NCBI GenBank assembly: GCA_016182655.1
Contig: JACPGB010000028.1
Coordinates: 62,001-126,000, forward strand
Source of the DNA: Deltaproteobacteria bacterium
GTDB taxonomy: Bacteria; Desulfobacterota; GWC2-55-46
Length of the DNA stretch: 64,000 bases
Direction: 5' to 3'
The notes beneath the pieces were generated by a model. That model made no database searches. It had not been told where the DNA came from and worked only from the letters and a program-made list of their open reading frames with translations. Positions 1 through 64,000 of this stretch are shown one piece after another (positions within the stretch are counted from its first letter, which is position 1; each line of letters opens with the position of its first letter). A program made the position numbers and the translations under genes.

Positions 1-1
1 A

Positions 2-433
2 TGGAAAGGCGCTCCCCCGGACCCCAACAGCGAAGATACATTTCTTAAGACGAGACTCGACTGGAAAAAGGGAGAGACGGGCAGAGGCCGGATGCTCAGG
101 GAGTTCTACAGGGCCCTGATAGAGATCAGGAAGACCGCTCCGGCCCTTGCCGGAGCGTCATGGGACTCGGTCGAGGCCGCCTCCGAAAAAACGCTCCTCT
201 ATCTCCATAGGCGGAGCAATGACGCAAAAGCGCTCGCTGTCTTCAACTTCGGCAAAGAGGCCTCGACGGCAAGCATACCGCCTGTCTCCGGGAGGTGGCT
301 TCGCGCGATCGCTTCCTCCGACCCTCTGTGGGGAGGGACAAGCGAGGGGCTCATGACCCCGCCGTGGATAGACGGCCCCGGGGCCTTAATGCTCTCCCCC
401 GAGTCCTTCGTCCTTTACATAAAGGAGGGCTGA
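2..433 (+). CDS. treZ: Malto-oligosyltrehalose trehalohydrolase, C-terminal part (left edge of window)
   Basis: The frame is open from the window edge to TGA at 431-433, so only about the last 143 residues are present. They include an FLKTRLDW-type segment, an LREFYRALIEIRK helix and a small all-beta C-terminal domain ending in LSPESFVLYIKEG. This is the tail layout of GH13 trehalohydrolases, which release trehalose from maltooligosyl trehalose in the cytoplasm. The assignment leans on context: treY lies two genes downstream in the same overlapping operon. The catalytic domain is outside the window, so another GH13 enzyme such as a glycogen-debranching or branching enzyme cannot be excluded from this fragment alone. 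Its TGA overlaps the ATG of the next gene (TGATG), which suggests translational coupling. Confidence 0.75.
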   Translation, partial: WKGAPPDPNSEDTFLKTRLDWKKGETGRGRMLREFYRALIEIRKTAPALAGASWDSVEAASEKTLLYLHRRSNDAKALAVFNFGKEASTASIPPVSGRWLRAIASSDPLWGGTSEGLMTPPWIDGPGALMLSPESFVLYIKEG

Positions 434-2844
434 TGGACAAATACGTATGCATACACGGCCACTTCTACCAGCCGCCGAGGGAGAACCCGTGGCTCGAGGA
501 GATAGAACTGCAGGACTCGGCCTACCCGTATCACGACTGGAACGAGAGGATATCGGTCGAGTGCTACGGCCCGAACGCCAGGGCGCGCATATTGGGCGAG
601 GGGCTCGTCGTCATCGACATCATAAACAACTACTCGAAGATAAGCTTCAACTTCGGCCCGACACTCCTCTCAGACCTCGAAAAAAGGCGGCCCGACGTCT
701 ACAGGTCGGTCATAGAGGCCGACAGGCTGAGCATGGCAAACTTCTCGGGCCACGGCTCGGCCATCGCCCAGGTCTATAACCACATGATAATGCCGCTCGC
801 GAACAAAAGGGACAAGGAGACGCAGGTCCGCTGGGGGATAGAGGACTTCAGAAAAAGGTTCGGAAGGGACCCCGAGGGCATGTGGCTCCCCGAGACGGCC
901 GTGGACCCCGAGACACTCGACATACTCGTCTCTCACGGAATAAAATTCACGGTGCTCGCTCCCAGGCAGGCGAAGAGGACGAAGAAGCCCGCCAAGGGCG
1001 CGCGGTGGAAGGAGTCCGAGGTCGACACGCGCCTCCCCTACCTCGTGGAGCTCCCGTCGGGCAAGAACATCGCGGTATTCTTCTACGACGGAGAGATCGC
1101 CCACGAGGTGAGCTTCGGCGGGCTCCTCTATAACGGCGAGGCGTTCGCGAGGCGCATGACCTCCCCTGCCCATCAGGACGGGACGCCCTACTGCGTCTCC
1201 ATAGCCACCGACGGAGAGACCTTCGGCCATCACCACAAGTACGGGGAGATGGCGCTCGCCTACTGCCTCCACTCGATCGAATCGAACAAGCTCGCCAGTC
1301 TCACGAACTTCGGAGCGTTCCTGGAGAAACATCCGCCTGAGCACCTCGCCGAGGTCCACGAGAACTCGTCATGGAGCTGCGCCCACGGCGTGGAGAGGTG
1401 GAGGGACGACTGCGGCTGCAACTCCGGGACGCGCGGCGGCTGGAACCAGCAATGGAGGAAGCCGCTCAGGGAGGCGCTCGACTGGCTACGTGACTCGCTC
1501 TCTCCTGTTTACGAGGAGGAGGGGGCGAAGTACCTGAAAGACCCGTGGGGAGCGAGAGACGCGTACATCGGCGTCATCCTCGACAGGTCGAGGGAGAGCG
1601 TTGACGCATTTTTCGGCTCCCACGCCTCCCGGGAGCTTTCGGAGCCCGAGAGGATAGAGGCGATAAAGCTCCTCGAGATGCAGAGGAACGCGCTCCTCAT
1701 GTACACGAGTTGCGGCTGGTTCTTCGACGAGGTCTCGGGGATAGAGACCGTGCAGGTCATGCAGTACGCCGCGCGCGCCATACAGCTCGCCGAGGAGGCC
1801 AGGGGGGTCGCGCTCGAAAATGAATTCATGAAGAGGCTCGAATCCGCGCCATCGAACGTCTACGCCAACGGTAGATCGGCCTACGAGATGTTCGCCGCGA
1901 ACGCGCGCATCGATCTTGAGCGGGTCGGGATGCACTACGCCATATCTTCCCTATTCGACGAATACGGCAAGAGCGCGCCCATCTACTGCTACGACACGGA
2001 GAGCGACATATACGAGAAATACGAAGCGGGGAAACTGAAACTCGCCATGGGGATAACGGGGGTCAGGTCAAGGGTGACGAACGAGTCCGCCCGTTTCTTC
2101 TACTCGGTCCTGCATCTCGGCGATAACAGCGTAAACGGGGGCATAAGCCCTTTCGCCGGGATAAGCCTCTTTAACGCCATGAAGCTGCAGATGACCGGGG
2201 CCTTCGAGAAAAGGGACATCCCCGAGATCATAAGACTCATGGACAAGTACTTCGGCACGAACTCGTACTCGCTCCGGCACCTCTTCAGGGACGAGCAGAG
2301 GAAGATAATAGACCAGATACTCTCGCAGACATACGGGGAGATCGAAGCCTCCTACAGGCACATCTTCGACGACAACTACAACATGATGGAGTTCCTGAGG
2401 CAACTCAACATCCCGCTCCCCGAGCCGCTCTCGGTAACCGCCTCGTTCACGATAAACACGGACCTTAAGCGCTCGCTTACCGACGGAGTCGACATAGAGA
2501 AGGTCAAGGCGCTCATAAGGAAGGCCGCGGGGCTCTCCGTAAGGATAGACTCGGAGATGGCGGCGTTCAAGGCCGGTCGCTTCGTGAACGCCTCGATGGA
2601 GAGGCTCTCCTCGTCCACGGAAGACATCCCGCTCATGGAGACCACGAGGGACCTTCTGGAGATACTGCGTCCGATGGACCTGCCTATGGACCTGCTTTCG
2701 GCCCAGGACGCGTATTTCAGGATAGGCAAAGGCTGCGCGCCGGCGATGAAGGAGCGGTCCGCCAAGGGAGACGATGCGGCGTCCAAGTGGCTCGCTGTAT
2801 TCAACGAGCTCGGGGATAAGCTCCGCGTCAAGGTCCGGATATGA
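433..2844 (+). CDS. Glycoside hydrolase family 57 protein with DUF3536 (alpha-amylase/glucanotransferase type)
   Basis: An 803-residue cytoplasmic enzyme with no signal peptide. It starts with HGHFYQPPRENPW, the opening of the GH57 (beta/alpha)7 barrel. WLPETAVD carries the expected nucleophile Glu near residue 154, and ATDGETFGHHH carries the expected acid/base Asp near 260. The C-terminal half, rich in helices, matches the long DUF3536 extension found on this subfamily. GH57 enzymes act on alpha-1,4 or alpha-1,6 glucans. The exact reaction here (amylase, branching or 4-alpha-glucanotransferase) is not decided by the sequence. The open frame extends upstream into treZ, but the start at 433 overlaps the treZ stop and fits the family N-terminus. 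Lying between treZ and treY, it probably trims or remodels the maltodextrins they use. Confidence 0.88.
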   Translation: MDKYVCIHGHFYQPPRENPWLEEIELQDSAYPYHDWNERISVECYGPNARARILGEGLVVIDIINNYSKISFNFGPTLLSDLEKRRPDVYRSVIEADRLSMANFSGHGSAIAQVYNHMIMPLANKRDKETQVRWGIEDFRKRFGRDPEGMWLPETAVDPETLDILVSHGIKFTVLAPRQAKRTKKPAKGARWKESEVDTRLPYLVELPSGKNIAVFFYDGEIAHEVSFGGLLYNGEAFARRMTSPAHQDGTPYCVSIATDGETFGHHHKYGEMALAYCLHSIESNKLASLTNFGAFLEKHPPEHLAEVHENSSWSCAHGVERWRDDCGCNSGTRGGWNQQWRKPLREALDWLRDSLSPVYEEEGAKYLKDPWGARDAYIGVILDRSRESVDAFFGSHASRELSEPERIEAIKLLEMQRNALLMYTSCGWFFDEVSGIETVQVMQYAARAIQLAEEARGVALENEFMKRLESAPSNVYANGRSAYEMFAANARIDLERVGMHYAISSLFDEYGKSAPIYCYDTESDIYEKYEAGKLKLAMGITGVRSRVTNESARFFYSVLHLGDNSVNGGISPFAGISLFNAMKLQMTGAFEKRDIPEIIRLMDKYFGTNSYSLRHLFRDEQRKIIDQILSQTYGEIEASYRHIFDDNYNMMEFLRQLNIPLPEPLSVTASFTINTDLKRSLTDGVDIEKVKALIRKAAGLSVRIDSEMAAFKAGRFVNASMERLSSSTEDIPLMETTRDLLEILRPMDLPMDLLSAQDAYFRIGKGCAPAMKERSAKGDDAASKWLAVFNELGDKLRVKVRI

Positions 2845-5615
2845 GGGTCCCCTCGTCCACGTACAGGCTCCAGTTCAACCCGTCCTTCAGGTTCGCCGAC
2901 GCCGCCCGCGTCCTCGGGTATCTTTCGGACCTCGGCATCTCCGACATATACGCCTCCCCCATACTTAAGCCGCGTAGCGGCTCCACGCACGGTTACGACG
3001 TCGTAGACCCGGGAGAGATCAACCCGGAGCTCGGGACCAACGAGGAGCTGAGGGCGCTGCTGGAGGCCGTAAAATCCCTCGGCATGGGCTGGCTCCAGGA
3101 CGTCGTCTCGAACCACATGGCATACGACGGCGCGAATCAGATGCTCATGGACGTCCTCGAGAAGGGCAGGGAGTCGCGCTACTTCAATTTTTTCGACATC
3201 GAATGGGACCACCCCTACGAGGGGATAGAGGAGCGGGTGCTGGCCCCGTTCATGGGGAGGATCTACGGGGAGGCGCTCGAAGCCGGGGAGATAAGGCTCG
3301 TCTATGAAAACGACACCTTCTCCGTCGGATATTTCGGCTTTCTATTTCCCCTTAAGATCTCGTCCTACGCGACCATACTCACGCACGACCTCAAAAGGCT
3401 CAAGCGGCGGCTCGGGCGCGGCCACCCGGACCTCATAAAGCTCCTCGGGGTCATCTACGTGATAAAGAACCTCCAGGGCGCGGCCGAGTTCGGGGAGGTA
3501 GACGACCAGGTCGCGTTCGTCAAAAGCATGCTCAAGGACCTCCACGACGGGAGCGCAGGGATAAAGACTTACATAGACGAGAACATAGCCGTGTTCAACG
3601 GGAGGGCAGGCGACGCGGAGAGCTTCATCCCCATGGACAGGCTCCTCTCCGAGCAGTCCTTCAAGCTCTCGTTCTGGAAGGTCGCGGCAGAGGAGATAAA
3701 CTACAGGCGTTTTTTCAACATCAACGAGCTTATCACGCTGAAGGCCGAGGACGAGACCGTCTTCAGCCACACTCACGCGCTCGTCTTCCGGCTCGTGGAC
3801 TCCGGGGTGACGGGGCTACGCATAGACCACATCGACGGCCTCTACGACCCGCTCAGATATTTGAACAGGATACGGGAACGGAAGGACGGGATATACCTCG
3901 TCGTCGAAAAAATACTCGCGAGCTCCGAAGCGCTCCCCGAGTGGCCCGTGGAGGGGACGACGGGGTACGACTTCATGAACAAGGTGAACGGGATATTCGC
4001 GGACTCATCGAAGGAGGCGCGCATAACGCGCGCCTATGTAAACTTCACGGGAATGAAGACCCCGTACCGCGAGCTCTTCTACGAGAAGAAAAGGCTCATA
4101 ACCGAGATGGACATGACGAGCGACGTCTCCAACCTCGCCCAGCTCCTCAAACACACGCTCAAGGACGACAGGTACGGCTCGGACATGACCCTCTCGGGGC
4201 TCAAAAAGGCGATAGCCGAGGTCATGTCGCACTTCCCGGTCTACAGGACGTACATAAGCTCTCCGTCCGTCTCGGGCAACGATTGCGCGCGCATAAGGGA
4301 GGCGGTGGAGAAGGCCGCGAGAAAGACGCCTGCGCTCTTGAACGAAATACGGTTCCTTGAAAAGGTATTATTGCTGGACTTCAGGGACTACCTTACGGCC
4401 GAGGACCGGAAAGGGTGGCTAAGGTTCGTCATGAGGTTCCAGCAGTTCACCGGGCCGCTAACGGCCAAGGGGTTCGAGGACACGCTCCACTATGTATATA
4501 ACAGGCTTCTCTCCTTGAACGAGGTCGGGGGCGACCCCGGGAGGTTAGGCCACCCTCCCGAAGCCCTTCACCTATTTCTCAAGGAACGCGCCGCCTCGTT
4601 CCCTCACTCGATGAACGCCACTTCCACGCACGATTCAAAGAGGGGCGAGGACGCCAGAGCCCGCATAAACGTCATCTCCGAGCTCGCCGAGGATTGGGAG
4701 GCGCGTATAAAGAGGTGGTCTAACCTTTTGAAGAGGCACAAACGGAACGTCGGCGGCATTTACATACCGGACAGGAACGACGAATACTTCCTATACCAGA
4801 CCCTCGTCGGGTCTCTGCCGTTCGAGGGGATCGACGGGGTGTTCACGGAGAGGGTAAAGGCCTATATCGTCAAGGCGGTGCGCGAGGCGAAGAGGCACAC
4901 GGCGTGGTTGAAACCGGACGCCGAATACGAGGAGGCCTTTCTCTCTTTCATAGACGGCGCGCTCGATTCCACAAGGGAAAACGCGTTCCTCGAGGACTTC
5001 CTCCAGTTCCAGAGAAAGGCCGCGTTCTTTGGCGTCTTCAACTCCCTTTCGCAGACACTGATAAAGCTCGCCTCCCCGGGCGTGGCGGACTTCTATCAGG
5101 GCGCCGAGCTATGGGACTTGAACCTCGTCGACCCGGACAACAGGAGGCCGGTCGACTTCGGGAAAAGGAGAGAGAAGCTCGAATGGATAAAAGGGCGCGA
5201 GCAGGACGGGCTTAAAGCCCTCGCGGAGGAGCTGCTGGCCTCATATCACGACGGCTCCATAAAACTCTTCGTCATATACCGGTCGCTCGCGGCGAGGCAT
5301 AAACACGCCGCGCTCTTCGACCACGGCTCGTACGCGCCCGTCGAGACAAAGGGGCAGAGGGCGAGGCACATATTTTCGTTCGCGCGGGAAAAAGACGGGG
5401 CTGTGGCAACCGTCATAGCGGCAAGGCTCCCGGCGTCGCTTGTAAAAGAAGGAGTCATGCCCGTGGGCGAAGGGGTCTGGATGGATACGGAAGTCATGAT
5501 GCCTGAAGAGGCTTCGTGGAGGGACGCGCTTACCGGGGAAACGATATCCGGGAGGGTCTTGAAGGCCGCCTCCGTCCTCTCGACCCTCCCTGTCGCGCTC
5601 CTTATAAAAGAGTGA
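2841..5615 (+). CDS. treY: Maltooligosyl trehalose synthase
   Basis: A 924-residue GH13 intramolecular transglycosylase. It converts the reducing end of a maltooligosaccharide from alpha-1,4 to alpha,alpha-1,1, making maltooligosyl trehalose for TreZ. The N-terminus STYRLQFNPSFRF followed by YLSDLGISDIYASP is typical of TreY. GLRIDHIDGLYDP holds the likely catalytic Asp (about residue 329), VVEKIL the acid/base Glu, and ATSTHDSKRGED the third conserved acidic site. LVDPDNRRPVDF near the C-terminus is another TreY hallmark. Length is normal for the family. The ATG overlaps the stop of the GH57 gene (ATGA), so the three genes are translationally linked. Trehalose made this way usually serves as an osmoprotectant or storage sugar. 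Confidence 0.95.
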   Translation: MRVPSSTYRLQFNPSFRFADAARVLGYLSDLGISDIYASPILKPRSGSTHGYDVVDPGEINPELGTNEELRALLEAVKSLGMGWLQDVVSNHMAYDGANQMLMDVLEKGRESRYFNFFDIEWDHPYEGIEERVLAPFMGRIYGEALEAGEIRLVYENDTFSVGYFGFLFPLKISSYATILTHDLKRLKRRLGRGHPDLIKLLGVIYVIKNLQGAAEFGEVDDQVAFVKSMLKDLHDGSAGIKTYIDENIAVFNGRAGDAESFIPMDRLLSEQSFKLSFWKVAAEEINYRRFFNINELITLKAEDETVFSHTHALVFRLVDSGVTGLRIDHIDGLYDPLRYLNRIRERKDGIYLVVEKILASSEALPEWPVEGTTGYDFMNKVNGIFADSSKEARITRAYVNFTGMKTPYRELFYEKKRLITEMDMTSDVSNLAQLLKHTLKDDRYGSDMTLSGLKKAIAEVMSHFPVYRTYISSPSVSGNDCARIREAVEKAARKTPALLNEIRFLEKVLLLDFRDYLTAEDRKGWLRFVMRFQQFTGPLTAKGFEDTLHYVYNRLLSLNEVGGDPGRLGHPPEALHLFLKERAASFPHSMNATSTHDSKRGEDARARINVISELAEDWEARIKRWSNLLKRHKRNVGGIYIPDRNDEYFLYQTLVGSLPFEGIDGVFTERVKAYIVKAVREAKRHTAWLKPDAEYEEAFLSFIDGALDSTRENAFLEDFLQFQRKAAFFGVFNSLSQTLIKLASPGVADFYQGAELWDLNLVDPDNRRPVDFGKRREKLEWIKGREQDGLKALAEELLASYHDGSIKLFVIYRSLAARHKHAALFDHGSYAPVETKGQRARHIFSFAREKDGAVATVIAARLPASLVKEGVMPVGEGVWMDTEVMMPEEASWRDALTGETISGRVLKAASVLSTLPVALLIKE

Positions 5616-5623
5616 GCGGATAT

Positions 5624-6136
5624 TTACTTCGTTGAGACGGCCTTGAGTATGCCGTTCAATATGGCCGATGGTGTCGGCGGACAGCCCCGTATCCAGGCGT
5701 CGACCGGCACGACGGAGTCTATCCCGCCAAGGGATGCGTAGCTCTTGCCGAATATGCCGCCGTCGACTGAACAGTCTCCGAGTCCTACGACGAGCTTCGG
5801 CGTCGGCATGGCGTCGTATGTGCGCCTTAGCGCTATCTCCATGTTGCGCGATACCGGGCCGGTCACAAGCAGCATGTCCGCGAACCTCGGCGATGCGGTA
5901 AAGTGTATGCCGAAGCGCTCGCTGTCATAGAACGGGTTGTTGACTGCCTGGAGCTCGAGTTCGCACGCGTTACACGAGCCGGAATCCACGAACCTTATGG
6001 TAAGGGACTTTCCGAAACGCTTCCTTACCTCCTCTTCGAGCCTCCGGCCCGAGAGCTCGACCTCGTGAGCCTCGGCAGGAGGCAGTTCCTCTGTCACAAC
6101 GCCTGTCCTGAATATCTGGTGGAGTATGCGTAGCAT
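5624..6136 (-). CDS. hyfI: NuoB/HyfI-type Fe-S small subunit of an Ehr-like membrane complex
   Basis: A 170-residue subunit related to NuoB and to the small subunit of group 4 [NiFe] hydrogenases. It keeps the proximal [4Fe-4S] ligands: CNAC in GSCNACELE, the Cys of GLGDCSVDGG and the Cys of IRGCPPTP. The start at 6136 (MLRILHQIF) has GGAG five bases upstream. The same frame stays open to 6352, but those extra codons translate a palindromic repeat and are rejected. It is the last gene of the complex, about 250 bp beyond the large-subunit gene because a repeat element lies between them. Its stop faces treY only 8 bp away. It probably passes electrons at the cytoplasmic face of the membrane. 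Confidence 0.88.
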   Translation of the reverse strand: MLRILHQIFRTGVVTEELPPAEAHEVELSGRRLEEEVRKRFGKSLTIRFVDSGSCNACELELQAVNNPFYDSERFGIHFTASPRFADMLLVTGPVSRNMEIALRRTYDAMPTPKLVVGLGDCSVDGGIFGKSYASLGGIDSVVPVDAWIRGCPPTPSAILNGILKAVSTK

Positions 6137-6171
6137 TTTATCTCCGAAAAAAACGAAACTCTTTGCGGGTC

Positions 6172-6389
6172 CAGGTTTGTAACCTGAATCCATTATTCTG
6201 TCGGGCTTCACTTCGTTCAGCCCAACATAATACGCTCTCTGTTGATCTACTGCGTTAACATACAGAGCGTCAGAACACAGCAGACCAAGGCGCGACGAAG
6301 GCCCAAGGGAGGCGTACTTTTGGGTACGCCGCAGTGAAGGGCCGAGGAGCAACGCAGGTATGCGAAGTTATGGCGCTCTGTGATCACAG
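6172..6389. repeat. Palindrome-rich intergenic element inside the hyf-like operon
   Basis: Several inverted repeats are packed into about 220 bp: CAGGTT-TGT-AACCTG (6172-6186); GGGCT and AGCCC (6203-6223), of the interspersed GGGCT(N)AGCCCAAC type seen in many bacterial genomes; and a long imperfect dyad from CAGAGCG (6263-6269) to CGCTCTG (6374-6380). The dyad centres on GGCGTAC-TTTTGG-GTACGCC (6311-6330). A CTGTGATCACAG palindrome (6378-6389) ends it and runs into the 3' end of the large-subunit gene. No transposase or good coding frame is present. It behaves like a small non-autonomous dispersed element. Confidence 0.7.
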
Positions 6390-7940
6390 GTCGTGCCCGG
6401 AATACGACTGATTAAAGCTCTTATTGCATAGCGGAAAATCCGGGACGATGTTGCCTTTTATAGCCTGCTCGATCGAAAGCCAGCATACGCTCGAGGGGTC
6501 CCTTATCGCGCACCTCTCTATTGAACCGTTCTCGCCGAAGCGGACCCAGTAGACTATCTCGCCCCTCCAGCCCTCGACGGTCGCGAACCCGGCCGCGCCG
6601 GACGGGGGCGCGGGGCAGTCGGTTTTGATCATCCCCTCGGGCATGGTGTCGAGGATGGCGTTCACGAGCCTCATTGAATCCCTCACCTCTTCTATCCTCA
6701 CCCAGGCCCTCGCGTGGACATCGCCCGAGGTCAGGACCGTAAGCTTCGGGACGAGCATGTCATACGGAGGAAATATCTCCTGCACGCGGGCGTCCAGCCT
6801 CTGCCCGCTGGCTCTCCCGACTATGCCGACAGCGCCTATCTCCTTGGCGGTCTCGGGCTTGAGTATCCCGGTGGAATACAACCTGTCTTCGAGCGACGGG
6901 TTGTCCTCATAGATGCGGATGAGCCGCTCGAACTCGGAAGCGATGGCGTCCAGTTCCTTCCGGATAAGCGCCGCATGTGCGGCGTTGACGTCGTGCGTTA
7001 CGCCGCCGGGTACGACCCTGTCCATTGCGAGCCTGTGTCCGAAGACATCTCTCGTGGCCCTTAAGACCCTCTCGCGAAGTATCGCGCACTGGTAGAGCAT
7101 GAAAGTAAAGGCGGTGTCGTTGCATATCGCGCCTATGTCGCCAAGGTGATTGGCTATCCGCTCAAGCTCAAGGAGGAGGGCTCTGATCCAGTGCGCTCGC
7201 TTCGGGACCGCGCACGCGGAGGCGGCCTCTACCGCGCGGCAGTACGCGAGCGCGTGTGCGATTGTCGTATCCCCCGAGACCCGCCCGGCGAGCCGTGCCG
7301 CGCCCGCATAATCCATCTCCTCGAACCTCTTCTCTATCCCTTTGTGGACATATCCGAACCTCGTCTCGAGGTTGATTATGTCCTCGCCCACGGCCTGGAA
7401 CCTGAAGTGGCCTGGCTCGATGATGCCTGCGTGCACCGGGCCGACGGCTATCTCGAATATACCCTCGCCCTCGGCCCTGAACCAGCCGTACTCGCCTTCG
7501 ACCCTCGGAAGGCTTTTTCCCGCGTCGAAGTCCTTCCTTAGAGGATAGGCGTCCGCGGGCCAGTCCTCGTGCTTTATCCATGGGCGCGGGTCCGGGTGCC
7601 CGACAGGGGTAAGCCCCATAAGACTCTGTATCTGTCTTTCAAAGCGGTAGGACGCGGTGAATTTTTTCGTAAGCGTCGGGAAGGTCGGGTCGGCTTCGGG
7701 GACCTCGATCTTTACGAGTATATACTCCTGCCCCTTATTGTACGCGGAGTATACGCCAAACGAGCGCGCGGCTGCCCGCTCGTCGACGGCCCACTCGGCG
7801 ATCAACCTCCATCCCTCGGCCTTCAAGACCTTTGCCGTGGAGGCGAACTCGGCGCGCGGGACGACGACGCCCCTTATCCCTTTCTGGGTGTCGTCCGGAG
7901 CGCCGGTCGCAAGCGGTATCTTCATCTCTTTATCGCTCAT
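6384..7940 (-). CDS. NuoCD/HyfG-like large subunit lacking [NiFe] ligands (Ehr-type)
   Basis: A 518-residue fusion of a NuoC-like domain (about 1-160) and a NuoD/hydrogenase-large-subunit-like domain (about 170-518), as in HycE/HyfG. Where group 4 hydrogenases carry the first CxxC pair (RVCGIC), this protein reads RVSGDTTIAHA around residue 222. The C-terminal CxxC region reads IRDPSSVCWLS near 481-489. Both nickel-binding pairs are therefore gone and no active [NiFe] centre is expected. This fits the energy-converting hydrogenase-related (Ehr) class and complex I NuoD, where the fold serves quinone or membrane coupling. The start ATG overlaps the stop of the upstream antiporter-like gene (ATGA). 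Confidence 0.87.
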   Translation of the reverse strand: MSDKEMKIPLATGAPDDTQKGIRGVVVPRAEFASTAKVLKAEGWRLIAEWAVDERAAARSFGVYSAYNKGQEYILVKIEVPEADPTFPTLTKKFTASYRFERQIQSLMGLTPVGHPDPRPWIKHEDWPADAYPLRKDFDAGKSLPRVEGEYGWFRAEGEGIFEIAVGPVHAGIIEPGHFRFQAVGEDIINLETRFGYVHKGIEKRFEEMDYAGAARLAGRVSGDTTIAHALAYCRAVEAASACAVPKRAHWIRALLLELERIANHLGDIGAICNDTAFTFMLYQCAILRERVLRATRDVFGHRLAMDRVVPGGVTHDVNAAHAALIRKELDAIASEFERLIRIYEDNPSLEDRLYSTGILKPETAKEIGAVGIVGRASGQRLDARVQEIFPPYDMLVPKLTVLTSGDVHARAWVRIEEVRDSMRLVNAILDTMPEGMIKTDCPAPPSGAAGFATVEGWRGEIVYWVRFGENGSIERCAIRDPSSVCWLSIEQAIKGNIVPDFPLCNKSFNQSYSGHDL

Positions 7941-9388
7941 TTCACAAGGAGCCTTGCGGCGGCGTGGAACCAGTCGCTTAAAAATACCGGTAGATAGAGC
8001 CCGAGTATAAGCATGATGACCATGTGGACGTAGACCGGCGTGTGCGCCGCGCGGATCTTGACCTGGTAATCGGGCGCGGCGCCGAAGACCATGGGTATCA
8101 CTTTTCTGAAGAGCCCGGCGAAGGCTATGGCGAGCCCTACGAGAAAGAATATCGCGAATACTGGCGCGTCCTTCATCGCGGCGGTCAGTATCAGGAACTC
8201 GCTCGTGAAGACCCCGAAGGGCGGCATGCCGACTATGGCCATCACCCCCAGCATGAGCCCCCAGCCTACGAGCGGGTTACCCTTCACAAGGCCCCTGATC
8301 AGGGACATCTCCTGCGTCGAATGCATCTGCGAGGCGTTGCCCACGGTAAAGAATATCGAGGATTTGGTAAGCGAATGGACGAGCATGTGGAGTAGCGCGC
8401 CGAAGGTCGCCACGGGCCCGCCGAGCCCGAAAGCGAACGTGGCTATGCCCATGTGCTCGATGGATGAGTACGCGAACATCCTCTTTACGTCCTTTTGCCT
8501 GAGGAGCGAGAAGGCGGCGACGAGTATCGAAATAGTCCCGAAGACCATCATGATGTACCCGGCCTTGTGGCTCCCGGTCGCGCCGTCTACAAGGACCTTG
8601 CACCGCACAAGCGCGTAGAGGGCGACGTTTAAAAGAAGGCCGGAGAGCACGGCGGAAATGGGTGTCGGGCCTTCGCTGTGCGCGTCAGGCAACCAGTTGT
8701 GGAGCGGCACGAGGCCGACCTTTGTGCCGTAGCCGACCATGAAGAAGACGAACGCGAGAGATAACACCGTCGGCTCGAGCTTGTCCGCCGACTGGCTTAA
8801 ATTTGTCCAGAGGAGCGCGGCAGAGCCCTCGCCGAAGACCCTCTCGGCGGCAAAGTAGAGGAGGACCGTGCCGAAAAGCGCCTGCGCGATGCCCACGCCG
8901 CAGAGGATAAAGTACTTCCACGCCGCCTCAACGGCCGAAGGCGTCCTGTAGAGCGAGACGAGGAGCACTGTCGACAATGTAGCCAATTCCATCGATATCC
9001 AGAGTATGCCTACGTTGTTCGTAAGGAGCGCAAGGAGCATGGCGAAGATGAAGAGCTGGAACATCGCGTGGTAGAAGCGCATCCCGGCCCTGCCGACTCT
9101 CCCCTTCTCGCGCTCGTGCCTCATGTAGCGCCTTGAGAAGACCGCCGTGGTCATCGAGACGAACGCGGTCAGGACCGAAAGATAGACGTTGAAGGCGTCG
9201 ACGAAGAAGTAGCCGGAGGCCGTTATCATCGGGCCGCCGGTGTAGACTTCGAGCGCGAGAAAGATCGAGGCTACGAAGGTGGCGGCCGAGCCGAGGATGT
9301 TTATCTCGGGCGCGATCTTCCTGTCGCCGACAAAGGCGAGTATGACGGCGGCAATGAGGGACGCGCCGAGTACCACGAGGAGTGTCAT
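7937..9388 (-). CDS. hyfF: HyfF-like proton-translocating antiporter subunit (NuoN/M family)
   Basis: A 483-residue multi-pass inner-membrane protein of the Mrp/complex I antiporter family. It carries the conserved MELATLSTVLLV segment and GLVPLHNWLPDAHSEGPTP, the motif around the trans-membrane lysine and proline-broken helices of NuoL/M/N. Its best match by order and motif is hydrogenase-4 component F. In group 4 and Ehr complexes such subunits are thought to move H+ or Na+ in response to redox chemistry. It overlaps the large-subunit gene by 4 bp. A 34-bp gap separates it from hyfE. Confidence 0.9.
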   Translation of the reverse strand: MTLLVVLGASLIAAVILAFVGDRKIAPEINILGSAATFVASIFLALEVYTGGPMITASGYFFVDAFNVYLSVLTAFVSMTTAVFSRRYMRHEREKGRVGRAGMRFYHAMFQLFIFAMLLALLTNNVGILWISMELATLSTVLLVSLYRTPSAVEAAWKYFILCGVGIAQALFGTVLLYFAAERVFGEGSAALLWTNLSQSADKLEPTVLSLAFVFFMVGYGTKVGLVPLHNWLPDAHSEGPTPISAVLSGLLLNVALYALVRCKVLVDGATGSHKAGYIMMVFGTISILVAAFSLLRQKDVKRMFAYSSIEHMGIATFAFGLGGPVATFGALLHMLVHSLTKSSIFFTVGNASQMHSTQEMSLIRGLVKGNPLVGWGLMLGVMAIVGMPPFGVFTSEFLILTAAMKDAPVFAIFFLVGLAIAFAGLFRKVIPMVFGAAPDYQVKIRAAHTPVYVHMVIMLILGLYLPVFLSDWFHAAARLLVK

Positions 9389-9422
9389 ATCCCCGCCCCC
9401 CTGTTATTTATCAAAAAAAACT

Positions 9423-10088
9423 TCAATCCTCCTCCTTGAGCTTTTCCATCTCTTTAAGGTCCAGGCTGTCGAAGGTCGTCCTTATCTGGAAGAAGAATAT
9501 GCCGAATATGAACGCGGCGATCAATATGTCGAGGGCGACACCCAATTCCACTACGAGCGGCATGCCGTATGTCGCCGATGTCGCGGCGAAAAAGAGGCCG
9601 TTTTCGAGCGCGAGGAAGCCGATTATCTGCGTGACCGCCTTCTTCCTCGTTATCATCATAAGCAAGCCGAGCATGACTGTCGCAAGCGCGACGGCGAGTG
9701 TTGAGCGCGTCACAAGCGTGGATAACTCCCTTATGGGCGCGGTGAGATGATAAGAGAATATGACGAGGGCGATGCCTATGAGCATCGTCGTCGGGACGTT
9801 CACGACCTCCTCTACCTCTTTCTTTATCTTCAGCTTGTGTATGAGGACGTAGAGTATGTACGGGAGCACGAAGACCTTGAGCGCGAGCGTAAGTATCGCC
9901 GAGATATACAGGTGGTGGAGCCCCGCGGTGAACCCGACGACGGCTGTCGAGACCGACAGGAACAACCCCTGCCACGCGAATATGTGGAGGAGGCCGTAGA
10001 TCCTCCTCTGCACGAGGAGCCCGAAGGCCGTGAGCAATATGAGCGCCGCAAGGACGCTGTTTATCTGTGCCGCAAGGTTCTGTGACAT
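9423..10088 (-). CDS. hyfE: HyfE-like membrane subunit
   Basis: A 221-residue membrane protein starting MSQNLAAQINSVLAALILL, with about six hydrophobic helices and a charged C-terminus. Size, topology and position between hyfC and hyfF match hydrogenase-4 component E, whose N-terminal part is NuoK-like. Segments ITRKKAVTQIIGFLALENG and ELGVALDILIAAFI are typical of HyfE. The frame is open further upstream to 10184, but that stretch overlaps hyfC and has no membrane character, so the ATG at 10088 is used. It lies one base after the hyfC stop codon. Confidence 0.87.
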   Translation of the reverse strand: MSQNLAAQINSVLAALILLTAFGLLVQRRIYGLLHIFAWQGLFLSVSTAVVGFTAGLHHLYISAILTLALKVFVLPYILYVLIHKLKIKKEVEEVVNVPTTMLIGIALVIFSYHLTAPIRELSTLVTRSTLAVALATVMLGLLMMITRKKAVTQIIGFLALENGLFFAATSATYGMPLVVELGVALDILIAAFIFGIFFFQIRTTFDSLDLKEMEKLKEED

Positions 10089-10089
10089 A

Positions 10090-11037
10090 TCACTCCAGCA
10101 TGAAAAATGAGAGCATCCCGAGCGTAGACAATATGAACGCCGCTCCGAGGAACTCCGGGACCCTGAATATGCGCATCTTCGCAAGCCTCGTCTCTATGAC
10201 GACTATCGCGGCCCCGACGAGCGCGAGTTTTATCGCAAGCGATACGAAAGCCAGGGGGAGCATCGCGGGCGCGTCGGCCCCGGCTATGCCCCACGGGAAG
10301 AAGAGCGAGACTCCCAAAGACGAAAAAAGAAAGAGCTTCATCATCGAGGCCCATTCGATGAGCGCGAGGTGCCTGCCCGAGTATTCGAGTATCATCGCCT
10401 CGTGTATCATCGTGAGCTCGAGGTGCGTAGACGGGTTGTCTACCGGGATCCTCCCGTTCTCGGCAATCGCTATGAGCGCGAAGGCCAGAAGCGCGAAGGC
10501 GAGCGAGGGACGGAGCATTATCGCGTTCTCAAGGAGCGTATGCGCCATGAAGGAGAGAGACGTCGAGTGGCTCACAAGCGATACCGTAAAGACCGACATG
10601 AGCATCGCGGGCTCGGCCAAAGAGGCTACCATCATCTCTCTCGACGACCCCATGCCGCCGAAGGCGGTCCCGATGTCCATTCCGGCAAGCGCCGTAAAGA
10701 AGCGCGCGATGGCGAAGAGCGCGACGAGCGCTATGATGTCGGCTGTGGCCGCAAGCGGCAGGTCGACCGAGATTATCGGTATTATCGCGCCTGCCATGAG
10801 GGTCGCTCCGAAGACGATATATGGAGTGACCCTGAAGACCCAGGAGGCGTTCTCGGCAAGGACTATGTCCTTCATGAAGAGCTTGCTTAGGTCCCTGTAG
10901 GGCTGGAAGACGCCCGCGGACCGCCTGCCCTGCGCGCGGCACTTCAATACCCTCACCCAGCCCACGAGGAGCGGGGAGGCGACGAGCACTATGAGGACCT
11001 GAAGGGCCTCTATCAAAAGCGGGTACACGCTTTTCAT
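10090..11037 (-). CDS. hyfC: HyfC-like membrane anchor subunit (NuoH/formate hydrogenlyase subunit 4 family)
   Basis: A 315-residue multi-pass protein related to NuoH and HycD/HyfC. The loop AENGRIPVDNPSTHLELTM is a signature of this family; its acidic residues lie near the quinone site in complex I homologues. FQPYRDLSKLFMKD near the N-terminus is the conserved cytoplasmic amphipathic loop. It should anchor the hydrophilic Fe-S and large subunits to the membrane arm. It overlaps hyfB by 4 bp and is followed at once by hyfE. Confidence 0.92.
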   Translation of the reverse strand: MKSVYPLLIEALQVLIVLVASPLLVGWVRVLKCRAQGRRSAGVFQPYRDLSKLFMKDIVLAENASWVFRVTPYIVFGATLMAGAIIPIISVDLPLAATADIIALVALFAIARFFTALAGMDIGTAFGGMGSSREMMVASLAEPAMLMSVFTVSLVSHSTSLSFMAHTLLENAIMLRPSLAFALLAFALIAIAENGRIPVDNPSTHLELTMIHEAMILEYSGRHLALIEWASMMKLFLFSSLGVSLFFPWGIAGADAPAMLPLAFVSLAIKLALVGAAIVVIETRLAKMRIFRVPEFLGAAFILSTLGMLSFFMLE

Positions 11038-13091
11038 GAGAACATCAGCAACACTATGAGAGTCACGAACGAGTAGAGGAGATATATCTGTATGCGCCCG
11101 TGCTGGAGCCTGCCGACCTTGCGGGAGGCCCAGAACGAAAGGTCGGAGGCGGGCTTATAAAACAAGTACCAGAACCTGTCCCTGAGTTTGAGGTTATACA
11201 CATACCTGTCCTGGAACATCGGCGAGGCGTTCGGGTTCCCCTGCGCCCTCGAGGTCTCCTTTATGCTGAAGAGGAAACCGAATATGCGGCGTAGCGGCAT
11301 CGCGAACGAGGTCGAGTTGTACTGCATCCTGTTCGTGAGTTTCTCGAACCCGCAGTCCCATATGGGGCCCCTCCGTATCGCCGTCTTCCTCGCGTGAAGG
11401 AGGAGGTACGCCGCGGCCACGAACGAGAGTATGCCTAAAAACACTATGGGAGCCGAGTAGGACGCCCTCTCAGGGGCGACCGGAGTTATCCAGAGCCAGC
11501 CGAAGGGGGATTCGGCCTGGACCGTGGAGGCTACGAGCATCGACGGGACCGAATCCATCCACCCTATGACAAAGGCCGGGAAGACGCCGAGCGCGAGCGA
11601 TAATACGGCCGCGCCCGCCATGCCGGCCTTCATCGAAAATCCGGCCTCATGGACATTGGCGTTTGCGGACCCACGCCACGCGCCCAAGAAGGCCACGCCG
11701 AAGACCTTTACGAAACAGCGCGCCGCGAGCGCGGCGGTAAGCGCGAGCACCGCGGCCCCGAGCGGTATAAGGAGGTTCAGTAGCGGGCTCGGGAGCGACG
11801 GAGACAAGAGAAACGACTGGAACGCGAGCCACTCGGAGGCAAACCCGCTGAAGGGCGGTAGCGACGATATGGAGAGGCACCCAACGAGGAAGAGCGGCGC
11901 CGTCCACGGCATCTTGTGTATGAGCCCGCCCATCCTCTCCATGTTACGCTCGTGCGCGCCGTGGAGGACCGAGCCCGCGCCCATGAAGAGGAGTCCCTTG
12001 AAGACCGCGTGGTTCAGGATATGGTAGAGGGCCGCGATCATCGCGAGCGCCGAGAGAGCTCCCATTTTAAACGATGCGAAAATCATGGATAAGCCCACGG
12101 AGATGAGTATCACGCCGATGTTCTCGACCGACGAGTACGCGAGCAACCTTTTAAGGTCGACCTGCAATAGCGCGAAGAGTATCCCGATGAGCGCCGAGAC
12201 GAGCCCTATGATAAGGACGAGCCCGCCCCACCACCACTCCGTGACCCCGAGGAGATCGAAGGAGACGCGGATGATCCCGTAGATCGCGGTCTTCAGCATG
12301 ACCCCGCTCATGAGGGCGGAGACATTCGACGGGGCCGCCGGGTGGGCCTCGGGGAGCCACACATGAAGCGGTATGATGCCCGCCTTGGCTCCGAACCCGA
12401 AGAGGGCAAGGAGAAACGCGGCGGCCGCCCACGCCGGGGTTATGTGGCCGGAGGCCGCGTTCGCGCGCATGGATGAAAAGGTGTAAGAGGTGAAGCTCTC
12501 GAACCCGGAGGCGGCCCCGGACATGACGCCGAAGGAAAGCAGTATCATTACCGCGCCTATGTGGGCTATGAGAATATAAATGAAGGCCGCCTTCCTCGCC
12601 TTCGCGTTCTCGTCCTCGAAGGCGACGAGAAAGAACGAGGCCGCGGCCATGAGCTCCCACGAGACCATGAACGAGTAAGCGTCGTCGGCGACAAGCACGA
12701 GGAGCATACCGGCTAAAAAGAGGTTATAGAAGACCGCGAGCGGCGTTATGGACCTTACGCCCACGAACGATTTCACATAGCCTATCGAATAAACGGAGAC
12801 CAGAAAGCCGAGGATGGCTACGACGGTCGCGAAAAAGCCGGAGAGCGGGTCGAGCCTCAGGTAAAACGGGAGGTCCGGGAGCCCGACCGGCATTATCATG
12901 GAAGATGTCGAGGAGTTATAGACCGCGAGGAACCCGCCGGAGAGCGCTATGAGAGATGCGAGAGTCGAGCCGAGGAAGGTTATCGCAAGGAGCGTCTTCT
13001 GCCTTGACGCGAGAAGCGGGGACAGCCCCGCGAGCGCGAGAAAGACAAGGATGGAGAGGGAAACGAGGCCGAGCGGGTCGAGGTTCAGCAC
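11034..13091 (-). CDS. hyfB: HyfB-like proton-translocating antiporter subunit (NuoL family)
   Basis: First gene of the six-gene complex, about 685 residues. It has the NuoL/HyfB core with GIIPLHVWLPEAHPAAPSN, the loop preceding the conserved lysine helix, and MVSWELMAAASFFLVAF with the conserved glutamate. The C-terminal part (HARKTAIRRGPIWDCGF) matches the HyfB/MrpA-like tail. Start choice is uncertain. A GTG at 13091 (VLNLDPLGLVSL) after a G-rich stretch gives a normal membrane-protein N-terminus. A TTG at 13136 would add 15 residues. No HyfA/HyfH ferredoxin gene is found before or after this operon. Confidence 0.9.
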   Translation of the reverse strand: MLNLDPLGLVSLSILVFLALAGLSPLLASRQKTLLAITFLGSTLASLIALSGGFLAVYNSSTSSMIMPVGLPDLPFYLRLDPLSGFFATVVAILGFLVSVYSIGYVKSFVGVRSITPLAVFYNLFLAGMLLVLVADDAYSFMVSWELMAAASFFLVAFEDENAKARKAAFIYILIAHIGAVMILLSFGVMSGAASGFESFTSYTFSSMRANAASGHITPAWAAAAFLLALFGFGAKAGIIPLHVWLPEAHPAAPSNVSALMSGVMLKTAIYGIIRVSFDLLGVTEWWWGGLVLIIGLVSALIGILFALLQVDLKRLLAYSSVENIGVILISVGLSMIFASFKMGALSALAMIAALYHILNHAVFKGLLFMGAGSVLHGAHERNMERMGGLIHKMPWTAPLFLVGCLSISSLPPFSGFASEWLAFQSFLLSPSLPSPLLNLLIPLGAAVLALTAALAARCFVKVFGVAFLGAWRGSANANVHEAGFSMKAGMAGAAVLSLALGVFPAFVIGWMDSVPSMLVASTVQAESPFGWLWITPVAPERASYSAPIVFLGILSFVAAAYLLLHARKTAIRRGPIWDCGFEKLTNRMQYNSTSFAMPLRRIFGFLFSIKETSRAQGNPNASPMFQDRYVYNLKLRDRFWYLFYKPASDLSFWASRKVGRLQHGRIQIYLLYSFVTLIVLLMFS

Positions 13092-13136
13092 GCCGCGCCC
13101 CCACGGGCCCCGGCCCTTGAAAGGGATGCCTTGCAA

Positions 13137-13510
13137 GCCGGGCCAGATAAGCTTGACACCCGGTGCAATGAGTATTCAGGAACTGTTTCGCCTTCGTCCA
13201 TTTCCCTTATCCGGATATTTATCTTTAAAAAGAATATCGGCCTTCGTTATTTTACTCCCGAAGGCCGACAGGGGCCGGTGTTGCCTCGGTTTTTATAAGC
13301 CCATTGTTCCAGAACCATTAACGCCCCGGGGGGATCAGCATCGCGCTCCCCCACTCCCATGAACCTTACGGACGCCTTCACATCACAAACGACCGCCTTA
13401 TGGCTACAGCCGGGCCCCCGATGAAATCATGGGAAAAAGCGGGCCTGGCATATTATTACAGTTGGGCCGGGTGGTGTCAAGAAAAATAGAATACGATTAA
13501 AGGCGGTTTC
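13137..13510. other. Intergenic region upstream of the hyf-like operon
   Basis: About 370 bp without a credible gene. It contains a 9-bp inverted repeat, CGGCCTTCG (13238-13246) and CGAAGGCCG (13259-13267), about 100 bp before the hyfB start. It could be an operator or attenuator hairpin. I find no convincing promoter hexamers for hyfB. The remainder shows nothing I can assign. Confidence 0.4.
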
Positions 13511-13549
13511 AAAAAGACAAAAAAAGGGCGCGGCGTATACGCCGCGCCC
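13511..13549 (-). terminator. Rho-independent terminator of motAB
   Basis: A perfect hairpin GGGCGCGGCG-TATA-CGCCGCGCCC (13526-13549) is followed, on the minus strand, by a T-rich tract (the A-rich run at 13511-13525). It lies 22 bp beyond the motB stop codon. Confidence 0.9.
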
Positions 13550-13571
13550 TCGATCCGATTCCGTGTTTTGT

Positions 13572-14423
13572 CTACTGCGCCGGTTTCGCGTCCATCTGCG
13601 GCGTCACCGCCTGGAACTCGAGGTCGTCGTTGAACCCGTCCTTCTTCGTCTCTATGAGTATCGAGACCCTCCTGTTCGTGGAGTCGAGCGGGTCGTTGGG
13701 GTTCAATAAAACGACATCGGCGAAGCTCGTCACCTTCGTTATCCTGTCCAACGGAAGGCCGTTTCTCTCGAGCTCCCTCCGGGCGGCGTTCGCCCTGTCG
13801 GCGGCGAGCTCCCAGTTCGAATAGTCCGTCTTCTGGAGCCTGCCGCCGTCGGTGTGGCCCTCTATGGTGAGTTTGTAGGGGATGTCCTTGAAGGCCTCGG
13901 CGAGCACGGCGAGGACCTTCTTCCCGTTCGGGAGGAGCGTCGTCTTCCCGCTCTCGAACATCGAGGACTCGCCCTTGTCCACTATCTCTATGCGCACGCC
14001 CTCGTCGGTCGTGAAGATGAGGACGTGGTCCTTCATCTCGTAGAGAGAGCCGTCTACGATCTTGCCGAACGCGAGCGCGAGGTTCGCGCTCGGTTTCTCC
14101 TTGCCCTCGAAGTCGGTGGACTTGTCGCTCAAGGTTATCTTTATCGGGTTGCCGGCGAGTATCGACATGCCCTTGCCGCCCCCGGCCTCGGTGCCCTTGA
14201 AGATGGTGTAGGACCTGAAGTACTCGGCGACCGCCTTCTTGGCGTCTATGGACATGACGGCGACAAGCCAGAGGACCATGAAGAGGGCCATCATGGCCGT
14301 CACGAAGTCGGCGTACGCGACCTTCCACGCGCCTCCGTGGTGGCCTCCGTGGCCGCCCTTCTTTATCTTCTTGATTATTATCGGGCGGGTTTCCGCCCCT
14401 GCGTTCGCCTCTTCCATTCCCAT
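13572..14423 (-). CDS. motB: Flagellar motor stator protein MotB
   Basis: A 283-residue stator subunit. After a short cytoplasmic tail with an unusual GGHGGHHGG stretch comes one transmembrane helix. Its AYADFVTAMMALFMVLW segment contains the proton-binding Asp (residue 39). A periplasmic OmpA-like peptidoglycan-binding domain follows, with IEGHTDG and LAADRANAARREL motifs. MotB anchors the stator to the cell wall and with MotA couples ion flow to rotation. Only one base separates it from motA. The opposite and alternative frames over this gene stay open for long stretches but are shadows. Confidence 0.93.
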   Translation of the reverse strand: MGMEEANAGAETRPIIIKKIKKGGHGGHHGGAWKVAYADFVTAMMALFMVLWLVAVMSIDAKKAVAEYFRSYTIFKGTEAGGGKGMSILAGNPIKITLSDKSTDFEGKEKPSANLALAFGKIVDGSLYEMKDHVLIFTTDEGVRIEIVDKGESSMFESGKTTLLPNGKKVLAVLAEAFKDIPYKLTIEGHTDGGRLQKTDYSNWELAADRANAARRELERNGLPLDRITKVTSFADVVLLNPNDPLDSTNRRVSILIETKKDGFNDDLEFQAVTPQMDAKPAQ

Positions 14424-14424
14424 G

Positions 14425-15282
14425 TTACGCGGCCTTCTTCTTTCTAAGGGCGGTGTCGAGCTCCTTGAAGCTCGGTTTCGAATCGCTGAAGAGCGAGCGC
14501 CTCGCGGCCTCGACCGCTATCTGCGGGGCGCTCCCCTTGGCGAAGGCGAGTATGCCGACCTTTATCGCCTCGAGGTACTTTGACTCGTCCGCCGCCCTCT
14601 GCTCGAGGTTGCTCCCGATGGGGCCGAGGAACCCGTAGCAGAGGAGGATGCCGAGGAATGTGCCCACGAGCGCGGCGGCCACGCTGTGTCCTATCACCTC
14701 GGGCGATTCGCTCATCTTGCCCATGGTGATGACGACGCCGAGGACCGCGGCGACTATGCCGAAGCCCGGGAGCGAGTCCGCGACCTTGGTTATTATCGCG
14801 GGCGCGACGGCCGACTCCTGATGGTGCGTGTCCATCTCTATGTCCATCATCGACTCCATCTCCATGGGGTCGACTCCGACGACGAATACCCGGAGGTTGT
14901 CGCAGATAAAGTCTACTGTGTGGTGGTTCTTCAATACGTCAGGGTAGGCCTTGAAGAGCGGGCTTTTGTGCGGCTCCTCTATGTCCTTCTCGACCGCAAG
15001 GAGGCCGTCTTTCTTGATCTTCATGAAGATGGTGTAGAGGAGCGACATGATCGAGACGTAGGACGCCTTGTTGTACCCGCCGCCGCTCAAGAGCTTCGGG
15101 AAGCTCTTCAGTATCTTCATGAGCGTCTTGGGCGGGGACATGATGACGAGCGAGCCTATTGCCGCGCCGCCGAGTATCACGAGCTCAGCGGGCTGGATGA
15201 GCACGTGGAGGTTCCCGTCCTCGAGGAGATAGCCCGCTATGATGGAACCGAAGACGACAACGATGCCTATTATTGGGAACAT
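14425..15282 (-). CDS. motA: Flagellar motor stator protein MotA
   Basis: A 285-residue inner-membrane protein with four hydrophobic segments and a large cytoplasmic loop. The N-terminus FPIIGIVVVFGSIIAGYLLE and the later LPGFGIVAAVLGVVITMG with its conserved proline are MotA signatures. The start at 15282 has AAGGA seven to eight bases upstream; the frame extends 11 codons further without good reason. MotA forms the ion channel with MotB. No other flagellar gene lies nearby, so motAB is a detached operon. It is preceded by a strong sigma-28-type promoter. Confidence 0.94.
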   Translation of the reverse strand: MFPIIGIVVVFGSIIAGYLLEDGNLHVLIQPAELVILGGAAIGSLVIMSPPKTLMKILKSFPKLLSGGGYNKASYVSIMSLLYTIFMKIKKDGLLAVEKDIEEPHKSPLFKAYPDVLKNHHTVDFICDNLRVFVVGVDPMEMESMMDIEMDTHHQESAVAPAIITKVADSLPGFGIVAAVLGVVITMGKMSESPEVIGHSVAAALVGTFLGILLCYGFLGPIGSNLEQRAADESKYLEAIKVGILAFAKGSAPQIAVEAARRSLFSDSKPSFKELDTALRKKKAA

Positions 15283-15345
15283 AGCTTCCTTTTTCGCCGG
15301 GGAGCCGGGTTGCAAGCCCCCCGTATGAGATTTACTATAACTAAG

Positions 15346-15372
15346 ATATCGGACAAACGGGCGAGAACTTTA
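15346..15372 (-). promoter_or_regulatory. Predicted sigma-28 (FliA) promoter of motAB
   Basis: On the minus strand TAAAGTTC (15365-15372), an 11-bp spacer and TCCGATAT (15346-15353) closely match the known flagellar consensus TAAAGTTT-N11-GCCGATAA. It lies about 65 bp before the motA start, a sensible leader length. Confidence 0.8.
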
Positions 15373-15455
15373 GCGTCCCGGGACAAAAGGCCTCAATGTC
15401 GCAATTGCCCGTCTTTGCGCAAAAAAACGCTCGCATCTCATGCCGTTTCAAGGGC

Positions 15456-15488
15456 AAAAAAAAGGCCGGGGCATTCAGCCCCGGCCTT
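15456..15488 (-). terminator. Rho-independent terminator of the cytochrome lipoprotein gene
   Basis: An 11-bp stem AAGGCCGGGGC/GCCCCGGCCTT (15462-15488, loop ATTCA) is followed on the minus strand by a T tract. It lies 14 bp after the stop codon of the monoheme cytochrome gene. Confidence 0.9.
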
Positions 15489-15502
15489 GAAGAGAAACGG
15501 GC

Positions 15503-15943
15503 TCAGTTGTTCGCCGCGCCCTGGTCTATCCAGTTCTCTATCGTGTCCTTGTCCGTACTGCTCAATTGCGGCAACCCCTGCGGCATGATATCCTCCACGG
15601 CGGCGAGCCCGTCGCCCGTTATCCTCTGGTAGAGGACGCTCGAGGAGTGGTCACCGGCCACTACGAGCGTGCCTGACGGGGGCGTCCCGGTGACGGCCGC
15701 GGGCACTCCGACGAGGTTCGCGTAAGAAAGACCGCTCCGGAGGTCGAGGACCGCGCCTACGCCCCCTGGGGCGTGACAGCTTACGCAATTTGTAGTGAAT
15801 ATAGGCTGGACGGACGCTGAAAAACTCACGGTCGGGGTAACGTCTTCGCCGCCCCCTCCCCCGGAATCCCCGCCCCCGCCGCCGCAGGAGATGACGCCGA
15901 CGGAGAGAAACGCGAGGAATAAGACCCTGAGACCTTTTGTCAT
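15503..15943 (-). CDS. Monoheme c-type cytochrome lipoprotein
   Basis: A 146-residue exported protein. The start at 15943 (MTKGLRVLF) has AGGAG six bases upstream. The signal peptide ends in the lipobox VISC (Cys20), followed by a flexible linker of glycines. The heme site is CVSCH (residues 53-57), and a Met in DIMPQGLPQLS is a likely distal ligand. This resembles the planctomycete-type/cytochrome c domains often seen as lipid-anchored electron carriers. It sits next to a diheme beta-barrel gene on the same strand and has its own terminator. The two may work in electron transfer across or at the outer membrane, which is inference from proximity. Confidence 0.85.
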   Translation of the reverse strand: MTKGLRVLFLAFLSVGVISCGGGGGDSGGGGGEDVTPTVSFSASVQPIFTTNCVSCHAPGGVGAVLDLRSGLSYANLVGVPAAVTGTPPSGTLVVAGDHSSSVLYQRITGDGLAAVEDIMPQGLPQLSSTDKDTIENWIDQGAANN

Positions 15944-16008
15944 AAGCTCTCCTTTTTTAAGGGCTACTTCCAAAAATTGTTATTTTTTTGACTGCTCGGG
16001 CCAAAGTC

Positions 16009-16188
16009 GCATGGAGTCTCTGAGCCAGGTCGACTCTTCAGCCGTTCGATACGGATTTGCCGGTCCGGCAAGGACTAAAACCAGATGTGGCCGATTCGGT
16101 TGCATGGAGTCTCTGAGCCACGTCGACTCTTCAGCCGTTCGATACGGATTTGCCGGTCCGGCAAGGACTAAAACCAGATGTGGCCGAT
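16009..16188. repeat. Tandem duplication (93-bp period) covering the 3' end of the beta-barrel gene
   Basis: Two near-identical copies begin at GCATGGAGTCTCTGAGCC (16009 and 16102) and end in CCAGATGTGGCCGAT (16081-16095 and 16174-16188), a period of 93 bp. They differ at one clear position (CAGGTCG against CACGTCG). The second copy includes the last codons and stop of the cytochrome/barrel gene, so the first copy carries a duplicate of that tail downstream of the stop. Each copy contains the hairpin TTGCCGG-T-CCGGCAA. The core CCGTTCG(A/T)TACGGATTTGCCG recurs near 27.6 kb. Confidence 0.9.
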
Positions 16189-17391
16189 GACGAAAAAGTC
16201 GTTCGAAGACTCTCCCGGGTCGGACTCCGTTATCCGGTACTGCGCGTTTATTTCGGTAAACGGGTACGGATAAAAATCCACTCCCGCGGCATATCTTTTT
16301 AAATCCGCCTCCCCGGTCGATGCGTCCGGTGAGTAGGTCTCGTACCTGGCCTTGAGGTTCACGCCCTGAACGGCCCTCCAGTTGAGCTCGTTGAAGGTTA
16401 TGTCGGCCTCCTCGTTTGAGACCGACCCGCCTGAGGTCACGTCGTCGCTCTTACGGTCGAACTCGAAGAGGTACGTAAGGGCCTTGTACCGAAGAGCTCC
16501 GGCAACGCCGTAGGCGCTGCGCTCGGTCGAGCCGAGGGACGATCCGTCCAGGTCGTTTATACCGAGGTACGAAAGAGAGAGGTTCAGCCACCGGCCCGCC
16601 CATCCGGCAGTCGCCGAATAACCGGTAGGAGTAAGGGAGGTCGAGCCGGCCGGGGTGGTGTCCGAATTAAAGTGTGAAGCGCGGGCGAAAAAGAGCATCG
16701 GCTCGCCCCCGGCCTCTATGCCCGAAAAATACGCGTCCGGCTGCGCCTGGGAGAGCTCGAGCTTCGTCCTTATGAAGGCCGTATGGTCGTCGAGCCGGAG
16801 TCCGTACGGCGGGATGAACCGTCCGAACTTGACGTAAGCGCTATAAGGGAAGTTATCGACGAGCCCGAAGACCTCCCGAACGGTCGAGTTACCGGCGCGC
16901 TCCAGCCCGAACTGCGTAAAGAGCGCGACGTGTTTCTGCACGCGGGCGTTCAGGTATATGTCTGCCTGCATCGGGAAATACAGGGGGTCGACGTCGGTCG
17001 AGTCCCCGCGGATCGCCATGAACCTGAAGTCGGCGCCTATGGTAAGGAAGCCGTGCTCTTTTATCGCCTCGATATAACGCTCGACGTCGTCCGGTATGTC
17101 CGTCGTAAGGGACAGCGACTTCGTCCCGTAGTAATACCCAGTCCCGTTCCGGAGCATGCCGCCCGAGGGGTTCGCGTGGCAGACGTTGCAGGTGAGCCTG
17201 CACTTCCTCTCGGAAAGTTTATAGTTCTCCTCGACCCATTTGGGGTCGCTTCTATTCGGCTCCTCGTGGCAGGTGTCGCACCTCGCGGCCGACTGCATGG
17301 CGAGGAGCGGGGTGGCATAGGCCTCATCCCACGCAGTAGCGATGAAAAGGAGCGGAAGGATAAAAAGGACGGCGCTCGCTATTTTTTTCAT
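16168..17391 (-). CDS. Diheme cytochrome c fused to an outer-membrane beta-barrel
   Basis: A 407-residue exported protein. A signal peptide ends at AYA (about residue 27). Two heme sites follow, CDTCH (38-42) and CNVCH (68-72), with an extra Cys64. From about residue 110 the sequence alternates polar and aromatic residues in porin-like strands (YVKFGRFIPPYGLRLDD, AGWAGRWLNLSLSYLG, LNWRAVQGVNLKARYETY). It ends in IGHIWF, a terminal phenylalanine typical of barrels inserted by the BAM machinery. The combination suggests a heme-bearing porin that could pass electrons through the outer membrane. I do not recognise a named gene. A good sigma-70 promoter lies upstream, and the 3' end is tandemly duplicated. 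Confidence 0.85.
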   Translation of the reverse strand: MKKIASAVLFILPLLFIATAWDEAYATPLLAMQSAARCDTCHEEPNRSDPKWVEENYKLSERKCRLTCNVCHANPSGGMLRNGTGYYYGTKSLSLTTDIPDDVERYIEAIKEHGFLTIGADFRFMAIRGDSTDVDPLYFPMQADIYLNARVQKHVALFTQFGLERAGNSTVREVFGLVDNFPYSAYVKFGRFIPPYGLRLDDHTAFIRTKLELSQAQPDAYFSGIEAGGEPMLFFARASHFNSDTTPAGSTSLTPTGYSATAGWAGRWLNLSLSYLGINDLDGSSLGSTERSAYGVAGALRYKALTYLFEFDRKSDDVTSGGSVSNEEADITFNELNWRAVQGVNLKARYETYSPDASTGEADLKRYAAGVDFYPYPFTEINAQYRITESDPGESSNDFFVIGHIWF

Positions 17392-17414
17392 GACACCAGC
17401 CTTTCTTTGGGGAA

Positions 17415-17443
17415 AATATATCGGAGCATGCCTGTTTTGTCAA
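17415..17443 (-). promoter_or_regulatory. Sigma-70-type promoter of the cytochrome/beta-barrel gene
   Basis: On the minus strand a perfect TTGACA (17438-17443), a 17-bp spacer and TATATT (17415-17420) lie 24 bp before the start codon. Confidence 0.75.
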
Positions 17444-17521
17444 ACCCTGGACTTAAGCGCAAATCCATGCATACTGGACAATAAAGGCGTCGCCGGAAAG
17501 CCCTCCGAAGGCTAATAAAAG

Positions 17522-17550
17522 TTGCTTAAAACGCCCAATCTTGATATAAA
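17522..17550 (+). promoter_or_regulatory. Sigma-70-type promoter of the gsp operon
   Basis: TTGCTT (17522-17527), a 17-bp spacer and TATAAA (17545-17550) lie just before an AGGAGG ribosome-binding site and the gspG ATG. This is the only gene-free stretch ahead of the twelve-gene secretion operon. It is divergent from the barrel-gene promoter. Confidence 0.6.
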
Positions 17551-17574
17551 TTTCTCTTCAGGAGGTGTATCATC

Positions 17575-18042
17575 ATGGCAATAAAGGATTTCAAAAACAT
17601 GCCCTCCCGCGCGCTCGGCGCGCGCGGGTTTACGCTCATAGAGCTCCTCGTGGTCATAGCGATCCTCGGCATACTCGCGGCGATAATCGCTCCCAAGATC
17701 ATCGGCAGGACCGACGAGGCGAAGGTCACCGAGGCCAAGGTCCAGATAAGGAACATCGAGACCGCGCTCAAGATGTACAAGCTCGACAACGGCGCGTATC
17801 CCGGAACCGAGCAGGGCCTTGCCGCGCTCATTGAGAAGCCCTCGACCGGGACAATACCCAGGAACTGGCGGCAGGGCGGATACCTTGAGAAGAAGAAGGT
17901 CCCGGCGGACCCGTGGGGGAACCCGTTCGTCTACGTCTCGCCGGGAGTGAACGACGATTACGATATCATCTCGTACGGGGCCGACGGCGCTAAAGGCGGG
18001 GAGAGGTTCGATGCCGATATCGAGAGCTGGAACCTGGACTGA
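17575..18042 (+). CDS. gspG: Type II secretion major pseudopilin GspG
   Basis: A 155-residue pseudopilin. The prepilin peptidase site is [12 protein letters not shown] with Glu at +5 (about residue 23), followed by the hydrophobic N-terminal helix. The globular part has the GspG calcium-loop region ([14 protein letters not shown]... DIISYGADG). GspG polymerises into the periplasmic pseudopilus that pushes substrates through the secretin. AGGAGG lies nine bases before the ATG, supporting this start over an internal Met. It opens the operon, which is unusual because gspC usually comes first. Confidence 0.95.
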
Positions 18043-18559
18043 CCGGGCAGTTCGGGCCTTGAACCCGAGCGGGCCGGACAGACCGCTTGACGGAAGGGGT
18101 AGCGGACTCACGCTCATAGAGCTCGCCGTAGTCCTCGCCATACTCGGGGCCGCGCTCCTCATAGCATACCCCAGGCTCTCATCCCTCGCAGACTTGAAGC
18201 TCGAAACCGAGGCGAGGAGACTCTCCGCCCTTTTAAGAGAGCTCGAAAGGGAGTCCTCGTCAAAGAGGCTCTACATCAAGGCCAGGGTCGTCCCTTCGAA
18301 AGGGACCATCTCAATTGCGTCCTCGGGCGACGGGGTCGAGTATTCGGAAGAATCCGGCGCATTCGAGTTGAACGGCGGCGTCGTATTGAGTTCGCTAACC
18401 GTCCAGGGGCTCGGCCCCTCCTATGGAGAGGTGGAGGTCGTCTTCAACCCGGCATCAGGCGGCCCTCCGATGGAATTCCTCGTTGAAGAGGGGGGAAGGA
18501 AAGCCCGGGTAAGCTACAACCCGTTTTCAGGCAAGGTCGCGGTCAAGACCGATGCGTAA
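18011..18559 (+). CDS. gspH: Type II secretion minor pseudopilin GspH
   Basis: A 182-residue pseudopilin with the processing site [14 protein letters not shown] and Glu at +5. The globular domain is short and beta-rich, as in GspH/FimT-type minor pseudopilins that sit near the pseudopilus tip. The start at 18011 overlaps gspG by 32 bp and has a GAGAGG stretch before it. A TTG at 18059 is the alternative. Its 3' end overlaps gspI by 8 bp. Confidence 0.85.
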
Positions 18560-18908
18560 GCCGCGGACCTCCGGAGAGGACGGGTTCACGCTCCTTGAGG
18601 CGGTCGTATCGCTCGCCATACTCTCCGGCGTCATCGTCACGATCATCTATTCCATAAACTACAACCTCAAGACCACGGAGCGGCTGAAGACCATATCGAC
18701 CGCAACGAACCTCGCAAGGGAGTTCTTTCAGGAGATGGACGTATCCGGCGTCCCTGACGTCAGAGAGGGCGCTTTCCCGGACAGGCCCGGCTTCACGTGG
18801 CGGCTCGAGATGGAGGATATGTCCATCGAGGGCGTCAAGAAGCTCAAGCTCGACGTCACGTCCGGAGTAGAGGCGGTCTCGATAGAGACATACAGGCTTA
18901 CGCAATAG
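18552..18908 (+). CDS. gspI: Type II secretion minor pseudopilin GspI
   Basis: A 118-residue pseudopilin. The peptidase site is GEDG|FTLLEAVVSLAIL, followed by a small domain ending in SIETYRLTQ. GspI, GspJ and GspK form the tip complex of the pseudopilus. The ATG lies inside the end of gspH, indicating coupled translation. Size and position directly before gspJ support the assignment. Confidence 0.9.
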   Translation: MRKPRTSGEDGFTLLEAVVSLAILSGVIVTIIYSINYNLKTTERLKTISTATNLAREFFQEMDVSGVPDVREGAFPDRPGFTWRLEMEDMSIEGVKKLKLDVTSGVEAVSIETYRLTQ

Positions 18909-18923
18909 AGGGAGCGAGGCCCG

Positions 18924-19562
18924 ATGAGGCGCACAAGGCTCGAACACGGCGGAGTACGCGGAAGAGGCGGGTTTACCCTGATAGAGGTCCTCGTCGCCCT
19001 CGCCCTCGTCTCCGCTATAGTCGCGGCGCTATACGGGACTTTCTTTTCAGTCCTCAGGGGCCGGGACACGATCGATTCATCGCTTGAGCGCTCGCGGGAG
19101 GTCGGCCGCTTCCTCGACACGTTCTCAAAGGAGGTCTCCTCCTCCTTCTATAAGGACGGGAACAAGGCCTCTATCCTTATCGGCGAGAACCGGGACTCCC
19201 GGGGGAGGCCCGCAAGCTCCATTGTCTTCACCGCGTTCACGTACCCGGTCGTAAAAGAAGACGCTTCGGGCGGCGACCTCCTTGCAGTGAGGTATTTCAC
19301 CGAGACCGATGATGACGGCAAGATGACCCTGTACAAAGAGGCGTGGGACGCCTACAGGGGCGGGAAACTCCCGATGAAGCTCCCGGTCATCGAGGAGATA
19401 GAAGGCTTCGAGGTGAGTTTTTTAAGCGGGAACGGCTGGGCAAAGGCCTGGGACACGTCCCTTGAAAAGAGGCTCCCGACCGCGATAAAGGCCGTCGTCT
19501 CGATAAGAGAGGAAGGCTCGATAACGGAGTACAGGGCGATTCCGAGGACCGTGATAAGATAG
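18924..19562 (+). CDS. gspJ: Type II secretion minor pseudopilin GspJ
   Basis: A 212-residue pseudopilin with GRGG|FTLIEVLVALALVS at the N-terminus. The longer globular domain (LRYFTETDDDGKMTLYKE-like strands) is typical of GspJ. A GGGAGCGAGG stretch lies shortly before the ATG. It is expected to form the tip heterotrimer with GspI and GspK. Only two bases separate its stop from gspK. Confidence 0.92.
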   Translation: MRRTRLEHGGVRGRGGFTLIEVLVALALVSAIVAALYGTFFSVLRGRDTIDSSLERSREVGRFLDTFSKEVSSSFYKDGNKASILIGENRDSRGRPASSIVFTAFTYPVVKEDASGGDLLAVRYFTETDDDGKMTLYKEAWDAYRGGKLPMKLPVIEEIEGFEVSFLSGNGWAKAWDTSLEKRLPTAIKAVVSIREEGSITEYRAIPRTVIR

Positions 19563-19564
19563 GC

Positions 19565-20473
19565 ATGGGAAAGATGCGCTCCGAAAAAGGGTTCGCCCTC
19601 ATACTTGCGCTCCTTATTACCGCAATCCTCGTCGCGGTCATAGGAGAGGCCGTATACTCGGTGCACGCGGGCGCGCTTAACGCCTCATCCGCACGGGATA
19701 CCTTAAGGGGCTCTCTCCTCGCGGACGGCGGGGTCGAGCTTGCGTCCAAGGCATTGAAGGCGCTTAACGACGATCAGGGATATACTTACCTGAGCCGGAC
19801 CGACTCCGAAAGGGTGATACCCGCGGGGGACGGCTCGCTGAGCATAAAGGTCGAGGACGAGCAGGCGAAACTCTCGCTCATGGTCGCCTACAAGAACGGG
19901 GAGTTGAACTCCGGCCTATATGACGCTTACGAGAGACTTATTGACGCTCTCCGCCTCGGCAAAGACCTCCCCGAGGCCCTTGCGGACTGGATAGACTCTG
20001 ACGACGCCGCCCGGAGAGGCGGCGCTGAGACGAACGACTGGTACGGAAGGCTCGCCCCTCCGTTCGCTTCAAAAAACGGTCAACCCGACTCCGTCGACGA
20101 GTTAAGGCTTGTAAAAGGCTACACGCCAACTACTATGAAGAAACTCTCTCCTTTCGTGACCGTATACACCGACGGGCTCGTGAACATCAACACGGCCCCG
20201 AAGGAGGTCTTGCGCGCCCTCTCCGACGAGATCACGGAAGAGATGGCCGAGCGTGTGATCAAGTACAGGGAGAGGACTCCGTTTGAGGACACTGCGGGGA
20301 TAAGAAAGGTCGCGGGGTTCGAGACCCTCGGGTTCAGCCTCCAGGGGAGGATCACCGTCAAGAGCGATATCTTCAGGATAATCTCGCGCGGCGAGTACAA
20401 TGAGGGCGGAAGAGAGGTCGAGTCTATCGTGGACGTAAGCTCATCAAAGGTCCTCTACAGGAGGGTGCGATAG
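19565..20473 (+). CDS. gspK: Type II secretion minor pseudopilin GspK
   Basis: A 302-residue protein with EKG|FALILALLITAIL at the N-terminus. As expected for GspK, the +5 Glu is absent. The large periplasmic domain includes the helix-hairpin-helix-like segment VNINTAPKEVLRALSDEIT and SVDELRLVKGYT. GspK caps the pseudopilus. Its stop TAG overlaps the GTG start of gspL. Confidence 0.93.
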   Translation: MGKMRSEKGFALILALLITAILVAVIGEAVYSVHAGALNASSARDTLRGSLLADGGVELASKALKALNDDQGYTYLSRTDSERVIPAGDGSLSIKVEDEQAKLSLMVAYKNGELNSGLYDAYERLIDALRLGKDLPEALADWIDSDDAARRGGAETNDWYGRLAPPFASKNGQPDSVDELRLVKGYTPTTMKKLSPFVTVYTDGLVNINTAPKEVLRALSDEITEEMAERVIKYRERTPFEDTAGIRKVAGFETLGFSLQGRITVKSDIFRIISRGEYNEGGREVESIVDVSSSKVLYRRVR

Positions 20474-21759
20474 TGGCTCGCCCCATGCTCGTCATAGAAG
20501 AGGGTCGCGCGTCGATCAAGGCCGCCGTGTTTTCATCATCCCTCGATGAGAAGGCGTCTGTCACTATCTCTACCGGCGCTGACATACGGGCCTCTTACGA
20601 AAAGGTCTTCGAGGCGTTCAGGCCTCGCTTCAGGTCTTTTTCGGCTGTCATAGTGTCGCTCCCGCCCTCCGCCATGCGGATGAACACCGTCAACGTCCCT
20701 ATAACGGATAAACGCAAGCTCGACGCGACCCTCCCGTTTGAGGCAAAGGACCTCTTCGCCGGGGATACGGAGGGCCTAATACTCGAAGGGCTCCCTCTCG
20801 CCGATGGCCGCGCGCTCGTTGCCGCGGCAGACTTATCCGCCGTAAAGGAGCGCGTTGGCGCGCTATCCGCGCTCGGGGCCGAGCCCTCGTGGATAGGCTC
20901 ATCCCTCTATTCAAAAACGATAATACTCGGCAAGCTCACGAACAAGAGGGCCGCGCTCGTCGACGACGAATCGATCGTCGTAGCCGACGGCGGCAGGCCC
21001 GTATTCTTCAAATCCCTGAAGGACGCGGCTGACTTGAAGCTCGCGCTCTCTGCGATGAAGGAGCAAGGAGCCGGGGCGGACGAGTTCTTTATTTTGAACG
21101 ACGCCTTTAAAGACGCGCTCGCATCATATGGAAAAGATATCAGGAACGCCTCAGGCATAAAGGCCGATGGGGCTTCCCTCCTTGCCATGGCCGAGCACTA
21201 CAAGCGGGGCATTAAAGACTCGATAGACTTCATGAGGGGCGGACTCATCGAGTCCTCCGGGGCTTCGCCGGAAACACGGCAGATAAGAATTTCATTCGCG
21301 CTGATTGCCGCCCTCGCCGTACTCTGGGCCGGGTATTCGGCCCTGCGGTACAAGTCGATGAACGCCGAGGCGGCTTCCCTTAAAAGCTCTATCCGCGAGT
21401 CCTACTCGAGGCTATTCCCCGGCGAAACGCGTCTATCCGACCCGTCTCACCAGCTCCTGGCAAGGTCAAAAGGCCTCCAGGACGAAAAGGGTATGATAAG
21501 CGACGGCGTCGACCTGCCGGAGGCGCTCAAAGCCGTAGCAAAAGCCTCCGAAGGGCTCGGCATACGCGTCCATGAGCTTAAGGCGGCAAGGGGCAGGCTC
21601 ACTGCCCGTGGAGAGGCCCCGTCGTTCGAGAAGGCCGAGGCCTTCAGGGACTCTCTCTCAAAGGGCTTCTTTACAGGGGTCGCCGTGACAGACCTTAAGT
21701 CTTCCGCCTCAGGCGGCGTCACCTTCAATGTTAGCGCCTCGATACCGGAGGAGAGATGA
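20473..21759 (+). CDS. gspL: Type II secretion inner-membrane protein GspL
   Basis: A 428-residue protein with a GTG start overlapping the gspK stop. The N-terminal part is the actin-like cytoplasmic domain of the PilM/GspL family. A single transmembrane helix (FALIALAVLWAGYSAL region, about 275-295) and a periplasmic ferredoxin-like domain follow. GspL links the ATPase GspE to the inner-membrane platform and pairs with GspM, the next gene. Sequence identity within GspL is always low, so the call rests on architecture and order. Confidence 0.85.
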   Translation: MARPMLVIEEGRASIKAAVFSSSLDEKASVTISTGADIRASYEKVFEAFRPRFRSFSAVIVSLPPSAMRMNTVNVPITDKRKLDATLPFEAKDLFAGDTEGLILEGLPLADGRALVAAADLSAVKERVGALSALGAEPSWIGSSLYSKTIILGKLTNKRAALVDDESIVVADGGRPVFFKSLKDAADLKLALSAMKEQGAGADEFFILNDAFKDALASYGKDIRNASGIKADGASLLAMAEHYKRGIKDSIDFMRGGLIESSGASPETRQIRISFALIAALAVLWAGYSALRYKSMNAEAASLKSSIRESYSRLFPGETRLSDPSHQLLARSKGLQDEKGMISDGVDLPEALKAVAKASEGLGIRVHELKAARGRLTARGEAPSFEKAEAFRDSLSKGFFTGVAVTDLKSSASGGVTFNVSASIPEER

Positions 21760-22286
21760 TAAACCTCACGGATATCGCAAGTAGGGCCGACGTCAAGCCG
21801 CTCCACATAAAGTGGGGTGCGGCGCTCATCATTCTTCTTGTATTCATCGGGCTCACGCTCGCACTCAACCGGCGCACTGAGAGGAAACTCAAGTCCATAC
21901 AAAACGAGGCAACGGCGTTCGAGACCGTCCGCGCCGAATACATGAAGGAGCGCGCTAAGATCGAGCCCTATGAAGTAAAACTCCTCGCCCCGGGGTCATC
22001 CGCCTCCGACGCCGTTCAGGAGGCGGCATCCCAGGCCGGGATAAGAAAGAACTTGAGCGCCATGAAGCCGTTCATTGAACCTGCCTCAAAAGGGTTCAGG
22101 AAGAACGGGGTCGAAGTAAAGATAGAGGGGATAACTCTGAACGAGCTTTTAAACCTCGTCTACAGGATCGAGAACCACTCGAACATGCTCGTCGTAAAGG
22201 ACTTCGTCCTGAGGTCTCGTTTCGGCTCATCCGACTTGAACGACGTCACCCTGCAAGTCGTGCTCGTGACAAAAGAAAATGGGTAG
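21756..22286 (+). CDS. gspM: Type II secretion inner-membrane protein GspM
   Basis: A 176-residue bitopic protein. A short cytoplasmic N-terminus, one transmembrane helix (GAALIILLVFIGLTLAL), a coiled-coil-prone segment and a periplasmic domain follow the GspM/PilO-like plan. It overlaps gspL by 4 bp and gspN by 8 bp. It should dimerise with GspL and stabilise it in the inner-membrane platform. Confidence 0.82.
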   Translation: MINLTDIASRADVKPLHIKWGAALIILLVFIGLTLALNRRTERKLKSIQNEATAFETVRAEYMKERAKIEPYEVKLLAPGSSASDAVQEAASQAGIRKNLSAMKPFIEPASKGFRKNGVEVKIEGITLNELLNLVYRIENHSNMLVVKDFVLRSRFGSSDLNDVTLQVVLVTKENG

Positions 22287-23106
22287 GCCCTTTCGCATCA
22301 TTGCGTACGGCGCGCTCGTTTTCTCAAGCCTCGCGCTCAGCGCGGGAATCGCCTTTTACCTCGTGCCGGACGAGGCGTATGAGAATTATATCGAGGACGC
22401 CCTGGAGGAACGGACCTCCTTGAAGGTGGAGCTCGACGGCCTCCGAAAGACGCTCCCCTTCTCGTTCAGGGCGTCGTCGATAAAACTGTCGGGACGGAAC
22501 GGCCTTTTGGTGGAGATAAACGATCCGGATCTAAGGCCGCGCCTGTCGCTCCCCTTGGGGCTCGCGTTTTCAGGGGCCATCGGTGGCGGAGAGGTCGACG
22601 GGCGCGCATCCATCTGGCCTTTGACCGGGCTCCTCGTCAAGGCCGAAGGCGTGGATGCTGGAAGCCTCCCGTTCCTCTCGTCCTCCGGCCTCGTCGAGGG
22701 CGGCATCTTTAATGCGAACGCGCGGATAAGCGCGTTTACCGGCTGTCCCGAAGGCGAGATCGAGGCGCGGGCATCGGGGTTGAGGCTTAAAAGCAGGATC
22801 GACCCGCTCCTCATATCGAGGGACGGGGTTATTGCAACGCTCACGGCAGGGCTAAGGGACTGCTCGGCGAGCGTGCGGTCGCTCTCGATAGAAGGCAAAG
22901 ACCTTTCTGCGAGGGCCTACGGAGACGTGGACTTCAGGGACGGTCGGAACGAGCTCGACCTCACGATAGAGCTTACGCCCAGCGGCGCGTTGAACGAAAC
23001 GGCGGCCCTCATATTGAGCGATTACAGAAAATCGGCAAATTACTTCACCATGCGCGTTAAAGGGCCTCTGTCAAACCCGGCGCTTTCAGAGGCGGGGACG
23101 ATATGA
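22279..23106 (+). CDS. gspN: Type II secretion protein GspN
   Basis: A 275-residue protein with one N-terminal hydrophobic segment (ALVFSSLALSAGIAFYL) and a beta-rich periplasmic domain. Length and location between gspM and gspC match GspN, a less universal T2SS component with an unclear role. The sequence resembles AsmA-like lipid-transfer folds in its repeating strands, but I cannot confirm that by eye. Start and end overlap both neighbours. Confidence 0.78.
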   Translation: MGRPFRIIAYGALVFSSLALSAGIAFYLVPDEAYENYIEDALEERTSLKVELDGLRKTLPFSFRASSIKLSGRNGLLVEINDPDLRPRLSLPLGLAFSGAIGGGEVDGRASIWPLTGLLVKAEGVDAGSLPFLSSSGLVEGGIFNANARISAFTGCPEGEIEARASGLRLKSRIDPLLISRDGVIATLTAGLRDCSASVRSLSIEGKDLSARAYGDVDFRDGRNELDLTIELTPSGALNETAALILSDYRKSANYFTMRVKGPLSNPALSEAGTI

Positions 23107-24005
23107 TGAAGCGCGCCATAAAGGCGATAAATATCGTATTGGGCATACTCATCGTGGGTTCCCTCGCGCTCATAACGCGCGAGGCATTGCTCCTTAAGAT
23201 GAAGCCACCGGAGAAGACCCGCGCTCAAACGGCAGGCGCGCCGTCTCCGGCGTCCCTCGCCTCCATCCCGGACTTTGAATCGATCGCCGGAAGCGGCGCG
23301 TTCGGGTCGGGCTCGTTCCTCCTTATCGAGCGCGCGGGGGGTACAAGCGCGGATCCCGGGTCGGCTCCTTCGGACATAACCCTCGTCGGCACGGTAAGCG
23401 GCCCCGACGGCGGAAGCTTTGCCGTGTTCCAGAGGAAGGGCGCGAAAAAGCAGGAGCTCTTCGCAAAGGGTGAAAGGGCCTTTGAGCTCGGGGTGATCAC
23501 GGCTATAGAGGAGGACAGGGTAGTCGTGAACGCCGGGGGAAAGTCAGTAACTCTCCTCATGCCCCACGAGATAAGACGGGACGCGCCTGCCACGGGCCCC
23601 TACCCGCCCTCGTCTCCCGGCGCGCAAAAGGCCGCCTCCCAACCACCTTCATTCCCTGTCCAGAACGCGGTCACCCAAAAGTCCGGGAGCGAATGGATCA
23701 TAGACCAGAGGGCGCTCCAGTCCGTCCTCGGCAACATGGGTAAGGTATTGACAGACGCGAGACTCCTGCCTTATAGTGACAATGGCAAAGTAGCCGGTTT
23801 CAGACTCTCCGAAGTAAAACCCGCCGGCGTCTTCGGCGTCATGGGGCTTAAGAACGGCGACATACTCCTTAAGGTCAACGACTTCAATATAGATTCCCCG
23901 GAAAAAGGCGTCCAGCTCCTGAACGGCTTAAGGGGCGAGACGAGCGTCTCCCTCGACATCATCCGGGGCGGCACCCCCCAAAAACTCAATTATCAGATAA
24001 GGTAA
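23103..24005 (+). CDS. gspC: Type II secretion protein GspC with PDZ domain
   Basis: A 300-residue inner-membrane protein: a short N-terminus, one transmembrane helix (IVLGILIVGSLALITREALLL), and a homology-region domain (ITLVGTVSGPDGGSFAVFQ). A proline-rich linker and a C-terminal PDZ domain (FGVMGLKNGDILLKVNDF) complete it. GspC connects the inner-membrane platform with the secretin GspD, the next gene. Two adjacent ATG codons (23103 and 23106) could start it; the first overlaps gspN by 4 bp. Confidence 0.92.
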   Translation: MMKRAIKAINIVLGILIVGSLALITREALLLKMKPPEKTRAQTAGAPSPASLASIPDFESIAGSGAFGSGSFLLIERAGGTSADPGSAPSDITLVGTVSGPDGGSFAVFQRKGAKKQELFAKGERAFELGVITAIEEDRVVVNAGGKSVTLLMPHEIRRDAPATGPYPPSSPGAQKAASQPPSFPVQNAVTQKSGSEWIIDQRALQSVLGNMGKVLTDARLLPYSDNGKVAGFRLSEVKPAGVFGVMGLKNGDILLKVNDFNIDSPEKGVQLLNGLRGETSVSLDIIRGGTPQKLNYQIR

Positions 24006-24015
24006 CCGAATCCGT

Positions 24016-25959
24016 ATGAGACCCGCCGGAAAGCCGTCGATAACGAAACTCCTGGCCGTCATGCTCCTCTTCCCGGCGGTCTTTTTCGTCCTCCTCTCAT
24101 CCGCTCCGGCAAGGACAAAGGATGCCGCGCCTAAGCCGGAGAAGGTACTCATCAACTTCGTCGACGTCGACCTTCCGACCGTCGCCAACTTCATAAGCAA
24201 GCTCACAGGGAAGAACTTCATCTTCGACGAGGGGCTCACGGGGAGAGTCACGATCGTCGCGCCCTCCAGGCTCGACCCCGAGGAGGCCTACGACCTTTTC
24301 GTGTCGGTCCTTCGGCTCAAGGGCTACGCCATCATAAACACCGGCTCTGCGTTGAAGATCGTCCCCTCGGCGGAAATAAGACAGGGGCCGGTAGAGGTGT
24401 ATGACTCCGGCCGCGAGCTCAGGGTGAACGAGGCCTTTGTCGCGCGGCTCATCCCGCTTGCCCACGTGCAGGCGCAGGACCTCATGCCCATACTGCAGGC
24501 GCTTATATCGAAGGAGGGCTACATATCGGCGTTCGGCAAGGGCAACTCGCTCCTCGTCGTAGATAACGCCCTCAATATAGAGAAGATCCTCTCGATCGCG
24601 CGCCTCGCCGACATCGAGACGAGAAGGAACGCGCCGGAGATCATTTATCTCAAGAACGCGCAGGCCGAGACCGTCGCGCAGGCGCTCACCCAGTACAGGA
24701 CCGGGGCCAAGGCAAAGAAGGACGCCGCGCAGACAGAGGCCTCGGTGATATCGGACAAGAGGCTTAACGCCATAATCCTCTTCGGCACGAAAGAGGAGAA
24801 CGAGGAGAACCGGAGGCTCGTCTCGGTCCTCGACGTCCCCTCCCCCGAGGTCAACTCCAAGATAAACGTCTTTTACCTCGAGAACGCCGACTCCACCTCC
24901 GTCGCCAAGGTCCTCGAAGGGCTCATAAAACAGCAGACTCCCGCGCAACCCGGCGGAGAGACGAAGATAGCGGTCACGCCCGACAAGGACACGAACGCCC
25001 TTATCATCATGGCGACCCCCGAGGACTACCAGAACCTCATCCAGGTCATTAAAAAGCTCGACAGGCGGCCGAAGCAGGTATTCGTCGAGGCGATGATAAC
25101 CGAGGTCTCGATAAACAAGTCCCTCGAGCTCGGCACCAAGTGGCGGGCCTCCGGCACCTCGGGCGGCAACCCCGTTGTCATCGGCGGGGTCGGCTCGATA
25201 GACTCGTCCTCGCTTACCGACATAGTAAGCGGCATGGCCGGGTTCTCCATAGGCGGAGCCGCGAATTTCCTGAGCGTACCCGTGACGCAGTCCGACGGCA
25301 CGGTAACGGAGCTTTCCATCCCGGGCTTCGCCGCGCTCTTTTCGCTCTCGGATTTCAAGGATGTGGTCGATGTGCTTTCGACCCCGCACATACTTACGAG
25401 CGATAACAAAGAGGCCGAGATAATCGTCGGAGAGAACGTCCCGTTCCTCTCGAAGCTCGAGCGCGACACCTCGACCACGAGCGGAGACCTCCTGCAGTCG
25501 ATAGAGAGGAAAGACATAGGCATTACGCTCCGCATAAAGCCGCAGATAAGCGAAGGCGACTACATAAGGCTCGACATATACCAGGAGATCTCGGCCATCT
25601 CATCGACGGCCCAGGAGGCCTCGGATATCATCACCACCAAGCGCTCGGCAAAGACCTCGGTAGTCGTAAAGGACAGGCAGACCGTCGTCATAGGCGGGCT
25701 CATACAGGACCGGAAGACGCAGAACGCCTCGAAGATGCCCTTTCTCGGCGATATCCCTGTCATCGGCTGGCTCTTCAAGTCGGACACCACGGCCAAGGAG
25801 AAGATAAACCTCCTCGTCTACATAACGCCCCGCATCATAAAAGACCTTAACGACCTCGATTCCATAACCAAGACCAAGAAGGACGAGTTCGGCGCCTCCT
25901 CCAAGGACCCGGACGAGGAAGAAGAGAAGATCGATAAGGAAGAAAAGCCCGGCAACTGA
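24016..25959 (+). CDS. gspD: Type II secretion outer-membrane secretin GspD
   Basis: A 647-residue secretin with a signal peptide (LLAVMLLFPAVFFVLLSSAPA). An N0 domain (INFVDVDLPTVANFISKLTG) and N1-N3 KH-like repeats follow (for example FYLENADSTSVAKVLEGLI). The secretin core runs from about residue 370 to 610 (VGENVPFLSKL, GITLRIKPQI, VVIGGLIQDRK, PVIGWLFKSD). The acidic/lysine-rich tail has no clear pilotin-binding domain. It forms the ring-shaped outer-membrane channel of the system. The start codon lies 10 bp after gspC. Confidence 0.96.
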   Translation: MRPAGKPSITKLLAVMLLFPAVFFVLLSSAPARTKDAAPKPEKVLINFVDVDLPTVANFISKLTGKNFIFDEGLTGRVTIVAPSRLDPEEAYDLFVSVLRLKGYAIINTGSALKIVPSAEIRQGPVEVYDSGRELRVNEAFVARLIPLAHVQAQDLMPILQALISKEGYISAFGKGNSLLVVDNALNIEKILSIARLADIETRRNAPEIIYLKNAQAETVAQALTQYRTGAKAKKDAAQTEASVISDKRLNAIILFGTKEENEENRRLVSVLDVPSPEVNSKINVFYLENADSTSVAKVLEGLIKQQTPAQPGGETKIAVTPDKDTNALIIMATPEDYQNLIQVIKKLDRRPKQVFVEAMITEVSINKSLELGTKWRASGTSGGNPVVIGGVGSIDSSSLTDIVSGMAGFSIGGAANFLSVPVTQSDGTVTELSIPGFAALFSLSDFKDVVDVLSTPHILTSDNKEAEIIVGENVPFLSKLERDTSTTSGDLLQSIERKDIGITLRIKPQISEGDYIRLDIYQEISAISSTAQEASDIITTKRSAKTSVVVKDRQTVVIGGLIQDRKTQNASKMPFLGDIPVIGWLFKSDTTAKEKINLLVYITPRIIKDLNDLDSITKTKKDEFGASSKDPDEEEEKIDKEEKPGN

Positions 25960-25980
25960 CCTCCTCCCGGAAAAAGCGCG

Positions 25981-27504
25981 ATGGAAACCCTCGACGGAAT
26001 CCCGTTCAAGGAACGGATAGAAGAGAGAGACGTTGACACGGCCTTCATCGGCAGACTCCCGCTCGCCTTTGTCAAAAGGAACCTCGTCTTCCCATTGAGG
26101 GAACACGACGGCCGCCTCGTAGTCGCCATCACCGGGTCCAGGGCCCTTTACGCGCTCGACGAAGTCGAGCGCGTATGCGGACTCCCCGTATCCCCCGTCA
26201 TCGTCCCGCGCGAAGCCGTAGTAAACGCCATACACAGGTTCTACGAGAGGATCTCGGGCTCCGCCGAAGAGGTCGTGGCAGGGCTTCAGGAAGAGAGCCT
26301 GGAGGCGATAGCAAGCAGGTTCGAGGAACCCAAGGACCTCCTTGACCTCGCGGACGAAGCCCCTGTCATAAAGCTCCTTAACTCGCTCCTCTTCCAGGCG
26401 GTAAAAGAGCGGGCGAGCGACATACACATAGAGCCCTTTGAAAAAGACGTGGACGTGAGGTTCAGGCGTGACGGCGTGCTCTCGACCGTCATCTCGCCCC
26501 CCAAAGTCGTGCAGGAGGCGCTCATCTCGCGCGTAAAAATAATGTCCGGCCTCGACATCGCCGAAAGGAGGCTCCCCCAGGACGGGCGCATAAGGCTCCT
26601 TGTCGCCGGGAAGGACATCGACGTCAGGGTCTCGGTCGTCCCGACCTCTTTCGGCGAGCGCGCGGTATTAAGGCTTCTGGACAGGAAGACCGGGAGCTTA
26701 AGGCTCTCCGACCTCGGCCTCTCCGATAATCAGGTAACGACGCTTGAGAGGCTCCTTAACAGGAACAACGGCATAATACTATCTACCGGCCCTACCGGCT
26801 CAGGCAAGACCACCACCTTATACGCCGCGCTCAACAGGATAAATACCGAAGAACGGAACATCATCACCATAGAAGACCCGGTCGAGTACCAGCTCCGGGG
26901 GGTCGGGCAGATCCAGGTAAACTCAAAAATAGGCCTGACCTTTGCCTCCGGGCTACGCTCGATTCTCCGTCAGGACCCGGATATCATCATGGTCGGCGAG
27001 ATACGCGACCTCGAGACAGCGGAGATGGCGATACAGGCCTCCCTTACCGGCCACCTCGTCCTCTCCACCCTTCACACCAACAACGCCCCTGCGGCCGTGA
27101 CAAGGCTCGTGGACATGGGGGTGCAGTCGTACCTCCTGTCATCCTCCCTTACGGCGGTGATCGCGCAGAGGCTCATCCGCGTACTCTGCGAAAAGTGCAA
27201 AAAGGAACTCGAGATAACGGATAAAGAGGCCGCGCTCTTTGCCGAGCCGCCAAAGACCGTCTTCAAGCCCGCGGGGTGCGAAGCGTGCCTTAAGACCGGC
27301 TACTCGGGACAGACCGGCATATTCGAATTCCTCGACGTTGACAACGACCTCAAGACGCTTATACTCAAGAGCCCGGACGCGACGACGATTGCCGCCCACG
27401 CAATATCCAAAGGCATGAAGACCTTGAGAGAGGACGGCCTCCTTAAGGCGGCCTCAGGCATGACAAGCATCGAAGAGGTGATCCGGGTGACAGAGGAGGA
27501 TTGA
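25981..27504 (+). CDS. gspE: Type II secretion ATPase GspE
   Basis: A 507-residue cytoplasmic ATPase. It has an N1E-like domain, Walker A GPTGSGKTT (about 270-278), Walker B region DPDIIMVGEIRD, and His-box segments including TGHLVLSTLHTN. A tetracysteine zinc motif is CEKC (from about 403) and CEAC. It powers pseudopilus assembly through GspL and the platform protein GspF. Only 21 bp separate it from gspD, but the next gene gspF is 187 bp away because a MITE-like repeat lies between. Confidence 0.96.
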   Translation: METLDGIPFKERIEERDVDTAFIGRLPLAFVKRNLVFPLREHDGRLVVAITGSRALYALDEVERVCGLPVSPVIVPREAVVNAIHRFYERISGSAEEVVAGLQEESLEAIASRFEEPKDLLDLADEAPVIKLLNSLLFQAVKERASDIHIEPFEKDVDVRFRRDGVLSTVISPPKVVQEALISRVKIMSGLDIAERRLPQDGRIRLLVAGKDIDVRVSVVPTSFGERAVLRLLDRKTGSLRLSDLGLSDNQVTTLERLLNRNNGIILSTGPTGSGKTTTLYAALNRINTEERNIITIEDPVEYQLRGVGQIQVNSKIGLTFASGLRSILRQDPDIIMVGEIRDLETAEMAIQASLTGHLVLSTLHTNNAPAAVTRLVDMGVQSYLLSSSLTAVIAQRLIRVLCEKCKKELEITDKEAALFAEPPKTVFKPAGCEACLKTGYSGQTGIFEFLDVDNDLKTLILKSPDATTIAAHAISKGMKTLREDGLLKAASGMTSIEEVIRVTEED

Positions 27505-27508
27505 ATCT

Positions 27509-27671
27509 TCCCCTCCCTTGACGGGAGGGGATTGAGGGGAGGGTGTGCATCCAGAGCCTCGACGGAATCTCGTTGGTTATGCAATCATCGTCCGTTCGTT
27601 ACGGATTTGCCGTCCGGCCAGGACTTCACCCCCACCCCGCCCCTCCCCCGTCAAAGGGGAGGGAGTCAAGC
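27509..27671. repeat. MITE-like dispersed repeat between gspE and gspF
   Basis: Terminal inverted arms of about 38 bp, left CCTCCCTTGACGGGAGGGG with ATTGAGGGGAGGGTG and right CACCCCCACCCC with CCTCCCCCGTCAAAGGGG, flank an 80-bp core. The arms recur at 39.7 kb around a 10-bp core and partly at 33.3 kb. The core here holds CCGTTCGTTACGGATTTGCC, which resembles the tandem repeat at 16 kb. There is no open frame of note. It lies inside the gsp operon. Confidence 0.8.
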
Positions 27672-27691
27672 AAATCCGGTGAAATCATCAC

Positions 27692-28888
27692 ATGCCTATC
27701 TTCCAATACATAGCATACACCGCCTCCGAAAAAGAGGTCAGGGGGTCGATCGAGGCGGATAACGAAACCGAGGCCGCCGGAGCGCTCAAGCGCGACGGGC
27801 TCTTCCCGAGGGAGATAACCCTGCCGTCGGCACGGATGGGTCTCCGGAGGAAAGGTGTATCCGCGAACGAGCTCGCCTCTCTCACAAGGAGGCTCTCAAC
27901 CCTCGTCGGGGCCGGGTGCGCTCTATTCGACGCGCTCCGTCTCTTATCCGATGAAGAGGAGAACGCGGAACTCAAGACCGCGCTCATCCGTATTCGGGAG
28001 GAGATCTCCGGGGGCTCAACACTTTCAAGGGCTCTGGAGGCGCACAGGAACATCTTCCCCGAGCTCTTCATAAGGACGGTCGAGGCAGGGGAGCACGGAG
28101 GCACGCTTGACAAGGTCCTCTTAAGGCTCGCCGATTTTCTCGAAGCGCGGGGGAGGATACTCGACAAGGTCAAGGCCGCGCTCCTGTATCCGGCGCTCAT
28201 GGCCGTCGTCGGCGCGCTCGTCCTCGCCTTTCTCTTCGTATTCGTGATACCGAGGATAACGGCGATCTTCGAGGACTCCGGGCAGTCGCTCCCGCTTATT
28301 ACAAAGCTCCTCCTCTTCATCGTAGGGATATTCACGGGCTGGTGGCACGCCCTTATTATAATCACGGCGCTCTCGTTTGTATTAGCGAGAAAGTACCTCA
28401 AGACCCCGAAAGGCAAAATGGCGCGTGACTCGTTCCTTCTGCGCGCGCCTGTCATAGGCAGGCTCTACTTCAAATTCCAGGTATCATCGTTCGCGCGCAC
28501 GCTCGGGAGCCTCCTTTCAAGCGGAGTGCCGATAATAAGCGCCCTCAACATGACGTCCAGGGTGCTCGGCAATACCGTCCTTGAGGCCGCGCTCTCAAAG
28601 GCCGCGAGGGACCTGACGGAGGGCGGCGCGCTCTCGGGAAGCCTCAAGGCCTCCGGCGTCTTCCCGCCGACACTCGTCCACATGGTCTCCACGGGAGAGA
28701 GGAGCGGCGAGCTCGCATCCCTTCTCCTTAAGGCCGCCGACGCCTATGAAAAGGAGTTCGAGTCCGGCGTGGGCCGGGCCCTCACCTTGATCGAGCCGAT
28801 AATGGTCCTCGTCATGGGGGGCGTAGTAGGCTTTATCGTGCTCGCGATACTTCTGCCCATATTCGAGCTCAACCAGGTCATCAGATAA
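27692..28888 (+). CDS. gspF: Type II secretion inner-membrane platform protein GspF
   Basis: A 398-residue protein with two GspF/PilC domains: LTRRLSTLVGAGCALFDALRLL in the first and FARTLGSLLSSGVPIISALNM in the second. Three transmembrane segments include AFLFVFVIPRITAIF and the last helix before PIFELNQVI. It is the polytopic core of the inner-membrane platform. The ribosome-binding site is weak. Together with the upstream repeat this may lower its expression relative to gspE. It closes the operon; the prepilin peptidase GspO is not in the window. Confidence 0.95.
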   Translation: MPIFQYIAYTASEKEVRGSIEADNETEAAGALKRDGLFPREITLPSARMGLRRKGVSANELASLTRRLSTLVGAGCALFDALRLLSDEEENAELKTALIRIREEISGGSTLSRALEAHRNIFPELFIRTVEAGEHGGTLDKVLLRLADFLEARGRILDKVKAALLYPALMAVVGALVLAFLFVFVIPRITAIFEDSGQSLPLITKLLLFIVGIFTGWWHALIIITALSFVLARKYLKTPKGKMARDSFLLRAPVIGRLYFKFQVSSFARTLGSLLSSGVPIISALNMTSRVLGNTVLEAALSKAARDLTEGGALSGSLKASGVFPPTLVHMVSTGERSGELASLLLKAADAYEKEFESGVGRALTLIEPIMVLVMGGVVGFIVLAILLPIFELNQVIR

Positions 28889-28941
28889 CCGAGGGGCCCG
28901 CCCCCACTGTACCAAAATCGTCTATAATGTAAGGGATGCAG

Positions 28942-30159
28942 ATGGAAGGCCAGGATCTCTCAAAACTCAAGATAGAAAAGCCAGCCGGAAGGGCGGGGCT
29001 GAAGAGGCGGCGGAAGGGCGTCTGGGCGGCGATAATAATCGTGGTAGCTATAATCGCCGCGCTCGCCTTGAGCGGGGTATTGAGCCCCTCGGTCGAGGTC
29101 AAGGCCTCTACCGTCTCTCTCGCCTACCCCTCGCAGGAGATAACGCTCCTTAACGCGTCCGGCTATGTCGTCGCCCAGAGAAAGGCGTCCGTCGCCTCGA
29201 AGACTACCGGCAGGCTCGTCTGGATCGGGGTCGAGGAAGGCAGTAAAGTAACGAAAGGCGAGGTCATCGCCAGACTCGAGAACGAGGACGTCGAGGCGGC
29301 AAAGTCAGAGGCCGCCGCCAACCTCGGGGTCGCTGAACGCGGCCTCGACCAGGCAAAGGCCGAGCTTAAGGACGCCTCTCTCAACTTCGACAGGAACAAG
29401 TCGCTCCTCGCCGAGGGCATCGTATCGAAGAGCGAATACGACGCCTCTGAAGCGCGGTTCAGGAAGGCGCAGGCCGCGGTCGAGGGCGCGAAGGCGTCTA
29501 TCAAGGCGGCACAGGCTGGCCTCCGGGCCGCCGACGTATCGGTCGAGTATACGCTGATACGCGCGCCGTTCGACGCCGTGGTGCTGACCAAAAACGCCGA
29601 CATCGGAGACATCATCACGCCTTTAGGCGCCGCGGCAAACGCAAAGGCCGCGGTCGTGACCATTGCCGACATGGAATCCCTTCAGGTAGAGGCCGACGTG
29701 TCGGAATCCAATATAGGGAAAGTCAATTTGAGACAACCCTGCGAGATAGAGCTCGACGCGCTCCCCGAGGCGCGCTTCAAGGGAGCGGTCCATATGATAG
29801 TCCCCACGGCCGACAGGTCCAAGGCCTCCGTGCTCGTAAAGGTCGCCTTCATGGAGAAAGACGCGAGGATACTCCCGGAGATGAGCGCGAAGGTATCTTT
29901 CCTTTCAAGGGAACTGAATGAGAACGAGCGCGCGGCGCGCCTTGTAGTCGACCCCTCGGCCATAGTAGCCGTGGGAGGCAGGAACACCGTATTCGTCATA
30001 AAGGACGACGGTACGGTCGCCGAGACCGAGGTCGCTCTGGGCGAAAAGATGGGCACGACCGTCGAAGTAAAGAGTGGCCTTAAGGCCGGAGACAAGGCCG
30101 TGCTCGCCCCGTCCAAAAGGCTTAAACACGGGTCGAAAATAAAGGTGCTCGAAAAGTAA
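28942..30159 (+). CDS. Periplasmic adaptor (HlyD/MacA-type membrane fusion protein)
   Basis: About 405 residues: a charged cytoplasmic start, one transmembrane helix (IIIVVAIIAALALSGVL), then a lipoyl-type domain split by a coiled-coil hairpin rich in Ala, Lys and Glu (about 120-200). Beta-barrel and membrane-proximal domains follow (PSAIVAVGGRNTVFVI). Such adaptors link an inner-membrane ABC transporter to an outer-membrane channel. AAGGG lies six bases before the ATG at 28942, favoured over the ATG at 28936. A TATAAT hexamer (28923-28928) sits just upstream but lacks a matching -35. The stop overlaps the ATPase start by one base. Confidence 0.87.
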   Translation: MEGQDLSKLKIEKPAGRAGLKRRRKGVWAAIIIVVAIIAALALSGVLSPSVEVKASTVSLAYPSQEITLLNASGYVVAQRKASVASKTTGRLVWIGVEEGSKVTKGEVIARLENEDVEAAKSEAAANLGVAERGLDQAKAELKDASLNFDRNKSLLAEGIVSKSEYDASEARFRKAQAAVEGAKASIKAAQAGLRAADVSVEYTLIRAPFDAVVLTKNADIGDIITPLGAAANAKAAVVTIADMESLQVEADVSESNIGKVNLRQPCEIELDALPEARFKGAVHMIVPTADRSKASVLVKVAFMEKDARILPEMSAKVSFLSRELNENERAARLVVDPSAIVAVGGRNTVFVIKDDGTVAETEVALGEKMGTTVEVKSGLKAGDKAVLAPSKRLKHGSKIKVLEK

Positions 30160-30851
30160 TGGAGGCAAAAGCAAACCCGATAGTCAGGGTAAGGAACCTC
30201 TCCAAGTCCTACAGGAGGGGCGAGCAGGTCATCCCGGTCCTGAGCGACATAAACATCGATATAAACGAAGGCGCGTTCATCGCGCTCATGGGCCCGTCGG
30301 GCTCGGGAAAATCGACGCTCCTGAACCTCCTTGCCGGTATAGACAAGGCCGACGGAGGCTCGATAGAGATAGGCGGAGTCGACATCACGAATCTCACCGA
30401 GACCGAGCTCGCAAGCTGGAGGGCCGCGCACGTCGGCTTCATCTTTCAGTTCTATAACCTCATACCGGTGCTGACGGCCTTCGAGAACGTCGAGCTCCCG
30501 TTGCTCTTGAAAGACCTCTCTAAAAAAGAAAGGCAGGCACACGTTGATCTCGTCCTGGACCTCGTCGGCCTCTCGGACCGCCTCGACCACTACCCGGGGC
30601 AATTGTCCGGCGGACAACAGCAGAGGGTGGCAATAGCCCGCGCACTCGTCACGGACCCCACGCTCCTTGTGGCGGATGAGCCTACCGGAGACCTCGACAG
30701 GGTCTCCGCCGAGGAGGTCTTAAGCCTCATGGCGCGTCTGAACGATGAGTTCAAGAAGGTCGTCATCATGGTCACGCACGACCCCAGGGCCGCCGAGAAG
30801 GCCCACATCATAAGGCACCTTGAAAAGGGTTACCTTAATGATCGCCCTTAA
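30159..30851 (+). CDS. ABC transporter ATP-binding protein (MacB/LolD type)
   Basis: A 230-residue nucleotide-binding domain with Walker A GPSGSGKST, signature LSGGQQQRVAIARAL, and Walker B LLVADEPTGDLD. The Q-loop is in FIFQFYNLIPVLTAFENVELP, typical of the LolD/MacB/FtsE family. It forms a mechanotransmission-type transporter with the two downstream permeases and the upstream adaptor. The substrate is unknown; macrolides, lipoproteins or peptides are usual in the family. Confidence 0.93.
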   Translation: MEAKANPIVRVRNLSKSYRRGEQVIPVLSDINIDINEGAFIALMGPSGSGKSTLLNLLAGIDKADGGSIEIGGVDITNLTETELASWRAAHVGFIFQFYNLIPVLTAFENVELPLLLKDLSKKERQAHVDLVLDLVGLSDRLDHYPGQLSGGQQQRVAIARALVTDPTLLVADEPTGDLDRVSAEEVLSLMARLNDEFKKVVIMVTHDPRAAEKAHIIRHLEKGYLNDRP

Positions 30852-31995
30852 GCTCCTCATAAAAAACGCCTTCCGCCACAAGCTCCGTACATACCTCACC
30901 ATCCTCGGAATAACCGTCGCCATACTCGCCTTCGGGCTCCTCCGGACCGTCGTCGACGCATGGTACGCCGGTGTGGAGGCCTCTGCCGCCGATAGATTGA
31001 TCGCCCGGAACTCCATCTCGCTCGTCTTTTCGCTCCCCATCTCCTATAAGGAAAAGATCAGGTCCGTCGATGGCGTCGAGGAGGTCGCCTCGGGCAACTG
31101 GTTCGCGGGCATCTACATCAGCGAGAAGAACTTCTTCGCCAACTTCGCGGTCGAGCCCAAGCCCTTTCTGGATGTCTACCCCGAGTACGTCCTTACCCCC
31201 GACGAAAAGACCGCCGTCCTGAAGGACAGGAAGGCGGCGGTAATCGGCAGGAAGCTCGCCGAGAGGTTCGGGTGGAAGGTCGGCGACCCGGTGACGCTCC
31301 GGGGTACGATATTCCCCGGCGACTGGGATTTTACCATCCGGGGCATATACCGGGGCCGGGACCCGAATACGGACGAGTCCCAGTTCTTCTTCCACTGGGA
31401 CTACCTGAACGAGAAGGTAAGGGAGACCGAGCCGGCGAGGGCCGACCAGGCAGGCTTTTTTTTCATAAAGATAGCCGACCCTGACAGGGCCGCCGAAATA
31501 GCGGTCGAGATAGATTCCTTATTCAAGAACTCGCTCGCCGAGACGCTCACCGAGACCGAGCGCGCATTCCAGATGAGCTTCGTATCGATGACCGAGGCCA
31601 TAATGACGGCCATCCAGCTCGTCTCCTTCGTCGTCATCGTCATCATAATGGCGGTCATGGCGAACACCATGGCCATGTCGGTAAGGGAGAGGATGGGCGA
31701 GTACGCCATATTCAAGACACTCGGCTTCGGTGCGTCCTTCATAACCGCGCTCATATTCGGCGAGTCGGCCGTCATAACAGCCGCAGGGGGCGCGCTCGGC
31801 GTCCTCCTCACCTATCCGGCGGCGAGCTACTTCAAAGCCCAGCTCGGGCAGTACTTCCCGGTATTCATCGTGAAGACCTCGACCATATACATGGACATCG
31901 GGGCCGCCTTTGTAGTCGCGATCGTCGCGGCCATTGTCCCGTCCTACAGGGCGGTGACAGTCTCCATCACCGAAGCCCTCCGAAAAACAGGATAG
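30838..31995 (+). CDS. FtsX/MacB-family ABC transporter permease (first)
   Basis: About 385 residues. The ATG at 30838 (MIALKLLIKNAFRHKLRTYLTILGI) gives a normal MacB-type N-terminus and overlaps the ATPase gene by 14 bp; the frame also has a TTG at 30820. There is one N-terminal transmembrane helix, a large periplasmic MacB_PCD-type domain, and three C-terminal helices (FVVIVIIMAVMANTMAMSVRERMGEYAIFKTLGF). The ending VSITEALRKTG is typical. Confidence 0.9.
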   Translation: MIALKLLIKNAFRHKLRTYLTILGITVAILAFGLLRTVVDAWYAGVEASAADRLIARNSISLVFSLPISYKEKIRSVDGVEEVASGNWFAGIYISEKNFFANFAVEPKPFLDVYPEYVLTPDEKTAVLKDRKAAVIGRKLAERFGWKVGDPVTLRGTIFPGDWDFTIRGIYRGRDPNTDESQFFFHWDYLNEKVRETEPARADQAGFFFIKIADPDRAAEIAVEIDSLFKNSLAETLTETERAFQMSFVSMTEAIMTAIQLVSFVVIVIIMAVMANTMAMSVRERMGEYAIFKTLGFGASFITALIFGESAVITAAGGALGVLLTYPAASYFKAQLGQYFPVFIVKTSTIYMDIGAAFVVAIVAAIVPSYRAVTVSITEALRKTG

Positions 31996-32004
31996 GAGAG
32001 ACGC

Positions 32005-33171
32005 TTGGCCATACCCATCTATTACAGCCTGAGGTCGGCGCTCACGAGAAAGCTCACGACGGCGCTCACAGCCGCCGGCATGGCGCTCGTCGTATTCGTC
32101 TTCGCATCCATCTCAATGCTCGCCGAGGGGCTTGAGAGGACGCTCGTCGAGACCGGCTCCTACGACAACGTCGTAGCGTACAGGAAGGGCTCGACCTCCG
32201 AGATACAGAGCTCCGTCGACCGCTCCCAGGCCTCAGTCGTCGAATCGATGGCGGAGGTCGCGATAGGCCCGGAAGGCACGAAGTTCGCGGCAAGGGAACT
32301 CGTCGTCCTCATCTCGCTCACAAAACGCGGGACGGATAAACCGTCTAACGTGATCATAAGGGGTACTTCGGGCGACTCCATGCATTTGAGGCCCCAGGTG
32401 AAGCTTGTCGCCGGCAGGCTCCCGAGGCAGGGGACGACTGAGATAATCGCCGGGACCTCTATTGCGAGGAGGTTCGAGGGCGCGGGCATCGGCGAGACCC
32501 TTGGATTCGCGATGAGGGAATGGAAGGTCGTGGGGCTCTTCGACGCCGGGGCCACGGGCTTCAATTCCGAGATATGGGGAGACGCCGAGGTACTCATGCA
32601 GGCGTTCAGGAGGCCGGTCTACTCTATCGTCATCTTCAAGCTCAAGGACCCGGCCTCGTTCGATTCCGTAAAGGCCGGGATAGAGTCGGACCCGCGCCTC
32701 ATGCTCGAAGTCAAGCGCGAGACGAGGTATTACGCCGACCAGTCCGAGGTGATGGCGAAGTTCCTCAGGGTCCTCGGCATGTCCCTTACGATCATCTTTT
32801 CCATCGGCGCGATCATAGGCGCGATGATAACCATGTACTCGTCGGTCGCAAACAGGATAGGAGAGATAGGGACGCTCCGGGCGCTCGGGTTCGGAAGAGG
32901 CTCGATACTCCTCGCCTTCCTCGCCGAGTCCCTGACGATCGGCGTCATCGGCGGGGCTACGGGGCTCGCGCTCGCCTCCACTTTGCAGTTCTTCACGGTC
33001 TCGACCCTCAACTTCCAGACGTTCTCCGAGCTCGCCTTCACGTTTACGCTCACGCCGACGATAGCTTTCGAATCGCTCCTCTCCGCCGTCATCATGGGGC
33101 TCGCAGGCGGGCTCCTGCCCGCGATAAGGGCGTCGCGCATGAAGATAGTCGACGCGCTCCGGGCCGGGTGA
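32005..33171 (+). CDS. FtsX/MacB-family ABC transporter permease (second)
   Basis: A 388-residue paralogue of the preceding permease with the same four-helix plan (TTALTAAGMALVVFVFASISML; ISVA-like ending MKIVDALRAG). It begins with TTG, preceded by GGAGAG at five bases, nine bases after the first permease. Two separate permeases plus one ATPase suggest a heterodimeric transporter rather than a MacB homodimer. No outer-membrane TolC gene is adjacent. Confidence 0.88.
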   Translation: MAIPIYYSLRSALTRKLTTALTAAGMALVVFVFASISMLAEGLERTLVETGSYDNVVAYRKGSTSEIQSSVDRSQASVVESMAEVAIGPEGTKFAARELVVLISLTKRGTDKPSNVIIRGTSGDSMHLRPQVKLVAGRLPRQGTTEIIAGTSIARRFEGAGIGETLGFAMREWKVVGLFDAGATGFNSEIWGDAEVLMQAFRRPVYSIVIFKLKDPASFDSVKAGIESDPRLMLEVKRETRYYADQSEVMAKFLRVLGMSLTIIFSIGAIIGAMITMYSSVANRIGEIGTLRALGFGRGSILLAFLAESLTIGVIGGATGLALASTLQFFTVSTLNFQTFSELAFTFTLTPTIAFESLLSAVIMGLAGGLLPAIRASRMKIVDALRAG

Positions 33172-33480
33172 GGCGCCCCGGCCATATTAATCACTGGTTC
33201 CCGGACGGCCCTGCCCTCCGGTTGTCATTGACGGCAAAAAAACAATCCCGCCGGGTTTCTGAACGAACATCCAGGATATGAAAGCCGAAGCAGGGGTATC
33301 TTCTAATATTACCCCTCCCTCGATGGGAGAGGTAGAAAAACACGGCAAGCCGCGGGATATTTGACCCTAATGGAGAACAAAACAGGCATCTTTAGCATGA
33401 CTGGAATCACATCTTTCCTTGTAAAAATTGTGTTATTTGATAATATAGATTGAATAATACAAGTAGCCCGTCAGGACTCT
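33172..33480. other. Intergenic region with partial dispersed repeat and AT-rich promoter candidate
   Basis: About 310 bp without a gene. It holds a truncated copy of the dispersed repeat (listed separately). An AT-rich stretch before the secreted Fn3/PKD gene contains TTGTAA (33419-33424), a 16-bp spacer and TAATAT (33441-33446), a possible but weak sigma-70 promoter. Confidence 0.45.
33311..33380. repeat. Truncated copy of the MITE-like dispersed repeat
   Basis: ACCCCTCCCTCGATGGGAG (from 33311) matches the outer arm of the 39.7-kb copy. Directly after it comes the tail module CGGCAAGCCGCGGG with GACCCTAA, also found right after the 39.7-kb copy. The central arms are missing, so this copy looks like an internal deletion. 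Confidence 0.7.
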
Positions 33481-35304
33481 ATGAGAAGAACGGCCTGTAA
33501 AATCCTCCTGTCACTTCTCTTCTTGTTTGCACCAAAGACCCTCTATGCCGACTATGCGTCGTTCTCGTGGACCCCGCCTGCTCTCCTCATGGACGGGACC
33601 TCCGTTAGCAACTCCTCTATAAGCGGCTACAGGATCTACTACCGCGCTTCGGCCTCGCAGACCTACACGTTACTTACGGACTTCGCAAACACGGGGCAGA
33701 CATCGTCTTCCGCCATATACCTGCCCCTGTCCCCCGGCACGTATTACTTCGCGATAACCGCGTACGATTCTCTCGGCAATGAGAGCCCTTACTCCTCCGA
33801 GGCGTCGGCAACCATCGTAGACACCGTCTCTCCCGCCATAACCGGGGTCTACTCGTCAACCCCGGGGCAGACTACAGTCACCATAAGCTGGGCTACCGAC
33901 GAGGCGTCCGACTCGCAGGTCGCGTACGGCACGACCACCGCCTACGGGAAGACCTCCGCCCTCGATTCCACGCTCTCGACCTCGCATACCCGGACGCTCT
34001 CCGGGCTCACTCATTCGACCAAATACTACTACAAGGCTATGAGCAGGGACGCCGCCGGGAACCTCGGTGAAAACACAGGTAACCCTGATTTTTACAACTT
34101 CACTACCGCCTCCTCGTCGGACAACACGGCGCCAATCATCTCTAACATACTCGCATCGAACGCCACGGCGTCGACCGTGAACATATCGTGGCTGACGGAC
34201 GAGGCCTCTACATCGGACGTGGAGTACGGGACGTCGCAGTCGTACGGGTCGACGACGAGCGACGCGACCCTGGTCACGAACCACTCCGTCACGCTCACCG
34301 GTCTTTCAAGCTCCACGACGTATAACTTCAGGGTCAACTCGAACGATTCCTCAGGCAACGTCTCCCAGAGCGCGAACCGGACTCTCAGGCTTTCCAACAC
34401 GGCGCCCTCGATAAGCTCCTTCTACACGAGCGCCACGCGGACCCAGCCCGGGTATACGCTGGCCTTCTATGCCGAGGCCTCCGACCCCGACGGGATCGTC
34501 TCCAACTATGAATGGGACTTTGACGGGGACGGCGTTTACGACAGCGAAACCGGGTCGACCGCGAGCGCCAGCCACGCCTATTCGTCGGCCGGGACTTACA
34601 GCGCCAGGGTCCGCGTAACCGACAATTCGGGCGGCGCCGTCGTATCGAGCGCGGTCACTATCTATGTCGAGACGTCCACGACGAACCAGGCGCCGACCAT
34701 TCTTTCCTTTACGGCGTCCCCGTCGTCGGGTACTGCCCCGCTTGCCGTGACGTTCTCGGTAAGCACCGACGAGGACGGCTACCTGACCTCTTACGAATGG
34801 GACTTTGACGGCAACGGGACGTTCGACGCCACGACCACTTCGAGCCCGACGGCGTATACCTATGAGACCGCCAGCACGTACAGTGCAAGGGTGCGCGTTA
34901 CCGACGACTTCAACGCCACGGCCGCCTCCGAGACGACCGTGACGGTCACTGCGCCCGAGAGCGGCGGCGGGTCATCATCGGCCGCCGCCGGAGGCGGCGG
35001 CTGTTTCATAGCTACGGCCGCTTTCGGGAGCCCGCTCGATAAACATGTCGCGTCGCTCAGGGCTTTCAGGGACAGGTATCTCGTTACCAATCCGGCGGGC
35101 AGGGCGTTCGTAGGCATCTATTACCGGGTGTCGCCGCCGATAGCGGAAGTGATATCGAGGCACGAGGGGCTTAAGATGTTAGTAAGGGCGGCACTTACGC
35201 CCGTCGTATATACAGTCGAGCACCCGTACGGAGCGGCCGTCTTTTTATCGGCCTCCGTCGCGGCCGTTATCGCCGTCCTCAGGAAAAAAGCCTTCAGGGC
35301 TTAA
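33481..35304 (+). CDS. Secreted Fn3/PKD-repeat protein with CFI-box C-terminal domain
   Basis: A 607-residue exported protein. A signal peptide ([16 protein letters not shown]) is followed by three fibronectin type III-like domains (about 25-114, 115-211, 212-302) and two PKD domains (about 303-397, 398-493; [14 protein letters not shown] and [14 protein letters not shown]). A Gly/Ala-rich linker leads to [13 protein letters not shown] (Cys508), the start of a CFI-box C-terminal domain. A final hydrophobic helix and a basic tail end the protein. This tripartite end resembles other surface-sorting signals (PEP-CTERM, LPXTG). The role is probably surface adhesion or matrix attachment. It could be exported further by the nearby T2SS; that is inference. 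Confidence 0.85.
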
Positions 35305-35317
35305 GGACTCCATTTCC

Positions 35318-35348
35318 AAAAAAAAAGGGCCGGTCTTCTGACCGGCCC
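35318..35348 (-). terminator. Rho-independent terminator of prsT
   Basis: A 9-bp stem GGGCCGGTC/GACCGGCCC (35327-35348, loop TTCT) is followed on the minus strand by nine T residues. It lies 22 bp after the prsT stop. The plus-strand gene ends 14 bp away on the other side, so only minus-strand termination is clear. Confidence 0.9.
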
Positions 35349-35370
35349 CAGTTGCAAAACCTTCGCACCT

Positions 35371-37659
35371 TTATTTCATCTCTTTCAAAGCGGCCCTCGC
35401 CTCGTCAGCCCCCGGATATTTGGCGTTAAGCTCGAGCGACCTTGAAAGCTCCTGCCTCGCGAGCCTCTTGTCCCCCTTCCCGAGATAGGCCATGCCGAGA
35501 TGATAGCGTATCTGAGGGTTATCCGGCGCCTTCTCGAGGCTTTCCCTCAATAACGAAACGGACTTCAGGTACGCCTTTTTCTTATAATATATCCATCCGA
35601 GCGTATCCGACACATAAGGGTCTTCCGGCCTCTGTCCCTTGGCGGTCTCGGCGAGATTAAGGGCTACGTCGAGGTTGCCGTTGTTCTCGCAGTACAGCCA
35701 CGCAAGGTTATTGAGGGCAGGCGCGAACCTGGGGTTTATCTCAAGTAGCCTCTTGTAATGGGCCTCGGCCTCCTTGACGTTGCCCTGCTTTTCGTAAAGC
35801 ACCCCCAGCATCATGTGTGGGGCCGCCTGCCTGGGGTCCTTCTGTATCGCCTCGTTGTACCGCTTTATCGCCTCTTCAAAAGAGCCCTTGCCGTAATACA
35901 GGTTGCCGAGATCAAGGTACGCCTGTGGGATATCGTCCTTTATCTCTATAGCCTTCTTGAAGGCCGTCTCGGCCTCGCCGAGGTCCCTTTTCAGCATATG
36001 GATCCTCCCGAGGAGGAGCGGGTAGGCCGGATCTCCGGGGTATTTGCTCATGTGATCGACTACACGCCCTATCGCCTTCTTATCCTCTTTTCTTGATATC
36101 TCGAGGGAGACGATCATCCCGAGCACATCCGGCTGGCCCGGGTCTATCGAGAGGGACCTTTCAAATTCCGCGACGGCCCTTTTCCAGTCGCCCTGCATCT
36201 GGTAGGCGAGAGCGAGCCTTGAATGGCCGCGGGGGTCCTTTGGCGCGACCCTGACGAGGTTATCGAAAAACGCCCTCGCCTCACCGGGCTTCCTTAGCCT
36301 CAAGTTTATGTCGCCGGCGACGAGATTAGCCGCCGGGTTCTGCCTGTTCTTTCCAAGCACCTTCGAGGCCTCTTCCATTGCGAGCTTCAAGTCGCCTGAG
36401 GCCATAAGGTGGGTCGCGAGAGCGAGCCTCGCTCCGTCAAACCCGGGGGCGAGCTTTATGGCCTCGCTAAACTCCGACTTGGCTGACTCCGGGTTGCCGG
36501 TGATCTCGTAGGCGAGGCCGAGATAATAATGGCCGGACGGTGAGGCGGGCTCGTCCTTGAGGAAGAGCTTGAAGTCCTCGACCGCTTCCTGCGCCTTCTT
36601 TTCCATGAGGCGCAGACGCCCCCTCAAATAGAGCCCGTGGGGGTCGTTCTGGTTCTTGCCGAGTATCTTGTCGACCTGCTCCGAGGCCTCCTTGACGTTA
36701 TTCGTGTCGAGGAGGAGCTCGGCAAGCGGCTTACTGAGTGTCGCCGTCTCGGTTATCTTTTCAATGCCCGACTTGTATACCTTTATTGCCTCTTCGGGCC
36801 TTCCCGTTGCCAGATGGAAATTGGCGAGCATCATATAAGGCTCTGTCCTGCCCGGGTTCAATTCAACCACGCCCTTGAGGGTCTTTTCCGCAAGCTCCGG
36901 CCTCTTTGTCCTCATGTAAAGGTTGGCGAGCGCGATAAGCGGGGCCGGGCTCTTCGGCTGGGCCTCGGAGGCCTTCTTAAGCTCGCCCTCGGCGTCAGGG
37001 ACCCTGCCCTGGGCCGCGTATATGTTCGATAGCTGGATGCGCGCGTCGATCGAGTCCGGCTTGAGCTCTATCGCGCGCCTTAATCTCTCCTCCGCCGACT
37101 TCAGGTCGCCCTTGGCAAGATAAATGCCTGCCGTCGCCATGTGGACCTTCAGATTTTCCGGGCTCGCCTTCAAGGCCTCGTCGATGGCCTGAAGCGCCTT
37201 TGAGAAGTTCTTCTGTCCCGCGAGGGAGGCGGCCAGGAGCACCTTGGCGTCCATGTTGCCCGGGTCCTTGGCGAGTATGCCTTCAGCCTTTTCTCTCGCG
37301 TTGCCGAAGTCCCTGGAAAGGACGTATAGCTCGCCCATCTTGAGTTGGGCGTCCACGAGGTCCGGCTTAAGGTCTGTGGCCAGGGCGAACTCCCTGAAGG
37401 CGTTCTGCAGGCCCGCCACCCCTCCCATCCCCAGATACGCGAGCCCGAGATTATAGTGCCCAATGGCGTTCTTTTTATCTATCTGGACGGCGTTCTTGAA
37501 CTCTATCGAGGCCTCCTTGAAGCTTGCGGCCTTGAGGTATTCATCCCCCTTTTTCATGTGCTTCTCGACCTTCTTCTCGGGGCTCTGGGAGCACCCGAAA
37601 AAAAGAGGCAAAAATAGGGAGAGCAAAATGATCAGTTTAAAAGCCCTTAAATTTTTCAT
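35371..37659 (-). CDS. prsT: PEP-CTERM system TPR-repeat lipoprotein PrsT
   Basis: A 762-residue lipoprotein. The signal peptide ends in the lipobox LFFGC (Cys23). About twenty tetratricopeptide repeats follow (for example AIGHYNLGLAYLGMGG, AYLDLGNLYYGKGSFEEAIKRYNEAI) to the C-terminus. Very long TPR lipoproteins of this kind accompany PEP-CTERM/exosortase and exopolysaccharide loci, and prsK and prsR lie nearby. It is expected in the periplasm, anchored to a membrane, as a scaffold for polysaccharide export. A general TPR lipoprotein of another function is possible but less likely here. Confidence 0.85.
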   Translation of the reverse strand: MKNLRAFKLIILLSLFLPLFFGCSQSPEKKVEKHMKKGDEYLKAASFKEASIEFKNAVQIDKKNAIGHYNLGLAYLGMGGVAGLQNAFREFALATDLKPDLVDAQLKMGELYVLSRDFGNAREKAEGILAKDPGNMDAKVLLAASLAGQKNFSKALQAIDEALKASPENLKVHMATAGIYLAKGDLKSAEERLRRAIELKPDSIDARIQLSNIYAAQGRVPDAEGELKKASEAQPKSPAPLIALANLYMRTKRPELAEKTLKGVVELNPGRTEPYMMLANFHLATGRPEEAIKVYKSGIEKITETATLSKPLAELLLDTNNVKEASEQVDKILGKNQNDPHGLYLRGRLRLMEKKAQEAVEDFKLFLKDEPASPSGHYYLGLAYEITGNPESAKSEFSEAIKLAPGFDGARLALATHLMASGDLKLAMEEASKVLGKNRQNPAANLVAGDINLRLRKPGEARAFFDNLVRVAPKDPRGHSRLALAYQMQGDWKRAVAEFERSLSIDPGQPDVLGMIVSLEISRKEDKKAIGRVVDHMSKYPGDPAYPLLLGRIHMLKRDLGEAETAFKKAIEIKDDIPQAYLDLGNLYYGKGSFEEAIKRYNEAIQKDPRQAAPHMMLGVLYEKQGNVKEAEAHYKRLLEINPRFAPALNNLAWLYCENNGNLDVALNLAETAKGQRPEDPYVSDTLGWIYYKKKAYLKSVSLLRESLEKAPDNPQIRYHLGMAYLGKGDKRLARQELSRSLELNAKYPGADEARAALKEMK

Positions 37660-37775
37660 AAAAATCGATTCCTTATCGCTTTTTTTGCCGTAGAGTGAAA
37701 ATTCATTTTATGGAAGAATCCTCGGAAAGTCAATTTGGAATTGTCGTCTCAACACAATGGGACAATTGGACTTCA

Positions 37776-37793
37776 GTGTCCATTTTCTTTACA
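37776..37793 (-). promoter_or_regulatory. Putative PrsR enhancer site, outer (PEP-CTERM gene 1)
   Basis: Read on the minus strand: TGTAAAGAAAATGGACAC. Related sites occur at 37884, 40789 and 40888. Its centre is about 227 bp upstream of the -12 element of the sigma-54 promoter at 37998-38013. It also lies between prsT and the PEP-CTERM gene, so it could serve both. Confidence 0.6.
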
Positions 37794-37883
37794 CCGAATA
37801 TATTATAAGAAGAGATGTAACGTGCTGAAATTAATACACAAATTAAAAACAGGCCTTTGCGACCGGTTTTTCAGAGCTCTTGA

Positions 37884-37902
37884 CTGTTCATTTTTTTTAC
37901 AA
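37884..37902 (-). promoter_or_regulatory. Putative PrsR enhancer site, inner (PEP-CTERM gene 1)
   Basis: Read on the minus strand: TTGTAAAAAAAATGAACAG. It is a weaker match to the shared motif, lying about 118 bp upstream of the -12 element. That is the same distance as the inner site of the second PEP-CTERM promoter. Confidence 0.55.
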
Positions 37903-37997
37903 AACACCGGCGGGCTTGAAGAAATAACGGAGGGGAGGTCCGGTTAAAAGGTTAATAAATCAGGTAATTACAATGAAAAAGCTTTTTTTTCGAGCGC

Positions 37998-38013
37998 TGG
38001 CATTTGAATTGCA
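37998..38013 (+). promoter_or_regulatory. Sigma-54 promoter of PEP-CTERM gene 1
   Basis: TGGCATTTGAATTGCA fits the -24/-12 consensus TGGCAC-N5-TTGCA with a single mismatch and exact GG-N10-GC spacing. Transcription would start near 38024, about 15 bp before the ATG at 38039. This rules out the upstream in-frame ATG at 37973. Confidence 0.82.
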
Positions 38014-38038
38014 TTGTACTAAGGGCAGAGGTGAGCTT

Positions 38039-38809
38039 ATGAGAAAGACCAGTCGCTACGCCAGGATCATATCATTAACTTTTTTCGTCGCTCTCTTTTT
38101 GATCATGACGAGCACAAAGAGCTACGCCATCCCTACCCTCCAGCTCGATCTCTCAGGAGGGACTTATGAATACGATACGAGCACGATAGTAACCTCAAGC
38201 GACAGTTTCACTCTCTACGCCTATCTGATGCCGAACTCGAAAAACACGCTGAGCGACACCTACTATATATCAATTGCCCTTGTCCCGGCTACCAGCACAA
38301 GCCAGGACCTTGGCACCATCAGCATAAATTCGACTACGATCGACGTCACCTCGGACATGACCTACGGCATACCGCCGCTTGAGGAGATCGCGTCCCTCCA
38401 GGGCTGGGACAAGGGCGACCTGCCGAAGCACGGCGTCTACCCGACTTATTTCTATGAATATGAGTTCAGCTTCTCGTCCTCGAATGAGATAAGCGCCTAT
38501 AACACGCAAGACAGGGCGATCAATGGGGACACGATCGACCTTACCTACGATTCCTCGGGAAACATGTTTTACGCCGCATTTACGATCGACACGTCTTCGC
38601 TGGATTCAGACTACAGCGTCCACTTCGATCTTTACAATACGGCGCTCAAGTGCGGCGGCGACGTCGACGTGACCCAGTTCGCCCCCTTCTCGCATGACGC
38701 GGAAGCAACGCATTCAGTACCGGAGCCAGGGACCCTGTTACTTTTGTCATCCGGGCTTTTAGGGCTTGCGGCGGTCAAACGGATAAGGAACAGACGTAAC
38801 AAGGCCTAA
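38039..38809 (+). CDS. PEP-CTERM sorting domain protein 1
   Basis: A 256-residue exported protein. A signal peptide (IISLTFFVALFLIMTSTKSYA) and a beta-rich domain of unknown function precede a C-terminal signal. That signal starts with VPEPGTLLLLSSGLLGLAAV (about residue 227), then the basic tail KRIRNRRNKA. Exosortase XrtA recognises such signals and processes the protein for delivery to the cell surface or exopolysaccharide matrix. The start at 38039 has GAGGTGA upstream. The longer frame from 37973 would span the sigma-54 promoter. A PilZ gene follows 31 bp later. Confidence 0.9.
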   Translation: MRKTSRYARIISLTFFVALFLIMTSTKSYAIPTLQLDLSGGTYEYDTSTIVTSSDSFTLYAYLMPNSKNTLSDTYYISIALVPATSTSQDLGTISINSTTIDVTSDMTYGIPPLEEIASLQGWDKGDLPKHGVYPTYFYEYEFSFSSSNEISAYNTQDRAINGDTIDLTYDSSGNMFYAAFTIDTSSLDSDYSVHFDLYNTALKCGGDVDVTQFAPFSHDAEATHSVPEPGTLLLLSSGLLGLAAVKRIRNRRNKA

Positions 38810-38840
38810 TAAACCTCCGTAAGAAACAGGGACTGCCAAA

Positions 38841-39209
38841 GTGTTAGTAAACAGTTGCCCGAGATGCGAGAGCAAATTCTACACCGCCGTCACCTGCGCG
38901 GATATAAGTTGCCCGTTCTGCGGATTCCTCATCAAATTCTCCGATCATGAGTTAAGGGGGGCCGAGAGGCTTCCCGTCCAGAAGATATGCACCCTCTTCG
39001 AGAACGAATCAAGCATAATAGCCCGCACTACCGATATTTCCAAGACCGGCGTCGGGATCCTCATGGACCGCGCCTTCCCCTTCTACACGGGAGCTATTGT
39101 AAAGGTCAAGATAGACTTCTTTGACATCGATTCCGATGCGGAGGTCGTCTGGGTAAGAAAGTCCGGCCCCATGCTCGCCAAGGCAGGGCTCAGGTTTTGC
39201 CACGCATAG
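38841..39209 (+). CDS. PilZ-domain protein with N-terminal zinc ribbon
   Basis: A 122-residue cytoplasmic protein with GTG start. The N-terminus has a zinc-ribbon pattern, CPRC...CPFC, and a PilZ-like beta-barrel follows (ARTTDISKTGVGILMDRAF, with the D-x-S-x-x-G element). The upstream RxxxR element of c-di-GMP-binding PilZ domains is not clear, so ligand binding is uncertain. It follows PEP-CTERM gene 1 by 31 bp and is probably on the same sigma-54 transcript. This hints at a link between the PEP-CTERM regulon and c-di-GMP control of exopolysaccharide. Confidence 0.78.
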   Translation: MLVNSCPRCESKFYTAVTCADISCPFCGFLIKFSDHELRGAERLPVQKICTLFENESSIIARTTDISKTGVGILMDRAFPFYTGAIVKVKIDFFDIDSDAEVVWVRKSGPMLAKAGLRFCHA

Positions 39210-39660
39210 ATTATCGAAAGGGGGCCCTCTCTTGAAGGCATATTCGTTGCCTGGCCCCTCTCTTCCCTGCCTTAAGGCATACGTTAGCCGCCGCTCATAA
39301 GCCCCCTGAGTCGCAGAAAAAACGGACTCGCCAGCCAATGGAATAGCACGGCTCTACATCCTATTCCGGCATGAAAGAGTCGTCCCCAAATCACAAACGC
39401 GTTGGAGCGCCTCCGGCCTCTTCCCCTCGCATGGTGGATATTTGCTATCCCGCGTACTCCGAAACCGGCATTTAAAAGAGGCTCGCCCAACGGCCTCTCA
39501 AAAACCCTATCATGACGGTAGAACGCAAACCCGCGGAGACTTAACCCGCCCTGCCTTGTTCCACGCCCGCCAGCCTTGCGTCTTTAGGGGAGACACGGCA
39601 CGGCCCCATCGCGAGGGATGGGCCAAGTGTCAGACCTTACATTTACAGATGCAAGCCCGT
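39210..39660. other. Intergenic region without assignable gene
   Basis: About 450 bp with no credible gene. Short inverted repeats occur, for example AGAGGC-N10-GCCTCT near 39476. A GGGGCC/GGCCCC pair with inner AGGCA/TGCCT near 39220-39262 could end the PilZ transcript. Open frames here have no ribosome-binding site and run into the downstream repeat. Confidence 0.4.
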
Positions 39661-39666
39661 AAAAAT

Positions 39667-39702
39667 GAAGGATACCCCGCAGCAAGCTGCGGGGTATCCT
39701 TC
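39667..39702. repeat. Perfect 17-bp inverted repeat
   Basis: GAAGGATACCCCGCAGC (39667-39683), a two-base gap, and its exact complement (39686-39702) form a very stable hairpin or cruciform. It abuts the left arm of the dispersed repeat. T-rich sequence is weak on both sides, so termination is possible but not certain. Confidence 0.75.
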
Positions 39703-39707
39703 TTATA

Positions 39708-39838
39708 CTTCCCCTCCCTCGATGGGAGGGGAGTGAGGGGAGGGTGAAATCATTGTCACCCCCACCCTAACCCTCCCCCATCAAGAGGGAGGGATTAAAA
39801 ACGCGGCAAGCCGCGGGTATTAGACCCTAAGAGAGAAT
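39708..39838. repeat. MITE-like dispersed repeat, full arms
   Basis: The left arm (39708-39746, CCTCCCTCGATGGGAGGGG then AGTGAGGGGAGGGTG), a 10-bp centre AAATCATTGT, and the right arm (39757-39798, CACCCCCACCCTAACCC then CCATCAAGAGGGAGGG) form one large imperfect palindrome. A tail module follows with CGCGGCAAGCCGCGGG and GACCCTAA. The same parts occur at 27.5 and 33.3 kb. Confidence 0.8.
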
Positions 39839-39840
39839 AA

Positions 39841-39872
39841 AAAAAAGCCCCCGGATCCCCAGGGGCTTTTTT
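39841..39872 (-). terminator. Terminator of PEP-CTERM gene 2 (possibly bidirectional)
   Basis: An 11-bp stem AAAAAAGCCCC/GGGGCTTTTTT (39841-39851 and 39862-39872) has T runs on either strand. It lies 25 bp after the stop codon of the second PEP-CTERM gene. Confidence 0.9.
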
Positions 39873-39897
39873 GATTCAAGACTTGCTTGTACTATGC

Positions 39898-40635
39898 TTA
39901 TGCCTTTTTCCTCTTAAGCCAGAGTCCCGCCCCAAGGAGGCCGCTCCCGAGGAGGAGGATCGTCGAAGGCTCGGGGACCGGCGCGACCTCAGACGTCACA
40001 TGGAAACTGCCCCATGACGCGTAGTTAGTGTCGGTGTTGGGGTTTGTGGCCGAATCAAGCACGATGCTTACATAAAATGGTGTCGCGGAACTCCCGTAGA
40101 GCGTCAATGAGTACGTGGTAAGCGGGGAGAGGGTATCAAGAACGCCATCCCCGAATACGGTCCCGCCCCATGCCCAGGTTATCCCGGGGAGCGCCCCGCC
40201 ATATTCGGTAACCGGAGTGCCGTTGGGGTCCGTGCTCACTATCGGGTCCGATACCGCCCCACTGCCGCCGTTGACGAGGTCCCAGTAGTAGCCGGTCTGG
40301 TTTATGTTTACCACGAAAACATCCCAGTATCCGGTCCCCGTGCCGGTAACCGCGTTATAGCTGTCCCAGGTCGAGAGGTCGGCATCGAAGTTTATCGTAT
40401 AGCCGTTCGCGCCCGAGAGCTGAAACCCCGCGCCATAGATAGCTTGCGTCTGTGATGCGCTCTGGACGGCATCCGCATCCGTCACCGCGACCACATCGGT
40501 ATTCGAGAAGACCAATGTCCCGCCCGAGGGCGAATAAGGCGACACATCCCATGTCAAGGCCCATGAATCACTTGAGCCTGCGAGCATGCAGGCCGCTGAA
40601 AGAGCACCCGCCAATATTGTCCTTTTCAAATTCAT
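39898..40635 (-). CDS. PEP-CTERM sorting domain protein 2
   Basis: A 245-residue exported protein. A signal peptide (TILAGALSAACMLAGSSDSWA) and a beta-rich, Gly/Thr-rich body of unknown function lead to VPEPSTILLLGSGLLGAGLW (about residue 220) and the tail LKRKKA. It is a typical XrtA substrate, expected at the cell surface or in the matrix. AGGAGG lies seven bases before the ATG. A textbook sigma-54 promoter and two putative enhancer sites lie upstream, and a strong terminator lies downstream, so it is a single-gene unit. Confidence 0.92.
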   Translation of the reverse strand: MNLKRTILAGALSAACMLAGSSDSWALTWDVSPYSPSGGTLVFSNTDVVAVTDADAVQSASQTQAIYGAGFQLSGANGYTINFDADLSTWDSYNAVTGTGTGYWDVFVVNINQTGYYWDLVNGGSGAVSDPIVSTDPNGTPVTEYGGALPGITWAWGGTVFGDGVLDTLSPLTTYSLTLYGSSATPFYVSIVLDSATNPNTDTNYASWGSFHVTSEVAPVPEPSTILLLGSGLLGAGLWLKRKKA

Positions 40636-40678
40636 CTTCTACCTCCTTAATAAACAGTTTGCTTGAGAGTAATAACTT

Positions 40679-40693
40679 GCAATGCCTGTGCCA
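40679..40693 (-). promoter_or_regulatory. Sigma-54 promoter of PEP-CTERM gene 2
   Basis: On the minus strand TGGCACAGGCATTGC followed by A is a perfect match to TGGCAC-N5-TTGCA with GG-N10-GC spacing. The start codon is 44 bp downstream of the -12 GC. Confidence 0.92.
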
Positions 40694-40788
40694 ACTTTCG
40701 AGTGTGTCTGGTCACACCCATAATGCCTTGATTTTATAAGATTTTTTATAACCGTACCGCCCGCCCTCGCTGAGGCTCAGGTAGCTTG

Positions 40789-40807
40789 TTGTAAAAAAAC
40801 TGGACAC
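40789..40807 (+). promoter_or_regulatory. Putative PrsR enhancer site, inner (PEP-CTERM gene 2)
   Basis: TTGTAAAAAAACTGGACAC lies about 118 bp upstream of the -12 element, in the same orientation to the promoter as the sites of PEP-CTERM gene 1. Confidence 0.65.
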
Positions 40808-40830
40808 CCTTACAAGGCTGTTTTCCATAC

Positions 40831-40860
40831 AATAACGGTCTTTTCTTAAAAACCGTTATT
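40831..40860. repeat. Inverted repeat between the two enhancer-like sites
   Basis: AATAACGGT (40831-40839) and ACCGTTATT (40852-40860) are perfect 9-bp arms around a 12-bp AT-rich loop. It may be the end of the minus-strand epimerase transcript or an extra operator. No T tract follows on the minus strand. Confidence 0.5.
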
Positions 40861-40887
40861 TCTTAACTGGTTACGTGCGGCCATGGG

Positions 40888-40906
40888 TTGTAAAAAATCT
40901 GGACAC
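40888..40906 (+). promoter_or_regulatory. Putative PrsR enhancer site, outer (PEP-CTERM gene 2)
   Basis: TTGTAAAAAATCTGGACAC lies about 217 bp upstream of the -12 element and 99 bp from the inner site. Confidence 0.65.
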
Positions 40907-40986
40907 TGATCAGGTCTTTTGAAGAGGTCTCGGGGTATCGCTGGAAGGTACGTAACATATTGAAAGGAAAAGACTTTCGAAGAAGG

Positions 40987-41931
40987 CTATTCGGCGGAAT
41001 AGTTATCAAGATACCATTTGACGGTCCTCTCGGTGCCGGCGTCGATATCAAAGGATGGCTCGTAGGAAAGGAGCTTTCTCGCGCTCGTTATATCGGCGTG
41101 GGAATGCTTAACGTCCCCTTTTCTTCCCAGGGCGTAGAGGGGTTCTATATCCTCCTTGCCGGCCCACTTCCTTATCTTCCTGAAGAGCTCGTTTACGGTC
41201 GTCCTGCCGCCGTAGCCGATATTGTACGCGCCCCCGGCGGCGTCCGGCGCGAAGCACGCCTTTATGTTGGCCTGGATGCAGTCTTCCACGAAGGTAAAGT
41301 CCCTGCTCTGCTCGCCGTCGCCGAATATCGTCGGCCTCTCGTTCTTCATGACGGAGGTTATGAACCTCGGTATTACGGCCGCGTACTGGGAGTTCGGGTC
41401 CTGCCTCTTGCCGTAGATATTGAAGTACCGTAGCGCCACGGTGGGGAGGCCGTAGACCCTGTGGAATACCTTGCTGTAGTACTCCCCCGAGAGCTTGGAT
41501 ACCGCGTACGGCGACTGCGGGGTCGGGAACATGTCCTCGCGCTTGGGGAGCGTAGGCGTGTCCCCGTAGACGGATGAGGATGAAGCGCAGACGACCCTTT
41601 TGACTTTCTCGTCCCTGGCGGCCGTGAGCACGTTCAAGGTCCCGGTCACGTTCACTTCGTGGGTCGTCGCGGGGTCCTCGACCGAGCGCGGCACCGAGCC
41701 GAGCGCGGCAAGGTGTATGACATAGTCGACCCCCTTGACGGCCTTCGCGACGTCGGACTTCTCCCTTATGTCCCCCTTCATGAAGTCGAGCGAGCCGAGC
41801 AGGGCGGAGAGGTTCTCCTCCTTGCCGGTGGAGAGGTTGTCGAGGACCCTTACCCCGTGTCCCTCGCCTACGAGCTTTTCGCACAAGTTCGAGCCTATGA
41901 AACCGGCCCCTCCGGTAACCAGGAATAGCAT
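40987..41931 (-). CDS. NAD-dependent sugar-nucleotide epimerase (WbpP/GalE-like)
   Basis: A 314-residue short-chain dehydrogenase/epimerase. It has TGGAGFIGSNL for NAD binding, SSSSVYGD, and YAVSKLSGEYY with the catalytic YxxxK. The closest family by motifs is UDP-N-acetylglucosamine or UDP-glucuronate 4-epimerase. The ATG at 41931 has AAGGAG nine bases upstream; a TTG at 41937 is too close to it. It follows the UDP-sugar dehydrogenase by 17 bp. Together they likely make a 6-carboxylated hexose (for example GalNAcA) for the exopolysaccharide. Confidence 0.9.
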   Translation of the reverse strand: MLFLVTGGAGFIGSNLCEKLVGEGHGVRVLDNLSTGKEENLSALLGSLDFMKGDIREKSDVAKAVKGVDYVIHLAALGSVPRSVEDPATTHEVNVTGTLNVLTAARDEKVKRVVCASSSSVYGDTPTLPKREDMFPTPQSPYAVSKLSGEYYSKVFHRVYGLPTVALRYFNIYGKRQDPNSQYAAVIPRFITSVMKNERPTIFGDGEQSRDFTFVEDCIQANIKACFAPDAAGGAYNIGYGGRTTVNELFRKIRKWAGKEDIEPLYALGRKGDVKHSHADITSARKLLSYEPSFDIDAGTERTVKWYLDNYSAE

Positions 41932-41948
41932 CCGCAAGACTCCTTTTT

Positions 41949-43265
41949 TTAGGTCTTTACTATCTTGCCGCTCTTGATGCCGGCGGTTGCGTTCCTTGTG
42001 TCGACCACAAGCGCGCTCTCTTTGACGATCTTTTTATAATCGTAGCCCGTGTGGTCCGTCGCTATAAGGACGCAGTCGTAGCCCTTGAGGTTTCTCAAGG
42101 GAACCGAGCGCATCCTGAAGGACTTCCTGTGGCTTACGGCGAGCGGTATGAACGGGTCGTTGAACTTTACCGCCGCCCCTTTTTCCTTGAGTATCCTTAT
42201 GAGCTCAAGTGACGGGGACTCGCGCAGATCGTCGACGTTCTTCTTGTAGGCGACGCCGAGGACGAGCACCTTCGCGCCTTTCATGCTCTTGCCCCTCTCG
42301 TTAAGCGCTTCCATCACCCTGTTGACCACGTAGTAAGGCATGTTGGAGTTTATTTCCCCGGCGAGCTCTATGAACCTCGTGGAAAAATCGAACTCGCGCG
42401 CCTTCCATGTAAGGTAGAACGGGTCTATCGGGATGCAGTGGCCGCCGAGCCCGGGGCCGGGATAGAACGCCTGGAACCCGAAGGGCTTGGTCTTGGAGGC
42501 CTCTATCACCTCCCATATGTCCATGTCCATCCTGTCGCAGAGCATCTTCAATTCGTTCACGAGGGCGATGTTCACCGACCTGTAGATGTTCTCAAGCAGC
42601 TTCGTCATCTCCGCGACCCTCGTATTCGACACCTCCACCACCCTGTCGACTATGTTCGAATACAGGGCCGCGCCGAGCCTCGCGCACTTCCTTGTGACGC
42701 CGCCCACGACCTTCGGCGTGGTCTTTATAGAAAAATCCACCCTGCCGGGGTCTTCCCGCTCGGGCGAGAAGACGAGAAAGAAGTCCTCGCCCGGCTTAAG
42801 CCCCCTTGCCTTGAACATGGGAAGGAGCAGCTCGTCGGTAGTGCCGGGATAGGTCGTGGACTCAAGGGAGATGAGCTGCCCCGCCCTTAAGTGCTTCGCT
42901 ATCTCTTTCCCGGTATTCTCCACGTAGGAGAGGTCCGGCTCCCTCTTGTCGGACAGAGGCGTCGGCACGCAGATGATGACCGCGTCCATCCCCTTGAGCT
43001 CGGACATGTCGCACGTCGCCGAGAACCTCGGCTTCGGCCCCCCGGTAAACGACGCGATCTTCTCCGAGGGGATGTGCTTTATGTAAGACTTCCCCTTGGC
43101 AAGGAGTTTTATCTTCCCAGGGTCGACGTCGAACCCCGTGACCCTGAACCCCTCCTCGCAGAACCTCAACACTATCGGAAGCCCGACGTACCCGAGCCCT
43201 ATTATTCCTATCCTTGCCTTTTTGTCGCCGAGGGACCTTAAAAGAGAGTTGAAATGTCCTGACAT
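41949..43265 (-). CDS. UDP-sugar 6-dehydrogenase (WbpA/TviB-like)
   Basis: A 438-residue enzyme with the Rossmann motif IGIIGLGYVGLPIVLRF and the catalytic Cys in PGLGGHCIPIDPFYL (Cys277). The central helix carries NALVNELK-like conserved residues, and a C-terminal UDP-binding domain follows (VLGVAYKKNVDDLRESPS). It oxidises a UDP-hexose(NAc) C6 to a uronic acid with two NAD+. The GGHCIPIDP form favours the UDP-GlcNAc/GalNAc dehydrogenase group over UDP-glucose dehydrogenase. It is downstream of prsR by 14 bp, so regulator and precursor genes share a transcript. Confidence 0.92.
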   Translation of the reverse strand: MSGHFNSLLRSLGDKKARIGIIGLGYVGLPIVLRFCEEGFRVTGFDVDPGKIKLLAKGKSYIKHIPSEKIASFTGGPKPRFSATCDMSELKGMDAVIICVPTPLSDKREPDLSYVENTGKEIAKHLRAGQLISLESTTYPGTTDELLLPMFKARGLKPGEDFFLVFSPEREDPGRVDFSIKTTPKVVGGVTRKCARLGAALYSNIVDRVVEVSNTRVAEMTKLLENIYRSVNIALVNELKMLCDRMDMDIWEVIEASKTKPFGFQAFYPGPGLGGHCIPIDPFYLTWKAREFDFSTRFIELAGEINSNMPYYVVNRVMEALNERGKSMKGAKVLVLGVAYKKNVDDLRESPSLELIRILKEKGAAVKFNDPFIPLAVSHRKSFRMRSVPLRNLKGYDCVLIATDHTGYDYKKIVKESALVVDTRNATAGIKSGKIVKT

Positions 43266-43279
43266 CCTGTTAGGCTCCT

Positions 43280-44638
43280 TTAATCGTTTTTTACCTTGAT
43301 GTTATACTTCTTGATAAGGTGGTGGAGCGTCGGCCTCGTCAGCCCGAGGTCCTCGGCCATCTTGCTTACGTTCCCCTTGTGCCTGGCTATCGCGCTGTTT
43401 ATGACCTTTATCTCCATGTTCCTCCTCGCGGTCTTGAGGTCGAGCAACTCGCCCTCCGGGGAGCGGGCCTCGAGCCCGAGGTCTCCCGCGTTGACCGTCT
43501 GCCCGTCGGCGAGCGTTACGGCCCTCCTGATCCTGTTCTCGAGCTCCCTCACGTTCCCGGGCCAATCGTAATTACTTATCGCCGAGACGGCCTCGTCACT
43601 TAAATATTTGGGGCCCGGCCCGGGGGCGGCGAACCTTTTGAGGAAAGCCCTCGCCAGGAGCTCGATGTCTTCCCCCCGGTCCCTGAGAGGCGGCATCCGG
43701 ACGCTTACTACGGCTATCCTGAAAAAGAGATCCTCCCTGAAGAGCCCCTCTTTAACGAGTTTTTCGAGGTCCTTGTTCGTTGCCGCCATGACCCTTATAT
43801 CGACGTCTATTACGCCCCTTCCGCCTACCCGCTCTATCTTATGGTCCTGGAGGAACCGGAGGAGCTTGACCTGGAGGGCGAGCGGGAGCTCGCCTATCTC
43901 GTCAAGGAATAGCGTCCCTCCCCGCGCGAGCTCGATCCTGCCGGCCCTCTGCGCATGGGCGCCGGTAAAGGCCCCTTTCTCATGGCCGAAGAGCTCGCTC
44001 TCCATGAGGTTCTCCGGTATGGCGCCGCAGTTTATGGCTATGAAGGGGCCGCCCTTCCTGAGACCGTTATTGTGTATGCCCCGGGCGACAAGCTCCTTGC
44101 CCGTGCCGGACTCTCCGGTTATGAGCACGGGCACGTCGGTCGTCGAGACCTTCCTCGCTATGGAGAAGACCTCCTGCATGCAGGGGCTCGTGCCGATTAT
44201 CTCCCCGAAAGAGCTTGAGCCGAGCCGGTTCTGGAGCTCCCGGTACTCGGATTCAAGCGTGTAGACGTAGTGGGACCTCTTGAGTATCGCCTTGAGCTCT
44301 TCTATCTCTATGGGCTTTGAGAAGAAGTCCGAGGCCCCTCTGGATATCGCGTTAAGGGCGGAGGATTTGTCCGAGTTGCCGCTTACGACGAGCACCTTGG
44401 CGAGCGGGTTCGCCTGCAGGATAAGCTCAAGAAGCCTGAGCCCCTCGCTGGAATCCTCGGGATGGGGCGGCAGGCCGAGGTCGAGGGTCACGAGCTCCGG
44501 GGATTCCGCCCTCATGGCCTTCATCGCCTCTTCGGCGTTGCTCGCGAGCGTCACTTCATAGTCCCGCGACAGGGCCCACTTCATCTGGGTCCTTATCGGC
44601 TCATCGTCGTCTACTACGAGAATTCTCGGTTTTGCCAT
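43280..44638 (-). CDS. prsR: PEP-CTERM system sigma-54-dependent response regulator PrsR
   Basis: A 452-residue NtrC-type activator. The receiver domain has DDDE and the phospho-acceptor Asp53 (TLDLGLPP). The AAA+ domain has Walker A GESGTGKE and the sigma-54 contact loop GAFTGA in FGHEKGAFTGAHAQRAG. A C-terminal Fis-type helix-turn-helix (NVSKMAEDLGLTRPTLHHL) ends the protein. It lies directly after prsK, its cognate sensor. It should bind enhancer DNA and activate sigma-54 promoters such as those found before both PEP-CTERM genes here. Confidence 0.94.
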   Translation of the reverse strand: MAKPRILVVDDDEPIRTQMKWALSRDYEVTLASNAEEAMKAMRAESPELVTLDLGLPPHPEDSSEGLRLLELILQANPLAKVLVVSGNSDKSSALNAISRGASDFFSKPIEIEELKAILKRSHYVYTLESEYRELQNRLGSSSFGEIIGTSPCMQEVFSIARKVSTTDVPVLITGESGTGKELVARGIHNNGLRKGGPFIAINCGAIPENLMESELFGHEKGAFTGAHAQRAGRIELARGGTLFLDEIGELPLALQVKLLRFLQDHKIERVGGRGVIDVDIRVMAATNKDLEKLVKEGLFREDLFFRIAVVSVRMPPLRDRGEDIELLARAFLKRFAAPGPGPKYLSDEAVSAISNYDWPGNVRELENRIRRAVTLADGQTVNAGDLGLEARSPEGELLDLKTARRNMEIKVINSAIARHKGNVSKMAEDLGLTRPTLHHLIKKYNIKVKND

Positions 44639-44668
44639 ATTCTCCGGCCTTGTTTAAAGGCCCTTGTC

Positions 44669-46750
44669 CTACGGGAAACTGACGGTAAAGACCGTCCCGC
44701 CTGCCGTGCTTTCGACCTCGATCGTGCCGCCGTGGGCCTCCACCAGGTGCTTGCACTGGAAGAGGCCTATGCCGAAGCCGTTCTTTTTCGTGGTCTTGAA
44801 GGGTTTAAAGAGGTCCTTTTCTATGAACTCCCTTGGTATTCCGGGGCCGTCGTCGGAGACGGAGAGGCATGCCCTGCCGTTTTCGCGGTAGGCTCTCACC
44901 TTGACGCCGCCGTGGTCCTCGACGGCCTCGTAGGCGTTCACGATGAGGTTCAATACTACCATTTCCACCGAGTCCGGGTCAACGCTCGCAACGGCGGAGC
45001 CGTCCGAATCGATTGAGAGTCTCACGTTCTTTTTTTCGGTAAGCGTCACCTTCTGCATGGCTCTCTGCGCGAGGTCGCCAAGGTCGGAGAGCTCCTTCCT
45101 GGACTCCGTCGCCCCGTCCGGCCTTTTCGGCACGTTCGAGAGCTTTTCTATGAGCTTCTTCATCCTTGTGACGGTGCCGTCTATCGTCCTTATGGCGTCC
45201 TTCTGGAACTCGACGTTGTCCATGTTGTACTTCGCGTTCTGGCTTACGAGTGAAAGCGAGTTCGTCAGGTTCTTAAGGTCGTGCATCATGAACGCGGACA
45301 TCCTGCTGAATATCTCAAGCTCCTTCATGTCGAGTATGTCTTCCGCGAGCCTCGTGTTCTTTATCTGCACCGCCGCCTGGGTGGCGACCGCCTTAAGGAG
45401 GTCGAAGTCGTCCTGACGGTAGGGCTCCCCGGAGAGGTCAGGCCCTTGCAGGATAAAGCCTATTATTTCCCTGTCCACCGCAAGCGGGGCGCAGAGCGTG
45501 GCCCCGATGCTTCTTACGAGCTCGTCCGCCCCGTCTCCCGCCTCTTCGAGAAGGAACGGGCCGGTCCTTTCGTTCATGCGCCTGACGATGGGGTCGGAGG
45601 GCGAGAGGACCCGGAAACGCTCATCCACATCCGACTTGGAGACATAGCTCCTCGACGAAGGCTCGTAGACCCATATGAAGACCTTCGCCCCCATGGTCCC
45701 GGAGACCATCTCCGCCAGGGTGCTCTCGATTTCCGCGACCGCCACCTTCGAGCTTATCCCGTCTATGGCCTCCATCCACTTGTCCCTGAACTCGTACTTG
45801 TGCTTGTAGAAGTGCCTGTTTATGAAGAGCTGGGCCTTTCTGCGGAGCTTCGCGGTGAAAAGGAGTATGACAAGGACGAGAAAGGCGATGAAGACGAGAG
45901 GGGTGGTGAAAAACTCGTTGAAAGGGACGTTAAAGTACCTGGCCCCGTAGACAATGACCCCGGTGGCGAACAGATAGAGGCCGATTGCGAGTATGGTTAC
46001 AGAGTTGTATACAACGTACCTGGAGATGAATATGTCCACGTCCAGGAGCCTGTGCCTGACTATGAAGACGGTCATCATCATGGTGGATATGAATATGACG
46101 GCGGATGTCACGGGCAGGTTCTGAAGGTTTATCGCCGAGAAGAGCACCGCCTTGCTGGAGAGGTATATGAAAAAGGCGAGTACCGACCCGACCCCGAAGA
46201 CGATGTATTTTATCTGCCACCTCTTGGAGCCGGTCGAGGAGCGGAGCGTATTCTCGAGCTGGACGAGGACAAACATGAACCCGATTATGAGATAGGTGTG
46301 GAAGTACTTGCCGGCCTTGCCCAGCATGACCACGGGTGTTTCAAGGCTCTGGAAGGCCGCGCCCTCCACCCCCGGGATAAACGACCCCCGGAACGCCCCC
46401 AGATAGATGAAGAGGGCGGAAGCGAGCGAAGCGCCGATAAGGGCCGGCGTCCATCTCGCGAGGACCTCCCTGTAATCCGCCCTCGCGAATACGATGGAAA
46501 AAAAGAGCCATACCGGCGGCGAGAGCGCTTGTCCGATCACCGAGATGCGTAGCCCCATGAGCGTGCGCCCGGCCTCCGGATACGACATCAGCGCGACCGC
46601 GTCCCCGGCCCCGGCCAGGGCGAACGAAAACATGCCGAGTGAAAAGCTTATGTTCACCATGTGCCGCGGGTTCCGCGAAAGCGTGAACGCGCTCAAGGCG
46701 GCGCATAGAAGCGCGCTCACGACGGGCATTATGGAGAGATAATTATACAA
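44669..46750 (-). CDS. prsK: PEP-CTERM system sensor histidine kinase PrsK
   Basis: A 693-residue membrane kinase. The N-terminal third has about eight to ten hydrophobic helices. A GAF domain follows (LGATLCAPLAVDREIIGFI), then the dimerisation/phosphoacceptor region MHDLKNLTNSLSL (His490). The ATPase domain contains NLIVNAYEAVEDH and SDDGPGIP. This layout matches PrsK of the XrtA/PEP-CTERM system. It is 30 bp upstream of prsR. The stimulus is unknown. A very stable hairpin lies in its upstream region. Confidence 0.93.
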   Translation of the reverse strand: MYNYLSIMPVVSALLCAALSAFTLSRNPRHMVNISFSLGMFSFALAGAGDAVALMSYPEAGRTLMGLRISVIGQALSPPVWLFFSIVFARADYREVLARWTPALIGASLASALFIYLGAFRGSFIPGVEGAAFQSLETPVVMLGKAGKYFHTYLIIGFMFVLVQLENTLRSSTGSKRWQIKYIVFGVGSVLAFFIYLSSKAVLFSAINLQNLPVTSAVIFISTMMMTVFIVRHRLLDVDIFISRYVVYNSVTILAIGLYLFATGVIVYGARYFNVPFNEFFTTPLVFIAFLVLVILLFTAKLRRKAQLFINRHFYKHKYEFRDKWMEAIDGISSKVAVAEIESTLAEMVSGTMGAKVFIWVYEPSSRSYVSKSDVDERFRVLSPSDPIVRRMNERTGPFLLEEAGDGADELVRSIGATLCAPLAVDREIIGFILQGPDLSGEPYRQDDFDLLKAVATQAAVQIKNTRLAEDILDMKELEIFSRMSAFMMHDLKNLTNSLSLVSQNAKYNMDNVEFQKDAIRTIDGTVTRMKKLIEKLSNVPKRPDGATESRKELSDLGDLAQRAMQKVTLTEKKNVRLSIDSDGSAVASVDPDSVEMVVLNLIVNAYEAVEDHGGVKVRAYRENGRACLSVSDDGPGIPREFIEKDLFKPFKTTKKNGFGIGLFQCKHLVEAHGGTIEVESTAGGTVFTVSFP

Positions 46751-46774
46751 ATTTATCCTTTTCTGACCGGCCTT

Positions 46775-46807
46775 CCGTGCGCGGACGCACCCGGCGTCCG
46801 CGCACGG
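46775..46807. repeat. Perfect 14-bp hairpin upstream of prsK
   Basis: CCGTGCGCGGACGC (46775-46788), loop ACCCG, and its exact complement (46794-46807) lie 25 bp before the prsK start. There is no T tract, so it is more likely a leader structure or operator than a terminator. Confidence 0.75.
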
Positions 46808-46865
46808 TGACTCGCGTTACATGAAAACCGGCATGTATGCTTGTAAAATGCGAATAGATTTTTCA

Positions 46866-46894
46866 TTTACCATGTCACGGACGTATGATATAAA
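46866..46894 (+). promoter_or_regulatory. Sigma-70-type promoter of the divergent secreted protein
   Basis: TTTACC (46866-46871), 17-bp spacer and TATAAA (46889-46894) lie about 60 bp before the ATG at 46955. Confidence 0.55.
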
Positions 46895-46954
46895 AACCAG
46901 AGATGGCCGTGTGTCGACGGGCCTTGCGGCCCCCTTTCCAGAAGAGGTGTATTT

Positions 46955-48076
46955 ATGTCAAAGGTCTCCTTCAAGCTCTCTCTTTCACTGATGATCTCGA
47001 CCCTGTTCCTTGCCGCGCCTGCTTTCGCGGCGCCGACCATAAAGACGATCGCCATCCAGGACGCCTCCAACCTTGCCGACGGACAATCCATCATCATCAG
47101 GGGAAGCGGCTTTGGCGCCAAGAGCCCGGCGGCCCCGAGGGTCTGGACGAATTTTGATAGCGGCTCGATAAACCCGTCTTCGCTCGGCACCGCGTCGGCA
47201 TGGACCAGGACCGACGGGTGCTCGATAAGCTCCCAGAACCAGGAGACGAACTCGACCTACAACGTAAGGGGTGTAGTCAACACCGGCTCCGGAAGCTCTC
47301 CGAACGTCGCCCTTATAATCAACTACGCCGACGCCGCCGATTCACAGGGCTTCACAAAGACATATACTTTCGTCCGCAGGTATTATGACGACGCCGACTG
47401 GTGGAACGCGATGTCCGGCCAGTTCCATAACTACAAATTCTACAGGCTCTGGACAAACCCGGTGGGAACGACGAGCGTCTGGCCCGACTCCTACTTCATC
47501 TTCGGCCAGACCGACCCCGTTCTGAGGTTCGTTACCGAGGGGACGAATTGCAAGGCGGCCGATGACACGGATTGGGGCGCCGGCACCACCCTGCCGCCGG
47601 TACAGCAATGGTTGAGGGAAGAATACGCTGTGTCGCGCGCCAACGGCACCGGGGTGGCGAAGATGTGGTCCAACGGTACGTTAGTCAAGAATCTCTCCAA
47701 CCTCTATACGGCTTCCGGCCTCTGCGACCCGTCCCCGTACACCGACTCCTGGATTTCCCTTTCGATAGAGAACTTCTGGACCCTGGTGGCCCCGCCCGTA
47801 AACTCGTACGTCTACTTCGACGACGTCTACATAGACAACACCTGGGCGCGGGTCATGGCCGGGGACCAGAACACCTTTGACTCCTCGGCTCACAGGGAGA
47901 TACAGATACCCTCGGCCTGGAGCGACACCGAGATCACTATCACCTTGAACCAGGGGTCGTTCGCCAGCCTCAATAACACCTACATCTACGTGGTAGACGC
48001 TAACGGCAACGCGAGCAACGGCTTCAGGTTATGCACGACCTGCTTCAGGCCCCCGGCCGACTTCCAGACCCCGTAG
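46955..48076 (+). CDS. Secreted protein of unknown function with IPT/TIG-like start
   Basis: A 373-residue exported protein with a signal peptide (LMISTLFLAAPAFA). An IPT/TIG-like segment (LADGQSIIIRGSGFG) precedes a central beta-sandwich region rich in Trp and Tyr (YYDDADWWNAMSGQ, YFDDVYIDNTWARV), reminiscent of lectin or polysaccharide-lyase folds. It ends in another TIG-like tail (ITITLNQGSFASLNNTYIYVVDANGN). I do not recognise a specific family. It is divergent from prsK, and its 3' end overlaps the convergent glycosyltransferase gene by 48 bp. A role in binding or trimming the exopolysaccharide is a guess from context. No PEP-CTERM motif is present. Confidence 0.75.
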   Translation: MSKVSFKLSLSLMISTLFLAAPAFAAPTIKTIAIQDASNLADGQSIIIRGSGFGAKSPAAPRVWTNFDSGSINPSSLGTASAWTRTDGCSISSQNQETNSTYNVRGVVNTGSGSSPNVALIINYADAADSQGFTKTYTFVRRYYDDADWWNAMSGQFHNYKFYRLWTNPVGTTSVWPDSYFIFGQTDPVLRFVTEGTNCKAADDTDWGAGTTLPPVQQWLREEYAVSRANGTGVAKMWSNGTLVKNLSNLYTASGLCDPSPYTDSWISLSIENFWTLVAPPVNSYVYFDDVYIDNTWARVMAGDQNTFDSSAHREIQIPSAWSDTEITITLNQGSFASLNNTYIYVVDANGNASNGFRLCTTCFRPPADFQTP

Positions 48077-49114
48077 GCCGGAGACTTCCCGGTAGAGCCG
48101 TTTTATCGAGCTTGCGGTATTCGCCCACGCAAGCTCGCCCTTCGCGAAAGCAAAGGCGTCTTCGCCCATCTTGACGAAATCCCTCTTGAATATCCCGTTG
48201 ACCGCGTCCCTGAACCCTTTGGCGTCACCGGGCCGGACAAGTATCCCGGTCTCCGCGGTCACTATCTCGCTTATGCCGCCGATATCCGACACGATGACCG
48301 GCCTTGAAAAGGAATAGGCGAGCGGCACAACGCCTGAGGTGGTTATCTCCGTGTACGGGAGGACCACGGCGTCGCATGCGTTGAAGTAGACCTGCACCTC
48401 GTCGTCGGGTATCCACTTTCCGAATACCCTTATCCGCTCCCCGTCGGCGGCCTTGAGAAGCTCCCTGTAGACCTTCCTGTCGATCACCTCTCCGGCGACG
48501 ACGACCGTGACGTCCTTGAGCCCCTCCATCGCCTTGACGAGGTGCTCGTATCCCCTGTTCTTTCTTATCTGGCCGAAACAAAGCAGGACGCGGCCCCCGA
48601 TCGGCAGTCCCAGGGCTCTGCGCGCCGCATCCTTCGTCATCTCGTTTTTGTAAGACCCTATGAAGTTGGCGTGGTAGACCGTCGCGCTCGGGTTTTTGTC
48701 CTTGACGCCAAGGACCTCTTTCGACCTCTTTATGTCGTGCCTGCTGTGAAAGATGACCGCGTCGCAGTTGTTGTAGAACCACTTCGAGGCATCGATGTCC
48801 CTGGATGAGCGCCGGTGGGGGACTATGTTATGCATCTCCCACACTATCTTGAACCCGAGGCCGTGGCAGAAGGCGCTGAAAAGCCGCATGGTCCACGCAA
48901 ACGGAAAAACATAGAGCCAGTGGACGTGGATTATCCCGTACCCCTGCAACCTGTAAAGGAGTATCTTCAGTATGTTCAATGGCGTTGAGTAGTGAAAAGG
49001 CTTAAGCAGCCTTACGTCCACGCCCTCGCCCTTGAGGTGTTCCTTGAGTTTCCTGACGTACTCGTGCCTGCATGGCACCATCAAGACCTTTATCTTTTCG
49101 TTGTTTCGCATCAT
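48029..49114 (-). CDS. Glycosyltransferase, GT4/GT-B fold
   Basis: About 361 residues with the GT-B plan: an N-terminal acceptor domain (IHVHWLYVFPFAW) and a C-terminal nucleotide-sugar domain (LCFGQIRKNRGYEHLVKAM, VVLPYTEITTSGVVPLAYSF). The first Glu of the usual E-x7-E is present and the second is replaced, as in some WbaZ-like relatives. The ATG at 49114 is used; a GTG at 49156 would add 14 residues. It is the last gene of the exopolysaccharide operon, converging with the secreted protein gene. Confidence 0.87.
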   Translation of the reverse strand: MMRNNEKIKVLMVPCRHEYVRKLKEHLKGEGVDVRLLKPFHYSTPLNILKILLYRLQGYGIIHVHWLYVFPFAWTMRLFSAFCHGLGFKIVWEMHNIVPHRRSSRDIDASKWFYNNCDAVIFHSRHDIKRSKEVLGVKDKNPSATVYHANFIGSYKNEMTKDAARRALGLPIGGRVLLCFGQIRKNRGYEHLVKAMEGLKDVTVVVAGEVIDRKVYRELLKAADGERIRVFGKWIPDDEVQVYFNACDAVVLPYTEITTSGVVPLAYSFSRPVIVSDIGGISEIVTAETGILVRPGDAKGFRDAVNGIFKRDFVKMGEDAFAFAKGELAWANTASSIKRLYREVSGLRGLEVGRGPEAGRA

Positions 49115-49177
49115 GCCTTGCACATTGATTTGATCATATCGGAATAAAATCCGCACTACCCATATGGACCCGGGGAG

Positions 49178-50329
49178 CTACGCGCCTTCGATCAGCCGGG
49201 AGACCGTCTCTTCGAGCGCCCTGGCCTGTCGGCTTACGTCGAAGCGCCTCCTGGCTTCCTCCCGGAAGTCCTCGGTCCGCTTGCCTGACGGATTCGTCAT
49301 CTCATTTTCAATCGCCCGGGCCAGCCCCTCGCTGTCCCCGGCGGCCGCCTTCGCGCACGGGGTGCCGTTGATGACCTCACGGAGACCTATGCAATCAGTC
49401 CCGATAAGCGGCACTCCGGCGACCATCGCCTCCATCGGCAAAAGGGGGCAGGCCTCCCAGAGCGACGGCATCGCGACCACGTCGAGTCCCTTGAGCGTTG
49501 CCGATACGTCGGGGGTAAACGGCAGGAAAAATACCGAGTCGCCGAGCCCCTTTTTCACAAGATATTCCTTGTCCTCCCTTATGAACCCCCCGAAGCCGAA
49601 CGCGACGACAACCGGACGCCTCGGCAACGCCCTTTTTTTAAGACGCTCCAGCGCGTCCATCAGCACGACAAAACCTTTCTGGGACATGAAGCGCCCGAGG
49701 AACCCTATAAGGAAGACTTCCGGCCCGAGTCCGAGCTCTTTCCTCAGGTCCCTTTTCTCCGGGCGGCTGAAACGCTCGGTATCTATGCCGTTCGGGATCA
49801 CGACGAGCCTCCCCTTGCGCCTTCCGAGGGCAGGGACGAATTCGACGAGGTTCTCCTCGGCGTCATGGCTTACCGAATGTATGAGGTCTATCATGGGTAG
49901 GATGAGCGAGAGCGACTTTTTCTTCAACAGGCCCTTCGCGCCCCTGAACTGCTTCGAGAGAAAGACGTCGTGGGAGGTCATCATGTGCCGGGTGCGGGTA
50001 ATGAGCGCGGGTAGCGCGGAAGAGGCCCCGGCCATGAACCCGTTGGAATGGACGAGGTCGAATCTCCCGAAGGCGAGCGTCTTAAGCACCAGGAGCATCA
50101 GCGCCGGCCCCGAGATCCCGTCTTTAAAAGGCACGCATTCCACGTCGAGGCCCTTGAGGTCGTCCTTGAGGACTTTGAGCTCCGGCACGTCGGGCGCGAT
50201 GACCGTGATCGAATACCTCGACGGGTCGAACTTGTTGTAGACGTAGCGGATGAACGTCCTTATGCCCCCGACGGGCCAACGTACCACTATGAGGACGCGG
50301 TACTTCTTTTTTTTCAGTTCGGCTGCCAT
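49178..50329 (-). CDS. Glycosyltransferase family 4
   Basis: A 383-residue GT-B enzyme with VPALGRRKGRLVVIPNGID in the hinge, LIGFLGRFMSQKGFVVLMDAL at the start of the C-terminal domain, and the E-x7-E motif in SLWEACPLLPMEAMVAGVP. It adds a sugar to the growing exopolysaccharide repeat unit at the cytoplasmic face. Donor and acceptor are unknown. It follows the deacetylase gene by 4 bp. Confidence 0.92.
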   Translation of the reverse strand: MAAELKKKKYRVLIVVRWPVGGIRTFIRYVYNKFDPSRYSITVIAPDVPELKVLKDDLKGLDVECVPFKDGISGPALMLLVLKTLAFGRFDLVHSNGFMAGASSALPALITRTRHMMTSHDVFLSKQFRGAKGLLKKKSLSLILPMIDLIHSVSHDAEENLVEFVPALGRRKGRLVVIPNGIDTERFSRPEKRDLRKELGLGPEVFLIGFLGRFMSQKGFVVLMDALERLKKRALPRRPVVVAFGFGGFIREDKEYLVKKGLGDSVFFLPFTPDVSATLKGLDVVAMPSLWEACPLLPMEAMVAGVPLIGTDCIGLREVINGTPCAKAAAGDSEGLARAIENEMTNPSGKRTEDFREEARRRFDVSRQARALEETVSRLIEGA

Positions 50330-50333
50330 AAGG

Positions 50334-51347
50334 CTATCCTGCGTGCAGAGCGCCGGGCTTCTCGTACTTCCATTTAAGGCGCTGGAAAAATCTCTTGGAG
50401 CCCGCGCGGAGCCCCGTAAGGCGGAACATGGTCACATAGAGCGGGACCTCGTCGGCCGAGATCCTCCGGAGCGCAAACCTGTCGGCATCCGCGCCGTTCA
50501 ACCCCTCTATCGACGTTACGGCGTAAGAGAAGCCGCATTCCCTGACCGCCCTTGTCTTCTCCCCGGTTATTACAGGAGGCGTCCCGTAAGGAAAAGCGAA
50601 CCCGGGTTTAAGCCCCCTGATGAGCTTATCCACGCTCTTTTTCGAGCGGAGCAGGTCGCTTTTGAACCTCTCCACGTCGAGCGCGGAGGCTATGAGGTGG
50701 TAATACCCGTGCGCGCCTATCTCGAACCCGGCGGCGTCGAGCCCGACGGCCTCCTCCGGAGATATATAATGCGGCCTCCAGTCGAGCATCTCGAACCCGT
50801 ACGCAGCCGACGACAACCCGAGGGCCTCTTCTCCGGCGAGGACTAGCGCCTTTCTGCTGAAAGCGACTTTCGGGCTTCCCCCCCTGCCCATGGAAGACTC
50901 GTCGTGGGCCATGTTGTAAAGGGCCACGGGCGCTGGCCTTTCTCCCTCAAGGTGGCACCCGATCAAAAAAAACGTCGCGTTCGCGCCGTAGCGCCTGAGG
51001 ATCGGGGCGGCCGTCTCGAGGTTGTCGATATAGCCGTCGTCAAAGGTTATTGCAAGGAGCCCTTTCGCGCTTCCTTTTGAAAGCGCGTCTATGTATTCCC
51101 GGACGCTAACGCACCTGTAGCGTTTCGTGAATTCGGCTATCTGCCCCTCGAAGGTCTCGGGGCTTACGGCCATGCCGGTCTGCCAGACCATCGGCGCGGT
51201 CTTCCAGTCAACGGGCCTCGGGCGGACGGAGTGGTACATCAATATGGGGGTCTTCCCCCTCGACCTGTTCCACGCGATCACGAGGCTTGTGAGCCCCGTC
51301 GACCACGCGAGCCTCGCGATCATCCTCTCCAGCTTACCGATCAGCAT
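50334..51347 (-). CDS. NodB-type polysaccharide deacetylase 1
   Basis: A 337-residue protein with the NodB domain motif 1 AITFDDGYIDN and metal-binding motif 2 GAHGYYH (H-x3-H, with Gly in place of the usual Ser/Thr). There is no signal peptide. Family members remove N- or O-acetyl groups from polysaccharides or act on lipid-linked sugars. It overlaps the amidotransferase gene by 14 bp. Confidence 0.88.
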   Translation of the reverse strand: MLIGKLERMIARLAWSTGLTSLVIAWNRSRGKTPILMYHSVRPRPVDWKTAPMVWQTGMAVSPETFEGQIAEFTKRYRCVSVREYIDALSKGSAKGLLAITFDDGYIDNLETAAPILRRYGANATFFLIGCHLEGERPAPVALYNMAHDESSMGRGGSPKVAFSRKALVLAGEEALGLSSAAYGFEMLDWRPHYISPEEAVGLDAAGFEIGAHGYYHLIASALDVERFKSDLLRSKKSVDKLIRGLKPGFAFPYGTPPVITGEKTRAVRECGFSYAVTSIEGLNGADADRFALRRISADEVPLYVTMFRLTGLRAGSKRFFQRLKWKYEKPGALHAG

Positions 51348-53235
51348 ATGATGCGGCGCGGGCCTTCCCCTGCTCCCCGTCTATCATCTCCCTGAACCAT
51401 AGCTCGAGCACCATGAGGGTCCATATGATATGGCTGTGGTCCCTGCGGCCCCAGCGGTGCTCGTTCATGATGCGGCCCAGGAACTTCGGGTTGAAGTTGT
51501 TCCTCGAAAGGGCCCTCTGCCCGAGTAGCAGGTCCTCGCTCATCCCGGCCCATTCGCCCTTGATCCATTCGTTTATGGGGACCGCGAAGCCCTGCTTGGG
51601 CCTGTGGATGACCTCTTTCGGAAGGAGCCTCTCAGCCGCCTTTTTGAAGATGTACTTGGTGTCCATGCCCCTGACCTTGAGCTCCGGCGGGATGGTGGCG
51701 GCGAATTCGACAAGGCGGTGGTCGAGGATCGGCACGCGCGCTTCCAGCGATACCATCATGCTCATCCTGTCCACCTTGGTGAGTATGTCCGAGGGCAGGT
51801 ACATCTTGGTGTCCAGGTATTGAAGCTTCGTGACCGGGTCCCTCCCCCGCACCTTGTCCAGGTGCCTCAGGAGCGCCGGGGAAGGGTCGGTCGAGCCGGC
51901 CTTTTCGCGGAGCTCCTCGCTGAATATCTCATTATGGAGGAGCGACATCCCCCTTGAGTACTTTTTAACGAAACGCTCGCTCTCGCTGCATGATATGTGG
52001 CGGAGGGTGTTGATGCCCGGAGACCACTCCGGGAGCACCCTGCTCATGTTGAGGAACAGCCCCTTCTTGATGACCTCGGGTATCCAGCTCGTGTGCCTCG
52101 TTATCGGGCTTGTCAGGTAGTGCGTGTAGCCGCCGAAGAGCTCGTCTCCCCCGTCACCGGTAAGCACCACCTTCACATGCTTCCTCGCCATGCGGGAGAC
52201 GTAATACGTGGGTATGGCGGAAGAGTCCGCAAAAGGCTCGTCAAACTGCCTGACCAGGTCCTCTATGACGGCCCTGGCGTCCGGCTCGACTATCTCCTCA
52301 TGGTGCTCGGTATGGTACCTCTCAGCCACCATCCTGGCGTACGGAAGCTCGTTGAACTTCTGCGACTTGAAACCTATGGAGAAGGTCTTTACGGGCTCCT
52401 TCATGTGCCGGGACATAAGCGCGGCAACAACACTTGAGTCTATCCCGCCGCTCAGGAACGCGCCGAGCGGCACGTCGCTTATAAGGTGTATCCTCACCGC
52501 CTCGTCGAGTATCTCGAGCAACCTGTCTACGTAGAACTCCTCTGTCCCGGGCTCCCCTGCTTCGTATTTGACGTCCCAGTACTGCCTCGTCTCGGCCTTG
52601 CCGCCACTGTAGACTAACGAATGTCCGGGCGGGAGCTTACTGACCCCTTCGAACATGGAGTCCGGGTCCGGGACGTAGCCGAAAAAGAAATAATCGACAA
52701 GGGACGGGTAGTGCACCTCGCTCGATATGCCGCACCTGAGTATGGATTTTATTTCCGAGCCGAATATCAGGCGGCCCTCGTCAAGATAGTAATAAAGCGG
52801 CTTGATGCCGAGCCGGTCCCTTGCCATGAAAAGCTCGTCGCGCTTTTTATCCCATATCGCGAAGGCGAACATGCCACGGAGATGAGAGACGCACTCCCGG
52901 CCGTATTCCTCATAGAGGTGCACTATCGTCTCGGTGTCCGAGGAGGTATAGAATACGTGCCCCCTCTTGAGGAGACTCGCCCGGAGCTCGGGGTAATTGT
53001 ATATCTCGCCGTTAAAGACGATCCATACGGTCTTGTCCTCGTTGTGTATGGGCTGATGCCCGCCCTCGAGGTCTATGATGCTCAGCCTCGTCATGCCGAG
53101 CCCGACGTTGCCTTCGGCCCAGATGCCGGTGTCGTCGGGGCCCCTGTGGCGTATCGCCGCGCACATGTCGGCTATGAGGTCCCTGCCGACGTTCATCGAG
53201 CGGTCCCTGCTTACGAATCCGGCTATTCCGCACAT
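51334..53235 (-). CDS. asnB: Asparagine-synthase-type amidotransferase (glutamine-hydrolysing)
   Basis: A 633-residue two-domain enzyme. Cys2 of MCGIAGF is the N-terminal glutaminase nucleophile, and RHRGPDDTG and NGEIYNY complete the class II amidotransferase domain. The ATP pyrophosphatase loop SGGIDSS is at about 262-268, with TGDGGDELFGGY after it. Enzymes of this type make asparagine or amidate sugars or uronic acids in exosortase-linked exopolysaccharide clusters. The uronic acid pathway nearby makes amidation of a uronate plausible (inference). It overlaps the methyltransferase gene by 13 bp. Confidence 0.92.
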   Translation of the reverse strand: MCGIAGFVSRDRSMNVGRDLIADMCAAIRHRGPDDTGIWAEGNVGLGMTRLSIIDLEGGHQPIHNEDKTVWIVFNGEIYNYPELRASLLKRGHVFYTSSDTETIVHLYEEYGRECVSHLRGMFAFAIWDKKRDELFMARDRLGIKPLYYYLDEGRLIFGSEIKSILRCGISSEVHYPSLVDYFFFGYVPDPDSMFEGVSKLPPGHSLVYSGGKAETRQYWDVKYEAGEPGTEEFYVDRLLEILDEAVRIHLISDVPLGAFLSGGIDSSVVAALMSRHMKEPVKTFSIGFKSQKFNELPYARMVAERYHTEHHEEIVEPDARAVIEDLVRQFDEPFADSSAIPTYYVSRMARKHVKVVLTGDGGDELFGGYTHYLTSPITRHTSWIPEVIKKGLFLNMSRVLPEWSPGINTLRHISCSESERFVKKYSRGMSLLHNEIFSEELREKAGSTDPSPALLRHLDKVRGRDPVTKLQYLDTKMYLPSDILTKVDRMSMMVSLEARVPILDHRLVEFAATIPPELKVRGMDTKYIFKKAAERLLPKEVIHRPKQGFAVPINEWIKGEWAGMSEDLLLGQRALSRNNFNPKFLGRIMNEHRWGRRDHSHIIWTLMVLELWFREMIDGEQGKARAASYADR

Positions 53236-54059
53236 TGCTTTAGTCCGTTCTTTTTAAAAACCACCCTCATCCTGCCGAAGAACTCCTTCGGCGCCATGGA
53301 AGATACCGCAACAAGGGGGAGCCCTGACGCAAGCTGTTTTCCGTCAGAGCGCCTCCCCTTGCACCAGAGCGTGTCATTTTCGATATATAGATCGTGCTGG
53401 TGTATCTCGTCCCATCCCTCCTTCGAGCCCTCGTGGGCGCTCCCGGAAATGATTATGTATCCGCCCGGTCTTACCGCCTTTACCATTTCCTCAAGGCCCT
53501 GTCTCGGCGAGGTCGTATGGTCGAGCGCGTTGTTGCAGTAAACTATATCGAACGACTCGGGCTCGAGAAATCCGCCCATCTCCTCTGAAGCCGCCTGTAC
53601 GCTCTTTGCAGACCCCAATGCCGCCCCATGGCCGTAAGCCCTTATCAACTCGTTGTAATCGTCGGCAAGCGGATCGACGGTTATCAGGTCGAAAAGGCCC
53701 TGGTTACAGCCCCACGACAGGAGCGATATCGGGCCTGAGCCCACATCGAGTACCATCGCCTTCTTTTTCCCGGGGCTGTCGGCCTTGATCTTACCGACAT
53801 ACTCCATTATCTCCATCGGGAAAAGTTCTTTCTGCCTCGACAAGTCGATCCTTGCGGCCATTGTGCCTGAAAAGGACCCCATGCCTGAAAGCTGTTTTTC
53901 CCAGTAAAGAAGCTCTTTTTTTCTATTTGACATCCTGAAGACGCCGCCCGGCGCCTTCTCGGCCATGCTCAAGAGCAGGAAACGAATAAAATGGCCCCAC
54001 CCCCTGCTGTGCCGTACCGTCCTGGTCATGTATGCCAATTTTTTTATAGTCGCGTACAT
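53223..54059 (-). CDS. SAM-dependent methyltransferase (class I)
   Basis: A 278-residue protein with the SAM-binding motif VLDVGSGPISLL, followed by ITVDPLADDYNEL, FDIVYCNNALDHT and VRPGGYIIISGS. This is the Methyltransf_11/25 pattern. Its position among exopolysaccharide genes suggests O-methylation of a sugar or a lipid-linked intermediate. The substrate is not known. Confidence 0.87.
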   Translation of the reverse strand: MYATIKKLAYMTRTVRHSRGWGHFIRFLLLSMAEKAPGGVFRMSNRKKELLYWEKQLSGMGSFSGTMAARIDLSRQKELFPMEIMEYVGKIKADSPGKKKAMVLDVGSGPISLLSWGCNQGLFDLITVDPLADDYNELIRAYGHGAALGSAKSVQAASEEMGGFLEPESFDIVYCNNALDHTTSPRQGLEEMVKAVRPGGYIIISGSAHEGSKEGWDEIHQHDLYIENDTLWCKGRRSDGKQLASGLPLVAVSSMAPKEFFGRMRVVFKKNGLKQCAE

Positions 54060-54071
54060 TTCATCCTTTCA

Positions 54072-54965
54072 TCAAAGTATTTTCTCGGCGCGGCATATCA
54101 CCCTGACGGCCCTCAAAGGGTCGAGCATAAACGCAAGCGCAAGGCGAAGCCCTGCCTTTAGAAATTTGCCCTCTTCCGCGAAACACTGCCCGAGGCGGAA
54201 GTTAAGGACCGCAAGCCTTTTTCTCCGCGCGCTCGAGCTGTAATTGCGCCTCTTGCAGGCCTTGTCCAATATGCGGAACCCGGCGTCCCATCTCCTCCTT
54301 GAATGCTTGCCGCTCTGGGTGTCCGGATGCCTCCTGTAATACCACAGGGCCTCGTCCAGATATCCGAACCTCGTTATCTCCGCGAGGCGTAAAGCCATGT
54401 CGTGGTCCTGGGCGGACCGGAGCCCCTCGTCAAACTCTCCGGCGGTCTCGAACGCGGAGCGGCGGACGAGCGAACACGACGGCACGAACATATAGCAGTC
54501 GATGAGGAGCCTTTCCGGGCTGTTCGTCTCTACGTGCCCCGGCTTGAAGAGCCTGTAGAGCCTCTTGCCTTTCTCGTCCATGGCAAACCCGTTCACATAG
54601 ACGAGCCCGCAATCCCTGTTCGCCTCCAGGAACCTCACCTGCCTTCCGATCTTCTCCTTCTCCCAGACGTCGTCGCTGTCGAGTATCGCCACATACTCGC
54701 CGTTGGTCGAGCGCATGGCGAGGTTTATGGCCGCGGACTGTCCCTTGTTAGCCCTGCCCGGATGTTCGAGGACCCTTATCCGGCCCCCGTAAGACTTGAG
54801 TATCACGGGGGTGGCGTCCGTAGACCCGTCGTCGACGGCTACGACTTCGATATTCGGGTAGTCCTGTGAAAGCGCGCTGTCGATCGTCTCATTCACGAAC
54901 TTCTCCCTGTTGTAGCAGGGTATTATGACGGTTACCTTCGGGGAGTTTTCATTCGACATATGCAT
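54072..54965 (-). CDS. Glycosyltransferase family 2
   Basis: A 297-residue GT-A enzyme. TVIIPCYNREKFVNETIDSAL and VVAVDDGSTDATP form the nucleotide-binding fold, and AILDSDDVWEKEK holds the DxD-type metal site. EGLRSAQDHDMALRLAE is the ED catalytic motif. Adjacent to the wzy stop with no gap. Confidence 0.93.
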   Translation of the reverse strand: MHMSNENSPKVTVIIPCYNREKFVNETIDSALSQDYPNIEVVAVDDGSTDATPVILKSYGGRIRVLEHPGRANKGQSAAINLAMRSTNGEYVAILDSDDVWEKEKIGRQVRFLEANRDCGLVYVNGFAMDEKGKRLYRLFKPGHVETNSPERLLIDCYMFVPSCSLVRRSAFETAGEFDEGLRSAQDHDMALRLAEITRFGYLDEALWYYRRHPDTQSGKHSRRRWDAGFRILDKACKRRNYSSSARRKRLAVLNFRLGQCFAEEGKFLKAGLRLALAFMLDPLRAVRVICRAEKIL

Positions 54966-56264
54966 TTAGACGGCCTTTCCGCCCTGGACGCTCAACACCG
55001 CGCGCCCCTGCGCCGCTTGCGCCGACCTCGCCTCATTGGCGCGCTCCCCGGCAAGCGTCAGGCAGACCGTAGCCAAACCTCCGAACAGATACCACTCCCA
55101 ACTGCTCAGTCCGAAGCATGAGAGGCTGTAGAAGAGGTCCATTATCATCCAGACTTGTATTGCGGTTGCAAGCATCGGGAGAAAGGACGCTTCGGAGCCA
55201 GCAAAGGCCCGTTTCGCCGCGGAGAGGCACTTAAACGCGGCCGCGACGAAAAGCCCGAAGATCACGAGGCCCATAAGGCCTATCTCCTGAAGTATTTCCA
55301 CGTAAAGGTTGTGCGCCCTCTGCGCCCTCCCGCTCATAAAATTGGCGCTCACCTCTTTAGAGGTCCCAAGGCCGTGGCCGACTATGGGCCTGTTCAAAAA
55401 GGTTGAGAACGTCTTCTGGACGCTTTCCACCCTCCCTATGACGGTATCACGGCCCGCGGCCTCCGAGCTTATGAGGGAGGAATACCTCTCGGCGAGCTCC
55501 GGGCTGACCTGTCCCGTTACGAAGACCGCGAGCGGCAGAAGGACCACCGCCAATAAGGCGGCCCTCTTGAACCTGTTCCGGCCCATAAGAACAATCGACA
55601 GTATTACGACCGCAAGGGATAGCAGGCCGCTCCGGGAGCCCGTGAGCGTAAGCGCGTATATGAGCAAAGGGAGCGGGGCCAGGAAAAGGAGCCTGTTCAT
55701 TGCCCCGCCCATCCGCCAGAGGAGATAGTACAGGAACGGGACCGTGCCCACTATGACCCAGGCCAGCTGATTCGGGTTGACGACGTCGTTGGGCGCTCCT
55801 GAAAGCCTTAAAAGGCTTTTCAGGTCTTCGTCCTTGTGGGAGTAGGCGACGTCGCCCCAGTACCCTTCGGTCACATGCAGGTAGGCCGGCTCCGCCACCC
55901 TTATGAGCTGGCAGGCTATGAACACCAGCATGAAGACCTTGAGCTTCCTTTCGTTGTCGATTATGGATACGGTGAAAAAGAAGAAGAGCGCGGTCTTCGA
56001 GTATTCCTCGAGGCCGTGGCGCACGACCGACCCCGGCCACTCGACGAGCGGTATGGTCACGATGACGTACGCGATAAGGAGGAGGAAGAGCTTCATGGTC
56101 CTCTCCCTTGCCATGAGCAGGCCGCGCCCCTCGAACACTACCGCGAGCAGCGTCGCCCCCATCATTATGAAATCGAAACGGACCTCCCCGAGCCACGGGA
56201 AACGCGCGGGCAGGTGAAGAAAATAGCTGATGGTAAAGACTATGTACAGGATGAACGAGAGCAT
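54966..56264 (-). CDS. O-antigen ligase/polymerase family membrane protein (Wzy-like)
   Basis: A 432-residue protein with about ten to twelve hydrophobic segments. A large periplasmic loop contains RPIVGHGLGTSKEVSA and RAQRAHNLYVEILQEIGLMGLVIF, the conserved Wzy_C (RxxxxGxG, H-N-x-Y-x-E) region. It likely polymerises exopolysaccharide repeat units in the periplasm. The C-terminus is Ala- and Gln-rich. It lies between the flippase and a glycosyltransferase. Confidence 0.9.
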   Translation of the reverse strand: MLSFILYIVFTISYFLHLPARFPWLGEVRFDFIMMGATLLAVVFEGRGLLMARERTMKLFLLLIAYVIVTIPLVEWPGSVVRHGLEEYSKTALFFFFTVSIIDNERKLKVFMLVFIACQLIRVAEPAYLHVTEGYWGDVAYSHKDEDLKSLLRLSGAPNDVVNPNQLAWVIVGTVPFLYYLLWRMGGAMNRLLFLAPLPLLIYALTLTGSRSGLLSLAVVILSIVLMGRNRFKRAALLAVVLLPLAVFVTGQVSPELAERYSSLISSEAAGRDTVIGRVESVQKTFSTFLNRPIVGHGLGTSKEVSANFMSGRAQRAHNLYVEILQEIGLMGLVIFGLFVAAAFKCLSAAKRAFAGSEASFLPMLATAIQVWMIMDLFYSLSCFGLSSWEWYLFGGLATVCLTLAGERANEARSAQAAQGRAVLSVQGGKAV

Positions 56265-56270
56265 ATAAGT

Positions 56271-57779
56271 TTAAGCGAGCCTCGCCTTTATCTTGCCGAG
56301 TATGAACCTCTGCTCTTCCTTGCCGATAGAGAGGGCGTAGAAAAGAACGGCGTATATCGAGCCGGATACCATGGCGGCCGATAATATTCCCGAATAGCTC
56401 TTCATATCAACGGCCGAGGTCATGAACCAGAGCGCCGAGAGGAACGCGGCGTTCGGTATTGCGAGCGGAAGGAGTACCTCCCGGAGGTATTGGCGCATCG
56501 TCCGGTCTATGTGCTTGCACGTGAAGTACAGGATGACCGGCTCAAAGACCAGGTACGGTATCAGGGTGCCGAGGGCGACCCCCTCCTTGCCGAGGAACTG
56601 GACGAGTATCACGCTCAGCACGATATTGAATACGGCGGAGACGACTCCTACCTTGGCGAGTATCCCCTGCTTGCCTATGCCCGTAAGGAGCCTGTTCGAG
56701 AACGGGTTCATCCACTGCACGAGATACGCCGCCGCGAAGATATAGAGCACCCACCTGCCTTTTTCGGCGTATTCGGCGCCTATCCATCTCGCGATAAAGG
56801 GAGGCCCGAGGAGGCAGACGGCCCCGAGCACCGGAATTATGAGGCCGAGCACATACCTGGACCCCACCATGAGTATCCTGGCCGAGCTCTCCCTTTCGCC
56901 CCTTGCGTCAAGGTCGCTGAAAAGCGGCATAAAGGCCCTTGTCATGGCCCAGCAGAGCGTCCTTATGTGGTTGATAAGGTTCGATGGGATGACAAAAAAA
57001 GTGACCATTACCGGCCCGAGGAACGCTCCTATGACGATCGAGTCGGTGGCCATCGACAGGCGGCCCGCTACCGCCTGGATGAGGCTTTGCGTGCCGAAGA
57101 CGAAGAGCTCCTTCAAAGACGCCCAGGACAGGTCGTTCCCGTTAAACCTGAACCTCCCGAACCTCGGGAAGGCGAGGAGCACCCCGTAGAGGATATACTT
57201 CGTGGAGAAGCCTATCATGTTCACCAGGGCGAGGGTAAGGAGACCATAGCCCCTCTGCAGGAGATAGAAGAGCGCGACGTTCCCGGCGATCATGTATATT
57301 ATCGTGACGATGTTCCTGAGATTATAGCGCTGGAACCCCTCGTGGAAGCACTCGAAGACCGACCCCGTGAAGGTGAAGAAGACCTGCGCGCCGATTATGA
57401 GGAGAAACACCTTGTATGTTGATGAGTCCGCCGCCTTCTCCGCAAGGAGGCCCGGGGCGAACGCGGCCCACGCCGCGAAGAAAAGCAGTATGGCGCCTCC
57501 CATGAGCCCCATGAAGACAAGCGAGCTCGAATATATCTTCCTCAGATGCTCGCCCTGGCCCATCGCGTTGTACCTTGCCACGTAGCGAACTATCGCGGGC
57601 TGGAGCCCGAGGTCGAGGACGCCCATGTACCCGACGACGGAAAATACTATCTCCCAGATGCCATAGTCGTAATTACCCAGCGCCTTGATTATGATCGGCG
57701 CCATGACAAATGTGATGCAGAGCTTGAGTATCGGCACCATCATGTTCGTCGTCGAATTTTTAAGGAGGGATTTGATCAC
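56271..57779 (-). CDS. Polysaccharide repeat-unit flippase (Wzx-like)
   Basis: A 502-residue multi-pass protein of the MATE/MOP superfamily. It has the N-terminal LKLCITFVMAPIIIKALGNYDYGIWEIVFS segment and about twelve to fourteen transmembrane helices. It should move undecaprenyl-linked repeat units across the inner membrane before Wzy polymerises them. It is 6 bp upstream of the Wzy gene, supporting a Wzx/Wzy-dependent pathway. Confidence 0.92.
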   Translation of the reverse strand: MIKSLLKNSTTNMMVPILKLCITFVMAPIIIKALGNYDYGIWEIVFSVVGYMGVLDLGLQPAIVRYVARYNAMGQGEHLRKIYSSSLVFMGLMGGAILLFFAAWAAFAPGLLAEKAADSSTYKVFLLIIGAQVFFTFTGSVFECFHEGFQRYNLRNIVTIIYMIAGNVALFYLLQRGYGLLTLALVNMIGFSTKYILYGVLLAFPRFGRFRFNGNDLSWASLKELFVFGTQSLIQAVAGRLSMATDSIVIGAFLGPVMVTFFVIPSNLINHIRTLCWAMTRAFMPLFSDLDARGERESSARILMVGSRYVLGLIIPVLGAVCLLGPPFIARWIGAEYAEKGRWVLYIFAAAYLVQWMNPFSNRLLTGIGKQGILAKVGVVSAVFNIVLSVILVQFLGKEGVALGTLIPYLVFEPVILYFTCKHIDRTMRQYLREVLLPLAIPNAAFLSALWFMTSAVDMKSYSGILSAAMVSGSIYAVLFYALSIGKEEQRFILGKIKARLA

Positions 57780-57780
57780 C

Positions 57781-58782
57781 TTAGCTGATCCGCCTTTTCA
57801 ATCTCTGCACGAAGGTCTCCATGCCGCAGAGCTTCCAGAGGAAGTCGACCCGGTCGGCGTCCGCGCCCATCCTCGGTATCCTGTAAAGGTCCGGGGCCCC
57901 GGTAGCGTTATAGCTTACGACCGCGCCAGCGTACCCGGCCTTTTCGACCTCGTCGCGGACCTCTCCGTTAAGGTCGTCCCTCTTGCCGTTAGGGTAGCAG
58001 AAGCTCGCGACCTTTGCGCCGAGGAATTCCTCCAGACGGGCCTTGGAGAGCGAGAGCTCCTTTTTAAGCGTATCGATGCCGATCCTGCTCACTATAGGGT
58101 GGTCGAGCGTATGGGAGCCTATCTCTATCCCGTTCGCGTGGAGCTCTTTCAGCTCCTCCCAGGACACGGCCCTGTAATCCTCTGCGGGAGAGGGCGGCAT
58201 CTTCACATCAAGGCCCTTCTCAAGCTCCCCGATGAGCGCCCACTTGAGGTCGTTATCGGCCTTGACGCAGAAGTCGGAGAGCTTGAGACAGGAGCGTTCC
58301 TTTTTCTCGGCCGTGCCGAGGTCTATGTCGAAGCTCTTGCCGGAGAACTCGAATACAAACTTCTTTTTCCCGGTCTTCTCAAAGGCGTAATTTATCCTGT
58401 CCCACCAGAGCCATTTGCCGTCGAGGAAATTGACTGTCGGGAAAAAGGTCGCCGGGAGAGAAAATTCCCTGAGACACGGGTAGGCATATTTATAAAAATC
58501 CCTGTAACCGTCGTCCACCGTAAGCACCACCGTATAAGACGGAGGGCTCTGGCCCCTCCTCAATATGGCGGTGTACTCTCCAAGGGTAATCACGCGCCAC
58601 CCCTTCGACAAGACCCCGAGCTGCCATTTGAAGATATGGGCGGAGACCCTGCCCCTTGCCCTGTCGTCTGAGGAGAACCTGTGGTACATGAAGACCCTCG
58701 GGGACTTCCTGGTGGCCCATGACGCGGCCTTGAAGAAGAGGCCGCAGTTCACAAGCCGTTTTTTAATGCCTTCGAGACCCAT
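57781..58782 (-). CDS. NodB-type polysaccharide deacetylase 2
   Basis: A 333-residue protein with NodB motifs TVDDGYRD (motif 1), GSHTLDHP (metal-binding H-x3-H) and CYPNG later. There is no signal peptide, so it may be cytoplasmic or processed elsewhere. It lies between Wzx and a glycosyltransferase with 1-bp gaps, showing tight co-translation. Confidence 0.9.
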   Translation of the reverse strand: MGLEGIKKRLVNCGLFFKAASWATRKSPRVFMYHRFSSDDRARGRVSAHIFKWQLGVLSKGWRVITLGEYTAILRRGQSPPSYTVVLTVDDGYRDFYKYAYPCLREFSLPATFFPTVNFLDGKWLWWDRINYAFEKTGKKKFVFEFSGKSFDIDLGTAEKKERSCLKLSDFCVKADNDLKWALIGELEKGLDVKMPPSPAEDYRAVSWEELKELHANGIEIGSHTLDHPIVSRIGIDTLKKELSLSKARLEEFLGAKVASFCYPNGKRDDLNGEVRDEVEKAGYAGAVVSYNATGAPDLYRIPRMGADADRVDFLWKLCGMETFVQRLKRRIS

Positions 58783-58783
58783 C

Positions 58784-59674
58784 CTATTTCCAGAGCAGAA
58801 GCATCTTGAGGAGCGCCCTCCATGGGGCCGGGTTCAATGGGCCGTAAGATAGCGCTTTCATGTAATCCCCGAACGCTTCCCCATACTCGCGCCTGGAGGC
58901 GTGGCCCCTGCCGGACCCGGTGTAGAACCTGCACCAGACCTTTCTTTTAACGCCTTCGCTTACCGAGCCCGGATACTGCTCAAGGAACCTCTCGAGTATC
59001 AGCCGGTTCGCCTTGAAGACGTTCCCGGTATCCTCTGAAAGCCTGTTCCCCCAAACACGGTATCTGGCTATCTTTTCCGGGAGGTAATGGAATCTGTACC
59101 TGGTCGAGAACCTGAGCCAGAGGTCGTAATCCTCCGCGTACCTTAGGCCCTCGTCAAACCCGCCCATCTCGGCAAAGCACTTCTTTCTGCACATGACGGT
59201 GTTGTTGGTTATGAAGTTCGATATCAAAAGTTTTTCGGTTATGGACCCGGAATATTTTTTCGCGGTCGGGACCGATATGAACCTGCCCTGCTCGTCTATG
59301 CACTGTCCGTCCCCGTAGACTATATCTACGTCCGGGTCTTCATCGAGTATCCTGATCTGCATCTCCATCTTGTCCGGCTCGCGGATATTGTCCGAATCGA
59401 GAAAACAGATGAAGTCGCCGGTCGAGTTCCTTATGCCGAGGTTTCGGGCCGCGCTCTGCCCCCTGTTCTCCTGGTAATAGTAGCGCACCCTGCCGTCCCC
59501 GAGGTACCGCTCCACGACCTTCCTGGTGTCGTCCCTGGACCCGTCGTCGATTATGTGGTACTCGATATCCCTGTAGGTCTGGCCGAGCACGCTCTCTATG
59601 GCGAGGGGCAGGTAGTCGGCCCTGTTGTAGGTGGCCGTCACGACGCTTACCTTTCTGGTCTTCCGGGCAGGCAT
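58784..59674 (-). CDS. Glycosyltransferase family 2
   Basis: A 296-residue GT-A enzyme with VSVVTATYNRADYLPLAIESV and YHIIDDGSRDDTRK. The metal-site segment CFLDSDNIREPDK has Asn in place of the usual second Asp. EGLRYAEDYDLWLRF is the catalytic-base region. The change at the DxD site is unusual but seen in some GT2 members. It is 3 bp after the GNAT gene. Confidence 0.92.
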   Translation of the reverse strand: MPARKTRKVSVVTATYNRADYLPLAIESVLGQTYRDIEYHIIDDGSRDDTRKVVERYLGDGRVRYYYQENRGQSAARNLGIRNSTGDFICFLDSDNIREPDKMEMQIRILDEDPDVDIVYGDGQCIDEQGRFISVPTAKKYSGSITEKLLISNFITNNTVMCRKKCFAEMGGFDEGLRYAEDYDLWLRFSTRYRFHYLPEKIARYRVWGNRLSEDTGNVFKANRLILERFLEQYPGSVSEGVKRKVWCRFYTGSGRGHASRREYGEAFGDYMKALSYGPLNPAPWRALLKMLLLWK

Positions 59675-59677
59675 GGG

Positions 59678-60697
59678 CTATAGGTATTCCGAGTCGCCGT
59701 CGCCTTCCACAAAATGGATCTTTCCGCCGTTTGCGAAAACATCCATGCCGTTCGGGGCGAACACGCTGAAGCGAGGGGTCTCGTTGTTATCGATAAAGCC
59801 GTTTCTCCTGAGGCACGCCCTGAGGTCGTCGAGCGTCGCCCAGCAGGTTATCTTCAACGCGCCGGAGCTTTTAAGGAAGCCGGCGCAGAACCTGATCGTG
59901 GATTGGGGCTCGTCCCCTTCGGCCCTGTCCCAGAGGATGTCCACTATGGAGCCGGAGACCTCCTTTATCCTCATCACCACAACGGAGACTATCCTGCCGC
60001 CCTTCTTCCTGTAAAAAACATGGTACTGCCTGTGGGGTATTGCGTTGTACCTCCAGTTCATGCGCTCCGAATCCTTTACGGGCACGCCGCCGAACCCCGG
60101 AGAGACGCGCGAGCGGAACTCATCGAACTCGGGGCCGAACCTTTCGGCGCGGATGAACCCTTTTTCGCCGCAATCGTCCCGGACCTCGGGAGGCGCCCCT
60201 GTCCTCGCGCTGTATACCCTTATTTTGTTGAGCAACAGTTTGGGTATAGAGAGGTATTTGACCATGAAGGTGTTCGGCAGGACGTCCCTGTAGCCGATCT
60301 TTTTAAGAAGGCCGTACATGCCGGGGTTCGTCCCCTTGGAATACTGTATGGGCATCATTGAAGCCGTGTACCCGTAGAGGCTTTGCATTATGCCGAGCCT
60401 TCTAAAGTCCGGGTGGACCATCGAATCGACGTTGAAATAAGCCTTGCGGACCTCGTTGTTGACAAGGATATCGGCCGGCATGCGGGTGGTCGCCCCGACG
60501 ATCCTCTTATCCGCCACGGCTACGATCATCCTTATCCCGCCGACATCCGGGTTTTTGACGTACTTCCACTCCCATACGCTTTCGTCGACCTTAGCGCCGT
60601 AAGTAAGCTCATACATGCTCCGTAGCTCAGTCAAGGGCTCGGAGCGGAAATCGAAGGAGCGCCAGGAGACCTCAGGCGTTATGTTATTTACCGCCAT
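59678..60697 (-). CDS. GNAT-family N-acetyltransferase-like protein
   Basis: A 339-residue protein with a GNAT acetyl-CoA fold: MIVAVADKRIVGATTRMPADIL, then VDSMVHPDFRRLGIMQSLYGY, the R/Q-x-x-G-x type loop. A second, degenerate domain follows. Such proteins modify amino sugars or belong to the FemAB-like group in exopolysaccharide loci. It overlaps the next upstream gene by 14 bp. Confidence 0.78.
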   Translation of the reverse strand: MAVNNITPEVSWRSFDFRSEPLTELRSMYELTYGAKVDESVWEWKYVKNPDVGGIRMIVAVADKRIVGATTRMPADILVNNEVRKAYFNVDSMVHPDFRRLGIMQSLYGYTASMMPIQYSKGTNPGMYGLLKKIGYRDVLPNTFMVKYLSIPKLLLNKIRVYSARTGAPPEVRDDCGEKGFIRAERFGPEFDEFRSRVSPGFGGVPVKDSERMNWRYNAIPHRQYHVFYRKKGGRIVSVVVMRIKEVSGSIVDILWDRAEGDEPQSTIRFCAGFLKSSGALKITCWATLDDLRACLRRNGFIDNNETPRFSVFAPNGMDVFANGGKIHFVEGDGDSEYL

Positions 60698-61265
60698 GTT
60701 CCGTCCTTGTAACGTACCCGCGCGCGCCGTTGTACGAGATCACCTCGCCGGGGACCCCGGCGACTACTGCGTCGTCCGGCACGTCTTTTGTGACGACCGA
60801 GTTCGCACCAATGGCAACGTTATTGCCTATCCTTATCCTGCCTATTATCTTTGCGCCCGGCCCGATATAGACGTTGTCCCCTATGGTCGGCACGCCCTGG
60901 AGGCTCCCTCTTGAGGCCTCCCCGATCGTCACGCCGCTCGAGATGTTGCAATTACTGCCGAGTTTCGCCTTGTAATTTACGTTAATATTCCCGAAGTGCC
61001 CGATGTAGAACCCGGGACCTATCGAGGTATTGTACGGGATATTTATCCCGAGCCATATTTTCATGCGATAGAGCCTGTATCTTGACATGAGGCTTACGGG
61101 CTTTAAGGGCTTGCGCCTGCTGAGTGCGAAGGCTGTCCGCATCCAGAAGACGTAGCGGAATTCGACCTTGAAGATATAGGTATGGAGCAGGGCGAAAAGA
61201 CCCGACTTGCCGCAACACCTGAACAGGTCGGCTTGAAGTGTTTTTTTGTAGGAAAAGTTTCCCAT
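60684..61265 (-). CDS. Left-handed beta-helix (hexapeptide) acyltransferase, serine acetyltransferase-like
   Basis: A 193-residue protein. An N-terminal helical part precedes hexapeptide repeats (IGDNVYIGPGAKIIG, IRIGNNVAIGANSVV) and ends VPDDAVVAGVPGEVI, the CysE/WcaB-type tail. It probably acetylates a sugar hydroxyl of the exopolysaccharide, not serine, given its location. Confidence 0.87.
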   Translation of the reverse strand: MGNFSYKKTLQADLFRCCGKSGLFALLHTYIFKVEFRYVFWMRTAFALSRRKPLKPVSLMSRYRLYRMKIWLGINIPYNTSIGPGFYIGHFGNINVNYKAKLGSNCNISSGVTIGEASRGSLQGVPTIGDNVYIGPGAKIIGRIRIGNNVAIGANSVVTKDVPDDAVVAGVPGEVISYNGARGYVTRTEHGGK

Positions 61266-61270
61266 GGGGA

Positions 61271-62437
61271 TTACCCGGCAGCCTCTAATAGGCCCATGTA
61301 TATCTCACGATACCCCTTAGCCATGCCCTCGCTCGAATATCTCGCGTTTACGGTCTCCTTCGCCCTCTTCGCGAGAGAGCGCGCGTAAGCACCGTCCCCG
61401 AGCGCAAAAATCGCTTCAACGATGGCGCTGGCGCTCGCCGGTTCCATCAATACGCCCGCCGCCCCCTCTTCGAGCACCTCCGGCACCCCTCCAACGCGGG
61501 TCGCGGCTATCGGGACCCCGTTTTGCATCGCCTCGAGGATGACCATGGGAAGCCCTTCGGTCAGGGAGGGTAGCACGAAGATATCGAAAAGACGCAGGTA
61601 GCGCGACGCCCCCGCCCTGTAGCCCGGCATGAGCAGGCCGTCTTTCAGGCCGAGCAATGCCGCCGACCCGGCAAGGAGGTCTTTTTCTGGACCGTCGCCT
61701 ATTATGACGAGCTTCGCGTCCTTGCGCCTCTCGCGGACGCGGGCAAACGCCTCCACGAGGTATTTGAAACCCTTCTCATGCGTAAGCCGCCCTATCGCGC
61801 CGACGATAAAACCTGTCTTGCAAAAATCGGCTATCTCTTTATCAAGCTCCCGGACCTCGGAAGGCGCGGGCGGCATGCCGTTATTTACGACATGGAGGTT
61901 CAAGCCTCCCCTTTTGAGCCTCGGGTTTGCCAGCATCCTGGCGTTGACCGCGACGACCGCGTCGATATGCCTGAGGGCCCTCGCGTCAAGCCATTCATAG
62001 ACCCTCATCCTGGAGATCGCGCCAGCGGAGGTCCAGCCGTGGAGAGTGGCTACGACCGGGATCCTGCGGAGCCTCCTTGGCAGAAAGCCGAAGAGAATAT
62101 TGCCCTTGTATCCGTGGGAATGCAGGATGCCGAACCCCTCTTGCCTGGCAAACCCCAGTATATCAAGGGCGCCTTTGAGATTAAAGCCCGGATTCATCCT
62201 GAAGGTCTTGACGCGGAAGCCGCGCCTCCCGGCCTCGGCCTCAAGGGCCTTCTCGGCGCAACCTTTCTCGCCGATACTGCATATGGCGGGGGAGAGCCCC
62301 ATTTTTATCTGCTCGCCCACGAGGTTCAAAAGCATCACCTCGGCGCCGTAGAGCCCGGCGCTGTCAATGACGTGAAGTACCTTGAACCCGGCTCCCGTGC
62401 GGTCAGGAGACCCTATTTTCGACAAACAACCTTCCAT
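61271..62437 (-). CDS. Glycosyltransferase family 4
   Basis: A 388-residue GT-B enzyme. FKVLHVIDSAGLYGAEVMLLNL opens the acceptor domain. FIVGAIGRLTHEKGFKYLVEAF begins the donor domain, and SLTEGLPMVILEAMQNGVP holds E-x7-E. It ends at a 10-bp gap from the fused transferase/deacetylase gene. Confidence 0.93.
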   Translation of the reverse strand: MEGCLSKIGSPDRTGAGFKVLHVIDSAGLYGAEVMLLNLVGEQIKMGLSPAICSIGEKGCAEKALEAEAGRRGFRVKTFRMNPGFNLKGALDILGFARQEGFGILHSHGYKGNILFGFLPRRLRRIPVVATLHGWTSAGAISRMRVYEWLDARALRHIDAVVAVNARMLANPRLKRGGLNLHVVNNGMPPAPSEVRELDKEIADFCKTGFIVGAIGRLTHEKGFKYLVEAFARVRERRKDAKLVIIGDGPEKDLLAGSAALLGLKDGLLMPGYRAGASRYLRLFDIFVLPSLTEGLPMVILEAMQNGVPIAATRVGGVPEVLEEGAAGVLMEPASASAIVEAIFALGDGAYARSLAKRAKETVNARYSSEGMAKGYREIYMGLLEAAG

Positions 62438-62447
62438 TTCCTGTTGA

Positions 62448-64000
62448 TCACCTTCTTATCATAAGGGCCGAGCCGAAGAGAGGGGCGCTGAACTCTCCGT
62501 TAAGCCTCATAGTCATGCTTGAGTCGACCATCTTGCGGCCCATGGTGAAACCGTTGCTCTCCCTGCAGAGCGAAAACGCGCACTCGTATCCGGCCTCCCT
62601 GGCCGCCTTCTCCACGGATTCGTTGAATTCCATCTTGCCCCCGAACGGGTAGGCGAGCGTCTTCACGGGCCTGCCGATCCTCTCCTCTATCAGCTTTTTC
62701 GAGTTTACAAGCTCGGAGGAGCAGGCCTCCGGGGAAAGCGCCGAAAGACGGGGATGCGTTACGGTGTGACTGCCGAATTCGATGCCGCACCCGGCCATCT
62801 CCCTTATCTCATCCCATGAAAGATAGAGCCTTTTGCCCTTCAACTCCTCGTAGTCGAGCCCGAGCCTCTCGTATATGAACCCGGTCAGCTCGGATTTACG
62901 GCTGTTGTCCATTTCCTTGCTCTTCAGGGTAATCTCCCTTATCACCCCGGAGGCCCTCATCTCGTCGCTTTTTTCAAGCAAGTATCTTTTAAGCCCGAAA
63001 CCCGTCAGGTCGAGCATGTGCCTGGACGTGGACATCACGGCGTACCTGAGCGCGTCGAAGAAAAGGGGTTCGCCCATTTCTATCGGCGCGGTGCTTATGA
63101 ATACCGCCGCGCTCACCCCGTTCGCCTTAAGCACGGGAAACGCGTTTGTATAATTGTCCCTGTACCCGTCGTCGAAGGTGATGAGCACGGAATTTCGCGG
63201 GTATCCGCGTCCGTCCCTCATGCATTTCAGAAACTCCGAGAGCGAGATTACGTTAAAATTTTTTTTAAGGAACAAAACCTGTTTTTCGAAGTTCTCGGCA
63301 TCCTGCTCTATCTCAAGCGGCTTAAGACGCACCTTATCGATGCTGTGGTAAGCGAGTATCCGGGGGAGCGGGTCTTTTTTTTTAAGGACCGAATACGCCC
63401 CGGAATAATAGAAAAGTCCGCTGAGCGACAATTTCGCCGCCTTTTTAAGCCTTGTCTTTCCGATAAGGAAAGCCTCCCCGGCGCTTATCCGTTTTTTATC
63501 TCGCGCCAGATAGGCGAAGAGGTCCTCGTTGGTCTCTATCATGTTCCGGAGCGTGAACTTCCTTGAGACCCTCCTCTCCCCGCTTTGCCCCATCCTCCTT
63601 CCAAGTTCAGAGTCATTCAGGAGCTTGAGTATAGCCTCGGCGAGAGCGTGACTGTCGGCTGGAGGCACGAGGAACCCGGTCTCGTTGTCGATAACGGCCT
63701 CGGGGTTCCCGCCGCAGTCAGTGGCTATCACGGGCTTGCCGGAGGCCATACCTTCGAGCGCGGCGTTTGAAAACCCTTCGCTCAACGACGGGAGCGCCAT
63801 CATGTCAAAGGATGAGAGCGCCTCAGGCACGTCCTTGCGGTCGCCAAGAAACATGAAGTGCCCGCCGAGGCCGAGTTTTCCTATTTCGCTCTCGACCTCT
63901 TTATAATAATCGGAACCCTTGTACCCGACCACGACGACCCTGAAGTCGCTTCTCTGCCTTAAGACCTCCGCAACGGCCCTGACCAGATGTATGTGCCCCT
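62448..64000 (-). CDS. Fused GT4 glycosyltransferase and NodB deacetylase (5' end outside window)
   Basis: The frame is open to the right edge, so the N-terminal GT domain is missing. Visible parts: the GT4 donor domain (HLVRAVAEVLRQ, MMALPSLSEGFSNAALEGM with E-x7-E, IATDCGGNPEAV), a linker of about 60 residues, then a NodB deacetylase. The latter has LITFDDGYRDN, FGSHTVTHPRLS, and TLAYPFGG. One polypeptide thus joins sugar transfer with deacetylation, suggesting that the sugar is deacetylated directly after transfer. No frameshift is seen between the halves. Confidence 0.87.
   Translation of the reverse strand, partial: GHIHLVRAVAEVLRQRSDFRVVVVGYKGSDYYKEVESEIGKLGLGGHFMFLGDRKDVPEALSSFDMMALPSLSEGFSNAALEGMASGKPVIATDCGGNPEAVIDNETGFLVPPADSHALAEAILKLLNDSELGRRMGQSGERRVSRKFTLRNMIETNEDLFAYLARDKKRISAGEAFLIGKTRLKKAAKLSLSGLFYYSGAYSVLKKKDPLPRILAYHSIDKVRLKPLEIEQDAENFEKQVLFLKKNFNVISLSEFLKCMRDGRGYPRNSVLITFDDGYRDNYTNAFPVLKANGVSAAVFISTAPIEMGEPLFFDALRYAVMSTSRHMLDLTGFGLKRYLLEKSDEMRASGVIREITLKSKEMDNSRKSELTGFIYERLGLDYEELKGKRLYLSWDEIREMAGCGIEFGSHTVTHPRLSALSPEACSSELVNSKKLIEERIGRPVKTLAYPFGGKMEFNESVEKAAREAGYECAFSLCRESNGFTMGRKMVDSSMTMRLNGEFSAPLFGSALMIRR

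Follow-up and report, generated by a model that had tools for sequence, protein, structure and literature searches.

We found that two promoters in the window (the whole stretch of 64,000 nucleotides analysed) belong to the type of the PEP-CTERM/exosortase regulon and are probably explained by a DNA loop involving the regulator PrsR and IHF. In each promoter two boxes which face the same way, one proximal and one distal, lie upstream of a sigma-54 core, and the stretch from the proximal box to the core contains an IHF-consensus site; the binding of PrsR and of IHF to these elements is predicted from their sequences. From comparisons across two phyla we somewhat favour a strict stereochemical rule, by which an asymmetric PrsR box in a single orientation is helically phased to the core and a phased IHF site lies in the interval. 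If this rule is true, PrsR would be active in one docking geometry only, unlike the flexible enhancer of the textbooks, in which sigma-54 enhancers are orientation-independent. PEP-CTERM proteins have a role in floc cohesion, and ideas about the activation of their genes have so far rested on a prediction made in 2006. The orientation, the helical comb and the IHF site make that prediction testable at the promoter level, and these regularities also provide a sharper search pattern for regulons of this type, in the present case beyond the classical proteobacterial set.

Sigma-54 promoters and PEP-CTERM genes

The −24/−12 cores are TGGCATTTGAATTGC at promoter 1 (37998-38012, + strand) and TGGCACAGGCATTGC at promoter 2 (40679-40693, − strand), both with the exact GG-N10-GC spacing that the first-pass annotation had given them. 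Scanning the window for the sigma-54 pattern with up to one mismatch gave 10 matches against 6.9 expected; a sigma-54 match by itself is weak evidence, and it is the combination with the boxes which exceeds chance. Promoter 1 precedes a PEP-CTERM gene for a choice-of-anchor N protein (gene 1, 38039-38809, + strand; NF038141 169.7 bits, TIGR02595, PF07589) and promoter 2 precedes a second PEP-CTERM gene (gene 2, 39898-40635, − strand; TIGR02595 29.1 bits). The start of gene 1 in the open reading frame list, 37973, sits upstream of the sigma-54 promoter and is therefore not usable; the likely start, as corrected here, is the ATG at 38039, which is preceded by GAGGTGA.

PEP-CTERM boxes

Four boxes of 17 bp lie upstream of the cores. 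At promoter 1 these are the distal box TGTCCATTTTCTTTACA (37777-37793, + strand), an exact match and one of the 8 in the genome, and the proximal box TGTTCATTTTTTTTACA (37885-37901, + strand); at promoter 2 they are the proximal box TGTCCAGTTTTTTTACA (40790-40806, − strand) and the distal box TGTCCAGATTTTTTACA (40889-40905, − strand). Both proximal boxes are 96 bp before the TGGC of the core, and spacers of 74 and 77 bp were found at two other promoters of the same genome. All four boxes fit TGTyCA-N5-TTTACA in one register, so that the gap is N5. The motif first described as (GTGTCCA)N4-5(TTTACA) is thus real and present in two copies per promoter, but its variable gap is not; the distances reported for the sites are also borne out, with box centres 118.5 and 226.5 bp (promoter 1) and 118.5 and 217.5 bp (promoter 2) from the GC.

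With up to three mismatches allowed, the box pattern had 8 matches in the window against 1.5 expected, and the four boxes were the only matches with 0 or 1 mismatch. A genome-wide search found 8 exact copies of TGTCCA-N5-TTTACA in the 2.9-Mb genome, at 5 promoters, all 8 of them upstream of PEP-CTERM genes or operons, and a backwards-control pattern had no exact match in the whole genome.

The PEP-CTERM box promoter is not new as a kind, having been proposed in 2006 by Haft et al. (PMC1569441), who described motif 1 (17 nt, with a TTTACA end and “sometimes repeated”) as well as motif 2 (sigma-54), with PrsR as the predicted binding protein. The window promoters share these features, having a 17-nt TTTACA-ending motif before a PEP-CTERM gene and a sigma-54 GG/GC downstream of it. 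The box-promoter spacer of Haft et al. was 62.8 ± 10.6 with a range of 32-92, which was a reported range and not a strict criterion (PMC1569441); the spacers of the window promoters lie outside this range, and longer spacers also occur in other genomes. The IHF site and the orientation of the box are not mentioned in that paper (PMC1569441), where “helical” appears only in the title of a reference on protein prediction.

Orientation and pairing of the boxes

The TTTACA half of the box points toward the promoter. The same orientation of all sites, noted initially at these two promoters, is supported still more strongly across genomes: a search of 50 regulon genomes for a reversed box before a sigma-54 core returned 8 matches, 7 of which were perfect palindromes already counted forward, and the distal boxes among 77 promoters comprised 24 forward and 3 reverse. 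The fixed paired spacing near ten helical turns, which was suggested at the same time, was rejected, as the two boxes of a pair were 108, 99, 88 and 94 bp apart in the genome under study (a range of 88-108 bp) and 21-211 bp apart in other genomes. A pair of boxes was present at about one third of promoters and most promoters elsewhere had one box in the range searched; within this genome, only one box, at 160 bp, precedes the promoter at C54:61630. By inspection, no consistent helical phase was found for the distal box.

Box-to-promoter spacing across genomes

Of 395 genomes from the phylum, 20 contained the joint box-spacer-sigma-54 pattern, as did 25 of 369 genomes from a second class (Gammaproteobacteria) and 29 of 399 from a separately drawn order (Burkholderiales). 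The class sample had 34 non-duplicate sites, and 24 of them precede PEP-CTERM-like genes, as read by eye. It is hardly credible that the boxes are chance matches in A/T-rich DNA with no regulatory role: although the lack of enrichment of sigma-54-like matches by themselves in the window would fit such an origin, the backwards-control pattern had 0 matches in the phylum, class and order searches, and the genome-wide counts, with every exact box before PEP-CTERM genes, already contradict it.

In two phyla, the distances from box to promoter group near 53, 63, 74, 84, 96 and 106 bp and form a comb with a step of about 10.5-11 bp. At a period of 10.5 bp the 97 non-duplicate sites had a Rayleigh R of 0.62; when the dominant 60-66 group was removed (N = 55), R was 0.45 with a best period of 10.95, matched by 0 of 20,000 sets drawn at random. 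The replicate in Burkholderiales had 31 of 39 spacers within spacer ranges fixed in advance (p = 1e−6), but only 9 of 15 when the 60-66 group was removed (p = 0.08). A helical spacing had originally been placed between the paired boxes; it is supported, but between the box and the promoter. Clusters of this kind could also arise from common ancestry of the promoters, and a 62-64 bp group is indeed dominant in both the Gammaproteobacteria and the Burkholderiales samples. We regard this explanation as distinctly unlikely, since most spacers are unrelated in sequence (28% median identity), near-identical pairs had been collapsed, and the comb remains when the 60-66 group is left out and has an equal phase in the two phyla.

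IHF-consensus site

The IHF-consensus sites are AATCAGGTAATTA (WATCARNNNNTTR) at promoter 1 (37958-37970, + strand) and AATCAAGGCATTA at promoter 2 (40721-40733, − strand). Both are perfect matches, of which there are only three in the 64 kb, and both have their centre 34 bp before the TGGC. An IHF-like site between box and promoter had been missed in the first-pass annotation. Perfect matches between box and core were found at 4 of the 5 promoters of this genome, and the promoter at C51:21708 had no match within one mismatch. IHF alpha and IHF beta are both encoded in the genome, with scores over the cut-off.

Across genomes, the IHF consensus with up to one mismatch was found in 47 of 77 spacers vs 16 of 77 stretches of adjacent upstream DNA (p = 6e−7), and perfect consensus matches numbered 14 vs 2. 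The spacers are more A+T-rich than this control DNA (GC of 0.35 vs 0.45), and part of the excess over the control could therefore be due to composition. This richness, together with the promoter which has no IHF match, is what would be expected if the DNA between box and promoter bent intrinsically, through A/T tracts, or by means of HU, the IHF match being a by-product. Such a bend is unlikely given that perfect matches occurred in 15 of 86 spacers vs 1.1 expected from composition-preserving shuffles, and that the two window promoters carry two of the three perfect matches in 64 kb at an equal offset. Preferred positions also argue for IHF: matches on the promoter strand fall at 12-14, 23-25 and 34-36 (26 vs 2.3) and those on the other strand at 25-26 (18 vs 0.4), in position ranges picked after viewing an earlier IHF scan and with shuffles which keep composition.

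PrsR, PrsK and PrsT

The predicted binder of the boxes, PrsR, is encoded at 43280-44638 (− strand; TIGR02915 580.5 bits, cut-off 502.6) and has receiver, sigma-54 AAA+ and Fis-type HTH domains (PF00072, PF00158, PF02954). Its predicted partner, the histidine kinase PrsK, is at 44669-46750 (− strand; TIGR02916 414.5 bits, cut-off 300), and the TPR lipoprotein PrsT, a third marker of the system, is at 35371-37659 (− strand; TIGR02917 403.5 bits, cut-off 312.2). All three exceed their curated cut-offs. Their presence around the boxes and the 2006 proposal (PMC1569441) support, as a prediction, the initial claim that the motif is the PrsR enhancer; the literature searched for PrsR binding to the box contained no footprinting experiment.

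The same genome encodes, at another place, a second PrsR (G000:C21:20867-22192; 575 bits) beside a PrsK-like kinase, and the binder is therefore not uniquely the PrsR of 43280-44638, whose location had been correctly annotated at first pass, where the second prsK-prsR module was missed. The boxes might be bound by this second PrsR, or by both paralogues, and not mainly by the window PrsR. Both proteins are over the TIGR02915 cut-off and adjoin a PrsK-like kinase, and one genus member with boxes (G007) has an over-cut-off PrsR of the C21 type only; on the other hand, in another member (G005, 100% complete), which has the same paired boxes, the only over-cut-off PrsR is of the window type (88% identical), and the window boxes adjoin the window prsR. 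We therefore consider a main role for the second PrsR, or for both, to be rather unlikely, and take the window PrsR as the main candidate. Comparison of the HTH sequences of PrsR orthologues with the box variants TGTCCA, TGTCGA, TGTCAA and TGTAAA revealed two HTH types and no clear one-to-one match. It should be noted that the PrsR search in named genomes returned, after the first few matches, mostly other NtrC-like regulators and was kept out of the promoter statistics.

Proposed mechanism and related systems

PrsK would phosphorylate PrsR, and a PrsR dimer would bind the asymmetric dyad TGT(C/A)NA-N5-TTTACA via its Fis-type HTH. IHF would bend the DNA that separates the proximal box from the core, PrsR at the proximal box would be brought onto the sigma-54 RNA polymerase, and the promoter would be opened by ATP hydrolysis. 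A loop of about 50-110 bp is too short for free twist, and the box would therefore have to be on one helix face with its TTTACA half toward the promoter. The distal box, the distance of which is unconstrained, probably aids PrsR assembly or raises the local concentration of PrsR.

Sigma-54 promoters of the NifA/NtrC type likewise have an activator site, an IHF site and a −24/−12 core. NifA sites are TGT-N10-ACA dyads, whereas the box here is TGT-N11-ACA, and in contrast to promoters of this type its dyad is asymmetric and its orientation fixed. Looping at sigma-54 promoters is often helped by IHF (PMC7057263), and natural sigma-54 loop sequences have been reported to be sensitive to the helical repeat (PMC4740811). 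Vibrio qrr/LuxO enhancers are alike in their helical-repeat sensitivity but differ in activator and genes. The pepA gene of Aquincola tertiaricarbonis is an RpoN-dependent PEP-CTERM gene with a mapped −24/−12 start and a predicted enhancer, and the available text of that report describes no PrsR or IHF binding (PMC9850573).

A PilZ-domain gene with a zinc-ribbon-like N-terminus (38841-39209, + strand; PF07238 41.2 bits) follows gene 1 at a distance of 31 bp. The two genes probably form one sigma-54 operon and would be co-transcribed, and the position of the PilZ gene downstream of gene 1 suggests a connection to cyclic di-GMP.

Box-type promoters of the PEP-CTERM genes

Inspection of the sequence between 37400 and 41200 found the layout described in the first-pass annotation, two sigma-54 promoters with paired upstream sites, and GG-N10-GC spacing holds in both sigma-54 elements. 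A single 17-bp register, TGTyCA-N5-TTTACA, fits all four upstream motifs (PEP-CTERM boxes), located at 37777-37793 and 37885-37901 (+) before PEP-CTERM gene 1 and at 40790-40806 and 40889-40905 (-) before PEP-CTERM gene 2. The annotated distances to the GC were also right (118.5/226.5 and 118.5/217.5 bp), and these are the only box matches with 0 or 1 mismatch within the window. Sigma-54-like matches by themselves were no more frequent than expected by chance in a scan of the window, so the evidential weight rests on the combination. Mechanical ORF calling placed the start of gene 1 at 37973, upstream of its sigma-54 promoter; the real start is likely to be 38039, which is followed by signal-peptide-like sequence.

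The window system belongs to the PEP-CTERM system described by Haft et al. 2006 (PMC1569441), who reported a 17-nt motif with a TTTACA end, "sometimes repeated", a sigma-54 motif 62.8 ± 10.6 nt (32-92) beyond it, and a cognate activator, identified as PrsR, predicted to bind the 17-nt motif. As the layout and PrsR, PrsK and PrsT were already described there, the window case adds to a known system. Later work on Aquincola showed that expression of a PEP-CTERM gene depends on RpoN and mapped its start to a -24/-12 promoter (PMC9850573). The openly licensed papers searched report no PrsR binding test.

The exact box was found 8 times in the 2.9-Mb assembly, vs 0 for a backwards control, and 22 vs 4 times with ≤ 1 mismatch. 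Each of the 8 exact sites precedes a PEP-CTERM gene or operon: the two genes of the window, two tandem PEP-CTERM genes at C51:21.5 kb, a gene or operon at C51:42.5 kb, and a short gene followed by a 745-aa PEP-CTERM open frame at C54:61.5 kb. A GG-N10-GC promoter was present at 5/5 box loci in this genome and two boxes at 4/5; 6 of the 7 PEP-CTERM genes scoring over the cut-off have a box-type promoter ahead of them. The fifth promoter (G000:C54:61630), conserved in genomes G005 and G007, has a single box at 160 bp and a perfect IHF match at 21 bp; its first gene encodes a lipoprotein-like protein of 136 aa without a Pfam match.

Spacing, orientation and IHF consensus matches

We searched 395 genomes of the same phylum, 369 of the Sedimenticola class and 399 of the Ramlibacter order for a sigma-54 core, a 51-111 bp spacer and a box, using exact patterns, which miss weaker sites. 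The third and second samples overlap in at least G755, G539 and G656, and G755, the only overlapping genome with matches, was excluded. The backwards control gave 0 matches in any of the three samples, and 24 of 34 non-duplicate sites in the class sample were ahead of a gene with a PEP-CTERM-like end, as judged by eye. Spacer lengths were uneven, with peaks at 51-54, 61-64, 71-77, 83-85, 95-96 and 103-108 bp and near-empty gaps. The Rayleigh value at 10.5 bp was 0.62 (97 sites) and 0.45 after removal of the dominant 60-66 group (55 sites), where the best-period value was reached by 0/20,000 random sets; the first two samples shared one phase. For the third sample, with windows fixed beforehand, 31/39 spacers fell inside (p = 1e-6), mostly in the 62-64 group. 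Without that group only 9/15 were inside (p = 0.08), so the spacer comb is well supported overall but not independently proven in the third sample.

A reversed box with the same core gave 8 matches in 50 regulon genomes; 7 of these matches were perfect palindromes that the forward count already included, so that one true reverse remained. Since these genomes had been chosen for forward matches, a second test without such selection considered additional boxes ≤ 250 bp upstream of the proximal box (that nearer the core): these were forward at 24/77 promoters, about one third, and reverse at 3/77. Both results indicate that the conserved TTTACA half faces the promoter, consistent with the single orientation noted in the first-pass annotation; the other half varies (TGTCCA, TGTCGA, TGTCAA, TGTAAA). 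The proposed fixed pair spacing near ten helical turns proved to be no rule, with distances of 108, 99, 88 and 94 bp in this genome and 21-211 bp in others.

The IHF consensus WATCARNNNNTTR is conspicuous between the proximal box and the core. At each of the two window promoters a perfect match is centred 34 bp before the TGGC of the core, on the promoter strand, and these are 2 of only 3 perfect matches in the whole window; 4/5 promoters of this genome have one. Perfect matches were found at 15/86 sites vs 1.1 in composition-preserving shuffles, and matches with ≤ 1 mismatch in 47/77 spacers vs 16/77 in real DNA just upstream of the box. Preferred positions, in windows picked after the first position results, were about 13, 24 and 35 bp on the promoter strand and 25-26 bp on the other. 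IHF alpha and beta are both encoded in this genome, over cut-off.

Candidate activator and promoter geometry

The window PrsR (43280-44638, -) matched TIGR02915 at 580 bits, over the cut-off, and has receiver, sigma-54 activator and Fis-type HTH domains; PrsK (TIGR02916) and PrsT (TIGR02917) also exceeded their cut-offs. As a second prsK-prsR module is present at C21 in the same genome, either PrsR could bind the boxes. In the complete sister genome G005 the boxes are retained and only the window type of PrsR scores over cut-off, which favours the window PrsR as the predicted binder. The C21 locus (L198, G000:C21:15500-23500) carries PrsK-like, PrsR and nucleotide-sugar-dehydrogenase genes in the same order as the window. 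It also has a PrsR-like regulator with a lower score, a small open frame of PEP-CTERM type and a TPR gene resembling prsT, and looks like a duplicated regulatory module.

The regularities of these promoter sequences are direct observations, from which we infer PrsR and IHF binding, bending and activation. Their simplest reading is a predicted IHF-bent short loop between the proximal box and the core, in which PrsR at the proximal box would meet sigma-54 RNA polymerase in a single geometry. Such a loop would account at once for the phase, the orientation and the position of the IHF match. The distal box, whose distance is unconstrained, is likely auxiliary. IHF is not mentioned in Haft et al. 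2006 (PMC1569441); its role at sigma-54 promoters is well known generally (PMC7057263), and for the qrr genes natural sigma-54 loops have been reported as helically sensitive (PMC4740811).

Other genes behind boxes

31 bp behind PEP-CTERM gene 1, and probably in the same sigma-54 operon, is a PilZ-domain gene (38841-39209, +) with a zinc-ribbon-like start, which retains the RxxxR and DxSxxG residues that would be expected in a protein binding cyclic di-GMP. Related PilZ genes lie behind their own box and sigma-54 match in two sister genomes (G016:C265 and G013:C104). At L125 (G026:C91:12321) and related sites in G027, G028 and G029, a box and sigma-54 element at 75-77 bp precede a conserved gene that lacks PEP-CTERM. 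Its product in G026 is an SLT transglycosylase, and wall enzymes may therefore be part of the regulon. In three related genomes (L283, L284 and L286 in G211, G256 and G234) a TGTATA/TGTTTA-type dyad, possibly a site of another activator, lies 83 bp before a sigma-54 core, ahead of a long gene in which a PDZ/HtrA-like stretch was recognised by eye.
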